A stretch of 64,000 nucleotides of DNA from Spirosomataceae bacterium TFI 002. GTDB taxonomy: Bacteria; Bacteroidota; Bacteroidia; Cytophagales; Spirosomataceae. Made by a program: the position numbers and the translations under genes. Within the stretch, counting starts at the first letter, position 1; every line of letters starts with the position of its first letter. Under the pieces are notes generated by a model. It made no database searches. It was not told where the DNA came from and worked only from the letters and a program-made list of their open reading frames with translations. Below are positions 1 to 64,000 of this stretch, piece by piece. The stretch covers positions 2,666,001-2,730,000 of the forward strand of contig LT907983.1 in assembly GCA_900230115.1 (NCBI GenBank). The letters are read 5' to 3'.

Positions 1-947
1 CTTAATCGGGCTGGATTTTCGTCAAAAAACTCTTCTGCTGGTACAAACTCAAAGAATATACCTGAGTTGAGCATCATAAGCAGCCCGCTGTCGCCTTGTT
101 TGTCTTGATAAGCAATGAATCCTTCTGAAGCCGGATAGAGCTCAATACTGTCGACCTTTTTTCCAATAGATTCAAAAAGTTTAGCTTTGTATGGCTCAAA
201 ATTCACTCCACCATAAACGAACAAATTGAAATTAGGAAAAACGTCTTTAATCTGCTTGCCAGTACGTTCTTTAATACGGTCAAAATACATTTGTACCCAC
301 GGCGGAATTCCAGAAATCAAGCTCATTGGTTGATCTATGGTTTCATCTATGATTTTGTCAAGTTTCTCTTCCCAATCCTCTATGCAATTGGTTTCATAAC
401 TTGGGAGTTGATTGGTGCGTAGATAACCAGGGACATGATGGTTGGATATACCAGAAAGTCGGCCTGTAAAAATGCCTGCTTTTTTGTCCATCTCAGGACT
501 ACCCGATAGAAAGATCAATTTATGATCTAGAAATTCAGATTTTCCTGTTTCGTGTATATAGGTTAATAAGGCATTTTTTGCCGAGTTAATGTGGTTTTTA
601 ATACTATCCTTTGAGATTGGAATGTACTTTGTACCTGATGTAGTACCTGAAGTTTTGGCAAAATAGAGTGGTTTTCCCTTCCAAAGCACATCGCTTTCAC
701 CTTCAAGAATTCTTTCAACGTAGGGTTTTAAATCTTCATAATCGCGAATGGGCACGTATTTCTTAAAGTCATCATACGTCTTGATTTTATCAAAATTATG
801 ATCTTTACCAAAGGCCGTGTTTTTTGCCCCCTCAACAATTTTATGAAGCCATTTTTCTTGGGTTTTACCGGGCTTTGCAGCCCATTTTTGTTGTTGGCTG
901 GCAACGTAGCTAGCCAAAGGTTTGCTTAGAAAAGATTTAATTCCCAT
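1..947 (-). CDS. GH3-family acyl-adenylating enzyme, partial (3' end outside window)
   Basis: The gene enters from the left edge, so only its first 315 codons are present; full GH3 proteins are about 500 residues. The start ATG at 945-947 opens with MGIKSFLSKPLASYV. An ATP-binding loop KTSGTTSGTKYIP lies near residues 96-108, and the second adenylate-forming motif YPASEG near residue 275. This combination is typical of the 'GH3 auxin-responsive promoter' family, which joins carboxylic acids to acceptors through an acyl-AMP. The bacterial substrates are unknown to me. A terminator at 1084-1120 separates it from the next gene upstream on the same strand, so it probably has its own promoter between about 950 and 1080. 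A phenylacetate-CoA ligase-like enzyme is a less likely alternative. Confidence 0.88.
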   Translation of the reverse strand, partial: MGIKSFLSKPLASYVASQQQKWAAKPGKTQEKWLHKIVEGAKNTAFGKDHNFDKIKTYDDFKKYVPIRDYEDLKPYVERILEGESDVLWKGKPLYFAKTSGTTSGTKYIPISKDSIKNHINSAKNALLTYIHETGKSEFLDHKLIFLSGSPEMDKKAGIFTGRLSGISNHHVPGYLRTNQLPSYETNCIEDWEEKLDKIIDETIDQPMSLISGIPPWVQMYFDRIKERTGKQIKDVFPNFNLFVYGGVNFEPYKAKLFESIGKKVDSIELYPASEGFIAYQDKQGDSGLLMMLNSGIFFEFVPAEEFFDENPARL

Positions 948-1083
948 TCCCCAAATTTAACCGAAAAATATTAAAGAATTCATTAGCCAGAGCAAATCAT
1001 ATTGGTTGATATTTTTCGTGTTTATTCCGCCTTAATCTTAACATTTCTATAAGAAGTTGAAAAGGTTATAGTTAGGCTTAAAC

Positions 1084-1120
1084 AAAAAAATGGAACGGGT
1101 TACTACGTGAACCCATTCCA
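1084..1120 (-). terminator. Intrinsic terminator after the lasso-leader gene
   Basis: Read on the minus strand, an 11-bp stem (1110-1120 with 1091-1101, one G-U type mismatch) and an 8-base loop are followed by seven T residues (1090-1084). It closes the transcription unit containing the 907-residue secreted protein and the 39-residue gene. Confidence 0.85.
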
Positions 1121-1155
1121 TAATATTATACTATTCTTACTAATAGTATGATCTA

Positions 1156-1275
1156 TTAGGATTGAAAGAAGTTTGATCCAAAATCAGCTTGAGAACCAGT
1201 CTTCAGTGTTATGTTTTCGACCTTCCCAATTTTCTTTAAAACTGGTTTGTTGTATTTTCTTTTTTGATTTTTCAT
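1156..1275 (-). CDS. 39-residue precursor with lasso-RiPP-type leader
   Basis: This small gene encodes 39 residues, starting MKNQKRKYNKPVLKKIGKV. The spacing Y8-xx-P11-x-L13-xxx-G17 followed by T23 (and T26) matches the YxxPxLxxxGxxxxxT leader that lasso-peptide precursors use to bind the RRE/B1 protein. If T23 is the conserved -2 threonine, the core would be residues 25-39, with Asp31 at core position 7, where a lasso isopeptide ring could close; a Lys at core position 1 would be unusual. It lies 25 bases behind the stop of the SdrD-repeat protein and ahead of a strong terminator, so the two are probably co-transcribed. No cyclase or leader peptidase is visible in this window. Leader recognition is by pattern; the product and ring are inference. 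Confidence 0.72.
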   Translation of the reverse strand: MKNQKRKYNKPVLKKIGKVENITLKTGSQADFGSNFFQS

Positions 1276-1300
1276 GATGCTTCGTTTTTATTATTAGGAC

Positions 1301-4024
1301 TTATTTCTTGATAATTTTGTTGGCTGTAATATTGAGACCGTTTCTTTGTATAATTAAATTGTACAAGCCGTCTTTTAGGCTGTCCATGTTAATTTGAGAT
1401 TCGTTGTCTTTTGTTACTTCTTTCTGTATGTACAATGTTCCATTAGAACCATATACATTTACCTTATCTCCCTTTTTGACACCTTTGATCCACATTTCCG
1501 AACTTGTTGGATTAGGATATGACACAATTAAGCCAGACTTATTTGTATAAAGTTGACCTACGATTTTACTCTTTATAGGTACTGAGTTATTGTAATCATA
1601 TTGAAGTAATTGATAGTAGTTTTGACCGTAAACAGGCGATTCATGCTCAAAGCGGTATGCTGTCAATTCATTAGCAGACATTTTTCCTTCAATAAATCCA
1701 ATTGATGCGAATTGTTTTGCATCCACTGAGTGTAAAATCTCGAATCCTAAATTTCCTTTTTCTTCAGTTGTTACCCAGTCAAGAAGGATAGAGTTTTCTT
1801 TAGCCATGGCTTCAAAACTCAATAGAATTACGGGAAGTGGAGCGGTACCATTAGTAAAATCACTAATGATAAAGTTATTGGATCCATCTACCTCTGATGC
1901 CCCTCCACCTACTATGGAAACAGGAATTCTACCATCGGTTGTATTTCTACCCGACGTTGTACCGCCTCCCATATTATTCTCTTCTGTGTCATTTACTCCA
2001 TCTATACTGTCATCATTGTCAAATTGTCTTGGGACTGCTGTGGGGCCAAGTGTTATAATATAATTTCCTGGAGGGACATTTTGAAATGAATATGTACCAT
2101 CTGAAGCTGTTGTTGTGGTTGCTAACAGATTTTCTCCTGCTGTAGGAGCCATCATTCTTGCTGTCATAAAGTCTGCTAAACCTTGTAGCAACTCAATTTT
2201 AACACCTCCTACACCCAGATCCTTATCTAGTTTATTATTATTGCTGTGGTCCTCATAAACTGTACCGCTAATGGTACTTGTTCCTTGTGTATCGACAAAA
2301 TTGTTATTGTCGTCTTCTTCTCCTAAAGCTATTGTAACTGGTACTTGGCTATTGTTAGTATTCGTATTTGCAATATCTGAACCATCTATTGTGGATGCAT
2401 CGCTAACAGAATAATAGTTAGTAAGGTCTGTTTGGTATACAATGTAATTACCAGAAGGCACGTCACTAATTATGTAATCGCCATTTACGTCTGTAGTTGT
2501 GGTAGTTACTTGAGTGTCACCCGAGTCATAAATTCCGTTGGCATTGACGTCGTTATATAAAATCAATGTAATAGGTGCAGGAGGAATCGCATCACCTGTT
2601 TCATTGAAATCTGTATCTATACTTACAGTACCCGTTATAGTGCCATGCTGCTCATCGATAAAGTTGTTGTCCATATCAGATTCACCCGCATCTATGGAAA
2701 CAGGAATCGTATTGTCGTTTGTATTAGGATTAGCCATTTCAGGTTCACCATCTGAACCGTTGTCAGCAGAAGCATCATTATCTGAAACTGAGACAAAACC
2801 TACAGGGTCTGTCTCTACAACAATATAGTTGCCTTGTGCTACTCCAAGAAAAGAATAATTTCCATTAGAATCTGTCGTTTTTACCGCTACTTGAGTGTCA
2901 GTTCCAGCATCGTATAGGCCATTTGAGTTGACGTCATTGTATAATGTGACTGTAACTCCTGATTTATTTGTGTCTTTAAGATCATCATTGTCATCATCAA
3001 CACCCACATTTCCACTTATAGATCCGGGAACGTCTAACGATGCTCCTATTAACCATTGATCTCCGTTATGTTCAAGTACATTACCAGATATGGTAGCTAC
3101 ATTAGTCCACTTAGCTTTCCCTCCATCACCTCTAAGAAAAACCTTAAATTCTAAAGAAGTAATACCAATTCCGTTTACTCTAACAGAACCAGAGGCTGCT
3201 CCTGATCCTGTGATGCTTAAAATGTCCAATGGACTAATTGAACTTGGATGTGCATTTGTGTTTAAGATTTTCTTATTTGTAACATCAATTTCAAAATCAG
3301 GAGTACCCGACAATTTAGTTAAAGTGACTCCAGCAGTTTGAATTTCAAGCTCTGTGGCAAAACCTAATTGGTCAATTAAAGGTATATTAACATATTCTCC
3401 TCCTAAACCAACAAGGTGTATTATTGGGTTGTTAACTGCCCTGCTAAAGTCAACTTTTAAAGTTGCCATTTCTGCCCTACCATTTGTTGGAGTAATTGAC
3501 GAAGAGCTGCCATTGTTATGATGTAATGCATTGGCAGATGTGAATACACTTGTTGCAGAGTTACCGAGAAGAACAGTGATTCCTGTATGGGGATGACTGT
3601 TATAAGAGGTGAAAAAGCCGCTCAAAGGAACACTAATAGCATCCATAGGTAAGAAGTTGGGCGTTGAATTTACTAATTTATCGGAACCAAGGCCTATTGA
3701 ATTTTTTGTTCCTCCAAACATTACTCCGGTCTCTGTAGGTGATTGACTAGCCGGTAAAGTCCATTTTTGGTCAATCAATGAAAAAGTAACGGTAGTAGTA
3801 GGAGACGTAAATGGGTCGAAGTCAAGCCCAGCTGGATTGTCTATGTTTTCCCTCATGGTTACTACCTGTGGACTCACAGTGGGCCCTACCCCTCCTGGAC
3901 TACTAAGTGGGCTCATCTCTAAGGCACTTCTAGTTGGAATTAGCTGAGAAAAAGCTGAATTGCAAATAACGCTCAACAAAAGAATTAAGCCGGAGTGTTT
4001 AATTATACTGATAACATTTTTCAT
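1301..4024 (-). CDS. Secreted SdrD-repeat protein with T9SS C-terminal sorting domain
   Basis: The 907-residue product starts with a signal peptide (MKNVISIIKHSGLILLLSV, cleavage near residue 27). Residues about 50-330 form an unassigned N-terminal region. Three SdrD B-like repeats follow, beginning near residues 333, 460 and 580; each holds an acidic segment such as DVNSNGLYDAGTD, a GNYSF-type beta strand and a GNYIV strand, the usual calcium-binding fold of MSCRAMM stalks. The C-terminal 80 residues (SYPNPTSSEMWIKG, GLYNLIIQRNG, final KKK-like tail) are a T9SS type A sorting domain, so the protein should be exported and anchored or released at the cell surface. Its partner is the 39-residue leader-peptide gene directly downstream. 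Binding target unknown. Confidence 0.88.
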   Translation of the reverse strand: MKNVISIIKHSGLILLLSVICNSAFSQLIPTRSALEMSPLSSPGGVGPTVSPQVVTMRENIDNPAGLDFDPFTSPTTTVTFSLIDQKWTLPASQSPTETGVMFGGTKNSIGLGSDKLVNSTPNFLPMDAISVPLSGFFTSYNSHPHTGITVLLGNSATSVFTSANALHHNNGSSSSITPTNGRAEMATLKVDFSRAVNNPIIHLVGLGGEYVNIPLIDQLGFATELEIQTAGVTLTKLSGTPDFEIDVTNKKILNTNAHPSSISPLDILSITGSGAASGSVRVNGIGITSLEFKVFLRGDGGKAKWTNVATISGNVLEHNGDQWLIGASLDVPGSISGNVGVDDDNDDLKDTNKSGVTVTLYNDVNSNGLYDAGTDTQVAVKTTDSNGNYSFLGVAQGNYIVVETDPVGFVSVSDNDASADNGSDGEPEMANPNTNDNTIPVSIDAGESDMDNNFIDEQHGTITGTVSIDTDFNETGDAIPPAPITLILYNDVNANGIYDSGDTQVTTTTTDVNGDYIISDVPSGNYIVYQTDLTNYYSVSDASTIDGSDIANTNTNNSQVPVTIALGEEDDNNNFVDTQGTSTISGTVYEDHSNNNKLDKDLGVGGVKIELLQGLADFMTARMMAPTAGENLLATTTTASDGTYSFQNVPPGNYIITLGPTAVPRQFDNDDSIDGVNDTEENNMGGGTTSGRNTTDGRIPVSIVGGGASEVDGSNNFIISDFTNGTAPLPVILLSFEAMAKENSILLDWVTTEEKGNLGFEILHSVDAKQFASIGFIEGKMSANELTAYRFEHESPVYGQNYYQLLQYDYNNSVPIKSKIVGQLYTNKSGLIVSYPNPTSSEMWIKGVKKGDKVNVYGSNGTLYIQKEVTKDNESQINMDSLKDGLYNLIIQRNGLNITANKIIKK

Positions 4025-4592
4025 ATAATTCTTTTTTAAAATTCATTAGTGAACACATATGTATATTTTTTCAAAAGTCAATAACCTTGCCATTTCTGAA
4101 CTTGAAATTAGAATTGATAAAAAATACAAGTGTAATTAGTGAATCGAAAATTCGTCTTTATTTGGAGGAAGTACCCCTCTCGGTTAAGTTGTGTAAATGT
4201 GTTAATTCAGCTATCTGAATAAGTTATATGTGCTCTATCGCATGTTAAGGAGAATATTGACAGGTGTATTGGTTATCCTATTCTATTTGAAAGGGAATCA
4301 AAAGCGGAGTTGAAAGGCACCTACAAATGTATCCGTTAAATAACTTTATGAAACAATTTGCTTTTAGGGAATCATTTTGCCTTGAATGAGCTTGGCATGC
4401 TAAGTTTAGAGCAAAAGAGGAAGGCCTTTTTGTTAAGATGATATTGCCAACATCGTTTTTTGGGTTGGAAAATATCACAATAGTAAATCGTCAAGATTGA
4501 GATAAATTGTATTTAAGAAGCAAATGATGCTTTTGTGCTAAAGGCTTTATTAAGAATTAGACTTTAAAGGCAGAACCAGGGTAATTGAAAAC
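4025..4592. other. Intergenic region, no gene recognised
   Basis: About 570 bases between the atpC terminator and the start of the SdrD-repeat gene. It should hold the minus-strand promoter of that gene. A 66-codon open frame on the minus strand (4278-4478) has no recognisable protein character, and I see no RNA gene or repeat. Confidence 0.5.
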
Positions 4593-4628
4593 AAAAAACC
4601 TCAGCTCCATTTCTGAAACTGAGGTTTT
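4593..4628 (-). terminator. Intrinsic terminator of atpDC
   Basis: A perfect 10-bp stem (4619-4628 with 4595-4604) is followed on the minus strand by a T-rich tract. It lies 20 bases behind the atpC stop codon. Confidence 0.88.
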
Positions 4629-4647
4629 AAAATATACTTTTTTCGAC

Positions 4648-4890
4648 TTACTCTACCGTTTCGGCAAGAACAAGTACTTTGTTATTTGACACTTCTATTA
4701 CTCCACCGTCTACTATGAAGTTTTGTGTTTTGCCAGCACTTACAAGTTCAAGGTTACCCTTGGCAAGTGTACTAACCAGTGGTGCGTGATCATTTAAGAT
4801 TTGGAATTCACCGTTTTTTCCAGGAAGTTTTACCGAAGTAGCTTCGCCGTTAAAAACGTCTCTATCTGGAGTTATAATTTCTACTGTCAT
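4648..4890 (-). CDS. atpC: F1F0 ATP synthase epsilon subunit (short form)
   Basis: Eighty residues covering only the N-terminal beta-sandwich of the epsilon subunit (MTVEIITPDRDVFNGEA, LPGKNGEFQILNDHAPLV, VDGGVIEVSNNKVLVLAE). The C-terminal two-helix domain that inhibits ATP hydrolysis in many bacteria is absent; short forms like this are common in Bacteroidota. The subunit joins the central stalk to the c-ring. The gene lies 11 bases behind atpD and ends at a strong terminator, giving a two-gene atpDC unit apart from the other F1F0 genes, which are not in this window. Confidence 0.95.
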   Translation of the reverse strand: MTVEIITPDRDVFNGEATSVKLPGKNGEFQILNDHAPLVSTLAKGNLELVSAGKTQNFIVDGGVIEVSNNKVLVLAETVE

Positions 4891-4901
4891 ATTATTTAAT
4901 A

Positions 4902-6419
<1,518 letters not shown>

Positions 6420-6581
6420 TTATTCTGCCTAAAACTGATTTTCGGACTGCAAAATTATAAAACGATCGCTAAGAATCAAACCTTGGATTCGTGTTTTTTT
6501 GTACTTTTTTTAGAGGAAAGCACAAAATTTGACACTTTTATTGCAATTTGAGAGGAATGACTAGGTTAGGTCGAGTTTTTT

Positions 6582-7832
6582 TTACCAAAGTTTGAGAAGC
6601 CCTTTCCTGTTTTCGTATATTATATATGTGAAAAGAACGGCATATTCCAAGCTTACAAGCCATAAATTCTCATAAAAGGTAGTGCTGCCGTAGGCATGAT
6701 AAGAGAGAACAACAACAAAAGACCAAACGATAGGAAATCTAATATTGGTAAAACTACATGCAGCTATAAGCGGGATTAAATACCAAGGGTGAACAGTAGT
6801 TGCAAATGCTAAGTAGATGAAAAGAATTGCTAAAACTGCTTTTGCTAAGTCTTTGCTTTTGTACGAAATAAAAAGAATGAGCAATCCGGATAGGATTTTC
6901 AAACCCATGCCTGCCAAATGTATGACGTTGTAGCCTACCAGCCAGAATCCAACTTCTCTTACTACATAATAGATGCTTGCGTTGAATTCAAAATTTCTGA
7001 AAAATAGATCAACGCTTTCAAGAAAATTGTTTGCCAATTCTTGACTCCAAAATGGGTAGAAACTAATAAGCAGAGTGATTGCCGAGACAAAAGCAAACAA
7101 AGTGCCTTTCACAGGTTTTAATCGAAAAAAAACTAGGGGTAGGAATAAAACAGGAATTAGCTTGACTGAAATTGCTGCTCCCAACGAGATTGCTGATAAG
7201 TACCACGATTTAGGGAATTTAGAAATAGAAAAATAGGCAAGAAGTACAAAAAACACTATAACTATCTCGAAATGAAGATTGCCAGTACTTTCAATTATCA
7301 GGAGTGGGTTTAAAGCAAAAAGCGAAAGGATTTCTCTTTTCTGAATGATTTTAAACATTAACCAAATCACTCCAAATTCAAATGCCCAAAGTAGTACACG
7401 AAGTCCAATAACTTGTCCGATTATACTCTGAGGAGAAAAATATGTTGCTACGGCAAAAAGGAATTGATTGAGCGGTGGATAAACAGAATAATAGTTTTGT
7501 GAATTGAGTTTTTGATAAATATCCTGTTGCGAAATACTATTAGAAATTTCGCTAGGGAGATGTAAAAAGGGGTTGATACCTTGATTTTGTAGAAGACCAT
7601 CCCAAATAAAGCGGTAAAAGTCATCTGATAGGTATGGAATACTTAGGATAAAGGGTAACCTAAAAGCGATAGCCCACAGCCACCATTTGTTAAGTTCTTT
7701 TTCTTGGACAATGAATTGCCAGTAATAAACCGCAAAAATCGCCGAATAAATGGCAAAGAAAAGTCCAAACTCCGTTCTTTCTTTTATAAAAATCGCAAGT
7801 ACGGCATAAAGTAAAAGCGAGATATAATTCAT
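6582..7832 (-). CDS. GT-C type membrane glycosyltransferase (GT87/mannosyltransferase-like)
   Basis: A 416-residue protein that is almost entirely hydrophobic, with about ten or more membrane spans. After the first two spans it carries DDFYRFIWDG at residues 70-79, the acidic loop that GT-C enzymes use to bind a polyprenyl-phosphate sugar donor. This suggests transfer of a sugar onto a cell-envelope glycan or lipid; donor and acceptor cannot be read from sequence. The chosen ATG is the only good start before the first span, yet it lies directly behind the terminator hairpin of the upstream dksA-like gene, with the T-run touching the ATG. The promoter and ribosome site must therefore overlap that hairpin, or expression depends on read-through. 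Confidence 0.75.
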   Translation of the reverse strand: MNYISLLLYAVLAIFIKERTEFGLFFAIYSAIFAVYYWQFIVQEKELNKWWLWAIAFRLPFILSIPYLSDDFYRFIWDGLLQNQGINPFLHLPSEISNSISQQDIYQKLNSQNYYSVYPPLNQFLFAVATYFSPQSIIGQVIGLRVLLWAFEFGVIWLMFKIIQKREILSLFALNPLLIIESTGNLHFEIVIVFFVLLAYFSISKFPKSWYLSAISLGAAISVKLIPVLFLPLVFFRLKPVKGTLFAFVSAITLLISFYPFWSQELANNFLESVDLFFRNFEFNASIYYVVREVGFWLVGYNVIHLAGMGLKILSGLLILFISYKSKDLAKAVLAILFIYLAFATTVHPWYLIPLIAACSFTNIRFPIVWSFVVVLSYHAYGSTTFYENLWLVSLEYAVLFTYIIYENRKGLLKLW

Positions 7833-7859
7833 AAAAAAAGCCGCTTCCTAAGAAGCGGC
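7833..7859 (-). terminator. Intrinsic terminator of the DksA/TraR-like gene
   Basis: A perfect 8-bp GC-rich stem (7852-7859 with 7840-7847) with a 4-base loop, then seven T residues on the minus strand. The T-run ends immediately before the ATG of the downstream glycosyltransferase. Confidence 0.9.
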
Positions 7860-7889
7860 ATTATAAGTCAGGGTTTATTATAATGTTAT

Positions 7890-8279
7890 TTATTTTGCTG
7901 CACTTAACTTGGCTTCGATAGTTTGCTGAGTATGTGGTACTGCTTTCAACCTTTCTTTAGGAATAAGCTTTCCAGTGTCTCTACAAATGCCATAAGTACC
8001 GTTTTTAATTCTTATCAAAGCTCCTTCTAAATTTGAAGCAAACTTTTGAAGTCTACCCATAGAAGAACTCAATTGCTCTTTTTCTCTTACGTCTGCACCA
8101 TCTTCTAGTGTCTTGCTACCAATAGCAGTACTGTCTGTTCCGTTATCGTCGGCTCGGCTAAGCGTGTCTTTTATAAAATGAATCTCATTGTTCGTAGCTT
8201 TTAGTTTTTTCAAAATAATTGCTTCAAACTCTGAGAGTTCGCTTTCTGTATAGAATGTCTTTTCAACTGTGGATGCCAT
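7890..8279 (-). CDS. TraR/DksA-family transcription regulator
   Basis: About 129 residues. A coiled-coil N-terminal half (ELSEFEAIILKKLKATNNEI) is followed by a compact C-terminal segment GTYGICRDTGKLIPKERL, which aligns with the zinc-finger region of DksA/TraR proteins. Only one of the four zinc cysteines remains, a state I know from other Bacteroidota members. Such proteins bind RNA polymerase through the secondary channel and adjust initiation, often with ppGpp. I chose the ATG at 8277-8279 (MASTVEKTF); an ATG two codons upstream (8285) is possible. A strong terminator follows the stop codon. Confidence 0.85.
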   Translation of the reverse strand: MASTVEKTFYTESELSEFEAIILKKLKATNNEIHFIKDTLSRADDNGTDSTAIGSKTLEDGADVREKEQLSSSMGRLQKFASNLEGALIRIKNGTYGICRDTGKLIPKERLKAVPHTQQTIEAKLSAAK

Positions 8280-8591
8280 AATCAAAATGTTTAATATTTA
8301 GCGGTTTGGGCCACTTGCCTGAATTAGGCTGCAAATATACTTTTTACTAACTACGAAAACCAACTTTTAAATAAAATATTCGTGGGAATAAACATTATTT
8401 TATGATCACTTCTATTTGCAAATCGGTATTAAATATGTCATTATTTATTAACAGAAAAATAATATAAGGATAGTTGATAAAATGTTGCGTAAATGTTTGG
8501 ATTACTAAAAATATAGAGATTATTAGATAGAATGTTTTTTATCTAAGTTTGAGCCGGAATTACAAACTTCATATCAACAACAAATAAAACA
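8280..8591. other. Divergent intergenic region between dksA-like gene and gdh
   Basis: About 310 AT-rich bases that must hold the promoters of both divergent genes. Apart from the TAnnTTTG motif at 8544-8551 facing gdh, I see no gene, repeat or strong hairpin. Confidence 0.5.
8544..8551 (+). promoter_or_regulatory. Candidate -7 element of the gdh promoter
   Basis: TAAGTTTG fits the Bacteroidota -7 consensus TAnnTTTG, 40 bases before the gdh start codon. A matching -33 TTG is not evident at the usual spacing, so support is partial. Confidence 0.45.
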
Positions 8592-9869
8592 ATGATGAAA
8601 TACATTGAACCGGCTCCTATTAAGGATAAAGAAAATCCGTTGGAGTCAATGATGTCGCGTTTCGATGAAGCAGTTAAATTGCTTGGAATCAGTGATGAGA
8701 TGTACCATATCCTGAAAACTCCAGCCCGACAAGTAATTGTAGGTTTACCTGTGACAATGGATGATGGTAGTGTCAAGGTTTTTGAAGGGTATCGTGTGTT
8801 ACACTCCAATATTTTAGGTCCAGGAAAAGGAGGGATTAGATTTGATCCTGATGTAACACTTGATGAGGTAAGAGCCCTTGCAGCATGGATGACTTGGAAA
8901 TGTGCCGTAGTGGATATCCCTTATGGAGGGGCAAAGGGAGGAATCGCTTGCAACCCTCGAGAAATGTCAGCAGGAGAAATGGAGCGATTAACACGAGCTT
9001 ACACGAGACAAATGCTCGATATTTTTGGACCAGATAAAGATATTCCTGCTCCAGATATGGGAACAGGTCCACGAGAAATGGCTTGGCTAATGGATGAATA
9101 CTCCAAAGCAAAAGGAATGACAACCCATGCTGTAGTAACAGGTAAGCCGCTTGTTTTGGGAGGTTCACTTGGTCGTACCGAAGCAACTGGTAGAGGAGTG
9201 ATGGTATCAACCCTCTCGGCGATGGATAAAATGAAAATTAATCCTTATAAAGCTACAGCTGCAATTCAAGGGTTTGGAAATGTGGGGTCTTTTGCTGGGA
9301 AACTCCTTGCCGAAAAAGGTGTGAAAATACTAGCGGTAAGTGATATATCGGGTACATATTACAACGAAAATGGATTAGATATTGCAGCAGCAATGGCTTA
9401 TAGAGATGCCAACAAAGGCATACTCGAAGGTTTTAAAGAAGCGGAACTGCTAAAAGGTGAAGATATTTTGTTCTTAGATGTAGATGCTCTTATTCCAGCT
9501 GCCAAAGAAGATGTGATCACAAAAGAAAATGCTCACCTTATTAAAGCGAAATTGATTGTGGAAGGAGCAAATGGACCTACATCAGCCAAAGCTGATGTGA
9601 TCTTGAATAACAATGGTGTACTTGCCGTTCCAGATATTTTAGCAAATGCAGGAGGCGTAACTGTTTCATATTTTGAGTGGGTTCAAAACCGAATTGGCTA
9701 CAAATGGGGCGAAGACCGTATCAATAGAAGATGCGAGAGATCAATGAAAAATGCTTTTAATACAGTTTATAAACTTTCTAAAAAACATGATGTAAGCATG
9801 AGAATCGCAGCATATATGGTAGCGATAGATAAAGTAGCTGCAACATATAAGTTTAGAGGAGGATTTTAA
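8592..9869 (+). CDS. gdhA: Glutamate dehydrogenase (Glu/Leu/Phe/Val dehydrogenase family)
   Basis: A complete 425-residue enzyme of the usual length. The catalytic lysine region PYGGAKGG and the PAPDMGT segment lie in the substrate domain, and the Rossmann loop GFGNVG at residues about 226-231 binds the dinucleotide. It interconverts glutamate with 2-oxoglutarate and ammonia in the cytoplasm; the length and motifs resemble catabolic NAD-type hexameric enzymes, but cofactor preference is inference. Two ATGs (8592, 8595) are adjacent. It is a single-gene unit with a -7 promoter motif upstream and a terminator 29 bases after the stop. Confidence 0.95.
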   Translation: MMKYIEPAPIKDKENPLESMMSRFDEAVKLLGISDEMYHILKTPARQVIVGLPVTMDDGSVKVFEGYRVLHSNILGPGKGGIRFDPDVTLDEVRALAAWMTWKCAVVDIPYGGAKGGIACNPREMSAGEMERLTRAYTRQMLDIFGPDKDIPAPDMGTGPREMAWLMDEYSKAKGMTTHAVVTGKPLVLGGSLGRTEATGRGVMVSTLSAMDKMKINPYKATAAIQGFGNVGSFAGKLLAEKGVKILAVSDISGTYYNENGLDIAAAMAYRDANKGILEGFKEAELLKGEDILFLDVDALIPAAKEDVITKENAHLIKAKLIVEGANGPTSAKADVILNNNGVLAVPDILANAGGVTVSYFEWVQNRIGYKWGEDRINRRCERSMKNAFNTVYKLSKKHDVSMRIAAYMVAIDKVAATYKFRGGF

Positions 9870-9897
9870 GTTTTTGAATTAATCAAAGAGAGAGAAA

Positions 9898-9927
9898 GGA
9901 GTGCTTGAGAGAGTGCTCCTTTTTTTG
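9898..9927 (+). terminator. Intrinsic terminator of gdh
   Basis: An 8-bp stem with two G-U pairs (9898-9905 with 9912-9919) is followed by eight T residues. Confidence 0.85.
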
Positions 9928-9942
9928 TTCAAGATTATAAAC

Positions 9943-9976
9943 AAAAAACCAGCAACCTTCCTAAGAAAGCTACTGG
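9943..9976 (-). terminator. Intrinsic terminator of the 116-residue secreted protein gene
   Basis: Read on the minus strand, a 12-bp stem with three G-U pairs (9965-9976 with 9949-9960), a TTAG loop and a run of T residues. It faces the gdh terminator. Confidence 0.85.
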
Positions 9977-10000
9977 CTATTCTATGAAACTAATAAGTTC

Positions 10001-10351
10001 TTATTGTACTACTGGAGCTTTTGGAATCTCCATGTTGATATCTATATCTTCGCTAATTTCCTTGCTTGTCCATACAAAGCGAAAGATGTTCTCGGTCAAA
10101 TTTACTTGCTTTAATTTCTCCGCCGCTCTCTCTCCATTGTGATGGCTGAGTCTTGACTTGATGTGCTCTGTTGCTTGTAAAAATTGGCTTTGTTCATCTG
10201 CACTTAAGTTTTGAAATTGACCATTGGCTGTGTTGAAAGTGTTTACCACCTCATTGAATGTTGACCATGGATTTCGTTCTGTCGCATTAGAATCAAAAGA
10301 CATTAAGAAAGTGCTAGTTGCAAAAAGGGCGATGGTTAGTAAGCTTTTCAT
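10001..10351 (-). CDS. Small exported protein of unknown function
   Basis: I do not recognise this 116-residue protein. It has a signal peptide (MKSLLTIALFATSTFLMS, cleavage near residue 23) and no lipobox cysteine, so it is probably periplasmic. The mature part is polar and mainly helical, with no cysteine and a PKAPVVQ tail. It is a single-gene unit ending in its own terminator, and 500 bases upstream separate it from the next gene. Confidence 0.7.
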   Translation of the reverse strand: MKSLLTIALFATSTFLMSFDSNATERNPWSTFNEVVNTFNTANGQFQNLSADEQSQFLQATEHIKSRLSHHNGERAAEKLKQVNLTENIFRFVWTSKEISEDIDINMEIPKAPVVQ

Positions 10352-10849
10352 ATTTGTATTTTTTTAAATTGATTTGCTACTTTGACATGGCTCACAGTCA
10401 ATGGTTTATGTCGGTTTAGGTTTCTTCTACCGATCCATCAATATACTCGACGCTTGGGGCACTTAGGTCTATACATTTGATTCGATTTCAAAAGCATCGA
10501 ACAAAACATGAAGTAGTAATAGGTCAAGCCAACATGATTATTTGATTTTCATTGAGTAGCTAATTGGGCAAGTAAATCACTTAAATATGGTATTATAAGA
10601 GTCCATCCTTCGACCTCAGAGAACTTTAATAATCCATCCTCTCTAACTTCGTTGAAGAATATTGATTTAGCCATTCACTAAATAATTCAACCTCACTTGC
10701 TGATTCAAGAAAGGTATTGCCTAAATTCATGATTAAAAGTGAGTTATCGAAAGGGTTTTACATGTTTTATATCAGGCGAATTTTATAGTCCATTTTGAAT
10801 TTAAGGAGAAAAATTTTTCGATTTCAAATGGCAGCTTAACATTAATGAA
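10352..10849. other. Intergenic region with possible gene remnant
   Basis: About 500 bases between divergent genes. Apart from the two short overlapping frames described at 10549-10730, nothing is recognised. Confidence 0.45.
10549..10730 (-). pseudogene. Possible frameshifted remnant of a short protein gene
   Basis: Two minus-strand frames overlap: 10626-10730 reads MNLGNTFLESASEVELFSEW and 10549-10674 ends with VEGWTLIIPYLSDLLAQL. Each looks protein-like, and a single-base shift inside the overlap would join them into a product of about 60 residues. I cannot name the family. A chance pair of short open frames is equally possible. Confidence 0.25.
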
Positions 10850-11637
10850 TTGAAAAATAGTTACAATCACATACTACAGAAGCTTGATGAATTTATAGAA
10901 AAGGAGATCGATAATCTCCATTTATCTAGTGAGGTTATCTGTAAAGAACTTGGTGTAAGTAGAACTCAACTCCATAGAATTCTTAAACAAAGTGAACAGG
11001 TATCATTAAGTCACTATGTTAGAGAAAAACGGCTGACAAAAGCAGCAGAGCTTATCCAAAATTCGGATCTTAGAATTTCTGAAATATCGGACGCAGTGGG
11101 TATAAGTAGTCCCCAAAATTTCAGCAATTATTTTAATGAAATATATGGGTTAAGCCCAAGTGAATACAGAAAGCAATTACCCGAATCGACGCAAAACACT
11201 TACTCTATAGCTGTTCTACCTTTTTCCAATTTGAGTAATGATGAAGAGCAAGAATATTTTAGCGATGGTATTACGGATGAACTAATCAATGTTCTTTCGC
11301 GGGATCAATTCTCAGGGGAGGCAAAGTTGTGAAGTTTGATGGCAATTGAATACATGTTAACGGCAGGTGGTTTGGATAGACTGAGCGGCACATATAAAAA
11401 CGGTAACAGCGTAATCACTTTTTTCAAAAAAGGAGATGAATTATGGCTAAAGACCGAGGTGTTCGGTATGCCGTATAGATATGAAGGTTAAAATGAATTG
11501 GGGCTCCAAGTATGCCACAAGGTCTATTTGACAAGCTTGCTTTTGAAATATAGTCTGACAGTAAAATCAAATGTGCTCAGCAATTCTTATACGAAAGCGG
11601 GCTGGCAGGTTCAGAGATCTATAGGAAAGAATATTGA
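10850..11637 (+). pseudogene. Broken AraC-type regulator with TolB-like C-terminus
   Basis: The first 160 codons (TTG start at 10850, stop at 11330-11332) encode an AraC-type double helix-turn-helix (LSSEVICKELGVSRTQLHRI and ISEISDAVGISSPQNFSNYF), then the beginning of a TolB/FlgO-like domain (IAVLPFSNLSNDEEQEYFSD). Intact relatives continue for several hundred residues; here the frame stops at ITDELINVLSRDQ. Downstream, about 11355-11637 in shifted frames still reads SGTYKNGNSVITFFKKGDEL and then GAPSMPQGLFDKLAFEI, stop, SDSKIKCAQQFLYESG, which looks like the C-terminal part of a related protein. A large internal deletion, a frameshift and an in-frame stop therefore explain the region. Function is presumably lost, although the HTH part could still be made. 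Confidence 0.75.
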
Positions 11638-11793
11638 TTATCAGTATTTTACATAATAGATTATAATATATTTATAATCGAATACCATGAAACTAAAAGA
11701 GGTACTTACTATAAGTGGCTCCTAATTATTTGTGCTCTTTTTGAAATTCCTGTTTTTTGGAATGCCTATTTCTAACACAAAACCCTTTTTCAG

Positions 11794-12547
11794 ATGATAC
11801 CTAATGACGAGCAATCACAACTATTAAGCGTAAGAGAGACTGAAATTAGAAAGCTTAAAGAGGAGATTCAACTGGAAGCAGCTCTGGAGAAAGTGCGAGT
11901 CGCCTCTATGGCCATGCACAAAACAGAAGAATTGGCTATGGTATCCTCTGTAGTTTACGAAGAATTAAATAGACTAGGAATTACCAATTTTCAGTCATGT
12001 GGATTTCATATAATTGATGAGCAAAATGAAATTCAGAATGTATGGAATTTCCACATTGATCATAAGCAACTTACTCGTTTTCAAATGCCTTTAAAAGGAA
12101 ACGATATTTTGGAGGTCAGATATAAGGCTTGGAAAAAAGGCGAAAAATTGTTTTATCAAAAAGTTGGAGGTCAACAGCTAAATGCGAATCTTGAATATAT
12201 TACGGTAAAAGAAATAACGTTGGGAAAAGCCGCTTCTTGGATTGAAAAATATGGCTTCCCAGACCCTGTTCACTTTCATTTCGCAAATTTTTCTATGGGT
12301 TATTTACATGTTATTTCAGAACACGAATAGCCGAGTGCAGATAGCCATTAAAGACAACGGGCCAGGCATCCCAGACGAAATTAAAGACAAAATCTTTCAA
12401 CCCTTCTTTACAACCAAAGACACAGGAAAAGGTACAGGTTTAGGCTTGAGTCTGGCGTATGATATTGTGAAGGCTCATGGTGGGGAGATTTTGCTTAAAT
12501 CTATTAAGGGTGAAGGCACAGAATTTATAATTTCTCTCAACATTTAA
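11794..12547 (+). pseudogene. Histidine kinase gene broken by internal deletion
   Basis: The first 178 codons encode the sensor region of a Bacteroidota histidine kinase (EIQLEAALEKVRVASMAMHK, EELAMVSSVVYEELNRLGI, a GAF-like domain). The frame stops at 12330. A second frame overlapping it then encodes only the last part of a HATPase domain, KDNGPGIPDEIKDKIFQPFF and TGKGTGLGLSLAYD, to the stop at 12547. The phospho-acceptor His box and the N box are missing. The simplest reading is a deletion that joined the two ends out of frame. The C-terminal 67 codons closely resemble the end of the intact kinase next door (13735-13937), so recombination between paralogues may have caused it. Confidence 0.82.
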
Positions 12548-12608
12548 ACTAGAAAGTATAATGAGAAGCAATCATTTCCTAAATTCGACATTCATTTAAA
12601 AAAGTCCA

Positions 12609-13937
12609 ATGCTCTATTTTTTACTTGTTCTCCTAGGGTCAATTTTCATTAGAAAGCGGTTTGACTTTGCTATGAAGTACCCTCAACTAGATGGATTTCT
12701 GAAAGTGTCCTGGTTGATCTCTTTGCTCATTTTCCTTTCTGGTAATTTTGTTAATGATAAAATAGGAATAAGCACAGCCCCTGCTTGGTTTCTCTTTATA
12801 GGTTTTGTTTTATATTGCTATTGGCTTGCTAGAGATGAACCAAAACCAGATGCTATAATTTGGTCTACAATTGGGTTTATGGCTATTAGCTTAATATTTG
12901 AGATATCGGAGGCATATTTTGACTCCTTTCACGAAGACATTTCTAGTTATTTAAGTGTAGGGCAACTGGGGACTTTTGTGAGTATAATTGCCTTTGGAAT
13001 AGGGATCTCTAATCAGCAAAAAGCACTAGCAAAAGAAAAAGAGAAAAGTGAATTAATATCGAAACAAAATGATGAACTCGAAGAACTAGTTTCTGAAAGA
13101 ACTGCCGAAATAACCAAGCAGAAAGAAGAGCTAGTAATGGCAATGGAAGAGTTAAAAGCAACTCAAAGCCAGTTAATTCAATCTGAAAAAATGGCAAGTT
13201 TAGGTGAGTTAACAGCCGGCATTGCCCATGAGATTCAAAATCCGCTCAACTTTGTCAATAACTTTTCTGAGGTAAGCTCCGAAATGATTGACGACATGAA
13301 TGAGGAGTTGGAAAAAGGTGACCTAGAAGAAGTCAAAGCATTAGCAGCCGATTTAAAACTTAACTTGGGAAAAATATACCACCACGGAAACCGAGCAAGT
13401 AGTATTGTGAAAGGTATGCTAGAGCACAGCAGAGCAAGTTCTGGCAAAAAAGAGTTAACGGATATTAATGTCTTGGCAGATGAATACTTGAGGCTTTCCT
13501 ACCATGGTTTAAGAGCCAAGGATAAAAGCTTTAATGCAGAGATTATAACTGACTTAGACCCTAATTTGCCTAAAATAAACATTGTCTCTCAGGATGTGGG
13601 TAGGGTACTTTTGAATTTGATAAATAATGCCTTTCAGTCATGTACTGAACGAAACTCTGGAGCGAAAACCGAAAATTATTTGGCTTGCGTAACAGTAAGT
13701 ACCAAAACCCAAAAGGACAATATAGTTATTGCAATAAAAGACAATGGTTTGGGGATACCGACAGAAATACGAGACAAAATATTTCAACCATTTTTTACAA
13801 CCAAAGACACTGGGAAAGGGACAGGGTTAGGCCTTTCGTTGAGCAATGAGATAATAAAGGCTCATGGGGGAGAAATAAGCCTAAAAACGAAAGTTAACGA
13901 AGGGACAAAATTTATAATAACTTTACCGATCAGTTAA
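12609..13937 (+). CDS. Membrane sensor histidine kinase
   Basis: A 442-residue kinase with four predicted membrane spans in residues 1-135, a coiled coil (residues about 140-195, ELEELVSERTAEITKQKEEL), the phospho-acceptor box GELTAGIAHEIQNPLNF with His207, and a HATPase domain (NLINNAFQS N box, DNGLGIP G1 box, GKGTGLGLSL G2 box). It should autophosphorylate and pass phosphate to the receiver proteins encoded directly behind it (13958 and 14348). The gap to the first receiver gene is 20 bases, indicating one operon. The signal is unknown; no large periplasmic domain is present. Confidence 0.92.
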   Translation: MLYFLLVLLGSIFIRKRFDFAMKYPQLDGFLKVSWLISLLIFLSGNFVNDKIGISTAPAWFLFIGFVLYCYWLARDEPKPDAIIWSTIGFMAISLIFEISEAYFDSFHEDISSYLSVGQLGTFVSIIAFGIGISNQQKALAKEKEKSELISKQNDELEELVSERTAEITKQKEELVMAMEELKATQSQLIQSEKMASLGELTAGIAHEIQNPLNFVNNFSEVSSEMIDDMNEELEKGDLEEVKALAADLKLNLGKIYHHGNRASSIVKGMLEHSRASSGKKELTDINVLADEYLRLSYHGLRAKDKSFNAEIITDLDPNLPKINIVSQDVGRVLLNLINNAFQSCTERNSGAKTENYLACVTVSTKTQKDNIVIAIKDNGLGIPTEIRDKIFQPFFTTKDTGKGTGLGLSLSNEIIKAHGGEISLKTKVNEGTKFIITLPIS

Positions 13938-13957
13938 GTATTACACACTGAACTGCC

Positions 13958-14335
13958 ATGAATATGAAAATACTAGTAGTAGACGACGAAGTAGATGTTA
14001 AAGACCTTTTTCTTCAAAAATTCAGGAAGGAAATAAAAAGAGAGGAAATGAGTTTTTCATTTGCTCATTCTGGAGAAGATGCTTTGACATACTTAAAAGA
14101 ACACGAATCAGAGGCTGTACTCATCCTTTCTGATATTAACATGCCAGGGATGACAGGCATAGAGTTGCTGAAACAAATTAGGTCTAATTATCATAAACCA
14201 CCTCCTATTGTCATGATGATAACTGCCTATGGAGATGAAGATAATAAGAATCAAGCGACGGAATATGGGGCAGATGATTTTCTTACTAAACCATTGGACT
14301 TTGCAATGCTAAAGTCAAGGTTAGCCTCTGTTTAA
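13958..14335 (+). CDS. Single-domain response regulator
   Basis: The 125 residues are a complete CheY-like receiver and nothing else: acidic pocket Asp9/Asp10, phospho-acceptor Asp59 (LILSDINMPG), the Thr of MMITAYG and the Lys of FLTKPLD. With no output domain it must act by protein contact or as a phosphate relay. It lies between the kinase and the receiver-cyclase, 12 bases before the latter, so it may share phosphate between them. The start ATG at 13958 gives MNMKILVVDDE; the second ATG two codons later is possible. Confidence 0.93.
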   Translation: MNMKILVVDDEVDVKDLFLQKFRKEIKREEMSFSFAHSGEDALTYLKEHESEAVLILSDINMPGMTGIELLKQIRSNYHKPPPIVMMITAYGDEDNKNQATEYGADDFLTKPLDFAMLKSRLASV

Positions 14336-14347
14336 ATTTGAATTGAT

Positions 14348-15394
14348 ATGAAAACTAACATACTTGTAGTAGATGACGAAAGCGACTTGGAAGTTCTCAT
14401 TCGCCAAAAATTTAGACGCCAGATAAGAGAAGGTAAATACGAATTCCTTTTCGCCGAAAATGGGAAAAAGGCTTTAGAGATTTTAGAAAGCCACCCCGAA
14501 ATATCATTGGTTTTAAGTGACATCAACATGCCTGTAATGGATGGACTTACACTCTTAATGCGAATAGGGGAGAGTAAGCCTTTGATTCAAGTAGTGATGG
14601 TATCTGCTTATGGAGATATGGACAATATCCGTACAGCTATGAATAAGGGTGCTTTTGACTTTGTATGCAAACCTGTCAATTTTGAAGACTTGGAGGTAAC
14701 CATGGAAAAAACCATCCTTCACATAACTGAGCTTCAGAAAAGAATAGAGGCGATCAAAGAAAATGACATACTTAAGATGTATGTTGATGATAGCGTTCTC
14801 AAGTTCATGAGCAAGCAGGAGTTTGAAAACTCTTTAACAGCAAATGAAACCATAAATGCAACTGTAGTATTTATTGATATATGTGGCTTTACGGCTATCA
14901 CTGAGAAGGAAAGCCCAGATTTTGTGGTGAACATTATCAATAAATACTTTGACCTAATGGTGAAAGAAATAATTGCACACGATGGTCGTATTGATAAATT
15001 TATGGGTGATGCAGTAATGGCTGTATTCAAGGGAGAATTCCATCTTGATAGGGCAATTGACGCTTCATTAGGTGTACAGGCCGCAATCAAGGCTATTAAA
15101 GAACCTGCTGTAGGCGTTGAATCTTACTTGCCAAAAGTCTCCATCGGAATTAACTCAGGTGAAATGATAGCTGGTAATATAGGTTCAAGTACCTTAAAAA
15201 GGCTGGACTTTACCGTTATTGGTGATGTGGTGAATACTGCACAAAGAATTCAGTCGGCAGCGATAGACGACCAAATATTAATTTCGGAAACGTCCTATGA
15301 GATGGTGAAGGACTCTTTTAGTTGTAAATATGCAGGAGAGTTTGAATTAAAAAATAAGGCCAAAGCTATCAAATGTTACGAAGTGCTCTCCTAA
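14348..15394 (+). CDS. Receiver-adenylyl cyclase fusion (class III)
   Basis: A 348-residue cytoplasmic protein. Residues 1-125 are a receiver with acceptor Asp58 ([11 protein letters not shown]). A helical linker (residues 126-165) leads to a class III nucleotidyl cyclase domain (residues about 170-345). The metal ligands are Asp177 ([11 protein letters not shown]) and Asp221 (KFMGDAV). The residues expected for ATP specificity are Lys217 and Asp293, and the transition-state residues Asn296 and Arg300 are present ([10 protein letters not shown]), so cAMP production is likely. Phosphorylation by the kinase at 12609 probably controls it. No cAMP receptor is encoded nearby. Confidence 0.93.
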
Positions 15395-15400
15395 AGTTTT

Positions 15401-15431
15401 AAGCATTTAGGCTTTCTTTGACTGAATGCTT
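15401..15431. terminator. Possible shared hairpin between convergent genes
   Basis: A 7-bp inverted repeat (15401-15407 with 15425-15431) spans the 12-base gap between the cyclase gene and the convergent HD gene, followed by four T residues on the plus strand. The T-run is weak on the minus strand. Confidence 0.35.
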
Positions 15432-16015
15432 TTAAGGTCTAATCCTTTTAGCTTCAAGAGGTGTTGGTGTTTAAAACTCTCTTTATACTTTTTGCAAAAA
15501 TCAGTATGATAAGCGTGGTTTTCTAAAAAACTAATTTGAATTTCTTGCCATTCTGATCTACTGAGATCTTTGTTAAAGTGACGTAACTCTTTAAAGAGCA
15601 TTTCACTTACTGGCTCAAAATTTTCTGTGCTTAGATACTCTAAATCAGCATCAGCCAACACCCTTTCAGCTAAGTTTTTGGGTTTTTGTGGGATTTTTGT
15701 TGCCATTATCATCCCACATATTTTTTCAAGCTCTTCTTCAGAAAACTCATATTTGGAAAGCATTTCTCTGGCAATCCTGCAACCTTTCTCTTCGTGGTCT
15801 TCTCGCCCTTCAATAAATCCTATGTCATGAAATATGGCTGCAAGTCGTATCAATTCAATTTCCTCTGGCGGCAATCCTTCCCTCCATGCAAGGTACTCTG
15901 CCATTTTGAGTACATAAAGCGTATGATTAACACTATGATATGTTAAGTATTGAGGCAATTCGCTTGTTAGAATGTCAAGAACCTCATCGTATACTTTGTC
16001 AAATAGTGATTTCAT
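15407..16015 (-). CDS. HD-domain phosphohydrolase
   Basis: The 202-residue protein carries the metal-binding pattern of the HD superfamily: His31 (VNHTLYV), His63-Asp64 (AAIFHDIGF), His74 (EDHEEKG) and a later Asp (LADADLEYL). Family members hydrolyse phosphate esters, including nucleotides and cyclic nucleotides; the substrate cannot be fixed here. It converges on the adenylyl cyclase gene with a 12-base gap, so a link to nucleotide signalling is possible but only an inference. It probably shares a transcript with the YitT-like gene upstream (11-base gap). Confidence 0.85.
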   Translation of the reverse strand: MKSLFDKVYDEVLDILTSELPQYLTYHSVNHTLYVLKMAEYLAWREGLPPEEIELIRLAAIFHDIGFIEGREDHEEKGCRIAREMLSKYEFSEEELEKICGMIMATKIPQKPKNLAERVLADADLEYLSTENFEPVSEMLFKELRHFNKDLSRSEWQEIQISFLENHAYHTDFCKKYKESFKHQHLLKLKGLDLKSIQSKKA

Positions 16016-16026
16016 TCAAACTTGTA

Positions 16027-16911
16027 TCAATGTGCCCTTAATCTTTTAACTTCTCCTCCGCCTACTTCTTTTATACTTTGTATAAAAATAAATGCATTTG
16101 GATCAGTATTGAAAATTGATTTTTTAAGCTTGTGAATCTCTAGTCTTGTAACTACTGTTACAATGATATCAGTGTCGTGTTTCACTTCAAAACTTCCTGG
16201 TAAATAACCTCTCTCTCCTTTGTAAACCGATATTGCCTTATTGTGAGTTTTGACGATCATCTCTTTCATTTCCTCATGTTTGCTCGAAATAATAGTTAGG
16301 GAAGTGTATTCTTCAAAACCATCAACCACATATCCAGAAACCTGCAAAGCGGTAAAGTAGGTAAGTATAGAATACATTGCTTTTTCAATCCCTAAGCTAT
16401 AAGCAGCAATAAGAAACAAAACTGTATTTGTTATCATTATTATTTCGGCAGTACTAATGGGCAATTTCTTATTGGAATATTCGGCAAGCACCTCTAAACC
16501 ATCTATCACTCCACCGCCTTTTATTACAAAACCAATACCTAAGCCAATGAAAAGTCCTCCAAAAATGGCAATAAGAACCTTGTCATTTGTAATAGCCGGA
16601 ACCTCAACAAACTGAAGTAAAATGGCCAATAAAATGACAGCGATAAGTGCATGAATGGCAAAGTTTTTTCCAATCTTGTAGTATCCGATAATAATAAAAG
16701 GAAGGTTGATTAAAACGAGTGGAATACTCACATCAATATGGAAAATTTCATGTATTAGGATGGAAACACCTGTTACTCCTCCATCTATAAAATGATTTGG
16801 GATCATGAATCCTTTGATAGCAATGGTGCCACAAAGCGAGCCAAGAATTATAAATAAAATTGACCTTACAGAAAATACCTCGTTCCAGTTAATGCTTTGA
16901 TTTGAAGACAA
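16027..16911 (-). CDS. YitT-family membrane protein (DUF161 + DUF2179)
   Basis: A 294-residue protein with about five or six membrane spans in residues 15-205 (IRSILFIILGS-like first span, MIPNHFIDGGVTGVSIL, GVIDGLEVLAEYSNKKLPIS), then a soluble C-terminal DUF2179 domain (TSLTIISSKHEEMKEMI, ISVYKGERGYL, VTRLEIHKLKK). This is the standard architecture of the YitT/YqfU family of inner-membrane proteins, whose transport role is unclear. It is the upstream gene of a two-gene unit with the HD hydrolase. Confidence 0.9.
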   Translation of the reverse strand: MSSNQSINWNEVFSVRSILFIILGSLCGTIAIKGFMIPNHFIDGGVTGVSILIHEIFHIDVSIPLVLINLPFIIIGYYKIGKNFAIHALIAVILLAILLQFVEVPAITNDKVLIAIFGGLFIGLGIGFVIKGGGVIDGLEVLAEYSNKKLPISTAEIIMITNTVLFLIAAYSLGIEKAMYSILTYFTALQVSGYVVDGFEEYTSLTIISSKHEEMKEMIVKTHNKAISVYKGERGYLPGSFEVKHDTDIIVTVVTRLEIHKLKKSIFNTDPNAFIFIQSIKEVGGGEVKRLRAH

Positions 16912-17214
16912 TCGATCGGCTCTTTAAAAGTAGAATTATAGAGTAAATTTATAATAACATCCACATACAAAAAAATTGAATCTACAAGACTTTTAATTAT
17001 AGTTGTTTTGATGTGAGTAGCGGCTATTTTATTACTTGCCTATTTAGTAAAATTAACTAAAAGTAGACACCGAAAAAATTGAGAAGAAGAATCGAATAGT
17101 TGGGCTGAGTCATCGGTCGATAAAATGCATTTGATCGTCGAAAAGCTTCATGTCTAAAAACTAGCTCTACATTTTATTTATTACATTTATCGAAACCTAT
17201 TTAACCTAGCCAAA
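16912..17214. other. Divergent intergenic region
   Basis: About 300 bases between the YitT-like gene and the carboxylesterase. It holds an imperfect 20-bp palindrome (17118-17137) described separately; no gene is seen. Confidence 0.5.
17118..17137. promoter_or_regulatory. 20-bp near-palindrome, candidate operator
   Basis: The dyad has AAATGCATTT at its centre and CGAT/ATCG at the ends, with a single mismatched pair. It sits 78 bases before the carboxylesterase ATG. A role as a repressor or activator site is inference from symmetry and position. Confidence 0.35.
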
Positions 17215-18843
17215 ATGAAGACGACATTATTACTCGCATTGTTTTTAACCATACTCTATAACAGCTCTTTTGCTCAAAACAACGCTTTCGCCGTTCAAAC
17301 AAGTATAAAAAACGGAATTGTAGAAGGCAATTATGACACTAAAACAGGTATTCAAAAATACTTTGGGATACCTTATGCTAAACCACCCGTAGGAGATTTT
17401 AGGTGGAAAGCACCTCAGCCGATTGCAAATTGGCAAGGAGTAAAAATGACCAAGGATTTTGGGCCAAGGGCAATGCAAGCACCTGTATTTGGTGACATGC
17501 GTTTTCGTTCCGATGGCTTAAGTGAAGACTGTCTTTACCTCAATGTGTGGGCACCAAGCGGTCAATTGGCTAAAAACTTACCAGTACTCGTCTATTTTTA
17601 TGGAGGAGGTTTTGTCGCTGGAGATGGTTCAGAGCCTCGCTATGATGGAGAAGCAATGGCAAAGGAAGGAATCGTAGTTGTGACAGTAAATTATAGGCTG
17701 AATATATTTGGCTTTTTTGCCCATCCTGAATTAAGCAATGAAACGACCTACAAAGGCTCAGGAAACTATGGCCTCATGGATCAGGCATTAGCTTTGAAGT
17801 GGGTAAACGAAAACATTAAAGTTTTTGGAGGTGATCCCAAAAGAGTAACTATTGCTGGGGAATCAGCTGGATCTATCTCTGTATGTGCACAAATGGCTTC
17901 TCCGCTTGCACGTAATTTAATTGCTGGAGCCATAGGAGAAAGTGGAGCTGCAATAAATCCTACGCTGTCACCTATTCCATTAAAAGAGGCTGAGCAAGGA
18001 GGTCTTGATTTTGCTAAAAGTATTGGTCAGACAACTTTACAAGCTCTAAGAAAGTTGTCGACGAAGGAGATTTATGAGTTTTACAATGAGTCAAACCGAT
18101 TTGGTTTCCCTACAGTTATTGATGGTTATTTTTACCCTAAAACGATACCGCAAATTTTCAATGCGAAGGAGCAATCTCAGGTTCCACTTTTACTGGGATG
18201 GAACTCTGCTGAGATTCCTGGTCAAGCTTTTATGCAAGGGCAACCATACAAATCGGAAAATTATATAACCAAGGTAAAGCAAAGTTACCCTACGGATTAC
18301 GAGGAGGTTTTGAAACTGTATCCTCATGGCAGCGAGAGAGAAATTGAGCTTTCGGCTACTGCTTTAGCATCCGACCGATTTATATCTTATAGCACTTGGA
18401 AATGGTTTGACCTACATCGTAAAAACTCTAATCAGCCAGTTTACCGTTACTTATTTAGTAGGGTGCGACCTCCATTGGTAGATCAATCGCTCACTTCGGC
18501 ACTTGCAGGAGGAACTGTTAAAAAAGACCCGAATGCTACTCCACCACCACCACCAGTAGGTGCATCGCATGCCAGCGAAATTGAATATTGTATGGGAAAC
18601 CTTTCTAACAGCCCAGAGTTTGCATGGACTTCGGACGATTACAAAGTTTCAGAAACCATGATGAAATATTTTGCAAATTTTATCAAAACGGGGAATCCAA
18701 ATGGGGAGAATCTTCCTGAATGGTCAAAAGCTGAACCAAACGACAAAATGCCACCAGTAATGAATATTGACTTGGAATCAAAAACAATAAAAGCACAAGA
18801 TGACGCTAGGTATGAGTTTTTGGATAAGGCTTATGGGAATTGA
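17215..18843 (+). CDS. Secreted type B carboxylesterase
   Basis: The 542-residue enzyme has a signal peptide (MKTTLLLALFLTILYNSSFA, cleavage near residue 20) and the alpha/beta-hydrolase fold of carboxylesterase/lipase type B. The nucleophile is Ser217 in GESAGS, the general base region is His452 (GASHASEIEY), and an acidic residue lies near GWNSAEI. The oxyanion segment YGGGFVAGDGS and EDCLYLNVW are also characteristic. It hydrolyses carboxylic esters in the periplasm or outside the cell; the physiological substrate is unknown. No T9SS sorting domain is present. It stands alone between divergent neighbours. Confidence 0.93.
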   Translation: MKTTLLLALFLTILYNSSFAQNNAFAVQTSIKNGIVEGNYDTKTGIQKYFGIPYAKPPVGDFRWKAPQPIANWQGVKMTKDFGPRAMQAPVFGDMRFRSDGLSEDCLYLNVWAPSGQLAKNLPVLVYFYGGGFVAGDGSEPRYDGEAMAKEGIVVVTVNYRLNIFGFFAHPELSNETTYKGSGNYGLMDQALALKWVNENIKVFGGDPKRVTIAGESAGSISVCAQMASPLARNLIAGAIGESGAAINPTLSPIPLKEAEQGGLDFAKSIGQTTLQALRKLSTKEIYEFYNESNRFGFPTVIDGYFYPKTIPQIFNAKEQSQVPLLLGWNSAEIPGQAFMQGQPYKSENYITKVKQSYPTDYEEVLKLYPHGSEREIELSATALASDRFISYSTWKWFDLHRKNSNQPVYRYLFSRVRPPLVDQSLTSALAGGTVKKDPNATPPPPPVGASHASEIEYCMGNLSNSPEFAWTSDDYKVSETMMKYFANFIKTGNPNGENLPEWSKAEPNDKMPPVMNIDLESKTIKAQDDARYEFLDKAYGN

Positions 18844-18925
18844 TTGAGGAGCTTTAAAACTTTGCTTAAAAACAGACAAATCTGTGTTTAAAAAGTGCTA
18901 ATTTACTCAAAAGCCTGAAAAGTAT

Positions 18926-19090
18926 TTGAACAAATACAAGCTACCGCTAGAAATGCTCTATCAATGGGAGAGCAATGTTCCGGATAAAGGTTTCCTTCAC
19001 GAAACAATGGGAGGGGAGATTTATAGCTGGACTTGGGGCAACGCCATGCTGGAAATAAGACCAAATCGCAAAAGTGTTGGTTTCAAATAA
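18926..19090 (+). pseudogene. N-terminal remnant of an AMP-binding acyl-CoA synthetase
   Basis: A 54-codon open frame from a TTG reads LNKYKLPLEMLYQWESNVPD, then GEIYSWTWGNAMLEIR, and ends in a stop after SVGFK. This resembles the first 50 residues of long-chain acyl-CoA synthetases (a short region before the GxxxxxTW adenylation fold begins), which are normally about 500-600 residues. No further part follows. I read it as a gene fragment left by a deletion rather than a functional small protein. Confidence 0.6.
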
Positions 19091-19168
19091 ATCAACGACA
19101 ATAACAATTTTTGGACTTCCGTAAAATCACGTACATTGCTGAATACTTCAACCCGAGCCTTATTTTAT

Positions 19169-21160
19169 ATGATGAATCAATTTAAAGCGGCGAGAAAAGT
19201 ACTAATGCTTTCTCTCTTATTATCACTCTTTTCATTCGTCTTAAAGGCACAGCAAAAAACTGAATTCAACTATCAAATACCCAATCTTGATTCCTTGCCC
19301 TTAGATACAGCCTTGGTAAAAATAGGCGATGCCATTAATCAGATGAAAGGTGAGGCGGATGCCAAAATAAAAGAAGACTTATGGCATACTTTAAAACGTG
19401 CAAAAGCCTCAAAAAGGCCACTACTGATAGCTAAAACCTATAAAGAACTCGCAAATTGGCATTACCTCAGTGTTACATCTGAAAACAAAGATTCAATCTA
19501 TTATTACGATGATCAGGCATTACAATTCTTTTTACAAACAGATGAAAAAGAACTCATCAGCAATGCTTACAAAACTGTGGGTTTTGATCTTCAGTTCATG
19601 CAGCGTTTTGCTGAGGCTGAAGTGCAATATTTCAAGGGATTGGAAGTAGCAAAATCCATTGAATATCAAAGCGGAATAAACTCCACTCATGCTTCATTGG
19701 CAAGTCTTTATACAAGTACCAAAGATTATAAATCGGCACTACGATATAGTGAAATGGTGGTCGCCTCTTACGAAGAAGAGGGGAATACCCACCCTTTGAT
19801 ACGTGCTTTAGTTACTTTAAGCAATATTTATGTTCAACTGGAACAGCCAGAAAAAGCCTTAAATGCTACTAACAAAGCTTTAGCTCTGGTTGCTGACTTG
19901 CCGGAAAAGTACCAAGCCTCAGAATCATACAATGTGCGAGCTTGGCGAGGAAAAGCATTGCGAAAACTGAAACGCTATGATGAAGCATTGAAAGACTTTG
20001 AGTTTTCGTGGAAAGGAATGCAAGAAATTTATGGTGCAGCAAAAGTTAATGGTTGGAAAGGCGATATTGGAAGTGTCTACTTTTTGCAAAATAAATATGA
20101 AAAGGCAATTCCTTTCCTCAAAGACTACATTGAGCACTTCAAGGGTAAAAAAGTGTATAATCCAGAGGAACTGAAGGATCATTACCTCTGGTTGGCAGAA
20201 TCTTATAAAACTATCGGTAAACCTGACTTGGCCTACAAATATCTCTCTGAAGGCAAGGACATAGCAATCAATGCCTTAGAGCAGGAGACCGTGGCACTTA
20301 GAGGGGAACTGCGAGTTAAATACGAAACAGAGCAAAAGGACGAAACCATATCAACACAATCTGACTTGATTCAGCAACAAAGAGAGATACAGTGGCTCAC
20401 TTATGCGATCGTTGGCTTACTGACCTTGATTTTGGGCGGACTTTTCTATACTTATCGCAACAATGTAAACAAGAACAATCAACTTCGAGAACTAAATAAT
20501 AGTCTAGAAGTCACCAATGTACAGCTAGACAAACGGAATGCGGAAAACGAATTGCTATTAAAAGAAATACACCATCGTGTTAAAAACAACCTTGAAATAG
20601 TATCAGGGCTTTTAGAGCTACAGTCGTCTCAAATAGACGACCCTTCTGTGCAAGCAGCCATGCTTTCAAGTCAAAATAGGGTGCATTCCATGGGAATAAT
20701 TCACCAAAAACTATATCAAAGTGAGCACCTCACTTCCATAGAAATGCGTGATTACTTCGTGAATTTGGGAGAAAACATCATGAATTCTTTTAGCTCAGAT
20801 GGTAAAGTAAAAATAGAATGTGATATGCCTGAGTTAGTGCTGGATGTGGATACTGCCATTTCGGTAGGGCTTATTGCTAATGAACTACTAACAAATGCCT
20901 TTAAGTATGCATTTGAAGGGAAAGAGAAAGGCAAAATTGAGATTACTATGAAATCTAATGGCCCTAATGACGACAACCTAGAATTGAATATCACAGATGA
21001 TGGAATAGGGAAAAACGAAGACAGTCCTGCAAAAGGAACAGGCTTTGGCACCATGCTCATAGATCTACTCACCAAACAACTGAATGGCACCATTTCATAT
21101 AAAAATGAAAACGGCACGAAGGTTTCATTAGTTTTCAACAAAACAAACCACCTGGCATGA
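19169..21160 (+). CDS. TPR-containing membrane histidine kinase (HisKA_2 type)
   Basis: About 663 residues when started at the ATG at 19169 (MMNQFKAARKVLM); a TTG 11 codons upstream is open but less likely. A signal/anchor segment is followed by a periplasmic array of TPR helices (residues about 80-370), one membrane span (WLTYAIVGLLTLILGGLFY), a short coiled coil and the HisKA_2 box KEIHHRVKNNLEIVSGLL with the likely phospho-acceptor His469. A HATPase domain with NELLTNAFKYAF ends the protein. It shares a 4-base overlap with the LytTR response regulator, so the two form a classic pair. TPRs probably sense a periplasmic protein or peptide. Confidence 0.92.
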   Translation: MMNQFKAARKVLMLSLLLSLFSFVLKAQQKTEFNYQIPNLDSLPLDTALVKIGDAINQMKGEADAKIKEDLWHTLKRAKASKRPLLIAKTYKELANWHYLSVTSENKDSIYYYDDQALQFFLQTDEKELISNAYKTVGFDLQFMQRFAEAEVQYFKGLEVAKSIEYQSGINSTHASLASLYTSTKDYKSALRYSEMVVASYEEEGNTHPLIRALVTLSNIYVQLEQPEKALNATNKALALVADLPEKYQASESYNVRAWRGKALRKLKRYDEALKDFEFSWKGMQEIYGAAKVNGWKGDIGSVYFLQNKYEKAIPFLKDYIEHFKGKKVYNPEELKDHYLWLAESYKTIGKPDLAYKYLSEGKDIAINALEQETVALRGELRVKYETEQKDETISTQSDLIQQQREIQWLTYAIVGLLTLILGGLFYTYRNNVNKNNQLRELNNSLEVTNVQLDKRNAENELLLKEIHHRVKNNLEIVSGLLELQSSQIDDPSVQAAMLSSQNRVHSMGIIHQKLYQSEHLTSIEMRDYFVNLGENIMNSFSSDGKVKIECDMPELVLDVDTAISVGLIANELLTNAFKYAFEGKEKGKIEITMKSNGPNDDNLELNITDDGIGKNEDSPAKGTGFGTMLIDLLTKQLNGTISYKNENGTKVSLVFNKTNHLA

Positions 21161-21942
21161 AAAACCCGATAACCATACTGGTGGTAGAAGATGAAATGAT
21201 TATTGCTGCCAAAATATCGTTAAGACTTACAAATCTTGGTTATGAAGTAACTGGCATAGTGCCACGGGGTGAAGAAGCACTCCTGCACATTGAACAAAAT
21301 GCACCAGACATTGTCCTTTTAGACATCAATCTAAAGGGAAGCATAGATGGAATTGATATTGCAGCACAGATTATAAAAAACAACTGGCAGTGCGTCATTA
21401 TATATTTGACAGCCAATACTGACGAAGCTACTTTTAACAGAGCCAAAGCCACTCGCCCCTTTGCCTTTTTATCAAAACCCATTAAACCTATAGATCTTCA
21501 AAGAACCATAGAACTTACCGAGGAGCAAATTCTAAAACAACGAGAAATAGAAGACTCAGTCAATAGCTCAATGCCAGAATTGCAGGGTGGAAATGACACA
21601 CATGAGCTATTAAGTGATGGAGAATTCTTAACAGATAGGATTTTTGTTAAGGTTAAACAGAAAATGGTTAAAATTTTCGTGAGCGATATTCTCTACATTG
21701 CCGCAGACCGCAGTTATTGTCAAATTTTCACAAAACAAGAGACACACCTGCTTTCTGTTCCGCTAAAAAACGTGGAAGACAAGCTTTCAAAATCACAGTT
21801 TATGAGAATACATCGGTCTTATCTCGTGAACATAAAAGCGATAGACGAAATGACGGATACCCATGTTTTTATAAGCAAAAAGGTAATTCCTCTTAATACG
21901 AATGCCAAAGAAGACTTATTTAAACGTTTGCAACGGGTTTAG
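21157..21942 (+). CDS. LytTR-family response regulator
   Basis: The 261-residue protein joins a receiver (acceptor Asp56 in VLLDINLKG, conserved Lys in FLSKPIKP) to a C-terminal LytTR DNA-binding domain (VKVKQKMVKIFVSDILYIAA, FMRIHRSYLVNIKAID). It overlaps the kinase gene by four bases and is thus translated together with it. Phosphorylation should change its binding to direct or inverted repeats in promoters; the likely targets are the LytTR and S74-adhesin genes just downstream. Confidence 0.94.
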   Translation: MKNPITILVVEDEMIIAAKISLRLTNLGYEVTGIVPRGEEALLHIEQNAPDIVLLDINLKGSIDGIDIAAQIIKNNWQCVIIYLTANTDEATFNRAKATRPFAFLSKPIKPIDLQRTIELTEEQILKQREIEDSVNSSMPELQGGNDTHELLSDGEFLTDRIFVKVKQKMVKIFVSDILYIAADRSYCQIFTKQETHLLSVPLKNVEDKLSKSQFMRIHRSYLVNIKAIDEMTDTHVFISKKVIPLNTNAKEDLFKRLQRV

Positions 21943-22043
21943 TTAAATCAAAAAACTTCACATCTATACTCTCGGAAAGTGAAAAGGGCTTTTCGGAAGA
22001 TAAGTAACGGTACTGGGAAAATAGCACATAAGGGTTTGAAGGA

Positions 22044-22072
22044 TTAGAAACATATTTATATATAATTTCTAA
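22044..22072. promoter_or_regulatory. Inverted repeat before the stand-alone LytTR gene
   Basis: TTAGAAA and TTTCTAA form a perfect 7-bp inverted repeat separated by 15 AT-rich bases, ending 13 bases before the start codon. It is a candidate operator for a LytTR protein or an autoregulatory site; it does not match the LytTR consensus I know. Confidence 0.35.
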
Positions 22073-22085
22073 CCGATTTATAGCC

Positions 22086-22424
22086 ATGAAAGCAAATATT
22101 CACCTAGGGGCAAGAACAAGTTCACCCAGCCATGAAATCATTAAACTTGAAGCCCAAGACAATTATACAATAGTACATTTCATTGATGGGAGTAAGCTCT
22201 TGACATCTACCACAATTGGTACCTTAGAAAAGCGACTTCAACCTTTTCATTTTTTTAGAACAAGCCGATCCACAGTTATAAACCTGGATTACCTCTATTT
22301 ATTTAAAGTCCATTACGGAAGCAATGGCAGTCTTGAAAAGACAACGAAAAATGATATTTTCCTTGCCCGACGTAGAAAAGCAGCCTTTGAAGCTGAAATA
22401 GGAGGCTGTATTAATTGTGCTTAA
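22086..22424 (+). CDS. Stand-alone LytTR DNA-binding protein
   Basis: The 112 residues are only a LytTR domain (IIKLEAQDNYTIVHFIDGSK, FFRTSRSTVINLDYLYLFK), without a receiver. Such proteins bind DNA constitutively or respond to partners. The gene lies 143 bases behind the receiver-LytTR gene and 27 bases before the S74-adhesin gene, so it probably regulates that surface protein, perhaps with the two-component pair upstream. The C-terminal tail GGCINCA contains two cysteines separated by two residues, whose role is unknown. Confidence 0.9.
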   Translation: MKANIHLGARTSSPSHEIIKLEAQDNYTIVHFIDGSKLLTSTTIGTLEKRLQPFHFFRTSRSTVINLDYLYLFKVHYGSNGSLEKTTKNDIFLARRRKAAFEAEIGGCINCA

Positions 22425-22451
22425 CTTATTCGATATAAACATTAATTAATC

Positions 22452-23741
22452 ATGAAAAAACTATACATATTTCTTATTTCATTAATCTCCATATCCGCTG
22501 CTGCCCAAATCTCAAGCAATGGCACAACCGACGGTTCCATCACCATTACGCCAAAGGGTTTACATGGAAGTTCTAACACGACGGCAGAAGGAGGCAACCT
22601 AGCACTTGGCTCAAATGCCTTGCAGAAAACAATTTATGATGGAACAGTTAGTACTTATTTTGGGGCTTACAATACTGCCATTGGTGATTCATCGCTTTAC
22701 TCAAATGTATCAGGTTATTTCAATACAGGCTTAGGTGCTTTTTCGCTTCAAATTAATTCAACTGGAAAGGGGAATGCTGGAATTGGTTATGGGGCTCTAA
22801 ATAGAAATGAAAATGGGGATTTTAATACAGCAATAGGTAATATCACTTTATTTAGTAATACTTCCGGCATACGAAATACAGCTGTTGGTAACGCTGCATT
22901 AGTTAATAATACAACAGCTAGTTACAATACTGCCGTAGGAAATTATGCTCTTTTTTATAACAAGACTGCTAGTTCAAATACAGCTATTGGAAACCAAACT
23001 CTTTTCTTGAATACAGAGGGTGTACAAAATACTGCGGTTGGTAGCTTTGCCTTATTAAGCAACAAAACTGCTCAAGGCAACACTGCAATTGGTGCATCCG
23101 CACTTTCAAAATCAATTTCTGACGGGAATACTGCAATTGGATGGTTGGCACTTAATACCGACTCCCTAGGAGCATTTAATACTGCAGTGGGCTCATTTAC
23201 GGGGGAGAATCTTACATTCGGAGACCTTAATTCTTTTTTAGGATACAATGCTGGAACAACAAAAGATAGTTTGTCCAATTCAACGGCTGTAGGTGCCAAC
23301 GCCAAAGTTAATGCCAGCAACAAAGTCCGAATCGGAGATGCCAATATTTCTGTAATAGAAGGTCAAGTCGCTTGGAGCAACCCATCAGATAGGCGTTTGA
23401 AAGAAAGTATAGTTTATACGAGTAGGCTAGGACTTGATTTTGTAAATGGTTTGAAAACTGTCTCTTACAACTACATTGCCGATAAAAATAAAGTCCGTTA
23501 TGACGGTTTTATTGCTCAAGATGTAGAGAAATTAATGGAAGATTTGAACATCCCGTTTAGTGGTTTGAAAAAGTCTGATAATGGAATGTTTTCGCTGGCT
23601 TATTCCGATTTTGTGATGCCTCTCGTAAACGCCATTCAAGAACAGCAGAAGGAAATTGAAGCATTGAAAGCCGAAGCACTGGAAAACAGAGATTTGAGAG
23701 TTAGATTGGAACAATTAGAGGCTAAAATGACAAATCGTTAA
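22452..23741 (+). CDS. Exported trimeric adhesin-like protein with S74 chaperone domain
   Basis: The 429-residue protein has a signal peptide (MKKLYIFLISLISISAAAQ), then residues about 45-290 made of degenerate repeats of the type NTAIGxxxL/NTAVGxxAL, as in YadA-like heads and phage fibres. The C-terminal part (residues 309-429) is a peptidase S74 intramolecular chaperone: Ser312-Asp313 (NPSDRRLKE) is the expected self-cleavage site, followed by YDGFIAQDVEKLM and a coiled coil EQQKEIEALKAEA. These proteins trimerise and remove their chaperone by auto-proteolysis. No sorting domain is seen, so how it crosses the outer membrane is unclear. It follows the LytTR gene by 27 bases. Confidence 0.88.
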   Translation: MKKLYIFLISLISISAAAQISSNGTTDGSITITPKGLHGSSNTTAEGGNLALGSNALQKTIYDGTVSTYFGAYNTAIGDSSLYSNVSGYFNTGLGAFSLQINSTGKGNAGIGYGALNRNENGDFNTAIGNITLFSNTSGIRNTAVGNAALVNNTTASYNTAVGNYALFYNKTASSNTAIGNQTLFLNTEGVQNTAVGSFALLSNKTAQGNTAIGASALSKSISDGNTAIGWLALNTDSLGAFNTAVGSFTGENLTFGDLNSFLGYNAGTTKDSLSNSTAVGANAKVNASNKVRIGDANISVIEGQVAWSNPSDRRLKESIVYTSRLGLDFVNGLKTVSYNYIADKNKVRYDGFIAQDVEKLMEDLNIPFSGLKKSDNGMFSLAYSDFVMPLVNAIQEQQKEIEALKAEALENRDLRVRLEQLEAKMTNR

Positions 23742-23865
23742 AAATGCAATATGTCTGATTCATAATCAATCCTTGGCCTTTACGGCACATTTTTGACCAC
23801 TCGCTAAATTTTTTTTCTATTCCTTTTTTAAGGGCTAATTTCATGTAAACGTAAGAGCCAAAACA

Positions 23866-24600
23866 TTGAAAACTAATTTGAAATCGTCCAATCGAGTACC
23901 GTTAATTCAATGGAATAAATCATCACAATACTTCCTAATTTTAGTTGTTCTGGTCCTACTTGGTTTTTGGCCGACGTACTTTGCAAAATTTCTTGATGGG
24001 ACAGCCGATTTCAGTTTCTATTTTCACTTTCATGCTGCTATGGCAGCAGCTTGGGTAGCATTATTGGTACTGCAGCCCATGCTAATCAAAAGGAAGAAAC
24101 TAGCCTTACATAGAAAGTTAGGGAAACTGACTTATGTCTTGCTGCCCTTGTTTTTTCTTTCAGTGATATTGTTAAAACATCATCGTATAGGCGGTGAGGT
24201 TAGCCCAAATTTAGGAGCTAGTTTATGGTTACAGTTAAAAGATTTGGTGATTATCGGTATCATGTACGGTATTGCTATTTGGCACAAAAAGAACGTTCAA
24301 ATACATGCCCGAGCTATGATTGCTACAGGAATTGTATTCATTGAGCCCTCTTTAGGTAGATTAATCATTAATGTCTTCTATCCAGCCGACTTCACTACGG
24401 GCTTTATAGTCACCATTGTTCTTATATATGCTCTATTATTAATTCTGATATTCTTAGAAAGAAAACAAAGTAAAGGCAGGTGGATATTCCCACTTGTAGG
24501 AGTGCTATATATACTTTTTCATTGGTTGTATTTATTCGAAATAAGCTTTCTAGCCTGGGATGCATTTGCCAGTTGGTTTGCTCTTTTACCTCTCACTTAA
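23866..24600 (+). CDS. Multi-pass membrane protein of unknown function
   Basis: About 244 residues with six or seven membrane spans. The first two-thirds contain FYFHFHAAMAAAWVALLVLQ and KKLALHRKLGKL, a His-rich motif known to me from uncharacterised Bacteroidota membrane proteins. The only start that keeps the first span is a TTG at 23866 (reads MKTNLKSSNRV). No partner gene is evident; the SnoaL-like lipoprotein follows 70 bases later on the same strand. Confidence 0.72.
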   Translation: MKTNLKSSNRVPLIQWNKSSQYFLILVVLVLLGFWPTYFAKFLDGTADFSFYFHFHAAMAAAWVALLVLQPMLIKRKKLALHRKLGKLTYVLLPLFFLSVILLKHHRIGGEVSPNLGASLWLQLKDLVIIGIMYGIAIWHKKNVQIHARAMIATGIVFIEPSLGRLIINVFYPADFTTGFIVTIVLIYALLLILIFLERKQSKGRWIFPLVGVLYILFHWLYLFEISFLAWDAFASWFALLPLT

Positions 24601-24670
24601 TCATTTCATTGAAAATACGCATAAGCTTAAACTCCTGTTCAGTAAATCAAATTATTAAAAAATAGCAAAC

Positions 24671-25147
24671 ATGAAAAACACAATCCTAGGACTCACTTTA
24701 ATAATGGTTACAGCTCTAGTAATAAGTTGTACTCCAAAAACAGAAGAGGCTGCTACGTCAACCTTCGACTTGGTAACGGCAAAAGCTGAAATAGAAGCAG
24801 CAAATAAAGAATTTATGGCTTTAGTAGCCGCAGAAGATTCTGTTGGTTTGGCCAATTCATATACGCATGATGCGAAATTGATGAGTGGCGGAGCACCATC
24901 AGTTATAGGAAAGGCTAATATTCAGAGTGCTATAAGAGGAATGTTTGAATCTGGTCTAACTGGTATTGATTTAAGACTCGAAAATGTATACGGTACAGAA
25001 GACTTGATTGCAGAAGAAGGTGAACTAACCTTATATGCAGGCGATAATGTCATTGGAGAAGAAAAATACATTGTGCTTTGGAAAAAAGAAGATGGAAAAT
25101 GGAAGTTATTTAGAGATATATTCAATTCGAATATGCCATTCGAATAA
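24671..25147 (+). CDS. SnoaL/DUF4440-like lipoprotein
   Basis: The 158-residue protein has a lipobox (TALVISC, Cys about residue 20) and a single NTF2-like/DUF4440 fold: IEAANKEFMALVAAEDSVGL, YTHDAKLMSGGAP and a closing EDGKWKLFRDIFNSN. Such domains hold small-molecule or peptide ligands and are often non-catalytic. It is probably anchored in the outer membrane facing the periplasm. The pathway is unknown. Confidence 0.85.
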   Translation: MKNTILGLTLIMVTALVISCTPKTEEAATSTFDLVTAKAEIEAANKEFMALVAAEDSVGLANSYTHDAKLMSGGAPSVIGKANIQSAIRGMFESGLTGIDLRLENVYGTEDLIAEEGELTLYAGDNVIGEEKYIVLWKKEDGKWKLFRDIFNSNMPFE

Positions 25148-25217
25148 TTCAGATTTGGGCCTTTAAGGATCACTCATTTAAATGAAACACTCATATCAAA
25201 GAAATATAAATATCACC

Positions 25218-25520
25218 ATGATTAAACTAACCGTACTTTACGGACATCCTACTGCCCCTACTGCTTTTGAAGAGTATTACGCTTATACACATATGCCTTT
25301 GGTAGGTAAAATTAAAGAAATTGAAAAAGCAGAAACTACCAAATTTCTAGATGAAACTGATGGTAGCAAAGCAGCCTACTACCGAATGGCCGAATTGTGG
25401 TTTGCTGATATAGATGCATTACAAGCAGGCATGGGCTCGCCAGAAGGGCAAGCAACAGCAGGTGATCTATCTAATTTTGCTTCTGGTGGTTTTACTATTT
25501 TGACAGGATCTGTGCAATAA
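25218..25520 (+). CDS. EthD-family small protein
   Basis: With the ATG at 25218 the product is 100 residues: MIKLTVLYGHPTAPTAFEEY, YYAYTHMPLVGKIKEI and AELWFADIDALQAGMGSPEG, the ferredoxin-like EthD fold. An ATG 12 codons upstream (25182) is open but the family starts at the later site. EthD proteins are dimeric; some assist oxidation of aromatic or ether compounds, most have no known role. A terminator follows. Confidence 0.88.
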   Translation: MIKLTVLYGHPTAPTAFEEYYAYTHMPLVGKIKEIEKAETTKFLDETDGSKAAYYRMAELWFADIDALQAGMGSPEGQATAGDLSNFASGGFTILTGSVQ

Positions 25521-25546
25521 CGATATGAAATGAAACTGTAATTGAA

Positions 25547-25576
25547 AGAGGAGGTTTTTATCGACCTTCTTTTTTT
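25547..25576 (+). terminator. Intrinsic terminator of the EthD gene
   Basis: A stem of about nine pairs with one G-U pair (25547-25555 with 25564-25572) leads into a T-run ending at 25576. Confidence 0.75.
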
Positions 25577-25644
25577 ATGGAATACAGGGTTCTATATGTT
25601 TTGTGAATTAGTAGCCTATGTCGTTCAGTTGAAAAGTTTCGCAG

Positions 25645-26016
25645 TTACCTATGCTGATCTATTAAAATTACATTTCCATCAGGGTCTGTAACAACAAAAC
25701 TAGCAGGACCTTTTGTGTTTTCGTCGGCAGGATTTTGAATATTTATACCATGACCTTTTAGGCTTTTTTGAATATCACGCACATCCATAAATGAGTCAGT
25801 ATTTTGTGCAGCTTGATCCCAGCCAGGATTAAATGTGAGCATATTCCCTTCAAACATCCCTTGGAAAATCCCAATAAGTGTCTCACCATTTTTCATGATC
25901 AGGTACTTTTTATCCATATCTCCTGCGAAAACGATGAAGCCAAGCTTTTCGTAAAATGATTTAGATAAGGCTAAGTCTTTTACATTTAAGCTCACCGAAA
26001 ATGCCCCTAATTCCAT
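25645..26016 (-). CDS. VOC-family (glyoxalase/bleomycin-resistance fold) protein
   Basis: The 123 residues form one vicinal-oxygen-chelate module: start SVSLNVKDLALSKSFYEKLGF, middle MKNGETLIGIFQG and end SFVVTDPDGNVILIDQH. Family members bind a divalent metal and act on, or merely bind, small molecules. No neighbour indicates a substrate. Confidence 0.9.
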   Translation of the reverse strand: MELGAFSVSLNVKDLALSKSFYEKLGFIVFAGDMDKKYLIMKNGETLIGIFQGMFEGNMLTFNPGWDQAAQNTDSFMDVRDIQKSLKGHGINIQNPADENTKGPASFVVTDPDGNVILIDQHR

Positions 26017-26077
26017 ATTGATATACTTTTTGTGAGATTGAATATAATGAGAAAATAGCTATTTAGGTAGGCAAGCA

Positions 26078-26106
26078 CAAAAAAAGGAATGTCAATTGAC
26101 ACTCCT
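26078..26106 (-). terminator. Intrinsic terminator of the nrnA-FKBP unit
   Basis: A 9-bp stem with one G-U pair on the minus strand (26098-26106 with 26085-26093), an AATT loop and a T-run (26084-26078). Confidence 0.85.
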
Positions 26107-26133
26107 TTTTTAAGATTTTAAATCTAAACGCTC

Positions 26134-26985
26134 TTATTTTTTGATATCAACAAGTTCTATGTCGAATACAAGCGGAGTAAATGGAGCTATTCTTCCTCCA
26201 GCACCTCTGTCACCATATGCTACTGCACTTGGTATTACTACAGTTGCTTTTTCACCTTTCTTCATTTTCATAAGAACGATGTCCCATCCTCTAATAACGG
26301 CACCTGTACCTACAGCAAATTCAAATGGAGAATCTCCAGGTCTTGTTTGGTCAAAAATATTGCCGTCAAAAAGTCTTCCTTCATAGTTAACAACAACTGT
26401 ATTTCCTCTTTCTGGCATTGAACCCGATCCTGGATTTAATACTTTATAGTAAACCCCTTGCTCTAGTGTATCAGCACCTGCAAGATTTTTAGCTACGTAC
26501 TCTTTGATGTTTGCAACCTCTGCTTCTCTCTTTTTCTCTAATGAAGCGGTGAATTGCTCAGGATTCATAACATCTCTTACTTTAACAATAAACCTCAAGT
26601 CCGACCCAGCAGTAATTCCTGGAGGAAGTGGTTGTTGCATTTTACTGAAAATAGAGTCTACGTTTACAAATACGATAGCACTGTCTCCTTTACTTAAGTG
26701 AAAGATTGCGTTTTCAAAAGTACCCTTACCCATACCTTTCATGGCATTTAATTGTAAAGGCTCGCCGTCTTTGAATGTGTCGCGGTAAGTAGTGTCATTT
26801 TGATCGCGAAGCAAAAGGTCAAAAGTGACCATGTCACCTTCTTTAGCAGTTTCTCCGTCTTCATCTACTAGGTATTGAATTCTATCTCCATCGTCTGTAG
26901 TGGTTACTTTAAAATCGCTACATGCCCAAAATAAGCCCGAGCAAAGGCACATAAATAATGCAATTTTCTTCATTTGTTGGTTCAT
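26134..26985 (-). CDS. Lipoprotein FKBP-type peptidyl-prolyl isomerase
   Basis: The 283-residue protein has a lipobox (SGLFWAC, Cys about residue 22), an N-terminal FKBP-like region (residues about 40-130, EDGETAKEGDMVTFDLLL) and a C-terminal FKBP domain (residues about 180-283) with NTVVVNYEGRLFDGNIFDQT, VIRGWDIVLMKMKKGE and AYGDRGAGGRIAPFTPL. The second domain keeps the catalytic aromatic pocket. It catalyses cis-trans isomerisation of prolyl bonds and may act as a chaperone at the outer membrane. Its ATG directly follows the TAA of nrnA, so translation is coupled. Confidence 0.92.
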   Translation of the reverse strand: MNQQMKKIALFMCLCSGLFWACSDFKVTTTDDGDRIQYLVDEDGETAKEGDMVTFDLLLRDQNDTTYRDTFKDGEPLQLNAMKGMGKGTFENAIFHLSKGDSAIVFVNVDSIFSKMQQPLPPGITAGSDLRFIVKVRDVMNPEQFTASLEKKREAEVANIKEYVAKNLAGADTLEQGVYYKVLNPGSGSMPERGNTVVVNYEGRLFDGNIFDQTRPGDSPFEFAVGTGAVIRGWDIVLMKMKKGEKATVVIPSAVAYGDRGAGGRIAPFTPLVFDIELVDIKK

Positions 26986-28029
26986 TTAAGCTGGCTGTGC
27001 CAGTAGTTGTTCTTTGTATATGGGTAAAAGATTTAAAAACTTTTTTTCAACTGCATCAAGAGTTTCAAAACTCCGTCCTCCTGCAGCATTTTTGTGTCCA
27101 CCTCCGTTGAAGTTTTCACGAGCAAACTCACTCACAGAGAAGTCATCGACAGAACGAAACGACATTTTTACCATGTCTTCCATTTCTACAAATATTGCCG
27201 AAAATATAACTCCCTCTATTCCTAAGCCATAATTGACAATGCCTTCTGTATCTCCTTTTTGTGAGTTAAATTGTTTTAAGTCGGCTTGGCTAAACTTAAA
27301 ATAGGCCAGTCTATATTCTGGTAAATAGTGCAGTCGCTCATTTAGGGCAAAGCCTAAAAACTTTAGCCTGTCTACAGATTGGTTATCGAAAAGAGTTCTG
27401 TGAATTTTGCTAGGTCTTATTCCTTTTTCGATAAGTTTACCTGCGATTCTATGAATATCGGCAGTGGTGGCATCAAACTTAAATGAGCCAGTATCGGTGA
27501 GTATTCCTGTATAAAGGCAAATTGCTGCGTCTTTATCTATTTTATCTTCCCAGCCTAGTTCCTCACACATTAAGTAGAGAAGCTCACAGGTTGCAGCTGC
27601 TTTTTCGTTCCAAAAAACGTAATCAGCGAAGTCTTCAGGTTCTTGATGGTGGTCCACAAGTACTTTCACCGCTCTGGATACTCGTATGTGTACTTCCATT
27701 TCTTTGATTCTGTTCAAAGCCGAGAAGTCTAGGCAAAATATTGCATCCGCTTTTTGAATCAACTTGATAGCCTTTGGCTGATCTTTTCCTTCAAAATTTA
27801 TAACTCCCTCTACACCTGGTAGCCAGCCAATGTAAGCCGCGTGATCTGTTGGGCTAATTACCACGGCATTATGCCCAAGGTTAGTGAGAACAGATTGTAG
27901 ACCAAATGACGAGCCATAGGCATCTCCATCTGGGTTTTGGTGTGAAGTGATAACGATATCCTTTGGTGTGCTGAAGAATTCCAAAAAGGAGCTTTTCTGC
28001 GAAGGATTTTGAGTAAAAAATTTTGTCAT
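26986..28029 (-). CDS. nrnA: DHH/DHHA1 phosphoesterase (NrnA-like)
   Basis: The 347-residue protein shows all DHH motifs: SHQNPDGDAYGSS, FCLDFSALNR, VDHHQEPEDFADYVF and TGILTDTGSF, then the DHHA1 motif NGGGHKNAAGG. This is the NrnA group: enzymes that degrade nanoRNA dinucleotides and in some species 3'-phosphoadenosine phosphate or cyclic-di-AMP products. It is the upstream gene of the FKBP unit and divergent from ndk. Substrate preference is not visible. Confidence 0.9.
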   Translation of the reverse strand: MTKFFTQNPSQKSSFLEFFSTPKDIVITSHQNPDGDAYGSSFGLQSVLTNLGHNAVVISPTDHAAYIGWLPGVEGVINFEGKDQPKAIKLIQKADAIFCLDFSALNRIKEMEVHIRVSRAVKVLVDHHQEPEDFADYVFWNEKAAATCELLYLMCEELGWEDKIDKDAAICLYTGILTDTGSFKFDATTADIHRIAGKLIEKGIRPSKIHRTLFDNQSVDRLKFLGFALNERLHYLPEYRLAYFKFSQADLKQFNSQKGDTEGIVNYGLGIEGVIFSAIFVEMEDMVKMSFRSVDDFSVSEFARENFNGGGHKNAAGGRSFETLDAVEKKFLNLLPIYKEQLLAQPA

Positions 28030-28119
28030 AAACCTAAAATGGGCGGCAATTTACGAAGCTTATTTGATCTAAATGTTGGAATAAGACTTATTTTCTTCGA
28101 GTCATAATTTGAAAACCCG

Positions 28120-28127
28120 TACTTTTG
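28120..28127 (+). promoter_or_regulatory. -7 promoter element of ndk-ruvX
   Basis: TACTTTTG followed by C matches the Bacteroidota TAnnTTTG consensus exactly, 22 bases before the ndk ATG; the -33 region is degenerate. Confidence 0.6.
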
Positions 28128-28148
28128 CAGTCCGAAAAAAAAAGAAAT

Positions 28149-28568
28149 ATGGCAACGAATAGAACTTTTACAATGATAAAGCCACATGCAGTGGCTGATA
28201 ACAACGTTGGTGCAATTATTAAAATGGTAGAAGAAGGCGGTTTTAGAATCGTTGCCATGAAAAAAACTCAGCTTACAGCAGCTCAAGCTGGTGCATTTTA
28301 CGAAGTACACAAAGGAAGACCTTTTTACGAGGAATTATGTGAAATGATGTCAGCGGGACCTATTGTTCCTATCGTTTTAGAAAAAACCAATGCAGTAGCA
28401 GACTTTAGAACATTGATTGGTTCTACTGATCCCGCTGAGGCAGCTGACGGAACGATTAGAAAAGCTTACGCAAAATCAAAGGGAGAAAACGCCATTCATG
28501 GTTCGGACTCTGATGAGAATGCTGCAATAGAAGCATCTTTCTTTTTTGCTCAAACAGAATTGTATTAA
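28149..28568 (+). CDS. ndk: Nucleoside diphosphate kinase
   Basis: The 139-residue kinase starts at the ATG at 28149 ([19 protein letters not shown]); an ATG-less upstream extension is inside the promoter. The catalytic His is in NAIHGSDS, and the KPHA and [11 protein letters not shown] segments complete the nucleotide site. It moves the gamma-phosphate among nucleoside triphosphates through a phospho-His. The stop codon overlaps the ruvX start by one base (TAATG), so the two are co-transcribed. Confidence 0.97.
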
Positions 28569-28981
28569 TGGCTCGTATCCTGGCCATTGATTACGGAAAA
28601 AAACGAACGGGTCTGGCAGTGACAGACCCGCTTCAAATTATTGCTTCTAGCCTTACAACGGTAGAAACACACCAGCTAAATTCTTTTCTGAAGGAATACT
28701 TTGCAAAAGAAGAAGTAGAAAAAGTAGTAATAGGTTTACCCACAAACCTTGATGGAACAGCAACTGACGGAACGCCGTTGGTGGAAAGTTTCCTTTCATT
28801 TTTCAAAAAAAACTTCACAACTATTCCAATTGAAACGATTGACGAACGCTTTACTTCTAAGATGGCCAAGCAAACCATGATCGACTCGGGAATGAAGAAA
28901 AAAGACCGTCAAAACAAAGGAAATGTCGACATGATCTCCGCTACAATAATTCTTCAGGATTATTTGAGATCAATGCATTAA
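28568..28981 (+). CDS. ruvX: Pre-16S rRNA nuclease YqgF/RuvX
   Basis: A 137-residue RNase H-like nuclease: [20 protein letters not shown] with the first acidic residue, IGLPTNLDGTA, IETIDERFTS with the second acidic residues and VDMISATIILQDY at the end. The family matures the 5' end of 16S rRNA. It overlaps ndk by one base. Its last 41 bases overlap the 3' end of the convergent ThiF gene. Confidence 0.94.
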   Translation: MARILAIDYGKKRTGLAVTDPLQIIASSLTTVETHQLNSFLKEYFAKEEVEKVVIGLPTNLDGTATDGTPLVESFLSFFKKNFTTIPIETIDERFTSKMAKQTMIDSGMKKKDRQNKGNVDMISATIILQDYLRSMH

Positions 28982-30017
28982 TCCCACCCTCCAGATTAAC
29001 AAGATTAGTAAACCCCAACTTCTCTAATTCCAAAATCGCCTGCTTGCTCCTAATTCCAGACTGGCAATGAACAAGCGTTTTGTCAACTTTGGATATTCGA
29101 TCAAGGTTATCATGAAGGCTAATAAGCGGAATGAGCTTACCACCAATATTTACTTGATAGTATTCTTGCTGAGTGCGTACGTCGATGATTTGTTCAAAAT
29201 CTTTTTTCCTAAAGGCAGATGCTTTGATTTCTGAAACAGCTTGAATGCCACAAAAAGCATCATAATCAATGAGGCTCGTAATTTTTGGCCTTTTGGGGTT
29301 TTTCTGCAATTTCATTTTGCGAAAAACCATACTTTGAGTGTCGATAAGTAGGAGTTGGTTTGTGAGTGGCTCACCAATGTCCGTAATTACTTTAATTGCT
29401 TCAGTAGCCATGATGGTTCCTACAATCCCAGCTACGCTTCCCAAAACGCCGGCAGTTTCGCAATTAGGAGCCATTTCTTCATTCGGTGGGTTTTCAAAAA
29501 GGTCACGATAGGTACATGAGTCATTGAAATTAAAAACAGCAGCTTGCCCTTCAAAACGATGCAAAGCACCATAAATAAATGGCTTGTTTAAAATTTCACA
29601 GACATCATTGACCAAATACCTCGTTGGGAAATTATCCGTACAATCGATAATGAGATCAAAATCACTTGCGATCTTCAAGGCATTTTCGCTATCTAACCTT
29701 TCTGGAAATAAAACAAACTCAGTTGCACTATTCATTTCTTTCAATCGTGCGTGTGCTTTGTCCAGTTTCGACTCTTGAACGTTCTTTTCGGTAAAAAGGA
29801 CTTGTCTTTGAAGGTTGCTAAGGTCAACTGTGTCGTTCTCTACAATTCCAATTTTGCCAAGACCAGCGGCTACCAAATACAACAACACTGGGCTACCAAG
29901 TCCACCTGCACCTACCACCAAGACAGATGAATGTTTTAGCTTCTCTTGTGCCTCTAAACCAAAACCAGGAATAGTGGTTTGGCGTGAGTAGCGGAGGTGA
30001 TCATTAGAACTTAGCAT
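28941..30017 (-). CDS. ThiF/MoeB-type adenylyltransferase fused to rhodanese
   Basis: The 358-residue protein has a ThiF/E1 domain (residues 1-240): ATP loop VVGAGGLGSP, DLSNLQRQVLFTE, DCTDNFPTRYLVND, and a likely catalytic Cys186 (APNCETAGVLG). A rhodanese domain (residues about 265-358) follows, with the persulfide Cys318 in VHCQSGIRS. It should adenylate the C-terminus of a ubiquitin-like carrier (MoaD, ThiS type) and pass sulfur to it. The two CxxC zinc pairs of E. coli MoeB are missing. The carrier gene is not in this window. Confidence 0.9.
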   Translation of the reverse strand: MLSSNDHLRYSRQTTIPGFGLEAQEKLKHSSVLVVGAGGLGSPVLLYLVAAGLGKIGIVENDTVDLSNLQRQVLFTEKNVQESKLDKAHARLKEMNSATEFVLFPERLDSENALKIASDFDLIIDCTDNFPTRYLVNDVCEILNKPFIYGALHRFEGQAAVFNFNDSCTYRDLFENPPNEEMAPNCETAGVLGSVAGIVGTIMATEAIKVITDIGEPLTNQLLLIDTQSMVFRKMKLQKNPKRPKITSLIDYDAFCGIQAVSEIKASAFRKKDFEQIIDVRTQQEYYQVNIGGKLIPLISLHDNLDRISKVDKTLVHCQSGIRSKQAILELEKLGFTNLVNLEGGINALISNNPEELL

Positions 30018-30215
30018 TTTAAAAATTTTGTGTGATGAAAAAGTAAATCTTTTGCCACGAATATAGTTACTTTAGCGGAAGTGCAGATGAAATCTAAATT
30101 TAGAAAACTACTTCCTAAATTAATTAAAAGCACAGCAAGAAATGATCAAACTAAGTGACCTTGCACATTTTGTAAGGTACTCGTTTTGAGCCTTAACCTT
30201 GATAACTTAGAATAC

Positions 30216-31688
30216 ATGAGGATAAGAATATATATAATTTTTTCGATGTTTCTTTTTTTGAGCAGTTGTCAAAATTCAAATGAAACAGCAAACGTATCTC
30301 TAGAGCCCTCAGGGTTGTCTGGAAAAAAGTTGGCGGAACTTCATTGTGGAGGTTGTCATAGTTTTCCAAAGCCCGAACTTCTTCCAAAAAAAACATGGGA
30401 AAATGGCGTGTTGCCAGAGATGGCATTACGGCTAGGACATGGAAATTACATGGGAAAGATGACATCCTATGACCAAGATGAGCTAATGGCAGTTATCAAA
30501 TCTGGAACATTCCCAGATGCACCATTAATTGCGGAGGAAGATTGGCAAAAAATAGTGGCCTATTATGGAATAAATGCTCCAGATCAACTCAATGAAAACT
30601 CGTTAAGCACAACGAGAGAGATGGATAGTTTTTCTCTTAAAAGCTTGGCTTTGCCTGGCCCGGGTGTTGTAGCAACCCAATACCTTCCATCACAAAAAGG
30701 AGTTCTAATTAGTAGCTTCACAAATAGTTATGGAAAGTTATCTATGAATGACTTATCATCTTTAACCTCCGTGAATAAATCTGAAAGTCCTCTTGTGAAA
30801 ATTGGTTTTCACTCTACATATGGCGAAGTGCAGCTTGAAATAGGGAATTTAGACCCTTCGGAAATTCCAATGGGCAAATTAAAAGCTGGGAACAAAATTT
30901 TAATTGAGAATTTACATCGTCCATCCGATATGCTTATTGCAGACATTAATGAAGATGGGATTGATGATTTTATAATTGCCAGTTTTGGTTTTCTTACTGG
31001 AAGTCTTGATTGGTTCGATGGAAAAACTTTTAAGAAAAATATGCTGTCAAATGAGCCAGGAGCTAGAGTTATTTATCACCTTGATTTTAACAAAGATGGT
31101 AAAAAAGACATTTTGGTTCTTCTAACTCAAGGAAAGGAGTCTATTATATTATTCAAGAATGTGGGCAAAGGTCTATTTGAAGCAGAAACTATGGTTCAGT
31201 TTCCTCCAGTATATGGTTCAAGTTACTTTGAAATTCAGGATTTCGATAAAGATGGGTACTATGACTTCGTTTATACGAATGGAGATAATGCAGACTATTC
31301 AATCGTCAAAAAACCTTACCACGGAGTAAGAATTCTAATTAATGATGGTAAAAATAAATTTAGCGAAAAGTACTTTTACCCAATAAATGGGGCGTCAAAA
31401 GTTGTTTCCAATGATTTTGACAAGGATGGTGACATTGACATGGCGGTTATTTCCTACTTTCCTGACAAAGACCGAAATGAAGGTTTTCTGTACTTCGAAC
31501 AGATTGCTGAAAACAAGTTTGACGTAAAGTCAAAAAAGAATGTATCTAACAGAAAATGGCTTACCTTAGATTACGGAGATTTCGACAATAACAACACGAC
31601 AGACTTTGTTTTAGGCACACTCAACAAAAACCAAAGAAGAAAATCTAGTGAGGATCCAGTTGTGATTTTGTTTGGGAAAGGGAAGTGA
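30216..31688 (+). CDS. Haem-binding lipoprotein with FG-GAP/VCBS repeats
   Basis: With the ATG at 30216 (MRIRIYIIFSMFLFLSSC) it is a 490-residue lipoprotein. A c-type haem site C44-GG-C47-H48 lies right after the anchor, within a short cytochrome-c-like segment that runs to about residue 120. The rest contains FG-GAP repeats with calcium loops: DINEDGIDD, DFNKDGKKD, DFDKDGYYD, DFDKDGDID and DFDNNNTTD. This joins an electron-carrying module to a seven-bladed integrin-like propeller. It probably faces outward at the outer membrane and may take part in periplasmic oxidation, but no partner is evident. A TTG upstream (30186) is rejected as start. Confidence 0.85.
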   Translation: MRIRIYIIFSMFLFLSSCQNSNETANVSLEPSGLSGKKLAELHCGGCHSFPKPELLPKKTWENGVLPEMALRLGHGNYMGKMTSYDQDELMAVIKSGTFPDAPLIAEEDWQKIVAYYGINAPDQLNENSLSTTREMDSFSLKSLALPGPGVVATQYLPSQKGVLISSFTNSYGKLSMNDLSSLTSVNKSESPLVKIGFHSTYGEVQLEIGNLDPSEIPMGKLKAGNKILIENLHRPSDMLIADINEDGIDDFIIASFGFLTGSLDWFDGKTFKKNMLSNEPGARVIYHLDFNKDGKKDILVLLTQGKESIILFKNVGKGLFEAETMVQFPPVYGSSYFEIQDFDKDGYYDFVYTNGDNADYSIVKKPYHGVRILINDGKNKFSEKYFYPINGASKVVSNDFDKDGDIDMAVISYFPDKDRNEGFLYFEQIAENKFDVKSKKNVSNRKWLTLDYGDFDNNNTTDFVLGTLNKNQRRKSSEDPVVILFGKGK

Positions 31689-31700
31689 AAGTACTAATAT

Positions 31701-32198
31701 TTACATTTCCAATTTTTTGCTTTTTATAACAAACTTATGTGTTTTCATTAGTTTGATGACCTTTTCAATATTTGCGGTATTAAAAGTATATAGTTGCGTA
31801 CGAGCGTTTTCGTTTTTCCCTTGAAAGTATGTTGCTAAGAATTCATCGTTTAATTCAGTCTTGTAGCCATAAACAATGACTTGCACTCCATTTACTTCAA
31901 ATTCTTCTATAATTCGACCATTTTGATTGAAACGGATTGTTTCTTTCGGCTTTTGTGAGGCCATAGACCCATGATCATAACGAATAGTATCTATTTGGTC
32001 TGTAAAGTAACCAACCGAGGAATCTACTCCTTGTAATACTTGATGTTTCCAATTTGAAGGTAAATCAAGTTCGAAAAAAACATACTCTCCCTCTTCAGGT
32101 TCAATTTTACCATCAATTACATTTTTCTTACAAGAGAAGAAAAATGTAGACATTAAAAGCAAGTATAACGTGTTCTTGAAAGTCATATGAAATTTCAT
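31701..32198 (-). CDS. Lipoprotein of unknown function
   Basis: A 165-residue lipoprotein (STFFFSC, Cys about residue 23) that I do not recognise. The mature part is rich in beta strands (EGEYVFFELDLPSNWKHQV, IEEFEVNGVQVIVYGY) and ends in a basic helix. It lies 29 bases behind the epimerase gene on the same strand and may be transcribed with it. Confidence 0.7.
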   Translation of the reverse strand: MKFHMTFKNTLYLLLMSTFFFSCKKNVIDGKIEPEEGEYVFFELDLPSNWKHQVLQGVDSSVGYFTDQIDTIRYDHGSMASQKPKETIRFNQNGRIIEEFEVNGVQVIVYGYKTELNDEFLATYFQGKNENARTQLYTFNTANIEKVIKLMKTHKFVIKSKKLEM

Positions 32199-32227
32199 AT
32201 TTTTCTTTTTAAAGTAGGAATCACACT

Positions 32228-33256
32228 TTATTTCAATCCCCCACCATGCCCAAATCCACCCCTAAAAATAGCTTCACCTTTTACAATCTTAACCCCAACT
32301 GCAGGGTCATTTTTGATTAAAAGAGCCCCATCGAGATCGGCATAATCCACAAAAGGCAGCAAATGCGAAAGTGCAGAAATGCCAATGCTGCTTTCGGTCA
32401 TGCAGCCTAGCATTAGTTTCATGTCTACGTTTCTTGCTTTGTCGATCATTCTTAGGGTTGGAGTGATTCCCCCACATTTGCTGAGCTTGATATTAATTCC
32501 ATCAAAAGCACCTATGCATTTCTCTAGGTCAGCTTCGAACTTGCAACTTTCGTCGGCTATGAAAATAGCTTTGACACTTTGTCTTAATTGGGACATTTCT
32601 TCATACGCATCTCTTGCAAAAGGCTGCTCTATAAACTCAACTCCGTTTTCATTCATTACTTCGCTCAAGTAAATTGCTTCAGAAGTTCGCCAGCCAGTAT
32701 TTGCATCAATGCGTAGGGTGGCATTCGTTGCTTTTCTGATTGCTCTTATGAGTTTATCGTCCTCGGCAGTACCAAGTTTTACTTTGATAATGGGAAAGTC
32801 AGTGGCTTTAGCTTTTTTAGCCATTTCGTCGGCAGTTCCTATTCCAATAGTAAAGCTGGAGAAAGGTATTCTTCCCGCTGGCTGCTTGAGTAAACCACTA
32901 GAAAGAATATAATCGCTCAGTGTCTTTTCTGCTTGTTTGGCCCTAAGGTCCCAATAAGCCATGTCCATTGCACAAATGGCGAAGTGATTTCCCTTTAGCT
33001 TTTCTACTAAAAAATCATTGAAAGCCTCATGGCTTGGGTTTTGATCTAGAAATGAATCTTTGGCAAAGGATTGTATTTCTCTCACTGACCTTTCAACATC
33101 GATGCCGTAGTAGGGTACATGGGCAGCTTCTCCCCAACCTGTAATTCCGTCTTTTTCTAGGCCAACTATTAGTGTATCTGTATGGGTTCTAGAACCGTGA
33201 GCTATTTTGAATGCTCCTTTGTTTTCTAATGTGATTGCGTGAAGGTTAATTTTCAT
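32228..33256 (-). CDS. Dipeptide (L-Ala-D/L-Glu) epimerase, enolase superfamily
   Basis: The 342-residue protein has the enolase fold with catalytic Lys residues in IIKVKLG and INIKLSKCGG, metal ligands in LRIDANTGW, EFIEQPF and FIADESCK, and the CMTESSIG / DLDGALL signature of dipeptide epimerases. It interconverts L-Ala-D-Glu and L-Ala-L-Glu, letting the cell reuse peptidoglycan peptides. Other dipeptides are possible. It overlaps lipB by four bases. Confidence 0.88.
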   Translation of the reverse strand: MKINLHAITLENKGAFKIAHGSRTHTDTLIVGLEKDGITGWGEAAHVPYYGIDVERSVREIQSFAKDSFLDQNPSHEAFNDFLVEKLKGNHFAICAMDMAYWDLRAKQAEKTLSDYILSSGLLKQPAGRIPFSSFTIGIGTADEMAKKAKATDFPIIKVKLGTAEDDKLIRAIRKATNATLRIDANTGWRTSEAIYLSEVMNENGVEFIEQPFARDAYEEMSQLRQSVKAIFIADESCKFEADLEKCIGAFDGINIKLSKCGGITPTLRMIDKARNVDMKLMLGCMTESSIGISALSHLLPFVDYADLDGALLIKNDPAVGVKIVKGEAIFRGGFGHGGGLK

Positions 33257-33969
33257 TGTTCTAATTCCATTTCAAATAACCGCTCTAAATGATTTATTAG
33301 GTTGTTTGTTACTTCTTCCATGTTTAGTTCTCTCCTTAGCTCTTGTTGCATAGATGTTACCGCTTTGTCAGAAATTCCGCAAGGTACAATGTGCTCAAAG
33401 TACCCTAAGTCTGTATTGACATTGAGAGCTAGTCCGTGCATGGTGATCCATCGACTAGACTTTACACCCATGGCACATATTTTTCGTGGATTTCCATCGT
33501 CGATCCATACACCCGTGAGTCCATCTATTCTGCCTGCTTTTATACCATAATCTTCAAGAGTCGCAATTACGCCTTCTTCCAATAATCGCATGTACTTATG
33601 AATGTCAGTAAAAAAGTTATCAAGATCTAGCAATGGATAAATGACGCATTGACCAGGTCCGTGATAGGTAATGTCACCACCACGATTGATTTTATAAAAA
33701 GATGCATTATTCTTGCTGAGTTCTGTTTCGCTCAATAATAAGTGCTCTTGTTTGCCGCTTTTACCAAGGGTATACACATGAGGATGCTGACATGCCAAGA
33801 CGTAATTGGCGGTTGGTAAAGGCTCTTCCAATTCTCTATTTGCAATCTTTTGTTTTACAATACCAGCGAACAACTCTTCTTGATAATCCCACGCTTTTTG
33901 ATAGTCGATGAGTCCAAGGTTGATGTATTTTACTTTTTTGTTCTTCAAGACAGTTTCTTTGCGATTCAT
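33253..33969 (-). CDS. lipB: Lipoyl(octanoyl) transferase
   Basis: A 238-residue enzyme: PHVYTLGKSGKQEHLL, the substrate loop RGGDITYHGPGQ, ICAMGVKSSRWITMHGLALN with the catalytic Lys, and HIVPCGI with the catalytic Cys. It moves octanoate from acyl carrier protein to lipoate-dependent enzymes, the first step of lipoate synthesis. It is the first gene of an operon with the epimerase. Confidence 0.96.
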   Translation of the reverse strand: MNRKETVLKNKKVKYINLGLIDYQKAWDYQEELFAGIVKQKIANRELEEPLPTANYVLACQHPHVYTLGKSGKQEHLLLSETELSKNNASFYKINRGGDITYHGPGQCVIYPLLDLDNFFTDIHKYMRLLEEGVIATLEDYGIKAGRIDGLTGVWIDDGNPRKICAMGVKSSRWITMHGLALNVNTDLGYFEHIVPCGISDKAVTSMQQELRRELNMEEVTNNLINHLERLFEMELEQ

Positions 33970-34010
33970 TACTTTTACTCCAACAAGCGGAACACAAAAT
34001 TAATTTAAAT

Positions 34011-34361
34011 ATGTCCGAAAAGCGTAAAAAGGGCTACAAAGGTGAAGACATAGCAGAAAAGTACTTAATCAAAAAAGGGTACAAATTATTGCATCGTAAC
34101 TACCAGGCTAGTTATTCTGAGATTGACCTCATCATGATGGATAGAGATTGGTTGGTTTTTGTGGAGGTGAAACTTCGAAGCGATTCTGAACATGGTCACC
34201 CGGAAGAAAGCTTGACGAAAAGTAAAATGAGCTATTTACGTCGTGGTGCTGAAATTTATTTAGACAAAACGGATTACGATGGAAAGCTCCGCTTTGATTT
34301 AGTAGCGATCACCTTGAAGCCGACTTTTGAAATTATGCATTTTGAAGATGCATTTTATTGA
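34011..34361 (+). CDS. yraN: YraN/UPF0102-family endonuclease-like protein
   Basis: The 116 residues match the family: GYKGEDIAEKYLIKKGYKLL, SEIDLIMMDRDWLVFVEVK (acidic and lysine residues of a PD-(D/E)xK nuclease core) and YDGKLRFDLVAI. The role is not well defined; the fold suggests Holliday-junction or nuclease activity. It is divergent from lipB and followed by an unrelated lipoprotein gene. Confidence 0.92.
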   Translation: MSEKRKKGYKGEDIAEKYLIKKGYKLLHRNYQASYSEIDLIMMDRDWLVFVEVKLRSDSEHGHPEESLTKSKMSYLRRGAEIYLDKTDYDGKLRFDLVAITLKPTFEIMHFEDAFY

Positions 34362-34450
34362 TACGTTTTGACCGTCTATCATTAATTGCTTTCGCAGCAT
34401 ACTAATCTTTTTCTTTCTTCGTAATTGTAACCGATCCATAAACCCAAAAA

Positions 34451-35200
34451 ATGAAGCAATCACTTTTCCTTTTTCTTGCAGTTATTTTCGCAGCTTGCTC
34501 AAGCACTGAGACAAAGGACAGCCCACCCAAAACTACCGCATTACTTTTCTTTGTAGATAAAACCGCGAGTGTTGATTTTGGTAATGAGTATGTAGCCCAA
34601 AAATACCAAACAGCCCTTCAGCAAGTAATTCAAGATAATATTCAGCATACTGGGGATCAAATAGAAATGTATTATGTACACGAAAATACTGCAAAGTCTA
34701 GATGTCTCAATCTGCAAGTAAGAGCAAGTAAGGATGAAACTGAGGGTATGAATGTAACCGATTTAGAAGCGGCTCAGTCAATGTTTGATTTGCAATTAAA
34801 AAAGGAGAAGCAGATTTTCACAAACAGGGCAATGGCAAAAATGATGTTCGCAAATACCAATGCCAGCAAAAAAGAAACGGACCTGCTATCTAGTATTGGA
34901 ATTATAAATCGCAAATGCCAAGAAGTGGACCAAGTAAAGGTGTTTTACTTCAGTGATATGGTAGAAAGTCAAGATAATGGTATTGATTTTCATAAAAATC
35001 CACCAAAATCTTCTCAAGAAGCAAGTGAATTAGCCCAAAAAAGCTTGGCAAACTTTAGCGACGCTTTGCTGAGCAATGCGGAAATAAATGTGCTTTTGCC
35101 ATTTGAGGCAACCTCTTCAAGTGCCGAGAACAATCCTAATGTCGGTGTCTTTTGGCAAGCAATTTTTGAAGAACTTGGTGCAAGTTTTCAAGAATTATAA
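34451..35200 (+). CDS. Lipoprotein with von Willebrand A-like domain
   Basis: A 249-residue lipoprotein (AVIFAAC, Cys about residue 16). The first strand LLFFVDKTASVDFG resembles a MIDAS motif in which DxSxS has become DxTxS, and VKVFYFSDMVES fits the later acidic strand, so a von Willebrand A-like fold is likely. I have no function for it. It lies 70 bases before mraY but the mraY promoter motif sits between. Confidence 0.65.
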   Translation: MKQSLFLFLAVIFAACSSTETKDSPPKTTALLFFVDKTASVDFGNEYVAQKYQTALQQVIQDNIQHTGDQIEMYYVHENTAKSRCLNLQVRASKDETEGMNVTDLEAAQSMFDLQLKKEKQIFTNRAMAKMMFANTNASKKETDLLSSIGIINRKCQEVDQVKVFYFSDMVESQDNGIDFHKNPPKSSQEASELAQKSLANFSDALLSNAEINVLLPFEATSSSAENNPNVGVFWQAIFEELGASFQEL

Positions 35201-35241
35201 TTTTCTTACAGCGTAGTTTCTAGGAGGGTAACAATAATTTC

Positions 35242-35249
35242 TATCTTTG
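35242..35249 (+). promoter_or_regulatory. -7 promoter element of mraY
   Basis: TATCTTTG matches TAnnTTTG exactly, 20 bases before the mraY start codon. The -33 region is not canonical. Confidence 0.6.
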
Positions 35250-35269
35250 TATAACCCTTCAAAAACACG

Positions 35270-36463
35270 ATGCTTTACTACCTTTTTAATTACCTAGACC
35301 AGATTTGGGATTTACCCGGTGCGGGAGTATTCCGATATATATCATTTAGAGCGTCTGCTGCTACAATTTTATCATTGCTAATTGCTGCGGTTTTTGGAAA
35401 AAAAATAATCAATTATTTACAAAAACTTCAGATAGGAGAGTCCATTAGAGATTTGGGTCTTGATGGACAAATGGCAAAAAAGGGTACACCTACAATGGGT
35501 GGTTTCATTATTCTGGCTTCTCTTGTTACTCCCGTTCTGCTTTTTGCCAGAATCGATAATGTCTATATCGTATTGTTGCTAGTTACAGCTGTGTGGACTT
35601 GTTTGATTGGGTTTACAGATGATTATATCAAGGTATTTAAGAAAGACAAAGAAGGTCTTAAGGGTACTTTCAAGGTAATTGGTCAAGTAGGATTGGGACT
35701 TATTGTAGGACTTACCTTGTTTTATAACGACAATGTCGTCGTTCGAGAATACCTCGCCAACGGACAGTTTGTTGACCAAGCTTCGCTCGCTACTACAGTT
35801 CCTTTTATGAAAGGGAATGAAATTGATTATGGTATAATTGGTTCTTTTTTGCCAGAATGGCTGGCGTGGTTACCATATGTTTTCGTTTGTATTTTCATCA
35901 TTACTGCCGTGAGTAATGGTTCTAATATTACGGATGGAATTGATGGATTGGCTGCAGGAACATCTGCAATAATTGGTCTTACACTTGCTATTTTTGCATA
36001 TCTCTCAGGGAATAAGATTTTTGCCGAATACCTGAATATCATGATGATACCTAATTCAGGAGAAATCGTAATATTTTGTGCTGCATTTCTGGGTGCATGT
36101 ATTGGTTTCTTGTGGTACAATGCTTACCCAGCTCAGGTTTTTATGGGAGATACTGGTAGCTTAATGATAGGAGGAATAATTGCTACCCTAGCTTTGGCAC
36201 TTAGAAAAGAGCTCATGATTCCTGTTTTGTGTGGCGTGTTTTTAATTGAAAACTTATCGGTTATACTACAGGTTAGTTATTTCAAATACCAAAAGCGAAA
36301 GCATGGCATTGAACACGCTCGAGCAAATAGGCTCTTCCTTATGTCTCCATTGCATCACCACTTCCAAAAGAAGGGCTACCACGAAGCAAAGATCGTAGCT
36401 AGGTTTTGGATCGTTGGAATTATTTTGGCTGTAGTTACTTTGGTGACTTTGAAGTTAAGGTAG
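35270..36463 (+). CDS. mraY: Phospho-N-acetylmuramoyl-pentapeptide-transferase
   Basis: A 397-residue enzyme with about ten membrane spans. Diagnostic motifs are GTPTMGGFI, the double acidic [20 protein letters not shown] and [13 protein letters not shown], and the late [12 protein letters not shown]. It transfers phospho-MurNAc-pentapeptide to undecaprenyl phosphate, making lipid I. MraY usually lies in the dcw cluster with murD, ftsW and others; here it stands alone with its own promoter. Confidence 0.97.
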
Positions 36464-36546
36464 GTGTTTTCAAAATTGGGGAATCAAAAATCCGCAATCG
36501 AATAATTCTACTATTATATTCTCGCAAATAATATTTCCAAACGCTA

Positions 36547-36577
36547 TTGTATTTAAAATCAGGAGTTTCTATCTTTG
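36547..36577 (+). promoter_or_regulatory. Promoter of rplM-rpsI
   Basis: TTG at 36547-36549 and TATCTTTG at 36570-36577, separated by 20 bases, fit the Bacteroidota -33/-7 promoter closely. Transcription should start near 36584, leaving a leader of about 200 bases. Confidence 0.75.
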
Positions 36578-36583
36578 CAGCCC

Positions 36584-36783
36584 CAAAAGCACACCTTCAT
36601 GAATCCGCCCGTGATTCGAGGGGAGTATCAAGTTGGAGAAAGAAATGTTTCCGGATTTCTTTTAGAGCTGGTTTTCAGCTCCTTACAACTTAGAATGCTT
36701 GTATGTTTTTTTGACTGAATTTTGGGATCAGGTCAATCAAAACTGAGCGAATGTTTTTTTAAGAAACGTTTTAATTATAAAAA
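36584..36783 (+). ncRNA. Structured leader of rplM (candidate ribosomal-protein leader)
   Basis: The leader is long for an AT-rich genome and contains a GC-rich first part (about 36600-36640), a hairpin with a 6-bp stem (36665-36670 with 36676-36681) and a bulged 8-bp helix near 36709-36738. I recall a published L13 leader in Bacteroidia that controls rplM by binding its product; this may be a member, though I cannot verify the match. Confidence 0.5.
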
Positions 36784-37233
36784 ATGGACCAATTAAGTTA
36801 CAAGACTATCTCTGCAAACAAAGAGACAGTAGACAAAAAGTGGATAGTTGTAGATGCTAAAGACCAAGTTCTTGGTCGCTTTTGCTCACAAGTTGCTAGC
36901 ATCTTGAAGGGTAAAAACAAAACTAACTACACTCCTCACGTAGATTGCGGTGATAATGTAATCATTATCAATGCAGAGAAAATTAAACTGACAGGTAAGA
37001 AGATGACGGATAAGCAATATATACGTCATACGGGCCACCCAGGTGGACAGCGTTTTGCCACTCCAAGAGAGTTAATGGCTAAAGACGGTCGTAGAGTTGT
37101 AGAAAATGCGGTGAAAGGTATGTTGCCAAAAACCAGACTTGGTAGAAAGCAATACACAAACCTATACGTTTATGTAGGTAGTGAGCATCCACATGATGCA
37201 CAGCAACCAACTAGCGTAACAATTCAACTCTAA
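36784..37233 (+). CDS. rplM: 50S ribosomal protein L13
   Basis: The 149-residue protein contains the L13 signature WIVVDAKDQVLGRFCSQVA, the central VIINAEKIKLTGKKM, and RELMAKDGRRVVENAVKGML. It assembles early on 23S rRNA. It begins the rplM-rpsI pair behind a clear promoter and a long structured leader, which may be autoregulated. Confidence 0.98.
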   Translation: MDQLSYKTISANKETVDKKWIVVDAKDQVLGRFCSQVASILKGKNKTNYTPHVDCGDNVIIINAEKIKLTGKKMTDKQYIRHTGHPGGQRFATPRELMAKDGRRVVENAVKGMLPKTRLGRKQYTNLYVYVGSEHPHDAQQPTSVTIQL

Positions 37234-37257
37234 TTTGTCACCTTTAAACACAAGAAC

Positions 37258-37644
37258 ATGCAAGTAATCAATACAATAGGTAGAAGAAAAACAGCTGTAG
37301 CTCGTATTTATATGCAAGCGGGTAAAGGTGAAGTGACGGTAAATGGTAAGCCATTGCCTACATATTTCCCAACAGAGGTTTTGCAAATTATCTTGAACCA
37401 ACCATTTGCATTGGTTGAGTCAACAGGAAAATATGACGTGAAAGTTAATGTACGCGGTGGCGGTATCGCTGGCCAAGCAGAAGCTGTGAGAATGGCTATC
37501 TCTCGTGCATTAGTAGAAGCAGATGCGGATAACAGACCAGCACTTAAGAAAGAAGGATTCCTTACTCGTGACTCTCGTATGGTAGAGCGTAAGAAATACG
37601 GTCGTAAGAAAGCTCGTAAGAGATTCCAATTCTCTAAGCGTTAA
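37258..37644 (+). CDS. rpsI: 30S ribosomal protein S9
   Basis: The 128-residue protein has [39 protein letters not shown] and the basic tail [17 protein letters not shown], whose last residues reach the ribosomal P site. It lies 24 bases behind rplM in the conserved pair. Confidence 0.98.
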
Positions 37645-37865
37645 TATCGGCTACGCTCAATTTCGGCTTTTGCTCATTTATGCGAATATCGAAATTTGGG
37701 TATGCTCATTCTTGCTAAGAGTATTTTTAGACAGGTTATGGGTAAAAAAAATATTTCAGTCTCCACTAGTTGTGGAGACTGTTTTCAAGTCCAGTTAGCA
37801 CTTATCGTTGCCGGTGTGCTGAGCTGCGAATTAATTATTTCAAACTTTTTACAACAAAAAATTAA
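37645..37865 (+). ncRNA. rpsI-rpsB spacer and candidate rpsB leader
   Basis: The 221-base spacer contains a perfect 10-bp hairpin (37757-37766 with 37772-37781, loop TAGTT) followed by TTTT, which may terminate the rpsI transcript or act as an attenuator. A second, weaker helix lies near 37797-37821. A leader controlled by S2 is plausible, not shown. Confidence 0.45.
37757..37785 (+). terminator. Hairpin with short T-run between rpsI and rpsB
   Basis: A 10-bp perfect stem with a 5-base loop and four T residues. Whether it stops transcription fully or only partly cannot be told; rpsB may depend on read-through. Confidence 0.55.
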
Positions 37866-39044
37866 ATGGCAAAATTAACTTACAAAAACCTTCTAGACGC
37901 TGGTGTTCACTTCGGTCACTTAACCCGTAAGTGGGATCCACGTATGGCTCCATATATCTTTATGGAGAAGAACGGTATTCACATTATCGATCTTAACAAG
38001 ACATTGGTTTCTTTGGAACAAGCTCAAGAGTACGTAAGAAGTATCTCTCGCTCAGGAAAGAAAATCATGTTTGTAGCAACTAAGAAACAAGCTCAAGAGA
38101 TTGTATCTGAAGAAGCAAAAAGATTGAAAATGCCATTCGTAACCGAAAGATGGCTAGGTGGTATGTTGACTAACTTTTCTACTATCCGTAAGTCTTTGAA
38201 GAAATTGCAAAACATTGAGAAAATGTTGAGCGATGAAGAAACTGCAAAAAACATTGCGAAAAGAGAGCGTTTAATGCTTTCTCGTGATAAGATAAAATTA
38301 GAAAGATTGCTAGGTGGTGTGGCCGATATGGGTCGTATTCCTTCAGCACTTTTTGTAATTGATATAAAGAGAGAGCACCTTGCTATCTCAGAAGCAAAAA
38401 GATTAGGTATTCCAGTTATTGCAATGGTGGATACAAACTCTAATCCAGAGCAAGTAAATTATTCTATTCCTGCAAATGACGATGCTTACAAGTCTATCAG
38501 CTTAATTACACTAGCAATAGGTAAGGCGATAGAAGAAGGTATCATGGATAGAAAGCAAGATAAAGAGTCTCAAGAATTGCAAGAAGCTGAAGAAGCTAAA
38601 AAAGCAATGGATGAGCGTAACGCTGAAGCTCCAGAAGATGGAACAGAAGCACCAGCAGGAAAAAGAAAACGCACTAGAGCTGCTGCCCCAGTGGAAGCTG
38701 CCCCGGTGGAAGCTGCTCCAGCGGAAGCTGCTCCAGCTGTAGAGGCTGCTGCACCTGTTGTTGAAGCTGCTGCTGCACCTGCTGCAGAAGTAAAAGCTGA
38801 TGATTTAACTAAAGTAGAAGGTATTGGACCAAAGATGGCCGGAGTTTTTAACGACGCTGGTGTTACTTCATTCAAAATCTTAAGCGAGAAGACTGCAGAA
38901 GAGCTAAGAGCAATCTTAGATGCTGCTGACGGAAACTTCGCTGCACATGATCCTAAAACTTGGCCTGAGCAAGCTGGAATGGCTGCTGAAGGTAAGTGGG
39001 ACGAGTTGAAAAAATGGCAAGACGAGTTGGACGGAGGGAAGTAA
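37866..39044 (+). CDS. rpsB: 30S ribosomal protein S2 with C-terminal HhH-like extension
   Basis: Residues 1-230 are a normal S2 (LLDAGVHFGHLTRKWDPRMA, GGMLTNFSTIRKSL, IPVIAMVDTNSNP). Standard S2 is about 240-260 residues; this protein has 392. The extra part is an Ala/Pro/Glu linker (residues about 270-308, AAPVEAAPVEAAPAEAA) and a C-terminal domain (residues 310-392) reading DDLTKVEGIGPKMAGVFNDA and TWPEQAGMAAEGKWDELKKW. The GIGPK core is a helix-hairpin-helix motif; I recall the same module at the end of L21 in some Bacteroidota. It may bind rRNA, another ribosomal protein or DNA. The gene is in frame throughout, so this is not a sequencing artefact at a stop codon. Confidence 0.95.
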   Translation: MAKLTYKNLLDAGVHFGHLTRKWDPRMAPYIFMEKNGIHIIDLNKTLVSLEQAQEYVRSISRSGKKIMFVATKKQAQEIVSEEAKRLKMPFVTERWLGGMLTNFSTIRKSLKKLQNIEKMLSDEETAKNIAKRERLMLSRDKIKLERLLGGVADMGRIPSALFVIDIKREHLAISEAKRLGIPVIAMVDTNSNPEQVNYSIPANDDAYKSISLITLAIGKAIEEGIMDRKQDKESQELQEAEEAKKAMDERNAEAPEDGTEAPAGKRKRTRAAAPVEAAPVEAAPAEAAPAVEAAAPVVEAAAAPAAEVKADDLTKVEGIGPKMAGVFNDAGVTSFKILSEKTAEELRAILDAADGNFAAHDPKTWPEQAGMAAEGKWDELKKWQDELDGGK

Positions 39045-39076
39045 TTACTTTCATTCAATTCAAAAAAAAATAATTA

Positions 39077-39111
39077 AGTAGCCCGAAGTTGATCTTTGGG
39101 CTGCTCTTTTT
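39077..39111 (+). terminator. Terminator between rpsB and tsf
   Basis: A GC-rich stem (39077-39084 with 39098-39105, one G-U pair), then CTTTTT. It may lower tsf expression relative to rpsB. Confidence 0.75.
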
Positions 39112-39132
39112 AAACAATAAATAAATAAGAAA

Positions 39133-39966
39133 ATGAATATCACAGCTGCAGATGTAAATAAATTACGCCAGGCTACGGGTGCAGGAATGATGGACTGTAA
39201 AAAAGCTCTTACAGAAGCTGAAGGAGATTTTGAAAAAGCAGTAGAAATATTAAGAAAAGCAGGTCAAAAAGTTGCTGCCAAAAGAGCGGACAATGAGACT
39301 AGTGAAGGTATAATCCTTGTAGACGTTAGTGATTCTGGCAAAAGTGCTAAGTTACTAGCTTTGGCTTGTGAAACTGAGCCAGTTTCTAAAGTTGAACTTT
39401 TCAAAGACCTTGCTAATGAAATTCTTCAAGCAGGTGTTAAGCACCATGCAAAAGATGTTGAGACTTTAAAAGCTCTTACTCTTTCTGACGGTAGAACCGT
39501 AGAAGAAGGAATTACTGAATTGATTGGAAAAATAGGTGAGAAGATTGTTATTACTTCATACGAAAACGTAGAAGGAGAACAAGTTGTAGCATATATCCAC
39601 TCTAACAGCAAAGCTGCTGCAGTAGTATCTTTTGATGGTGTTTCTGGTGCAGATGTTACTGAAACTGGAAGAGATATCGGAATGCAGATTGTTGCAATGA
39701 AGCCAGTAGGTCTTGACAAGGACAGTGTTGATCCAACAATCGTTGAGAAAGAGATTGAAATTGGAAAAGATCAAGCTCGTCAGGAAGGAAAGCCAGAAGC
39801 GATGCTTGAGAAAATTGCAATGGGTAAATTGAATAAGTTCTACAAAGAGAATACTTTGTTGAACCAGCAGTTTGTTAAGGATCCTTCTATGGATATTTCT
39901 CAGTTATTAGAGAAAACTCAAAAAGGTCTTAAGATCTCTTCTTACCTAAGAGTAGCAATTGGTTGA
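39133..39966 (+). CDS. tsf: Elongation factor Ts
   Basis: The 277-residue factor has the N-terminal UBA-like domain VNKLRQATGAGMMDCKKALTE, the core VAAKRADNETSEGI and the dimerisation part with MQIVAMKPVGLD. It recharges EF-Tu with GTP. It follows rpsB as usual, although a terminator-like hairpin stands between them. Confidence 0.98.
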   Translation: MNITAADVNKLRQATGAGMMDCKKALTEAEGDFEKAVEILRKAGQKVAAKRADNETSEGIILVDVSDSGKSAKLLALACETEPVSKVELFKDLANEILQAGVKHHAKDVETLKALTLSDGRTVEEGITELIGKIGEKIVITSYENVEGEQVVAYIHSNSKAAAVVSFDGVSGADVTETGRDIGMQIVAMKPVGLDKDSVDPTIVEKEIEIGKDQARQEGKPEAMLEKIAMGKLNKFYKENTLLNQQFVKDPSMDISQLLEKTQKGLKISSYLRVAIG

Positions 39967-40006
39967 TTTTGAATTCATTCTTTAATTAGGGTGAATGTTT
40001 CAATAT

Positions 40007-40044
40007 AAAAAAAGGACGCTAACGAAAGTTGGCGTCCTTTTTTG
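40007..40044. terminator. Bidirectional terminator between tsf and the YtxH gene
   Basis: A 10-bp stem with one G-U pair and a GAAA tetraloop (40014-40023 with 40028-40037), A-rich on the left and T-rich on the right, serves both convergent genes. Confidence 0.9.
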
Positions 40045-40064
40045 TTAAACCCTATAAGCTCAAT

Positions 40065-40385
40065 TTATTGTTTTAATTCGGTTGGTGGAACTGCTTTGTT
40101 TCCTCCGCTTAGCATTTCATTGATCATTTGCTCCGCTTCAGGAAACTTTTCCTTTAGCATCGACAATGTAGAAGATAGCTTGTCTGAGGCTTGTCCTTTA
40201 AGTTCCTCGAAGTACTCAGGTGCTTTTTCAATTGCACTTTCTGCTTCATCTTTGAGTTCGTTGCCTTTGGTTTTTAATTCCTCCATTAACTTCTCTCCTT
40301 CGTCTGTTTGGAGATATTTATGCATAGCGACTCCTGCCGCTGCTCCTAGGATAAATGTTGCTAAATGTTTTGATGTAACTGACAT
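40065..40385 (-). CDS. YtxH-domain protein
   Basis: The 106-residue protein begins with a membrane-anchor-like helix (SKHLATFILGAAAGVAMHKYL), then a long amphipathic, charged helix (EKLMEELKTKGNELKDEAES). This is the YtxH/gas-vesicle-like fold common in small stress proteins with no defined function. It is a single-gene unit. Confidence 0.8.
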   Translation of the reverse strand: MSVTSKHLATFILGAAAGVAMHKYLQTDEGEKLMEELKTKGNELKDEAESAIEKAPEYFEELKGQASDKLSSTLSMLKEKFPEAEQMINEMLSGGNKAVPPTELKQ

Positions 40386-40530
40386 GTATTTCTGAATTTA
40401 GTTTATGTGAATATAATCAATATTTGCCGATTTTATTCAAAAGAATTACGAAGCTATTTGCACCAATGATATTCGGTTTGATTCATGTTTAAGGCGTCTA
40501 GGATTCTAAACATATTGTTTCAATTGAACA

Positions 40531-40563
40531 TAAAAAAAGCCGACCTTCCTAAGAAAGTCGACT
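40531..40563 (-). terminator. Intrinsic terminator of the DegP/Q gene
   Basis: An 11-bp stem with G-U pairs (40553-40563 with 40538-40548), a TTAG loop and seven T residues on the minus strand. Confidence 0.88.
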
Positions 40564-40586
40564 ATGTTATTCAAACAAACTAATCT

Positions 40587-42122
40587 TTATTGAAGTGGCA
40601 CGCCGTAACAGAAATTACGTGAAATTCCTTCATATACTCCGCAAATCAAAACACCGTCTTCTTTGTTTTTAACAGCGTTTTCAACTGCTGTTTCGAAGTC
40701 TTTTTCTGAATCTACTCTTACATTACCAACTCTAGTAACAATAAAGCCAGGCTTAATGTCAGTATCGCGAGCAAGTGCACCATTGGTTGTTAAGTTCTGA
40801 ACTTTAACGCCATTCTTGATGCCTATTTTAGCTTTTTCTGCAGAAGACAGTTCGTCAAGTTTTACGCCTAGTTTACTTAAGCTGCTGCTTGCCTTTTCTT
40901 TTTTGATTATATTCTTGCCACCTTCAATATTGCGAAGCGTAACTTTATAGTCTTTCTCCTTGCCATTTCTATTGACAACTATATCCAAGCTCTCCCCTGG
41001 ACGCTTACGTCCAATCAGCTCTCTAAATTTAGGCTCTGATACGATCTCAATTCCATCGACTTGAACAATAACATCACCCGGCTCTATTCCTGCTGCATTT
41101 GCTGCACCGTCCTCAGTTGTTTCTAGTACATAAATACCTTTGCTCACTTTTGTATCGTATTCTTTGACATTTTTTGTGTCAAGTAAAACAGGTACAACTC
41201 CTAAATAGCCTCTTTGCACATTACCAAACTTGATCAGATCGGTTGTTACCTTTTTTACTATTTCTGATGGTACGGCAAATGCATATCCTGCATACGCTCC
41301 GTTTGGAGACGCAATTGCAGTATTGATTCCAATAAGTTCACCTTGAAGGTTCACAAGTGCTCCACCACTATTACCTGGGTTAACGGCAGCATCGGTTTGT
41401 ATAAAAGACTCAATAGGAGTGTCTCCTCTTTCGCCTGTTTGCTGATAACGCTCCTGGGCAGATCTTTTTAGGATACTTATATCTCTTCCCATTGCACTTA
41501 TGATCCCTGCAGTTACAGTCGACTCTAAATTGAAAGGATTACCCACGGCAAGTACCCATTCACCTACTTTCACTTTATCTGAATTTGCAAATACTAGAGA
41601 TGGGAGGTCTTTTGCTTCAATTTTGATCACAGCAATATCCGTAGAAGGGTCTACTCCTATCACTTTTGCAGTAAAGGTTCTCTTGTCAAATGTTACAATT
41701 TCAAGTTTGTCAGCACCATCAACTACGTGATTGTTTGTAGCAATGTAACCATCCTCCGAAATGATAACACCGGAGCCTGATGACTGTTGTTCTTGGCTTC
41801 TAGGAGCTCCAAAAAAGTCGTCTCCACCACCAAAAAAGTCGTCAAAAATAGACGGCATTCTTTGCCTAACAGCTCTTACAGAAGTAGCCTTAATGTGAAC
41901 TACAGCTGGTGCTGAAACACTTGCAGCATATGTAAAATCTCCTGGTGCCGAAGCTGGGAAGTTTGTAAAATTTACCAAATTACCCAATGAGTCTCGCGTG
42001 GTATTGGAAGATTCGTTTAAGATAACCGATTTTCCATCCAGCCCTAACATTTTGTATGCCCCAAGTGTTGAGATGCTCGTCACAAGGGCAATTAAAATTG
42101 TTTTCCAATTATTCTTTATCAT
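40587..42122 (-). CDS. degQ: DegP/DegQ-type serine protease (HtrA)
   Basis: The 511-residue protease has one N-terminal membrane or signal segment (KTILIALVTSISTLGAYKM), a trypsin-like domain with His132 (NNHVVDG), Asp162 (STDIAVIKI) and Ser252 (PGNSGGALV), then two PDZ domains (residues about 300-400 and 425-511). An insert near the LA loop (residues about 85-105) is rich in Phe and Gly. It degrades or refolds damaged envelope proteins; the first segment suggests periplasmic location. A small heat-shock protein gene follows upstream on the same strand, with a terminator between them. Confidence 0.93.
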   Translation of the reverse strand: MIKNNWKTILIALVTSISTLGAYKMLGLDGKSVILNESSNTTRDSLGNLVNFTNFPASAPGDFTYAASVSAPAVVHIKATSVRAVRQRMPSIFDDFFGGGDDFFGAPRSQEQQSSGSGVIISEDGYIATNNHVVDGADKLEIVTFDKRTFTAKVIGVDPSTDIAVIKIEAKDLPSLVFANSDKVKVGEWVLAVGNPFNLESTVTAGIISAMGRDISILKRSAQERYQQTGERGDTPIESFIQTDAAVNPGNSGGALVNLQGELIGINTAIASPNGAYAGYAFAVPSEIVKKVTTDLIKFGNVQRGYLGVVPVLLDTKNVKEYDTKVSKGIYVLETTEDGAANAAGIEPGDVIVQVDGIEIVSEPKFRELIGRKRPGESLDIVVNRNGKEKDYKVTLRNIEGGKNIIKKEKASSSLSKLGVKLDELSSAEKAKIGIKNGVKVQNLTTNGALARDTDIKPGFIVTRVGNVRVDSEKDFETAVENAVKNKEDGVLICGVYEGISRNFCYGVPLQ

Positions 42123-42248
42123 CGCTTTATATTAAATATGAAGGGTTTAGTACAAATTTATTGTTTTGTAAAAAAATAACGAAAGTAAGTACCTCAAAAT
42201 TCCACTGCTATATAGTGAATTAACATTCTTTAACGCCGCTTTTTTGCC

Positions 42249-42263
42249 TATCCACAGTGGATA
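42249..42263. repeat. 15-bp palindrome containing a DnaA-box-like sequence
   Basis: TATCCAC and GTGGATA are perfectly inverted around one base. Read either way the site resembles the DnaA box TTATCCACA with one mismatch. It sits behind the hsp20 terminator, upstream of degQ. Confidence 0.4.
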
Positions 42264-42267
42264 AACA

Positions 42268-42299
42268 CAAAATGGCACCATACTGTTGTAAAGTGCCAT
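42268..42299 (-). terminator. Intrinsic terminator of the hsp20 gene
   Basis: A 7-bp stem (42293-42299 with 42272-42278) with a 14-base loop, followed by a short T-run on the minus strand. Confidence 0.7.
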
Positions 42300-42317
42300 C
42301 TTATTATTCAAGTTATT

Positions 42318-42734
42318 TTAGCCAACGGTAATAAGCTTTGGCTCTGCCACTTCCTTCTTAGGCAATGCTATGTGCAAAATGCCTTCTTCATAAGTAGCTT
42401 CTATTTTTTTGACATCAACAGTGTTGGGTAATTTAAAAGATCTAGAAAACTCGCCAAAACTGAATTCTCTACGGTGGTAATTGTCGTTTTTTTCTTCCGT
42501 CTCTTCTTTTTTCTCAACACTAATAGTTAATCTATTGTCAGTGAGGTTGATTTTGAAATCTTCCTTCTTTAAACCTGGGGCTGCAATTTCAAGGCTAAAT
42601 TTCAAGTCGCTTTCTTTTACATTTGTTGCAGGTGAGGTTAATGATCTGGCGTATAATTCGCTGTCGTTAAAAATAGAGCTGAATAATCCAGGAATTGTAT
42701 TGTCGTTTGCTAATGTTTTGATTAATGTGTTCAT
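42318..42734 (-). CDS. Small heat-shock protein (Hsp20/alpha-crystallin)
   Basis: The 138 residues contain a complete alpha-crystallin domain: FSLEIAAPGLKKEDFKINLT, RREFSFGEFSRSFKLPNTVD and EGILHIALPKKE. The N-terminal arm is short (LANDNTIPGLFSSIF). It holds partly unfolded proteins until refolding. It is a single-gene unit, ending in its own terminator. Confidence 0.95.
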   Translation of the reverse strand: MNTLIKTLANDNTIPGLFSSIFNDSELYARSLTSPATNVKESDLKFSLEIAAPGLKKEDFKINLTDNRLTISVEKKEETEEKNDNYHRREFSFGEFSRSFKLPNTVDVKKIEATYEEGILHIALPKKEVAEPKLITVG

Positions 42735-42880
42735 GTTTTTATTGTTTTAAGTTTTATAATTCTGTTTTGACTTCCTATGATCAAACTATGTTCCAATTGT
42801 AAAAAGAGGACAAAACGACCGAATTGTTTAATTTTGAACGACTACAAATGACAAAATGTCACACATTAAAAGTATTAATC

Positions 42881-42918
42881 AAAAAAAATCCCTCCTTTTG
42901 TCAGTTGAAAAGGAGGGA
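42881..42918 (-). terminator. Intrinsic terminator of the haloperoxidase-like gene
   Basis: A perfect 11-bp stem (42908-42918 with 42889-42899) followed by eight T residues on the minus strand. Confidence 0.92.
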
Positions 42919-42941
42919 AGTAATTCTCTAAAGAGTGGCTT

Positions 42942-44270
42942 TTACTCTTTTCTAGTTTTGATTTTATTTAAAACATATTGACCAATTCTTATTCCGGCCG
43001 CCTGTCCTTCTTCGCAGCCTGATCGATAGTGAATTCCACCATACATTCTAGAATAAGAACATTCTGTAGCAGCATTTCTAAATGAAGTGAAACTCCTTAC
43101 ACCGTGATCATAAATAAATTCAGTTGAGTCTGTAAAAGCGTAATTGTCGCCAAACACACCTGTGAGTGCCTCAGCGGAAGCTGCAGAAATTGTACTATGA
43201 CCACTTGTGTATTCTGGAAATGGAGGAGTTTGTAAGAATGGCTCCCATGCATCATCAAATGTATTATTAATTACAGTTTCTGGTCTTATTTTTTCGCTGC
43301 GATACTTTTCTTCCCAGCTACAAATAAATGCTTCATGCAGTGCTGATGAAATGTATAGATACATCTCAGCACTTTCCATTGGGCTTATTTTTTCTTTTTC
43401 GGCAGCAGTTCTACCTATGGCCATCCAGTGCCCTCCGGGAGTCATTTTTTTGTTTGCAAACATTACATGGCCTTGTACTTGCATTACAAAGGCGTTGTCG
43501 TCCCAGAACCAGGCCATATCCTTTTTTTCTTGGTCCATATCTTTTGATACGTTGTAAACCTCCATAAGCTCTTTCCAGAAATGGCTACTTTTATCCAAAC
43601 TATATTGTGGTGCAGGAGGAGGAGTAAATTGGTTTGCAGAATCTAATATTAATGGGCGAATTGTCATCCAATATGGCTCCATGGCATCTCCATATTGAGG
43701 GGGAGTGGGCACCCACATACCTGGCTCGTTTTTTACAGTATATCTTAATCCTCTTGTTTGTGCGTAGTTGTCCCCTTTGGAAAATGCAAGCACCTCGTTC
43801 CCTATCATTTCTCCATATTCCATAGATCTTTCATAAATACTTGATGGAAGACCAGAGTCTTTGAAAGCTTTGTAGGTGTTTGCTTCGAACTCATCGTACT
43901 TATCAACAGTAAACGTAAGCTTGCGTGCTACGGTCATAATTGCTTTTACACCCGCTAGTTGATAGCAGTATTCTTTACCCTCTTCGGGTTGGGTAACTTT
44001 TTCAAATTCTTTAAACTGTCCTGTCATGCTTAAGAAATCAGGATTTCCAGGCACCATTGCTTCATATCCAGCAAGGGAGGCGTATGAATATATTCTACTA
44101 GCTACAGGAGGAGAGAAAATATCATGAATAATAACATCAGTAAGTTTAGTGATGGCATCATGGTAATAAATAGGATCATTTGTGACTTTGCCGTATTCTT
44201 CAGGAGTTTTATCATTACATGAACTTGCTATTAGCATCATAGCAATGAAGCTCAAGGTTAATCTTTTCAT
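42942..44270 (-). CDS. Vanadium-haloperoxidase/PAP2-superfamily lipoprotein
   Basis: With the ATG at 44270 (MKRLTLSFIAMMLIASSC) this is a 442-residue lipoprotein; 18 upstream codons are open but dilute the signal. The superfamily motifs are KYRSEKIRP (Lys-x6-Arg-Pro), FPEYTSGHSTIS and SRMYGGIHYRSG, which bind vanadate or phosphate. Family members oxidise halides with peroxide or act as acid phosphatases; which applies cannot be settled by eye. It likely sits at the outer membrane. It follows the serine hydrolase on the same strand with a gap of about 90 bases. Confidence 0.85.
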   Translation of the reverse strand: MKRLTLSFIAMMLIASSCNDKTPEEYGKVTNDPIYYHDAITKLTDVIIHDIFSPPVASRIYSYASLAGYEAMVPGNPDFLSMTGQFKEFEKVTQPEEGKEYCYQLAGVKAIMTVARKLTFTVDKYDEFEANTYKAFKDSGLPSSIYERSMEYGEMIGNEVLAFSKGDNYAQTRGLRYTVKNEPGMWVPTPPQYGDAMEPYWMTIRPLILDSANQFTPPPAPQYSLDKSSHFWKELMEVYNVSKDMDQEKKDMAWFWDDNAFVMQVQGHVMFANKKMTPGGHWMAIGRTAAEKEKISPMESAEMYLYISSALHEAFICSWEEKYRSEKIRPETVINNTFDDAWEPFLQTPPFPEYTSGHSTISAASAEALTGVFGDNYAFTDSTEFIYDHGVRSFTSFRNAATECSYSRMYGGIHYRSGCEEGQAAGIRIGQYVLNKIKTRKE

Positions 44271-44359
44271 ATCGATTATTGGTGCTTTTAGGAGGAAGAT
44301 TATTATAGTTTGTAAAAATAACAAAGCAGATACCCTAAAGCAATGATATTCAACAGATT

Positions 44360-45574
44360 TTACTGGTCCAAAATGTTCTCTTCCATAGTGCTAGACTTTT
44401 TACCATCGTGTAGAACTTCAATGATATCCTTGATTTGATAAACTGAACGGTTTAGCTTATTGCTTAGGATGATTATTACGAAATCTTCTCTAAGGTCAAA
44501 AAACATAATACTGTTGTAGCCTTTCCACCAGCCAGTATGGTATATGTAGTCGGTTTGTTGTTTGTCATTAAGCCATAGCCTAAAGCCGTATCCATAGTTA
44601 CGTAAGCCAGGGTGCTCAAAACTTCTAGGAGTATATATTTCTCTTAAAGACTCCTTCGTGAGTACTTTTTCGCTTTTTAGGGCTTGGTACCATTTAAGTA
44701 AATCATGAGTTGTAGAGTAAACCCCTTTATCTCCTAAAACATTGTCGTAAAAATCTTTTTCAATCCGTCTAGTTCCGTGGTAGCCGTATGTGACTTCAGA
44801 TGTGCGAGTGCTATCATTTAGCTCGGTTACCAGAGTTGTTTTTGTCATCTCTAGTGGGTCAAAAATATGCTCATGCATGTACTGAGCAAAAGATTGACCT
44901 GAAACTTTCTCTACCAATGCTGCAAGAACAGCGAAATTGGAATTATTATACGAAAAAAAATGATCGGGTCTATTGCGTATAACTGGAATAGGATCTGCTG
45001 TTTCAAACCAATTCATAATATCTTGATTGGTAGGATAAAGCTTGTTTTTGCGAGTTTTTAAGTCAAACTCATATTCATAGTGCGGTAATCCGGATCTATG
45101 GCTAAGCAAACTGCGGAGAGTGATACCTTCATAGGGAAAGAGGGGATAGTAGTCTTTAACTGTAAGGTCAAGGCTGAGTTTTCCTTTCTCAACCAATTGC
45201 ATTACTGCAACTGAAGTGAATGTTTTTGAGAGTGAGGCAAGTTGGAATCTCGAGTTTGAACCATTTGGTATTTGCTTTTCAATGTTGGAGAAACCATTGC
45301 TTTTTTCAAAAATGATTTGATCCTTTTGTGCTATCAAGATATTTCCATTAAAACCACTTGCAATTTTTTTATCTACAATGGCTTCAATTCGGTTCTTCTT
45401 CTTTTCAAAGTTGTAGGTCTCACGGTCCGCAATTAACTTTTGAATAAGCTTTTTGGGATCAAATTTTCTCTTGGTCTCATTAGTCTCTTTTTCGCAAGAG
45501 AAGAGAGCTAGGGAGATAAATACTATTAGAACTACCTGAGACTTAAGACTTCTGAAGATTGTTAGTGAAAACAC
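44360..45574 (-). CDS. Serine hydrolase, beta-lactamase/DD-peptidase fold, lipoprotein
   Basis: The 404-residue protein has a lipobox (LALFSC, Cys27) and the three class C motifs: SxxK with Ser114 (ASLSKTF), Tyr209 in FSYNNSNF, and HTGWWKG as the KTG equivalent. Such enzymes are DD-peptidases, esterases or beta-lactamases. It overlaps mreD by 32 bases on the same strand, so it is transcribed with mreBCD and probably works on peptidoglycan or its fragments; that is inference. Confidence 0.88.
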   Translation of the reverse strand: MFSLTIFRSLKSQVVLIVFISLALFSCEKETNETKRKFDPKKLIQKLIADRETYNFEKKKNRIEAIVDKKIASGFNGNILIAQKDQIIFEKSNGFSNIEKQIPNGSNSRFQLASLSKTFTSVAVMQLVEKGKLSLDLTVKDYYPLFPYEGITLRSLLSHRSGLPHYEYEFDLKTRKNKLYPTNQDIMNWFETADPIPVIRNRPDHFFSYNNSNFAVLAALVEKVSGQSFAQYMHEHIFDPLEMTKTTLVTELNDSTRTSEVTYGYHGTRRIEKDFYDNVLGDKGVYSTTHDLLKWYQALKSEKVLTKESLREIYTPRSFEHPGLRNYGYGFRLWLNDKQQTDYIYHTGWWKGYNSIMFFDLREDFVIIILSNKLNRSVYQIKDIIEVLHDGKKSSTMEENILDQ

Positions 45575-46061
45575 TTAGGAGAAAGATCGTTAAAGACGTG
45601 AAAATAAAACTTGCCACAACCTTAACGATTGTGATGAGAAAATAGCCGAAACCACCAGCTTCTAAAAAGAAGACAAGTAAGCAGTGAATAAATGTTAGAC
45701 CTAAAACATATTGGAAAAATTTCAGGCCACCCATTTCCCTGAATGAAACATTGAGCTCGTTTTCAAGGTTTTTGGTAGGGAAAATGTACTTTAAATAGTT
45801 TCTCCTAATAAGGCCAATAAAAGTACAAGCTGCTGCATGAACACCGGCAGTGTTATAAAAAATATCAACAGTGAGTCCAATAAAAAAGGAAACTAGCAGA
45901 ACAGATGTTGTTGGCATTTCACCGGGTAATAACAATATGGCTGCGAAGTAAACGAAACATAAGGCCACATCCCACAAGATAAGATTCCTTACTAGCAATA
46001 TTTGCAATAGCAGGTAAAGGAAGATAAAAGCTCCTGTCTTTATAATGTCTTGGGTACTCAT
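45543..46061 (-). CDS. mreD: Rod-shape protein MreD
   Basis: The 172-residue protein has about five membrane spans (LYLLLQILLVRNLILWDVAL, GLTVDIFYNTAGVHAAACTF, VVASFIFTSLTIFLL), the size and position expected for MreD. It overlaps mreC by four bases and the following serine hydrolase by 32. It connects the MreB filament to lateral wall synthesis. Confidence 0.9.
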   Translation of the reverse strand: MSTQDIIKTGAFIFLYLLLQILLVRNLILWDVALCFVYFAAILLLPGEMPTTSVLLVSFFIGLTVDIFYNTAGVHAAACTFIGLIRRNYLKYIFPTKNLENELNVSFREMGGLKFFQYVLGLTFIHCLLVFFLEAGGFGYFLITIVKVVASFIFTSLTIFLLSVFTNNLQKS

Positions 46062-46903
46062 TGTTCGTCTTCTATTTCCTCTAAAGTGAGCTGTTCTGAG
46101 GTTAATTTATTTTCAATAACATATACATATCGCAAGCCTGTAAAATCACTACTAAGCTCCACTTCTATGTCCCAAAAAGCTGATTGAGGTAGGTCTTTCA
46201 CTTTAGCAATCTTACCTACCATAATTTGAGAAGGGAAGATTAAGTTTTGATTGGAAGTAACCACACTGTCTCCAATTTTAACTTTTTTGAATTTATCAAT
46301 TGTTTTCAGGTCAATGTATCTATGAGAAACACTGTTCCAGTTTGAAACCCCTAAAGCAATTATATTCTCGTCTTTCAGGTTTTGGTTTACAACTTCGGAG
46401 GATATATTGAAATCGACATTGAGAATTGATATAACTCTAGAAAAGTGATCGCTGCAACTCATTACTTGACCAACTACACCAGCAGGTCCAATGACTCCCA
46501 TGCCAGGTTTGATTCCGTCAAGTTTCCCTTTGTTAATTGTAAGGTAATTTTTGCTTAGCCCTACAGTGTTATTTGCAACCTTGGCTGTAATGTATCCAAA
46601 CCTGTGAGCATAGGGGTTGTTGATTTCGTTGCTATCAACCTTTAGTTCTCTCAAGCTTGTTAACTCCTCTCGTAACTTGATATTTTCACTAGCAAGTTCT
46701 TCATTCGTTTTCTTGAGATAGATATATTCCTGAGCATTATAGGTTGCAGCCATGGTGCTGGCAGCAATTCTATTGCTTGAATTGAAAAGGCTTACATCCC
46801 ATTTGATGTTATTTTTACGGATCAAATAAAAACATACTATCTCCAATAGTAGGAACAACAGTAAGTTTCTGGCTTTGAAAATAAGGCCAAATAATTGACT
46901 CAT
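46058..46903 (-). CDS. mreC: Rod-shape protein MreC
   Basis: The 281-residue protein has one N-terminal span (LLLFLLLEIVCFYLIRK), a periplasmic coiled coil (KKTNEELASENIKLREELTS) and the MreC beta-domain (GMGVIGPAGVVGQVMSCSDH, GDSVVTSNQNLIFPSQ). It scaffolds PBP2 and RodA outside the membrane. It lies 21 bases behind mreB. Confidence 0.95.
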   Translation of the reverse strand: MSQLFGLIFKARNLLLFLLLEIVCFYLIRKNNIKWDVSLFNSSNRIAASTMAATYNAQEYIYLKKTNEELASENIKLREELTSLRELKVDSNEINNPYAHRFGYITAKVANNTVGLSKNYLTINKGKLDGIKPGMGVIGPAGVVGQVMSCSDHFSRVISILNVDFNISSEVVNQNLKDENIIALGVSNWNSVSHRYIDLKTIDKFKKVKIGDSVVTSNQNLIFPSQIMVGKIAKVKDLPQSAFWDIEVELSSDFTGLRYVYVIENKLTSEQLTLEEIEDEQ

Positions 46904-46924
46904 AATATTTTAAACAAATGAATG

Positions 46925-47956
46925 TTACTGAACTAATACAGCAGCGTATTTTTCAATGTTTTGAAGGACTTCACCAGTTCCACGAACAACCGCTCTTAAT
47001 GGATCCTCGGCAACATGGATAGGAAGTTTGGTCTTAATAGCCAATCTTTTTTCTAAACCATGAAGTAAGGCACCTCCACCTGTAAGGTAAATTCCGTTTT
47101 CGTAGATATCCGCAGAGAGTTCAGGCGGCGACATTTCTAATGCACGCATGATTGCTTCTTCTATTTTGGAAATTGACTTATCTAATGAGTAAGCGATTTC
47201 GCTATAAGTAACTTTAATTTCTTTTGGAATACCCGTCATTAAGTCTCTACCGCGAATCTCGATATCCGCAGGTGGGTTCTCTAAGTCTGGCAAGGCAGCT
47301 CCAACTTGAATTTTAATATATTCAGCACTTCTTTCTCCAATAAGTAAGTTGTGCTCTCTTCTCATGTAGTCAACAATATCACGAGTGAATAAGTCACCTG
47401 CAATTCTCACAGATGCTTCACATACGATACCAGAGAGTGCGATTACGGCGATTTCCGTCGTTCCACCTCCAATGTCTACAATCATAGACCCGTTAGGTTG
47501 TTCAATGTCAATTCCAATACCAATCGCAGCTGCGATTGGCTCATGAACCATGTATACTTCTTTAGCTCCTGCATGTTCAGCAGAATCTTTAACGGCTCTC
47601 TTCTCTACCTCAGTAATTCCAGAAGGTATACAAATCACCATTCTGTGCGATGGAGAGAAAAACCAGCTACGTCCAGTAGGGATCATTTTGATTAAGCCAC
47701 GAATCATTAATTCGGCAGCTGTAAAGTCGGCAATTACACCGTCTTTAAGTGGCCTAATAGTTTTTATATTTTCGTTGGTTTTTTCGTGCATTTGCATCGC
47801 CTTATGACCAATTGCCAAAACCTTTCCTGAAACTTTATCAAGGGCGATAATTGACGGTTCGTCTACGACGATTTCGTCTTTATAAATAATAAGTGTGTTT
47901 GCTGTGCCAAGGTCAATTGCAATATCGCTTGTAAGGAAGCTGAAAATTCCGGCCAT
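46925..47956 (-). CDS. mreB: Actin-like cell-shape protein MreB
   Basis: The 343 residues show the actin fold: SDIAIDLGTANTLIIYKDE, GVIADFTAAELMIRGLI, MIVDIGGGTTEIAVIALSG and NGIYLTGGGALLHGLE. It polymerises along the inner membrane and guides elongation. It is the first gene of mreBCD with the serine hydrolase. Confidence 0.98.
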   Translation of the reverse strand: MAGIFSFLTSDIAIDLGTANTLIIYKDEIVVDEPSIIALDKVSGKVLAIGHKAMQMHEKTNENIKTIRPLKDGVIADFTAAELMIRGLIKMIPTGRSWFFSPSHRMVICIPSGITEVEKRAVKDSAEHAGAKEVYMVHEPIAAAIGIGIDIEQPNGSMIVDIGGGTTEIAVIALSGIVCEASVRIAGDLFTRDIVDYMRREHNLLIGERSAEYIKIQVGAALPDLENPPADIEIRGRDLMTGIPKEIKVTYSEIAYSLDKSISKIEEAIMRALEMSPPELSADIYENGIYLTGGGALLHGLEKRLAIKTKLPIHVAEDPLRAVVRGTGEVLQNIEKYAAVLVQ

Positions 47957-47994
47957 TTATTGATGCGTATGAGTTTTAGGTACTTAATTGACCG

Positions 47995-48002
47995 CAAATT
48001 TA
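47995..48002 (-). promoter_or_regulatory. Candidate -7 element of the mreBCD promoter
   Basis: On the minus strand TAAATTTG followed by C fits TAnnTTTG, 39 bases before the mreB ATG. No -33 TTG is found at standard spacing. Confidence 0.45.
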
Positions 48003-48087
48003 AGACTAATAATCTCAAAAATTACCTAAATATCCAATTTTTACCAAACTATTACTTTACGGTAAATAACTAATAAGAATAAGGCTA

Positions 48088-48768
48088 TCAACAGATTAGC
48101 TTAAATCCTTCTCCATGGAGGTTCAATATTTTTATATTCGGGTCCGATTTTAGGTGTTTTCTAAGTTTTGTGACGTACACATCCATTGATCTTGCATTGA
48201 AATATGAATCATCTCCCCAAATTAATTTTAGGGCAAAACTGCGGCTGAGAGGCTTGTTCATGTTTTGGCAAAGTAACTTCAAAAGCTCTGACTCTTTGGT
48301 GGTAAGTTTTACTTTTTCTGTGTTGTTGCTCAGTTCTTGAGTAATGATGTCGAACTTTTGATTACCAATTTCATAAACTCTTTGTTCCTCTTCTTTATCT
48401 GCTTTGTTGACTCTTCGAAGAATGGCATTCATTCTCATTAAGAGCTCTTCCATACTGAATGGCTTTGTGATATAGTCATCGGCCCCAGATTTAAATCCTT
48501 GAATGGTGTCTTCTTTCATGGACTTGGCAGTCAAGAAAATTATAGGAACTTGCGGGTCGTGCATTCTTATTTCTTTTGCAAGTGAGAAGCCATCTTTCTT
48601 AGGCATCATGACATCTAGGATGCAAAGGTCATATTCTCCTTTTTGCAGAAAAAAGTTGAGCCCTTCGTCGCCATCCCTTGCAAGGTCAACATCGAAAAGT
48701 TTAGCACCGAGGTACTCTTGTAGTAGCATTCCTAGGTTTTGGTCGTCCTCCGCGAGTAAAATTTTCAT
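48088..48768 (-). CDS. OmpR/PhoB-type response regulator
   Basis: The 226-residue regulator has a receiver (Asp8/Asp9, acceptor Asp52 in CILDVMMPKKDG, Lys in DDYITKPFS) and a winged-helix domain (residues about 130-226) with LTTKESELLKLLCQNMN and MDVYVTKLRKHLKSDPNI. It lies 9 bases behind its histidine kinase gene. The pair resembles RprXY of Bacteroides in organisation; identity is not certain. It should control transcription by binding paired sites. Confidence 0.93.
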   Translation of the reverse strand: MKILLAEDDQNLGMLLQEYLGAKLFDVDLARDGDEGLNFFLQKGEYDLCILDVMMPKKDGFSLAKEIRMHDPQVPIIFLTAKSMKEDTIQGFKSGADDYITKPFSMEELLMRMNAILRRVNKADKEEEQRVYEIGNQKFDIITQELSNNTEKVKLTTKESELLKLLCQNMNKPLSRSFALKLIWGDDSYFNARSMDVYVTKLRKHLKSDPNIKILNLHGEGFKLIC

Positions 48769-48777
48769 AAGTGGTAG

Positions 48778-50703
48778 TTATACGTTTTGAGTATGAAAGT
48801 AAAGCGTAAATGTTGTGCCTTCGTTGATTTTACTATCTACTTCAATGTTGGCATTGTGTAGGTCCAGCATTTTTTTAACATAACTAAGTCCGAGGCCGAA
48901 ACCCTTTACATCATGTACGTTGCCAGTACTTACCCTATAGAACCTATCAAAAATACGAGATATTTGATCCTTGCTCATTCCTATTCCCTCGTCTCTTATA
49001 GTAAGCTTTAAAGAGCCATTCACATTTTCACTAGCAATAGTGATTTGTGGGCTTTCTTTAGAGTATTTATTTGCGTTGTCCATGAGGTTGTAAACGATGT
49101 TTGTCAAATGAACTTCGTCTCCTTCAATGATCGGGTTGTTCGCCTCCAACTCCAAGAACACTTGGCCATTTTTTTGCTCAATTTGAACACCAAGGTTTTG
49201 GTAAACTTGTTCGATCACTTCATGAATGTCAATCTCTTGTTTGTTTAGCTTTACTTCACCTTTTTCGAGCAATGCCATTTGTAAGACCTTTTCAACTTGT
49301 AGGCTCAGTCTATTGTTTTCATCTTTAATAATACCCAAGTACCTGTCAGTCTTTTGTTTATCTTTTATAACAGAGGCGTCTTTCATGACTTCTACCGCAA
49401 GAGATATCGTAGAAATAGGAGTTTTGAACTCGTGGGTCATGTTATTGATAAAGTCATTTTTAATCGTTGAGAGTTTTTTTTGCTGTAACATGGTATTGAT
49501 GGATGCATAGAATATACCACCAATTAGAAAAAGGAGTGCAATAGATGAGCCAAATACGGTGTTCATATTGCCCATTATGAGCTGGTCTCTCTCTGGAAAG
49601 TAAACATACAAGAATTGATCTTGCTGCATGGCGTCATTGGGGAAAAGTCTTACATTGTAAGACTTTTCTGATGATTTGGGATCATAGTTTTCAGCATACG
49701 AGGTAAAGATCATTTTATCAATATTCTTTACGCCATATTCATATTTGATAGCGATGCCGCGGTTGCTGAGTTCTTCTTTAAGCAATGTGTCAAGCATTTG
49801 CTGATTGAGTCGCTCAAAAATGGTTCTGTTGCCTTGTAAGAAATCAGTAAATACATCCTTTACTATTGCCGCCTTGTTTCTCGTTTTCTCGAAATTTTCT
49901 TGCCTTAGCTGTTCGGTTTTAACTTCTTCTTTGGGTTTTGACTTTACAAGTTTGACAGGTTTTTTAGCTTGGGTGTCAACTCTTATGGTATCCTTTTTAG
50001 TTTTATTTCTGGGAAGGTGTTTTGGCCTTTGCTGAACGTTAGTTGTGCTTTGAAGGTAAATCGCTCCTGTCAAAGGGTCTATTTGTTGGATATAGTAGCT
50101 TTCAGTGCCAAACTCCATATTGTTCATTTCGGCATCCAGCGTTGCTATGATATCTTCAATTCCATTATCATGTCCAATAAAAAACTGGGAGCCGGCATTG
50201 AAGTTTTGCCAGAACCTGTTTTGATCTTCAAACATTTGCTTGAAAAATGTAAGTTCATTGTTCGTAACACCTCTATTAATACCAGTAAAGGCATCGCTTG
50301 GCTGATTAAAAACAACTTCATAAGACGGCAATCTACCTTCGGGGATTGAGTCTTTTTTACGCCCGTTGGGTGACTTTGCGATGTCTCCTTTTTTTATCGT
50401 TTGATTTTTGACAAGGTCAGGTTTTGGCTCTTGACTTTTTGTTCTTTTTGGGAACGGATTTTTTCGAGGCTGTGCTAATGCTTCGAGGCTTTTTCGCTCT
50501 TGCTCTCGAATCTTTTTTTTGGCCAGAAAAATAACTTCTTGTTTGTCAATTTTAGCAACTGTGGCATTCATAGCTTCTACCACATTACGGTCAAATTGTT
50601 CCTTTTTAACTGCAATAGCATTTTCGATCCAATACCACTGAAAGGCAATGAGGGCGACAAATGCAATAAGCATGAAAATGATGATGTTCCTGAAATTCTT
50701 CAT
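48778..50703 (-). CDS. Sensor histidine kinase with large periplasmic domain
   Basis: The 641-residue kinase has a first span near residues 6-24, a periplasmic region of about 350 residues with charged low-complexity parts (RKNPFPKRTKSQEPKPD) and no known fold, a second span near residue 390 (IALLFLIGGIFYASI), and a HisKA domain with His424 (FINNMTHEFKTPIS). The HATPase domain has YNLMDNANKYSK, DEGIGMSKDQ and GFGLGLSYV. It phosphorylates the regulator encoded 9 bases downstream. The signal is unknown. Confidence 0.92.
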   Translation of the reverse strand: MKNFRNIIIFMLIAFVALIAFQWYWIENAIAVKKEQFDRNVVEAMNATVAKIDKQEVIFLAKKKIREQERKSLEALAQPRKNPFPKRTKSQEPKPDLVKNQTIKKGDIAKSPNGRKKDSIPEGRLPSYEVVFNQPSDAFTGINRGVTNNELTFFKQMFEDQNRFWQNFNAGSQFFIGHDNGIEDIIATLDAEMNNMEFGTESYYIQQIDPLTGAIYLQSTTNVQQRPKHLPRNKTKKDTIRVDTQAKKPVKLVKSKPKEEVKTEQLRQENFEKTRNKAAIVKDVFTDFLQGNRTIFERLNQQMLDTLLKEELSNRGIAIKYEYGVKNIDKMIFTSYAENYDPKSSEKSYNVRLFPNDAMQQDQFLYVYFPERDQLIMGNMNTVFGSSIALLFLIGGIFYASINTMLQQKKLSTIKNDFINNMTHEFKTPISTISLAVEVMKDASVIKDKQKTDRYLGIIKDENNRLSLQVEKVLQMALLEKGEVKLNKQEIDIHEVIEQVYQNLGVQIEQKNGQVFLELEANNPIIEGDEVHLTNIVYNLMDNANKYSKESPQITIASENVNGSLKLTIRDEGIGMSKDQISRIFDRFYRVSTGNVHDVKGFGLGLSYVKKMLDLHNANIEVDSKINEGTTFTLYFHTQNV

Positions 50704-50886
50704 TTATTCAAAATACAATCACTAAACGTTTAACTTTGAATTTTAAAATTAAGGCAAATATCAAAGAGAATAAGCCAATTAACGTTTTTTAACGAACCAA
50801 TGAACATAGTTTTTATTGTATTCGGAGTTTCTTTTTTACTCTTTTAGAGTGGGCTTTTAGCATTTCTATACCTACGAAAAGTTGTT

Positions 50887-51657
50887 TTGAAAAAGTCTCC
50901 ACCAAATGCTCCAAGAGCAGACTATTTATCTCAATTAGATCCAAATTCGAAGCGAATTGTATTTGCAGGTGATAGTAATACACACGCAAATATGAGCTAC
51001 AATTGGACTAAACTCATTGAGGGTGACTTTGAGAAAGTAAATGCAGGAATTAATGGAGACTTGAGTAATAACTTGCTAGAGCGAATTGACGAAACAATTG
51101 CTTCTCGACCAGATTACGTATGTATTCTTATTGGCACCAATGATGTGAATGCAAGTATGAGTACGGTTGCAAAAGATCGTTATGTTGATAATGGTAAGAT
51201 TGACGCCAATCAAGATGTAAGTGTGGACGTTTTTCGTGATAATTTGGAAAAGATCATTCGTAAACTTCAAAAGGAGACTAAGGCTCATATTGCAGTATTG
51301 TCACTTCCACTGATTGGCGAAGATTTGAAAAGTGAGGCAAACTTACGTGCCGATGAATACAGTGAATTAATTAAAAAGATAGCGATACAATTCAATCTTA
51401 GTTTTGTTGATATTCGTAAAGAGTTGAAGCAGTATGTTCAGCTTTATCAAAAGGTTCGTCCTCCTAGCTATGAAAAGTACTTTTACATAATGCTTAAAAG
51501 TATTTTTCTCCATTTTTATTTCGGCTATTCATTCGACAAGTTGAGTGCAATGAATGATATGTTACTAAGTCATGACCAGCTTCATCAAAATAGTATTTCG
51601 GGTAATATCATTGCCAAAGAGGTGAATGCTTGGATAGTTAGAATTGAGCCGAAATAG
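50887..51657 (+). CDS. SGNH/GDSL-family hydrolase
   Basis: A 256-residue protein without a signal peptide. Block I is VFAGDSNTHAN with Ser30, block III ILIGTNDVNA, and the closing Asp-x-x-His is in LLSHDQLHQNSISG. The enzymes hydrolyse esters, including acyl groups on polysaccharides. The start is a TTG at 50887; no ATG precedes the first conserved strand. It is divergent from the two-component genes. Confidence 0.87.
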   Translation: MKKSPPNAPRADYLSQLDPNSKRIVFAGDSNTHANMSYNWTKLIEGDFEKVNAGINGDLSNNLLERIDETIASRPDYVCILIGTNDVNASMSTVAKDRYVDNGKIDANQDVSVDVFRDNLEKIIRKLQKETKAHIAVLSLPLIGEDLKSEANLRADEYSELIKKIAIQFNLSFVDIRKELKQYVQLYQKVRPPSYEKYFYIMLKSIFLHFYFGYSFDKLSAMNDMLLSHDQLHQNSISGNIIAKEVNAWIVRIEPK

Positions 51658-51766
51658 TGATTTTCTATTTCGAAGTAATACTTAAATGTCGGCCTAAAAA
51701 CCTAAAGTTGTTCAAATTGTAATAGAAGTGACTAAAAGGCTATTACTGAAAACCACTTCTATAACT

Positions 51767-51774
51767 TATCTTTG
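51767..51774 (+). promoter_or_regulatory. -7 promoter element of uxaB
   Basis: TATCTTTG matches TAnnTTTG exactly, 23 bases before the start codon; the -33 site is weak. Confidence 0.55.
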
Positions 51775-51797
51775 AAAAAATTATATAATCAAGCACA

Positions 51798-53255
51798 ATG
51801 ATCCTAAATAAAGAACTACACCCAATTACTAAAAATAACCCAGAGAAAGTACTACAGTTTGGAACTGGAGTTTTATTGCGAGGCTTGTGCGATTATGCAA
51901 TTGACAAAGCCAACAAAAAAGGGGTCTTCAATGGTAGTGTAGTTGTAGTAAAGTCTACTCCTGGAAGTTTAAGTGACTTTAATGATCAAGATAACCTATA
52001 TACAGTGTGTGTAAGAGGGTTGGATAATGGAAAAATTATTGAGGAGAATATTATTAATGAAAGCATAAGTAGAGTTATAAGTGCTGCAAGTGACTGGGAT
52101 GCTTTTTTAGAAACTGCGGAAAATCCACAAATGAACGTGGTTATTAGCAATACAACGGAAGTTGGTTTGCAATACCACGAAGAAAACCTTGGAGCAACTT
52201 GCCCAAGCTCTTTCCCTGGCAAACTAACACTTTGGCTAAAAAAACGATTTGATTCTGGTCTGTCGGGCGTTGTGATTATTCCAACTGAGCTTGTTGTAGA
52301 TAACGGAATGTTATTGAAATCGTTTGTTATTAAGCATGCTCAAAGAAATCAGCTTGGAGGAGATTTTGTAGAGTGGATAGAAAACGAAAATGACTTCTGT
52401 AATTCGTTAGTTGATAGAATTGTTCCAGGTAAGCCCGAAGCAAACGAGTTGGAAGAGTTGAAAACTAGTCTGGGTTATGAAGACAACTTGATCCTAAAGT
52501 GTGAAGCTTATAAATTATGGGCAATAGAAGGAGGAGATAGAGTTAAGGACATTTTGAGCTTCGAAGAGGTAGATAAGAATATTGTTGTTGCAAAGGATAT
52601 TACGCAGTACAGAGAGTTAAAGCTAAGAATGCTTAATGCTCCTCACACATTGATGAGTGGACTAGCGTTTTTGTCAGGGTTTGAGCACGTAAAAGATGCA
52701 CTAAATGATGGACTGATGGAAAAGTTCATGACCATTTTAATGCTGACCGAAATGGCACCTGCTTTACCAGCAAATATTGATGCAAAATTAGCTCAACGTT
52801 ACGGAAGAGAAGTCATGGATAGATTCCGTAACCCATACCTTAACCATAAATGGCATAGCATAACTTTGCAATACAGTATGAAGATGAAAAATAGAGTAAT
52901 GCCATTGCTCTATAAATATTACGAGATTTTTGAAACAGTGCCACAGTATTTAGCAAGGTGTTTTGCGGCCTATCTTCTATTCATGAAGAGTGTAGAGCAA
53001 AAGGACGGAAAGTTTTATGGAGAGAGTCACGGAGAGAAATATTTGATCAATGATGACCAAGCACCTTATTTTCATGAGTTATGGACATGTGATGATCCAG
53101 TAAAAGTTACAAAGTTAGCACTTAGCAATGAAGAGCTTTGGGGAACTGACCTAACACAGCTAAATGGCTTAGAGTCAAACGTTGCCATTCACTTAAGTAA
53201 TATGCAAATGGCGGGTGTAAGAGAAGTTGCGGCAGCTCTAAATGTTTATGCGTAA
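51798..53255 (+). CDS. uxaB: Tagaturonate reductase (altronate oxidoreductase)
   Basis: The 485-residue protein belongs to the long-chain mannitol dehydrogenase family: QFGTGVLLRGLCDYAIDKA binds NAD, VVISNTTEVGLQYHEE and IPTELVVDNG line the substrate site, and ELKLRMLNAPHTLMSGLAFL holds the catalytic region. It reduces tagaturonate to altronate in galacturonate breakdown. No other uxa or kdg genes are near, so the pathway is scattered or the assignment slightly wide. Confidence 0.88.
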   Translation: MILNKELHPITKNNPEKVLQFGTGVLLRGLCDYAIDKANKKGVFNGSVVVVKSTPGSLSDFNDQDNLYTVCVRGLDNGKIIEENIINESISRVISAASDWDAFLETAENPQMNVVISNTTEVGLQYHEENLGATCPSSFPGKLTLWLKKRFDSGLSGVVIIPTELVVDNGMLLKSFVIKHAQRNQLGGDFVEWIENENDFCNSLVDRIVPGKPEANELEELKTSLGYEDNLILKCEAYKLWAIEGGDRVKDILSFEEVDKNIVVAKDITQYRELKLRMLNAPHTLMSGLAFLSGFEHVKDALNDGLMEKFMTILMLTEMAPALPANIDAKLAQRYGREVMDRFRNPYLNHKWHSITLQYSMKMKNRVMPLLYKYYEIFETVPQYLARCFAAYLLFMKSVEQKDGKFYGESHGEKYLINDDQAPYFHELWTCDDPVKVTKLALSNEELWGTDLTQLNGLESNVAIHLSNMQMAGVREVAAALNVYA

Positions 53256-53371
53256 AATAATTTATGAAAAACTCTTGGAATAAATAAAACTGTCCTACAT
53301 CTTTGCAATCCCAAATGAGGGGAGTCTAGCTCTTCCGATAGTTATCGGGAGGTTCAAAGCTTCAAAATTTA

Positions 53372-53446
53372 GGGAGTTTAGCTCAGTTGGTTCAGAGCAT
53401 CTGCCTTACAAGCAGAGGGTCGGGGGTTCGAATCCCTCAACTCCCA
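53372..53446 (+). tRNA. tRNA-Val (anticodon UAC)
   Basis: A 75-base cloverleaf. The acceptor stem pairs GGGAGTT (53372-53378) with AACTCCC (53439-53445), discriminator A53446. The D-arm AGCTCAGTTGG, anticodon stem TCTGC/GCAGA with loop CTTACAA (anticodon TAC at 53407-53409), and the T-arm GGTTCGAATCC are complete. CCA is not encoded beyond the first bases. A terminator begins four bases later. Confidence 0.96.
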
Positions 53447-53449
53447 CAC

Positions 53450-53479
53450 AAAGTCTTCGAGAAATCGAGGACTTTTTTT
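53450..53479 (+). terminator. Intrinsic terminator of tRNA-Val
   Basis: An 11-bp stem with one G-U pair (53450-53460 with 53465-53475) capped by a GAAA tetraloop, and seven T residues. Copies recur near 53570, 53690 and 53809. Confidence 0.88.
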
Positions 53480-53488
53480 GTTTTTAAG

Positions 53489-53846
53489 CCTCTGCCTTGG
53501 AAGGAGAAGGTTGGGGCGATGCGGCGTACCGATTCGAATCGCGAAATGTCGCACCACTTACTTCCACACAAAGTCTTCTAGAAATCGAAGGCTTTTTTTG
53601 TTTTTAAGCCTCTGCCTTGGAAGGAGAGGGTTGGGGCGATGCGGCGTTCCGATTCGAATCGCGAAATGTCGCACCACTCACTTCCACACAAAGTCTTCGA
53701 GAAATCGAGGGCTTTTTTGTTTTTAAGCCTCTGGCTTGGAAGGAGAGGGTTAGGGCGATGCGGCGTTCCGATTCGAATCGCGAAATGTCGCACCACTCAC
53801 TCCCACACAAAGTCTTCGAGAAATCGAAGGCTTTTTTCTTGTTTTA
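53489..53846 (+). repeat. Three tandem 120-bp repeats derived from tRNA-Val 3' half plus terminator
   Basis: Units lie at 53489-53608, 53609-53727 and about 53728-53846, nearly identical. Each starts with CCTCTGCCTTGGAAGG, a decayed anticodon arm of the tRNA, continues with GGTTGGGG, a 28-base insert, a T-arm-like palindrome CGATTCGAATCG, the acceptor 3' end CTTCCACACA or CTCCCACACA, then AAAGTCTTC...GAAA... and a T-run, which repeats the tRNA terminator. A more diverged copy follows near 53900-53965. No mature tRNA can fold from a unit, because the 5' half is absent. Open frames read through the array are artefacts of the period being divisible by three. Confidence 0.85.
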
Positions 53847-54068
53847 AAACGTAGTATTCGGTTTGCGAATAGAAGTGTATGTATGTTTGGAGTCGATACA
53901 TTGCACCGGCGAACGTCGCACCGTTTAACCCCGACCAAAGTCCTCTTATGGTAGACTTTTCTGCCTTATCTATTCAAGTTATTAGAAAGGGGTTGTTGAT
54001 GGCTTTTGAGAAAATATAAATTTATTTCGATTGCAAATTGTGCTTTGTATTAAGGCTTCAAAGTAGAA

Positions 54069-54521
54069 TCAATTCAAGACTCTCATGCCTTCATAAATAA
54101 CAATACTCACAGCGTTTGCTAGGTTAAGGCTTCGAACCTTGTCAGAGTAAATTGGAATATTGTATTGATGAGCCTCATTTGCTTTCAGTAGATCTTTGGG
54201 TAAACCGACAGATTCTTTTCCGAAAATCAAAAATTGTCCTTCTTGGAAGGGGATTTCCCAGAACGCTTTTTCTGCATGGCTCGAAAGAAACGCCATGGGT
54301 TCGTTTTTATTTAGTTCAAAAAACTCCTCTTGGCTTTCATAATATCGAACGTCTAAATGTTGCCAGTAATCTAGACCTGCACGCTTGAGTCTTTTGTCAG
54401 AAAGCTCAAACCCAAAAGGTTTAACCAAATGTAGTATTGATCCTGTTGCTAAGCTTAGTCGACCAATATTGCCAGTATTATTAGGGATCTCAGGCTCAAT
54501 TAAAACGATATTTAAAGGCAT
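54069..54521 (-). CDS. trmL: tRNA (cytidine(34)-2'-O)-methyltransferase
   Basis: The 150-residue SPOUT protein has the TrmL core: NIVLIEPEIPNNTGNIGRLS, KPFGFELSDKRLKRAGLDYW, FLIFGKESVGLPKDLL and the knot SLNLANAVSIVIYEGMR. It methylates the ribose of the wobble base in tRNA-Leu. It is next to the tRNA-Val array, though its target is another tRNA. Confidence 0.95.
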   Translation of the reverse strand: MPLNIVLIEPEIPNNTGNIGRLSLATGSILHLVKPFGFELSDKRLKRAGLDYWQHLDVRYYESQEEFFELNKNEPMAFLSSHAEKAFWEIPFQEGQFLIFGKESVGLPKDLLKANEAHQYNIPIYSDKVRSLNLANAVSIVIYEGMRVLN

Positions 54522-54662
54522 AGTTTGATTTAATCTTAGCAGTTAGGGCGAAATGTAAAGCTACCCGAACATTTCTGATATTTCAAGCAGAATGGTTTCC
54601 TCTTTGTGCTTCACGTTACTAATTACTTTTTAGCCTCACCTGAAAGCTGGTTGAAGATTTAA

Positions 54663-55130
54663 TTATTTCTTATGAGCTAAGCTTTCTTCTGCCCAGTTGT
54701 TTAATTGAAGCGGAATTACAAAGCCCACTTTTCTGCTGACTTCTTGCCCAGCGGAGTTAAGTATTAATAGGGTAGGGTAAGAGGTAATCGAATATCTCTT
54801 AGCAATTATATTTCCCTGTGGACTTTCAACGTCGATGGATAGGTTGATAAAGTTCTTATTAAAAAGCTCGCCTACGCTTTCTCTTGGAAAAGTGACGCTT
54901 TTGAGCATTTTGCATGGTCTACACCATTTTGCGTAGAAATCTACAAAAATGAGTTTATCTTGTTCTTGAGCTTTGATTAAACTCTCCTCTAGGTCGTCGC
55001 TTGTCCATTCTATACCGTCTCCCTTAAGTATGGGAAGTTGATCTACTTTTTCGTAAGAAGTAAATTGCATCAACAACAAAAATCCAATGAGTAAGACAAA
55101 AGGAATATAGCTGAGGTATTTCTTTAACAT
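54663..55130 (-). CDS. Membrane-anchored thioredoxin-like protein
   Basis: The 155-residue protein has one N-terminal span (IPFVLLIGFLLLMQF) and a thioredoxin domain with the pair Cys70-Cys73 (FYAKWCRPCKML) and the cis-Pro loop SYPTLLIL. The active site resembles DsbD C-terminal/thiol-disulfide reductases. It faces the periplasm and probably reduces substrates there. No partner gene is near. Confidence 0.9.
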   Translation of the reverse strand: MLKKYLSYIPFVLLIGFLLLMQFTSYEKVDQLPILKGDGIEWTSDDLEESLIKAQEQDKLIFVDFYAKWCRPCKMLKSVTFPRESVGELFNKNFINLSIDVESPQGNIIAKRYSITSYPTLLILNSAGQEVSRKVGFVIPLQLNNWAEESLAHKK

Positions 55131-55178
55131 AGTTAATTCAATTACGTAAATGTAGAGGTGAAAGTAGGTTAAGTGAGT

Positions 55179-55213
55179 AAAAAAATAGCCACTGCTTTGG
55201 TGAAACAGTGGCT
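55179..55213 (-). terminator. Intrinsic terminator of the beta-glucosidase gene
   Basis: A perfect 8-bp stem (55206-55213 with 55187-55194) with an 11-base loop, followed by AT-T-run on the minus strand. Confidence 0.85.
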
Positions 55214-55234
55214 AGGTTTAAGAAAATTAAAATT

Positions 55235-57490
55235 CTATTTCAATTCAAAGCTTGCTTCCAAAACATCTTGAGAGCTTTTGCCAACAAATACCTTGAATGT
55301 TCCTTTTTCTAGCATATCGTTACCCTCATCGTCTTTAAAACTTAAATCGCTACTTGATAATGTAAAGCTTACTTTTTGAGTTTCTCCCGCTTTGATTTTT
55401 ACTTTTTTGAAACCTTTAAGTTCTTTTATGGGACGAACTCTTGAAGCAACTAAATCTCTTATGTACAATTGAACAATTTCTTCGCCATCTATGGAGGAGG
55501 TATTTTTGACTTCAACACTTACCTGGATTATTCCATTTTGATTCATTTCTGAAGCAGACAAGCTTATGTTGCTGTAATCGTATGTAGAATATGAAAGACC
55601 ATAACCAAAAGGGAATAATGCTCCATTGGGAATGTCTCTATATCTTGAAACCCAGAAATGTGCTGGGCCTTCATTGCCGTCCACATGGGGCCTCCCTGTA
55701 CTGAAAGTATTATAATATACAGGTATTTGTCCTACGCTGTGAGGGAAGCTCATTACTGTCTTCGCACTAGGGTTTACATCACCCGATAATACGTCTGCCA
55801 CACCATTTCCATGTTGTATTCCACCCGACCAAACGTTTAGAATTGTACCATGTTCTTTTGCAACTTCGGTAAGTACCATTGGTCTACCAGTTTGAACTAG
55901 TACAACGACTGGTTTGCCAGTCTCTTTTGCTAAGCGAAGCATTTCCATTTGGGCAGGTGCTGGGCTAATGTCGGCGAGAACACGTGCTTCACCCATGAGG
56001 TCGCCATACAAGCCAATAGTACCTAAGATAACATCGGCATTTTTTGCTATTTTCTTGATTTGCTTTGCCGCTGAAGGGTCGAGATTGTTATCACGATCAT
56101 ACACAGGTAAAAAGTTTACTGTTGCATTTGGGTATTTGGCTTTTACCCCTTCCAATATGGTGACTACATCACCATGATCACCCATTCCTTTCCAAAAATC
56201 TAAAACGTCATTCTGGCTTTCGGCTAGGAAACCAAGTACTAAAATGTTCTTAAGGTTCTTGCTGAGAGGTAAAACCTTATCGTCATTTTTAAGAAGCAAC
56301 ATAGAGCCTGCAGCAGCCTTTCTTGCAAGATCCAAATGTGACGAAGTCATCGTGTTGTTCTTTTCTTTTTCCTTGTCATGTCTTGCATAAGGATTTTCGA
56401 ACAAACCAAGCTTAAACTTGTAGTACAAAACTCTTGCGACCGCTTTATCTAGTAGGGATTCAGGTACATCACCATTTTTAATACTTTGTGCCAGGTTATT
56501 AATCGTAACACGAGATTCCATGTCAATATCAGAACCCGCCATGAGGGCTTTTTCTGCTGCGTCTTTTCCATCTTTGGCAAAACCATGAGCGATCATTTCG
56601 CCAAAAGAAGCCCAGTCTGAAACCACGATGCCTTCAAAACCCCATTTGTCTCTCAATACTTCAGTAACGAGGTATTTGTTTCCACTAGCTGGTATTCCGT
56701 CTAACACATTAAATGAGTTCATGACAGTTGCTACACCAGCATCCACAGCGTGTTTATAGGGTATTATGTAATTGTTCCAAAGGCTGTTACGACTGATGTC
56801 TACAGTATTATATTCTCTACCACCTTCTGGAGCACCATAAGCAGCAAAATGTTTTACACAAGCTAAAACATTGTCATTCGAAAAGTCACCTTGAAAGCCT
56901 TTTACTCGAGCTGCGGCAAATACGCCATTGATGTAGGCATCTTCTCCTGAGCCTTCCATCACACGACCCCATCGTGGATCTCTAGACATGTCCATCATGG
57001 GTGCGAAGGTCCAGTGTAAGCCAGCGGCTGCAGCTTCCTTTGCTGCAACTGCAGCGGTTTGCTCAGCAATTTCTAAATCCCAGCTACATGCTTCTGCAAG
57101 TGGAATAGGGAAAACAGTTTTATAACCATGGATTACATCAAATGCAAATAACACTGGGATACCAAGTCTACTTTCTTCCACTGCAATTTTTTGAACGGCC
57201 AGTGTTTGTTCCACACCGGTTACGTTTAGAAATGAACCAACTTTACCTTGTTTCAATAATTGCAACCGCCCTTGAGCTCCCTCATCATTTGCTGCAGCTG
57301 GGCCTGTCATGACTCCTCCGTTGAGTTGGTTGAGTTGTCCTACTTTCTCTTCAAGAGTCATGCGAGACAATAAGTCATTTACACGATCGGCAATAGGGAC
57401 ATTGTTATTTTTATAAACTTCTTGAGCAATTAGGTTTGGGACAAAACCTATTAAACAGAGTGACAAGATATACCTGTAGAAATGTTTCAT
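55235..57490 (-). CDS. bglX: Periplasmic beta-glucosidase, GH3 (BglX type)
   Basis: The 751-residue enzyme has a signal peptide (YILSLCLIGFVPNLIA), the GH3 barrel (MTLEEKVGQLNQLNGG, PLAEACSWDLE, KHFAAYGAPEGGREYNTVD) with nucleophile Asp292 in VVSDWASF, the alpha/beta sandwich (GLYGDLMGEARVLADISPAP, with the likely acid/base region) and a C-terminal fibronectin-like domain (VKNTSSIDGEEIVQLYIRD). It releases glucose from the non-reducing end of beta-glucosides. It is a single-gene unit. Confidence 0.95.
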   Translation of the reverse strand: MKHFYRYILSLCLIGFVPNLIAQEVYKNNNVPIADRVNDLLSRMTLEEKVGQLNQLNGGVMTGPAAANDEGAQGRLQLLKQGKVGSFLNVTGVEQTLAVQKIAVEESRLGIPVLFAFDVIHGYKTVFPIPLAEACSWDLEIAEQTAAVAAKEAAAAGLHWTFAPMMDMSRDPRWGRVMEGSGEDAYINGVFAAARVKGFQGDFSNDNVLACVKHFAAYGAPEGGREYNTVDISRNSLWNNYIIPYKHAVDAGVATVMNSFNVLDGIPASGNKYLVTEVLRDKWGFEGIVVSDWASFGEMIAHGFAKDGKDAAEKALMAGSDIDMESRVTINNLAQSIKNGDVPESLLDKAVARVLYYKFKLGLFENPYARHDKEKEKNNTMTSSHLDLARKAAAGSMLLLKNDDKVLPLSKNLKNILVLGFLAESQNDVLDFWKGMGDHGDVVTILEGVKAKYPNATVNFLPVYDRDNNLDPSAAKQIKKIAKNADVILGTIGLYGDLMGEARVLADISPAPAQMEMLRLAKETGKPVVVLVQTGRPMVLTEVAKEHGTILNVWSGGIQHGNGVADVLSGDVNPSAKTVMSFPHSVGQIPVYYNTFSTGRPHVDGNEGPAHFWVSRYRDIPNGALFPFGYGLSYSTYDYSNISLSASEMNQNGIIQVSVEVKNTSSIDGEEIVQLYIRDLVASRVRPIKELKGFKKVKIKAGETQKVSFTLSSSDLSFKDDEGNDMLEKGTFKVFVGKSSQDVLEASFELK

Positions 57491-57796
57491 AGTAAGTAGG
57501 TTAAAAGTATTTAGTGCCTAAATATACTTGATTAAGCTTGATATTCTAAAAAAGGATGTGCGTATTAAATAGGCTCTTCTTGGTATATTTCAATAAATGC
57601 CAAGTAAAGCTGCTAGGTCATTTTAAAACGAATATTAAAAAATTAGAAAACCTATAAATGAAGATGGTTTAAACCAAAGTTTAATCAAATAGCACAATAT
57701 AAATTCTGGTGCGATTTTAGAAGTTTTTTAAACCCAGAGGTTTATTCACCTCTTTAGCTTTGAATAACAAGATCTAATAGTTCAAAATGTAATTTC
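57491..57796. other. Divergent intergenic region with hairpin at a promoter
   Basis: About 300 bases between bglX and the lipoprotein gene. A 6-bp inverted repeat (57736-57741 with 57748-57753) lies directly before the -7 motif at 57755-57762, and a longer imperfect inverted repeat near 57578-57605 faces bglX. Confidence 0.45.
57755..57762 (+). promoter_or_regulatory. -7 promoter element of the 183-residue lipoprotein gene
   Basis: TAGCTTTG fits TAnnTTTG, 35 bases before the start codon. The inverted repeat AGAGGT/ACCTCT just upstream would cover the spacer and could be an operator. Confidence 0.5.
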
Positions 57797-58348
57797 ATGA
57801 TTAAGTATTCGATTCTTTTTCTTCTATTAAATATTCTGGTATTCGGCTGTGATGCAGAAGTTGCAGAGCCCGAAAGTAACCTAACTCCATTAGATGTAAA
57901 ATGCCTTTTGTCTTCTCAATGGGGTGTTGATTATAACTATCCTACTCCAAAGTTTGAAAAAGATTGGTTTACTACGCCGAGGTTAAACTTTAATTCGAGC
58001 GAGGAAGGTTTTATGACTGTGGGAATTCAGCCAAATACTTTCAGAAACAATGATATCAGCCTTATTGTTGAGATTCCTTTCAAATATACAATCAATGGAG
58101 GAAGGATAATCTTTAACATTCAATCTGTGAGAACTTATAATGCTTTTTTAACAAAACAAAATGAGTTTATTGGTTCGGAGGCTGTCGTTTATGCATCGGA
58201 GTTAGTAAATTTGAAGCACCTAGGAAATGGTCAAGCTTGTGAGTGCACAGCTAAATCTTTGAGCTTTATAAAGGCAGATCCTGCTACCGAAAGTCCAATT
58301 CAAACGAATCACTGGGTAAGAAAGAATTTTACAACTTATCCTAATTGA
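57797..58348 (+). CDS. Lipoprotein of unknown function
   Basis: I do not recognise this 183-residue lipoprotein (lipobox NILVFGC, Cys18). The mature part begins with an acidic region and is beta-rich (FMTVGIQPNTFRNNDISLIV, GGRIIFNIQSVRTYNAF). A Cys pair in GNGQACECTAKSL may form a disulfide. It is probably at the outer membrane; no neighbour explains it. Confidence 0.72.
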   Translation: MIKYSILFLLLNILVFGCDAEVAEPESNLTPLDVKCLLSSQWGVDYNYPTPKFEKDWFTTPRLNFNSSEEGFMTVGIQPNTFRNNDISLIVEIPFKYTINGGRIIFNIQSVRTYNAFLTKQNEFIGSEAVVYASELVNLKHLGNGQACECTAKSLSFIKADPATESPIQTNHWVRKNFTTYPN

Positions 58349-58499
58349 GTTTTAAAGTCTTTACTTACCCAATACCATTAAAAATGGGTTTTGGGAGTCA
58401 AGTTTTTTTAAATCTAATCTCAAATAATATGAGTTTAGGCCAGAAGTGTTAATAATTGATCTTATTTTAGTCCAATTATTCAACCCTTTACTTTAAAAA

Positions 58500-59798
58500 A
58501 TGGAATTTTCTCCTTCTGCTTTGCTCGATAAGAGCAAAATGACCAATCTACAATATGGTATCATCTTTATATGTTTCTTGATGAACATGTTTGATGGAAT
58601 GGATGTATTATTGATCTCTTACACAGCACCTGCAATTGCTAAGGCTTGGTCTGTAGATTCTCAAACACTTGGTACCGTTTTTAGTGCTGGGCTAGCGGGG
58701 ATGATGGTGGGTAACTTATTCATAGCTTCTTTGGCAGATAAGCTTGGTCGTAAAAATATGATTTTGCTCAATGCTGTCATTATGGGTCTTGCTATCTACA
58801 TGACCTCGTGGGCCGACACAGTAAATGAACTACTTGTTTATCGTTTTATAGCAGGCCTTGGAATAGGTTCAATGTTGGCTTGTACAGCGGCCTTAACTGC
58901 TGAATACACGCCAAATAAGACTCGAAATTTTTGGATAAGCTTTGTTGTAGCTGGTTATCCAGTTGGAGCAGTGATTTCAGGTTTGGTAGCAGCAAGAGTT
59001 ATTCCTACAGAAGGCTGGGAGCAAATGTATCAGTATGCGGGAATAGCATCTTTAATTTCTATTCCTTTAATAATTTTGTTTTTATCCGAGTCGATGGATT
59101 TTTATTTAAAAGCTCAACCTAAAGGGGCTTTAAGCAAAATAAATAAGATTTTGGGTAAAATGAATTTTGCTCCAATAGGTGAATTACCAGCAAAAGCTGC
59201 CAAGCAGTCTGCGATTCCATTTAAGAAGTTATTAGAAGGAAAATATAAAATTCCATCTCTTCAACTTTGGTTAGCTCTCTTTATGGCCTTTGCAGCCTTG
59301 TTCTTTATGACTAGTTGGATTCCAAAGCTTGCGAAAGATGCAGGGTTATCTCTTGAGCTTGCAATATATGCAGGAACTGTTTTTAATGTTGGAGCTTTTT
59401 TTGGAATTGTCACCCAGGGATTTTTCTCTTCCAAATATGGTTTGAAGAAAACCATCGGTATATTTTTTATAGCAACAGCCGCTTTAATGGCTGCTTTTGG
59501 CCTGTTCGTTGGCTCAAATATCCTCTTGCTTATATTCGCTCTTCTAGGTTTTGGTATTCAAGGAGGGTTTGTTGGTCTTTATGCTTTTGCAGCACGTATG
59601 TACCCCTCAGAAATTAAGTCTACTGGAATAGGTTGGGCAATGGGTGCAGGGCGATTTGGTGGAGTAATAGGGCCATTATTTGCCGGCCTTCTTATTGGAA
59701 TGGGATTGACCATTGGAACCAACTTCTTGATTTTTGCTATTCCTGCCCTCATTGCTGGAATTATGACTTGGATCAATAGCTCGGCGGATGTAGATTAA
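58500..59798 (+). CDS. MFS transporter, aromatic/organic acid:H+ symporter-like
   Basis: The 432-residue carrier has 12 membrane spans. The first contains FDGMDVLLISYTAPAIA, like the DxMDV/GYDxxxxG motif of the AAHS family, and the loop between spans 2 and 3 has ADKLGRKNM. The second half starts at SLQLWLALFMAFAALFFM. It likely imports an organic acid with protons. Substrate unknown. Confidence 0.88.
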   Translation: MEFSPSALLDKSKMTNLQYGIIFICFLMNMFDGMDVLLISYTAPAIAKAWSVDSQTLGTVFSAGLAGMMVGNLFIASLADKLGRKNMILLNAVIMGLAIYMTSWADTVNELLVYRFIAGLGIGSMLACTAALTAEYTPNKTRNFWISFVVAGYPVGAVISGLVAARVIPTEGWEQMYQYAGIASLISIPLIILFLSESMDFYLKAQPKGALSKINKILGKMNFAPIGELPAKAAKQSAIPFKKLLEGKYKIPSLQLWLALFMAFAALFFMTSWIPKLAKDAGLSLELAIYAGTVFNVGAFFGIVTQGFFSSKYGLKKTIGIFFIATAALMAAFGLFVGSNILLLIFALLGFGIQGGFVGLYAFAARMYPSEIKSTGIGWAMGAGRFGGVIGPLFAGLLIGMGLTIGTNFLIFAIPALIAGIMTWINSSADVD

Positions 59799-59901
59799 AT
59801 TGATCTTTATTCGGATGGAATTGACAAGGCAGCTGCGTGAATAGTAGTTTCATGAATCAGAAAAATCATAACATTGTCTCTACTAGACACATATTTAGGA
59901 T

Positions 59902-59934
59902 AAAAAGCCGTCAGCATTTTGCTAACGGCTTTTT
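59902..59934. terminator. Bidirectional terminator between the MFS and M14 genes
   Basis: A 13- to 14-bp stem with one mismatch around a TTT loop; A-rich left and T-rich right flanks suit both convergent genes. Confidence 0.88.
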
Positions 59935-59937
59935 ACT

Positions 59938-62463
59938 TTAGTCCTCGTACCTACCAGCTCCTATACTGTTACCAAAGAAAAGGGCATTAAGGAAAAGTTT
60001 ATTGGTTCCGTACCAAAATGCTCTAAAATTGGGATTGTCTGAAAAGCTTACAATGCGACCAGAGCCTAGGTTTTGGGCAATTACTGCTGGGCTATTTTGA
60101 AATCTCACTATGTTTTTCGGATGTACATATCCCGCAATTAAAGGATTTGCCGTAAATAGAAGTGGAGTGTTATAAGGGTTTTCGGTATCTTCAAAAACGA
60201 TATTATTTACCTTAAAAACAGCTAGCTCCTCCTGCTTGTATCCAAAACAAATTGGATGGCTTGGGTCAATTGTAGTATTTAGAATTGCTCCACTAGTTTC
60301 TAAGGCTCCTGCGTAAGTTGACTTATCTACATATGACCGTTTTTCTTTACCGTATTCTTTAGCTTCATCCTTTATTTTAACAGAGCCAATATTATGCTGA
60401 GCTAACCAAGACGCACCATTGCCAAGAGCAATCACAATCCCGCCTGATTGAACATAGGATTTAAGTCTATCGGCTTTTAGGTCACCATATCTACCATTGT
60501 TTAAAATGATATGAGAGTATTTGCTCAAGTCCATTCTGTTTACTTGGTCTATGTCGGCCAGGATAAGGGGTAGGTTTACTCTTTGGTCGAGTAGGTGCCA
60601 TACTTCCCCCGCGTCGTTTGCATCTACACCTGACCCAGTTATCATTAGCGGAGTTAGCTTTTCCAAAGGTTTGAATTTTTCACTTCCCATGTTTATTCCT
60701 TTTAACGTAAGTCCTGTTTGTTGAGCATAAAATGTAATGCCGTCTCTGCTTGCTAGTTTTTGTAACAATTGGTTTGGACTCTTTCCTTCGCATAAAATTT
60801 GTATGGTACCATAGCTAAACTCTTTTTGTTTGCCTTCTTGCATGGTAGTAAATGGCTCCATTGCGTACTTGAGTCTATATCCATTATTAATGAGTTCATT
60901 TGCTGCTCTTGGTGCAAAGTAACCGTCCCATTCGAAAAGATAGGAGTAGCTACTTTCTCCAATCACTTTTCCTTGTGGAAAATCGTTTTGGCTTACCTTT
61001 TTACCCAAAGAGATATTTGACGTTGAAGCTGCGAATGGCACATTCATACAAACTGGTAAAGTCCATGCAGAGACATCATAAAATGCACTGTCCGCAAAAG
61101 TGGTGCGTTTTTCAAAAAGTGATTTTATGAGGCGGTGTCTAGGTTGAGACATAGGAACTACAAATGAGTAGTCTTTATTAAAATCCAAGCCACCTAACTT
61201 TTCATTTTTATTCAATTGATAAACCTCAATTTGATTTCGAAGCAGCACATTGACTGTTTCGTAAGTTCTTACAGGGTCGTTTCCGCCTCCAAAAACAAAT
61301 GCTTTCTCAGGATCAGTAGATTTCTCTGCATAGAAATCTCTCATATAGCTAAGAAGCTCTACTCGCATATCTTTTCCTGCTTGTAGGGTACTCATTGTTG
61401 CGGAAAATTGATTTCTAATGGTAAATGGGAAAGAAAGTGTCCCATTACGAGTTTCTTGTAAGTGTCCACGAGAGGATGCTTGCTCAAAGAGAATACCTAT
61501 ACTTCCGTTGGCATCGGGTAGGGTAGAACCCTTTCCATAATAGAAGTCGTCATAATTTTCTTTTGTGTAATAAAGAGAACCAAGCTTGTCTAACCCTGCG
61601 GCATGAAATGTTCCAATTTTACTCGTCAAGTCAATATTTTTGAGAGGGGTCATTGGGTGTGTACGCTCAGGAATTCCTGGCTGAAAAAAGAAGGTTGAGC
61701 CACTGCCCATTTCGTGGTGATCGGTCAGGATATTTGGTAACCATTCATAGAACTTAACTAACCTTCCTTTGCTTTCTGGCAATTGTTGATAGAGCCAATC
61801 TCTGTTCATATCGAACCAGTAATGATTGGTTCGTCCACCTGGCCAAGTTTCTCTGAACTCTCTTGAATTTGGGTCAGATACAAGATTAGTACTTCGGTTT
61901 TGGTTTACCCAAGTTGCAAACCTGTTGCCACCATCTGGATTAATACAAGGATCAATCAATATGACGCATTCATTCAGAATAGAATCAACTTTTGGGCTTT
62001 TTGCTGCAGCTAAGTGATAAATCGAAAGCAATGATGAATTAGAGCCGCTGGCTTCATTTCCATGAACAGAGTAACCCATCCATATTACAGAAGGCATCTG
62101 AGCTAAATTCAAAGATTTGCTTTGAGATGGATCTGCGATTTTCGCATGCTCGGCTTTTATGTTTGCAAGGTTTGCCAAGTTTTTTGGAGAACTTACTGTT
62201 ACCATAAGCAATTCCCTGTTTTCGTAAGATCGGGCATATTGCTCTATCTGAATACGGTCAGTATATTTTGCCACCTCTCTGTAATACCCGTAGATTTCGT
62301 AAGGAGTAACGTGCTGTTCTCCTAGCTCATAGCCGAGGTATTGTTTTGGTGTAGGGATTTTCGTGTCATAAGTGACATCTTTTGGGAGGTAATACGATAA
62401 GTCTGATTGACCAAAACTTATGTATGAACTAAAGAGGAAAACAAATGCTAAAACTCTTTTCAT
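59938..62463 (-). CDS. M14-family zinc carboxypeptidase, secreted
   Basis: The 841-residue enzyme has a signal peptide (MKRVLAFVFLFSSYISFG). The M14 domain carries zinc ligands His134 and Glu137 (SVHGNEASG) and His249 or His250 (TDHHEMGSG), with the catalytic Glu327 in GILFEQASSRG. The long C-terminal half is a domain resembling class I glutamine amidotransferases (LSKYSHIILNNGRYGDL, GGIVIALGNGASWLAQ) without visible catalysis. Large proteins with this two-part layout are common in Bacteroidota. It probably trims peptides outside the inner membrane. Confidence 0.92.
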   Translation of the reverse strand: MKRVLAFVFLFSSYISFGQSDLSYYLPKDVTYDTKIPTPKQYLGYELGEQHVTPYEIYGYYREVAKYTDRIQIEQYARSYENRELLMVTVSSPKNLANLANIKAEHAKIADPSQSKSLNLAQMPSVIWMGYSVHGNEASGSNSSLLSIYHLAAAKSPKVDSILNECVILIDPCINPDGGNRFATWVNQNRSTNLVSDPNSREFRETWPGGRTNHYWFDMNRDWLYQQLPESKGRLVKFYEWLPNILTDHHEMGSGSTFFFQPGIPERTHPMTPLKNIDLTSKIGTFHAAGLDKLGSLYYTKENYDDFYYGKGSTLPDANGSIGILFEQASSRGHLQETRNGTLSFPFTIRNQFSATMSTLQAGKDMRVELLSYMRDFYAEKSTDPEKAFVFGGGNDPVRTYETVNVLLRNQIEVYQLNKNEKLGGLDFNKDYSFVVPMSQPRHRLIKSLFEKRTTFADSAFYDVSAWTLPVCMNVPFAASTSNISLGKKVSQNDFPQGKVIGESSYSYLFEWDGYFAPRAANELINNGYRLKYAMEPFTTMQEGKQKEFSYGTIQILCEGKSPNQLLQKLASRDGITFYAQQTGLTLKGINMGSEKFKPLEKLTPLMITGSGVDANDAGEVWHLLDQRVNLPLILADIDQVNRMDLSKYSHIILNNGRYGDLKADRLKSYVQSGGIVIALGNGASWLAQHNIGSVKIKDEAKEYGKEKRSYVDKSTYAGALETSGAILNTTIDPSHPICFGYKQEELAVFKVNNIVFEDTENPYNTPLLFTANPLIAGYVHPKNIVRFQNSPAVIAQNLGSGRIVSFSDNPNFRAFWYGTNKLFLNALFFGNSIGAGRYED

Positions 62464-62583
62464 GAATGATTGGGTAAAGGATGAATGATATTAAAACGAA
62501 AATACTCTTTAAATGGAAATAAGAGTTTGGTTTGGGGCAAAATGTTGCATTACAATGTTAATTTCTAATCGAAAGACTGGCTT

Positions 62584-62686
62584 AGGGATCGTAGCGGCAT
62601 CCTCATCGGATTTGACCGATGAAATATAGCGGATTGCCCGACCCCACAATAGTGGGGGAAGTCCCTCACTATGACTTTTATCATAG
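62584..62686 (+). ncRNA. Multi-hairpin intergenic element before copA
   Basis: Three consecutive perfect hairpins: TCATCGG/CCGATGA (62603-62609 with 62616-62622), CCCCAC/GTGGGG (62642-62647 with 62652-62657) and CTATGA/TCATAG (62669-62674 with 62681-62686). The first is flanked by GCGGCATCC and ATATAGCGGATTGCCCG, words I recall from a widespread Bacteroidota intergenic motif (similar to Flavo-1 RNA); I cannot verify this. Its G+C content is far above the surrounding sequence. It could be a copper-responsive leader or an independent repeat. Confidence 0.55.
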
Positions 62687-62719
62687 AACTTTATAGCTGT
62701 ATTTATCATTATCTTGTTA

Positions 62720-64000
62720 ATGGTAGTAACTGAAACATATCCTGTAATAGGAATGACTTGTGCCTCTTGTGCGGCAAGCGTGGGATCAATATTGAATCAT
62801 AGTAAAGGCGTGTCGGTTGCAGATGTGAATTATGCGAGTAATTCGGTAAAAGTAACTTTTGATGCTGAAAGTACTGATGCACTTAGGTTACAGAAAGCTG
62901 TACAGAGTATTGGTTATGATTTGGCTATTAATGCGGAGGATGGAGATCAAGAAGCTCTTCAGCTTGAGCGATATGAACGTATCAAGAAAAACACGATTTG
63001 GTCTGCAATTTTGACTGCTCCCATTTTTGTGATTGGAATGTTTTTTATGGATTGGGAGCTAGGTAAATGGATTTCTTTAGCTCTAAGTATTCCAGTCTTA
63101 TTTTGGTTTGGAAGATCGTTTTATGTCAATGCTGTAAAGCAAGCAAAGCATTTTAAAGCGAACATGGATACATTGGTTGCCCTAAGTACTGGTATCGCTT
63201 TCTTGTTTAGTGTGTTTAATTCTTTTTATCCTGAGTTTTGGACCTCAAAAGGCCTAGAGTCACATGTCTACTTTGAGGCAGCAACGGTGATTATAACTTT
63301 TATTTCTGTTGGAAAGCTGCTCGAAGAAAAAGCAAAAACTTCCACAACTACTGCGATAAAAAAGCTTGTTGGGTTGCAACCCAACTCTTTAACTATTGTT
63401 GAAAATGGGGAAGAGAAAGTCATTGCCATAAATGAAGTTGAAAGAGGTCAGATGATTGTCGTTTATCCCGGAGATAAGATACCTGTGGATGGGCAAGTAA
63501 TGAAGGGAAGCTCCTTCATAGATGAAAGTATGATGACCGGAGAACCGGTTCCGAATGAGAAAAAGCGAGGAGATAAGGTGTATGCGGGTACAATAAACCA
63601 GGATGGTAACTTACAGTTTATCGCTGAAAAAGTGGGGGATCAGACTTTTCTTGCTCAAATAATACAGCAAGTTAAAGATGCTCAAGGTAGCAAAGCTCCA
63701 GTGCAAAAGTTAGTTGATAAAATTGCTTCCATTTTTGTTCCAGTTGTATTGCTTATTGCGGTGACAACATTTATTGTTTGGTATTTGATTGGTGGTGAGA
63801 ATGCTTTGACGCACGCTATTCTTACTTCGGTATCGGTGCTGGTTATTGCTTGTCCTTGTGCTTTGGGCTTGGCAACACCTACTGCCATTATGGTAGGAAT
63901 GGGAAAGGGTGCCGAAAATAATATCCTAATTAAAGATGCTGAAAGTCTTGAGCTTGCACATAAAATATCGGCCGTTGTTTTAGATAAGACGGGAACAATT
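62720..64000 (+). CDS. copA: Copper-translocating P1B-type ATPase, partial (5' part)
   Basis: The first 427 residues of a CopA-like pump; the frame runs off the right edge exactly after the phosphorylation motif DKTGT (Asp422). One N-terminal metal-binding domain carries [10 protein letters not shown] (Cys14, Cys17). Membrane spans, the actuator motif MTGEP and the transport site CPC in [14 protein letters not shown] follow. It exports Cu(I) or a similar monovalent metal at the cost of ATP. The full protein should be about 740-750 residues. A structured element lies between it and the M14 gene upstream. Confidence 0.95.

Follow-up and report, generated by a model that had tools for sequence, protein, structure and literature searches.

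How a single tRNA gene came to be followed by a row of partial copies of itself, and whether these copies have a function, is the question raised by the tRNA-Val(tac) locus of Spirosomataceae bacterium TFI 002. The window analyzed here is the 64,000-nucleotide stretch of contig LT907983.1 that holds this locus, and all positions refer to it. tRNA-Val(tac) is the sole tRNA that ARAGORN calls in the window, and the units of the array behind it are uncalled (Table 1). A SpoU/TrmL-like gene on the minus strand (54069–54521) is convergent to the tRNA. Between the genes flanking the array there is no ORF of at least 80 amino acids other than one of 82 amino acids within the array itself. As 120 is divisible by three, this Arg/Lys-rich frame (53478–53726) can continue across the repeat; it brings to mind the small basic protein for which the E. 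coli tyrT repeats code.

Table 1. Features of the tRNA-Val(tac) locus and of the array behind it (positions in the window).
Feature	Position	Strand	Evidence
tRNA-Val(tac), intact	53372–53447	+	ARAGORN; Rfam RF00005, 75.8 bits, at 53372–53446
Terminator of tRNA-Val	53450–53485	+	Terminator-like scan: 11 pairs plus T-run
Unit 1: 5'-truncated tRNA-Val copy, T-arm interrupted, plus terminator (stem 53570–53595)	53486–53605	+	Local alignment to tRNA, repeats, terminator scan
Left T-arm insert (GATGCGGCGTACCGA in unit 1), 5' of T-loop	53518–53532; units 2 and 3: 53638–53652, 53757–53771	+	Alignment gap; similar sequences at loci L208, L274, L276, L277
T-loop TTCGAATC of unit 1, between inserts	53533–53540	+	Sequence reading; alignment
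Right T-arm insert, E1-like hairpin (GGTGCGACATTTCGC on the minus strand in unit 1)	53541–53555; units 2 and 3: 53661–53675, 53780–53794	-	Pattern matches; family occurrences
Unit 2: built like unit 1; terminator stem 53690–53715	53606–53724	+	Alignment, repeats, terminator scan
Unit 3: built like unit 1; terminator stem 53809–53834	53725–53845	+	Alignment, repeats, terminator scan
Fourth piece, weakly related; holds GCGAACGTCGCACC (53909–53922) and a weak terminator-like site (53950–53965)	53846–53970	+	Shuffles, terminator scan

TRF reports a 120-bp array of 3.3 copies at 53440–53837 with 94% matches. The three units measure 120, 119, and 121 bp, and any two of them are identical at 112–114 positions, with 5–7 mismatches and 1–3 gap positions. 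In gapped local alignments, units 1 and 2 match the tRNA from nucleotide 25 to the end of the terminator T-run, while the best local piece of unit 3 is the T-arm, acceptor, and terminator part; the scores of the three units (76–85) lie far above the largest shuffled scores (22–27), and the terminator segment is 89–91% identical between units and tRNA. The units thus form an array of tandem tRNA pseudogenes, that is, copies that align to the adjacent tRNA above shuffles and are uncalled by ARAGORN. An earlier note on this DNA had described tandem tRNA-Val 3' parts in three nearly identical units of about 120 bp with four strong terminators in a row, and had proposed serial duplication as one origin; the repeats and alignments bear out both the description and the duplication of the tRNA 3' part together with its terminator, and the plus strand carries a fifth, weaker terminator-like site in addition to the four strong ones. 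The diverged fourth copy of that note survives in part: the piece shows some likeness to the units (of 1000 shuffles, 2, 68, and 7 score as high as it does against units 1, 2, and 3), but its match to the tRNA does not rise above shuffles (score 18; shuffled maximum 25). What likeness there is rests on GCGAACGTCGCACC and an AAAGTC stretch.

Within its own genome the array unit occurs at this locus only. A search with the unit body (53500–53580) in 222 genomes of the family, none of them another member of the window's genus, gave as its best outside match 26 nt at 92% identity (E 6.8e-4) in one genome, which we read as chance, so that the array as such appears private to the window's genome.

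The copies are 5'-truncated and carry the terminator, but the T-arm is not merely decayed: in each unit the alignment leaves two gaps of about 15 nt relative to the tRNA, one on either side of the T-loop, which the earlier note had missed. The left gap falls between GGGG and the T-loop (CGATGCGGCGTACC), the right one 3' of the T-loop, around GCGAAATGTCGCACC, and the two inserts enclose the palindromic T-loop TTCGAA. The right insert is one of a set of dispersed repeats of about 16 nt found in the host's bacterial family, each composed of CGGT, a 4-bp stem, a CGNN loop, and the returning stem. We call this member E1 (CGGT-GCGA-CGTT-TCGC, the reverse complement of GCGAAACGTCGCACCG). The pattern GCGARAYGTCGCACC matches three times in the window (shuffles mean 0.08, largest 1) and is present in 33 of the 222 family genomes, compared with 9 of 222, one match each, for the reversed control. 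For the left insert, assignment to an element is less certain than for the right one. It resembles GATGCGGCACACCGA of the tRNA-His units in genome G022 (locus L208), which also hold a slightly different form of E1 with the relative orientation unchanged, as well as GATGCRGCATTCCGA, which adjoins E1 at three other loci (L274, L276, and L277).

Elsewhere in the family, E1 abuts the T-loop in copies near tRNA-Asp (L269, with two units, and L283), in an Asp-like copy where no tRNA is called (L282), and in a copy near tRNA-Thr (L278); near a tRNA-His (L267) it stands at the T-loop with the loop altered to TTAGAG, and in a tRNA-Ala copy (L268) it occupies the anticodon loop. Many further sites lie outside tRNAs. 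Compared with intact genes, the element replaces one G, with or without a leading A, and the target is not restored exactly. In two genomes (G074 and G007), an E1-like sequence lies in an apparent RHS-type coding sequence, possibly in frame, by analogy with the Rickettsia palindromic elements.

The commonest of the hairpin set is a sister element, E3 (CGGT-CGGC-CGCT-GCCG; CGGTCGGCCGCTGCCG), carried by 79 of 222 family genomes, which belong to 13 of 36 genera, with a maximum of 24 copies (G233); its reversed control matches once, in a single genome. Outside the family, E3 is found in 1 of 390 genomes of the class, as is the control (395 were drawn, of which 5 belong to the family). In a sample comprising the first match in 30 of the 79 E3-positive genomes, taken in listing order and with 16 of the 30 from genus g33, a T-loop follows E3 directly at 13 loci; ten of these are from g33 and therefore are not independent. 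Among 40 further E3 regions, most of them from high-copy genomes, there are three T-arm copies (Cys, Ser-like, and Val), the remainder being mostly MITE-like and other repeats. A search that fixed only the T-arm flanks (GTCGGGG ... GTTCGAATC) gave 42 matches, which come from 30 of 222 genomes. A CGGT-type insert is present in 33 of the matches (one shortened, some double); the other nine look like chance. The stems of these inserts are CGGC/GCCG, CCGC/GCGG, and TCGC/GCGG, and a stem pair that has flipped from G-C to C-G is an argument that the hairpin form matters. CGGT hairpins abutting a T-loop were counted in 62 distinct contexts, against 0–2 for each of ten other tetranucleotides, a description rather than a rate, as the loci were partly chosen for E1 and E3 (of 63 rows, L109, which has the tag CGGA, was left out). 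tRNA-Val, Pro, Arg, Lys, and Cys are the kinds near which E3 copies lie or as which they are called, one copy is Ser-like, and double and triple stacked inserts occur.

Several loci show further arrangements. In two tRNA clusters (in G227 and G084), E3 occupies the T-arm of several tRNA-like copies that differ in kind, three of them in G227. Two genomes (G202 and G191) have tRNA-Val copies with a GC-rich insert in the anticodon arm in addition to the T-arm E3, and in G202 the tandem units, six in number, are of about 136 bp. In G233 and G090, a MITE-like repeat carries E3 at one or both ends, and this repeat is likely the cause of the high E3 copy number in genus g17.

Filled and empty sites can be compared directly for E3. 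The tRNA-Val array of G074 contains intact and interrupted copies together, which differ by 16 bp; of the four interrupted copies, three are in addition short of one T-loop base. In the MITE-like repeat (G233, G090, and G070), the sequence at a filled end is CCTAAAGG-ACGGTCGGCCGCTGCC-GGACTT; the opposite end is often empty, and some copies are filled at both. At two loci in G242 the element stands between TTTAGGGG and GTGAGG, and a similar repeat in G074 is uninterrupted; at two loci in G066 the frame of a transposase, which we take to be ISAs1-like, ends at the 16 bp and restarts directly after it in another frame. E3 is therefore one sequence that recurs at unrelated sites, each comparable with an exact empty form, as expected of a mobile element, whereas E1 loses one target base. 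Hairpin loops find no support as a general target rule beyond a few sites: with T-arm sites left out and near-identical flanks collapsed (71 to 54 sites for E3, 24 to 23 for E1), a stem of at least 5 bp surrounds 8 of 54 and 2 of 23 sites, against backgrounds of 6.5% and 8.9%.

The interrupted tRNA-Cys of G233 cannot be the sole essential copy, as an intact tRNA-Cys is found elsewhere in the genome (a 72-nt match over the whole query). For the Ser-like interrupted copy of G070, a search for another copy found short partial matches only; we read it, without proof, as an extra copy. In the tRNA-Val arrays with inserts that we read, the first copy is intact. The intact tRNA-Cys and these intact first copies fit the view that insertion is tolerated solely in surplus tRNA copies, in which case spare copies would serve as a landing record of the hairpin elements. 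Some interrupted copies are listed by gene callers as real tRNAs (a Pro, a Lys, and a Cys case, at L245, L249, and L385), which distorts tRNA gene counts.

To place the array among its relatives, we compared 61 loci, the window's own and 60 regions hand-picked among the matches listed from 149 genomes searched, which are no random sample and give no frequency. tRNA-Val(tac) is present at 57 and enough sequence follows at 56, one of them the window's. Seven of the 55 relatives' loci have a partial copy behind tRNA-Val(tac) above the shuffle threshold (G019, G049, G031, G075, G037, G032, and G137). Further cases, recognized by reading, are G058 and G074; G058, like G062, lies slightly above its own shuffles and below the margin, and G074 fails the margin because ARAGORN counts its inserted copies as tRNAs. 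In G122, eight full tRNA-Val copies stand in tandem, so within the order tRNA-Val is multiplied by other routes as well. The tRNA-Val copies of G137 carry hairpins of the type CCCGAT..ATCGGGA where the anticodon and T loops would be, perhaps a second type of hairpin insert. The palindrome CCGAT(0–8)ATCGG has its only match in the window just upstream of tRNA-Val (53335–53348; shuffles mean 0.12).

The explanation that we favor, and consider probable, is that the array consists of disabled tRNA-Val fragments that arose by partial duplication, invasion of a spare T-arm by mini-hairpins, and amplification. The series began with the tandem duplication, visible in the alignments, of the segment from mid-tRNA through the terminator behind the intact gene. 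Judging from the relatives, two hairpins of about 16 nt would then have entered the spare T-arm, one on each strand, with their 3' ends facing TTCGAA; the inserts of the window would thus have arrived by transposition, the hairpins probably being moved in trans by an enzyme. The interrupted unit would finally have been amplified, probably by unequal exchange, to the three near-identical copies observed, which now stand beside what may be an older, decayed piece. The array itself is most likely inert, with no function besides the extra terminators. In the window's own genome, E1 is confined to the array, apart from one unrelated match with one mismatch, and a search for E3 found none; therefore no activity is visible there.

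The earlier note had also suggested that the units were left behind by an element that repeatedly integrated at the tRNA-Val 3' end and was lost again. This idea is reasonable because elements of relatives use that part of the gene for attachment: G008 and G067 each have it as a repeat, of 47 and 50 bp and at a distance of 10.1 and 13.5 kb, and near the far repeat lies a tyrosine integrase gene whose product has arm-binding, SAM-like, and catalytic domains; in G060 and G022 far 3' copies (nt 30–77 or 30–116) occur, among the matches listed, on the same contig as the tRNA. The similarity of the units moreover begins near the same tRNA position (nt 25, versus about 27–30). However, in G008 and G067 identity stops one base past the discriminator and the T-arm is intact, whereas identity in the window passes through the terminator of about 40 bp, every T-arm is interrupted, and the spacing is 119–120 bp; nor does the interval hold a long ORF besides the 82-amino-acid one. 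We consider integration scars very improbable and retain duplication with amplification. Only slightly less improbable is that the units are selected, either as structured RNAs or as a serial terminator isolating the convergent trmL-like gene from tRNA transcription. All three keep a strong terminator-like site, and they fold better than shuffles (z -2.0, -2.9, and -3.0), but the copied terminator and the inserts account for the low fold energies, Rfam gives no family at the array except tRNA, the unit body has no convincing relative in the 222 family genomes, and partial copies behind tRNA-Val exceed the threshold in just the seven of 55 loci named above.

A different doubt concerns the inserts, which might be immobile products of hairpin-templated replication errors made in place in the palindromic T-arm. 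The T-arm is indeed palindromic, stacked double and triple inserts occur, and a stem of at least 10 bp surrounds 2 of 54 E3 and 1 of 23 E1 sites outside T-arms, against a background of 0.1%. Such an origin nevertheless appears unlikely, given that the same 16-bp sequence is present in 13 genera and also outside tRNAs, in repeats and in a transposase gene, and that most sites outside T-arms are no hairpin loops.

If the inserts are mobile, a broader proposal can be made, which we offer as tentative, its chances being somewhat below even: CGGT plus a 12-nt hairpin may define a mobile DNA class whose members measure about 16 nt, are among the smallest proposed, and are essentially restricted to one family. 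In some genera the 5' edge of the T-loop in surplus tRNA copies would be their top site; they could stack head to tail and would depend on an enzyme acting in trans for their movement, with the window array as the fossil of two insertions. Elements so small leave scant room for the usual transposon ends, which makes target choice and copying a testable question. In the literature, mostly open-access, we found nothing on inserts of this type in the T-arms of tRNAs from this group. A Y1/RAYT transposase is not supported as the carrier: of 30 Y1_Tnp loci, two, both from G053, have CGGT/CGGA hairpins with a CGNN loop in their flanks. Y1_Tnp matches occur in 16 of 17 genomes tested, the exception being G255, which has 17 E3 copies. 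An atypical RAYT is a possible carrier; PMC6006769 notes atypical structures in a Bacteroidetes subclass. Viral contigs gave no match to E3 or E1 joined to a T-loop.

Among known systems, the rtT repeats of E. coli tyrT are similar to the window array in that they, too, follow a tRNA gene in tandem and each include its 3' end; their units are longer, contain just the last tRNA bases, and are not known to have hairpin inserts. Elements with tyrosine integrases use the same tRNA-Val 3' part in relatives, but their attachment copies are uninterrupted and without a terminator, whereas the window units are interrupted and include it. The GC clusters of yeast mitochondria (PMC4478555) and the hairpin elements of sponge mitochondria (PMC2800124) are also very short, GC-rich, non-coding palindromes that spread and merge; they belong to organelle genomes, the best studied cluster has 42 nt, and the likeness is one of description only. 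CGTC-REPs, which include Rickettsia RPE-4 and RPE-6 and are reported from Bacteroidetes too, are hairpin repeats too and lack a dedicated transposase; for the elements described here, the search for one covered Y1_Tnp. The stems of CGTC-REPs are 8–9 bp long, the first two pairs being AT, and most carry a CCA tail (PMC3733652), in contrast to the GC-rich 4-bp stems of E1 and E3. The REP/RAYT system (PMC3733652, PMC6006769) shares with the hairpin elements the form of a short, GC-rich, dispersed hairpin with a tetranucleotide at its 5' foot, partly in inverted pairs, and some REP families sit within palindromes; the inverted E3 pairs about 50 bp apart in G233 and G090 recall REP dimers. However, REPs have the tag GTAG or GTGG instead of CGGT and a stem of 6–13 bp instead of 4 bp (PMC3733652), and copies lie beside a Y1/RAYT gene, whereas the hairpin elements have no consistent Y1 transposase neighbor. 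Their strong presence in tRNA T-arms likewise sets the hairpin elements apart from REPs.
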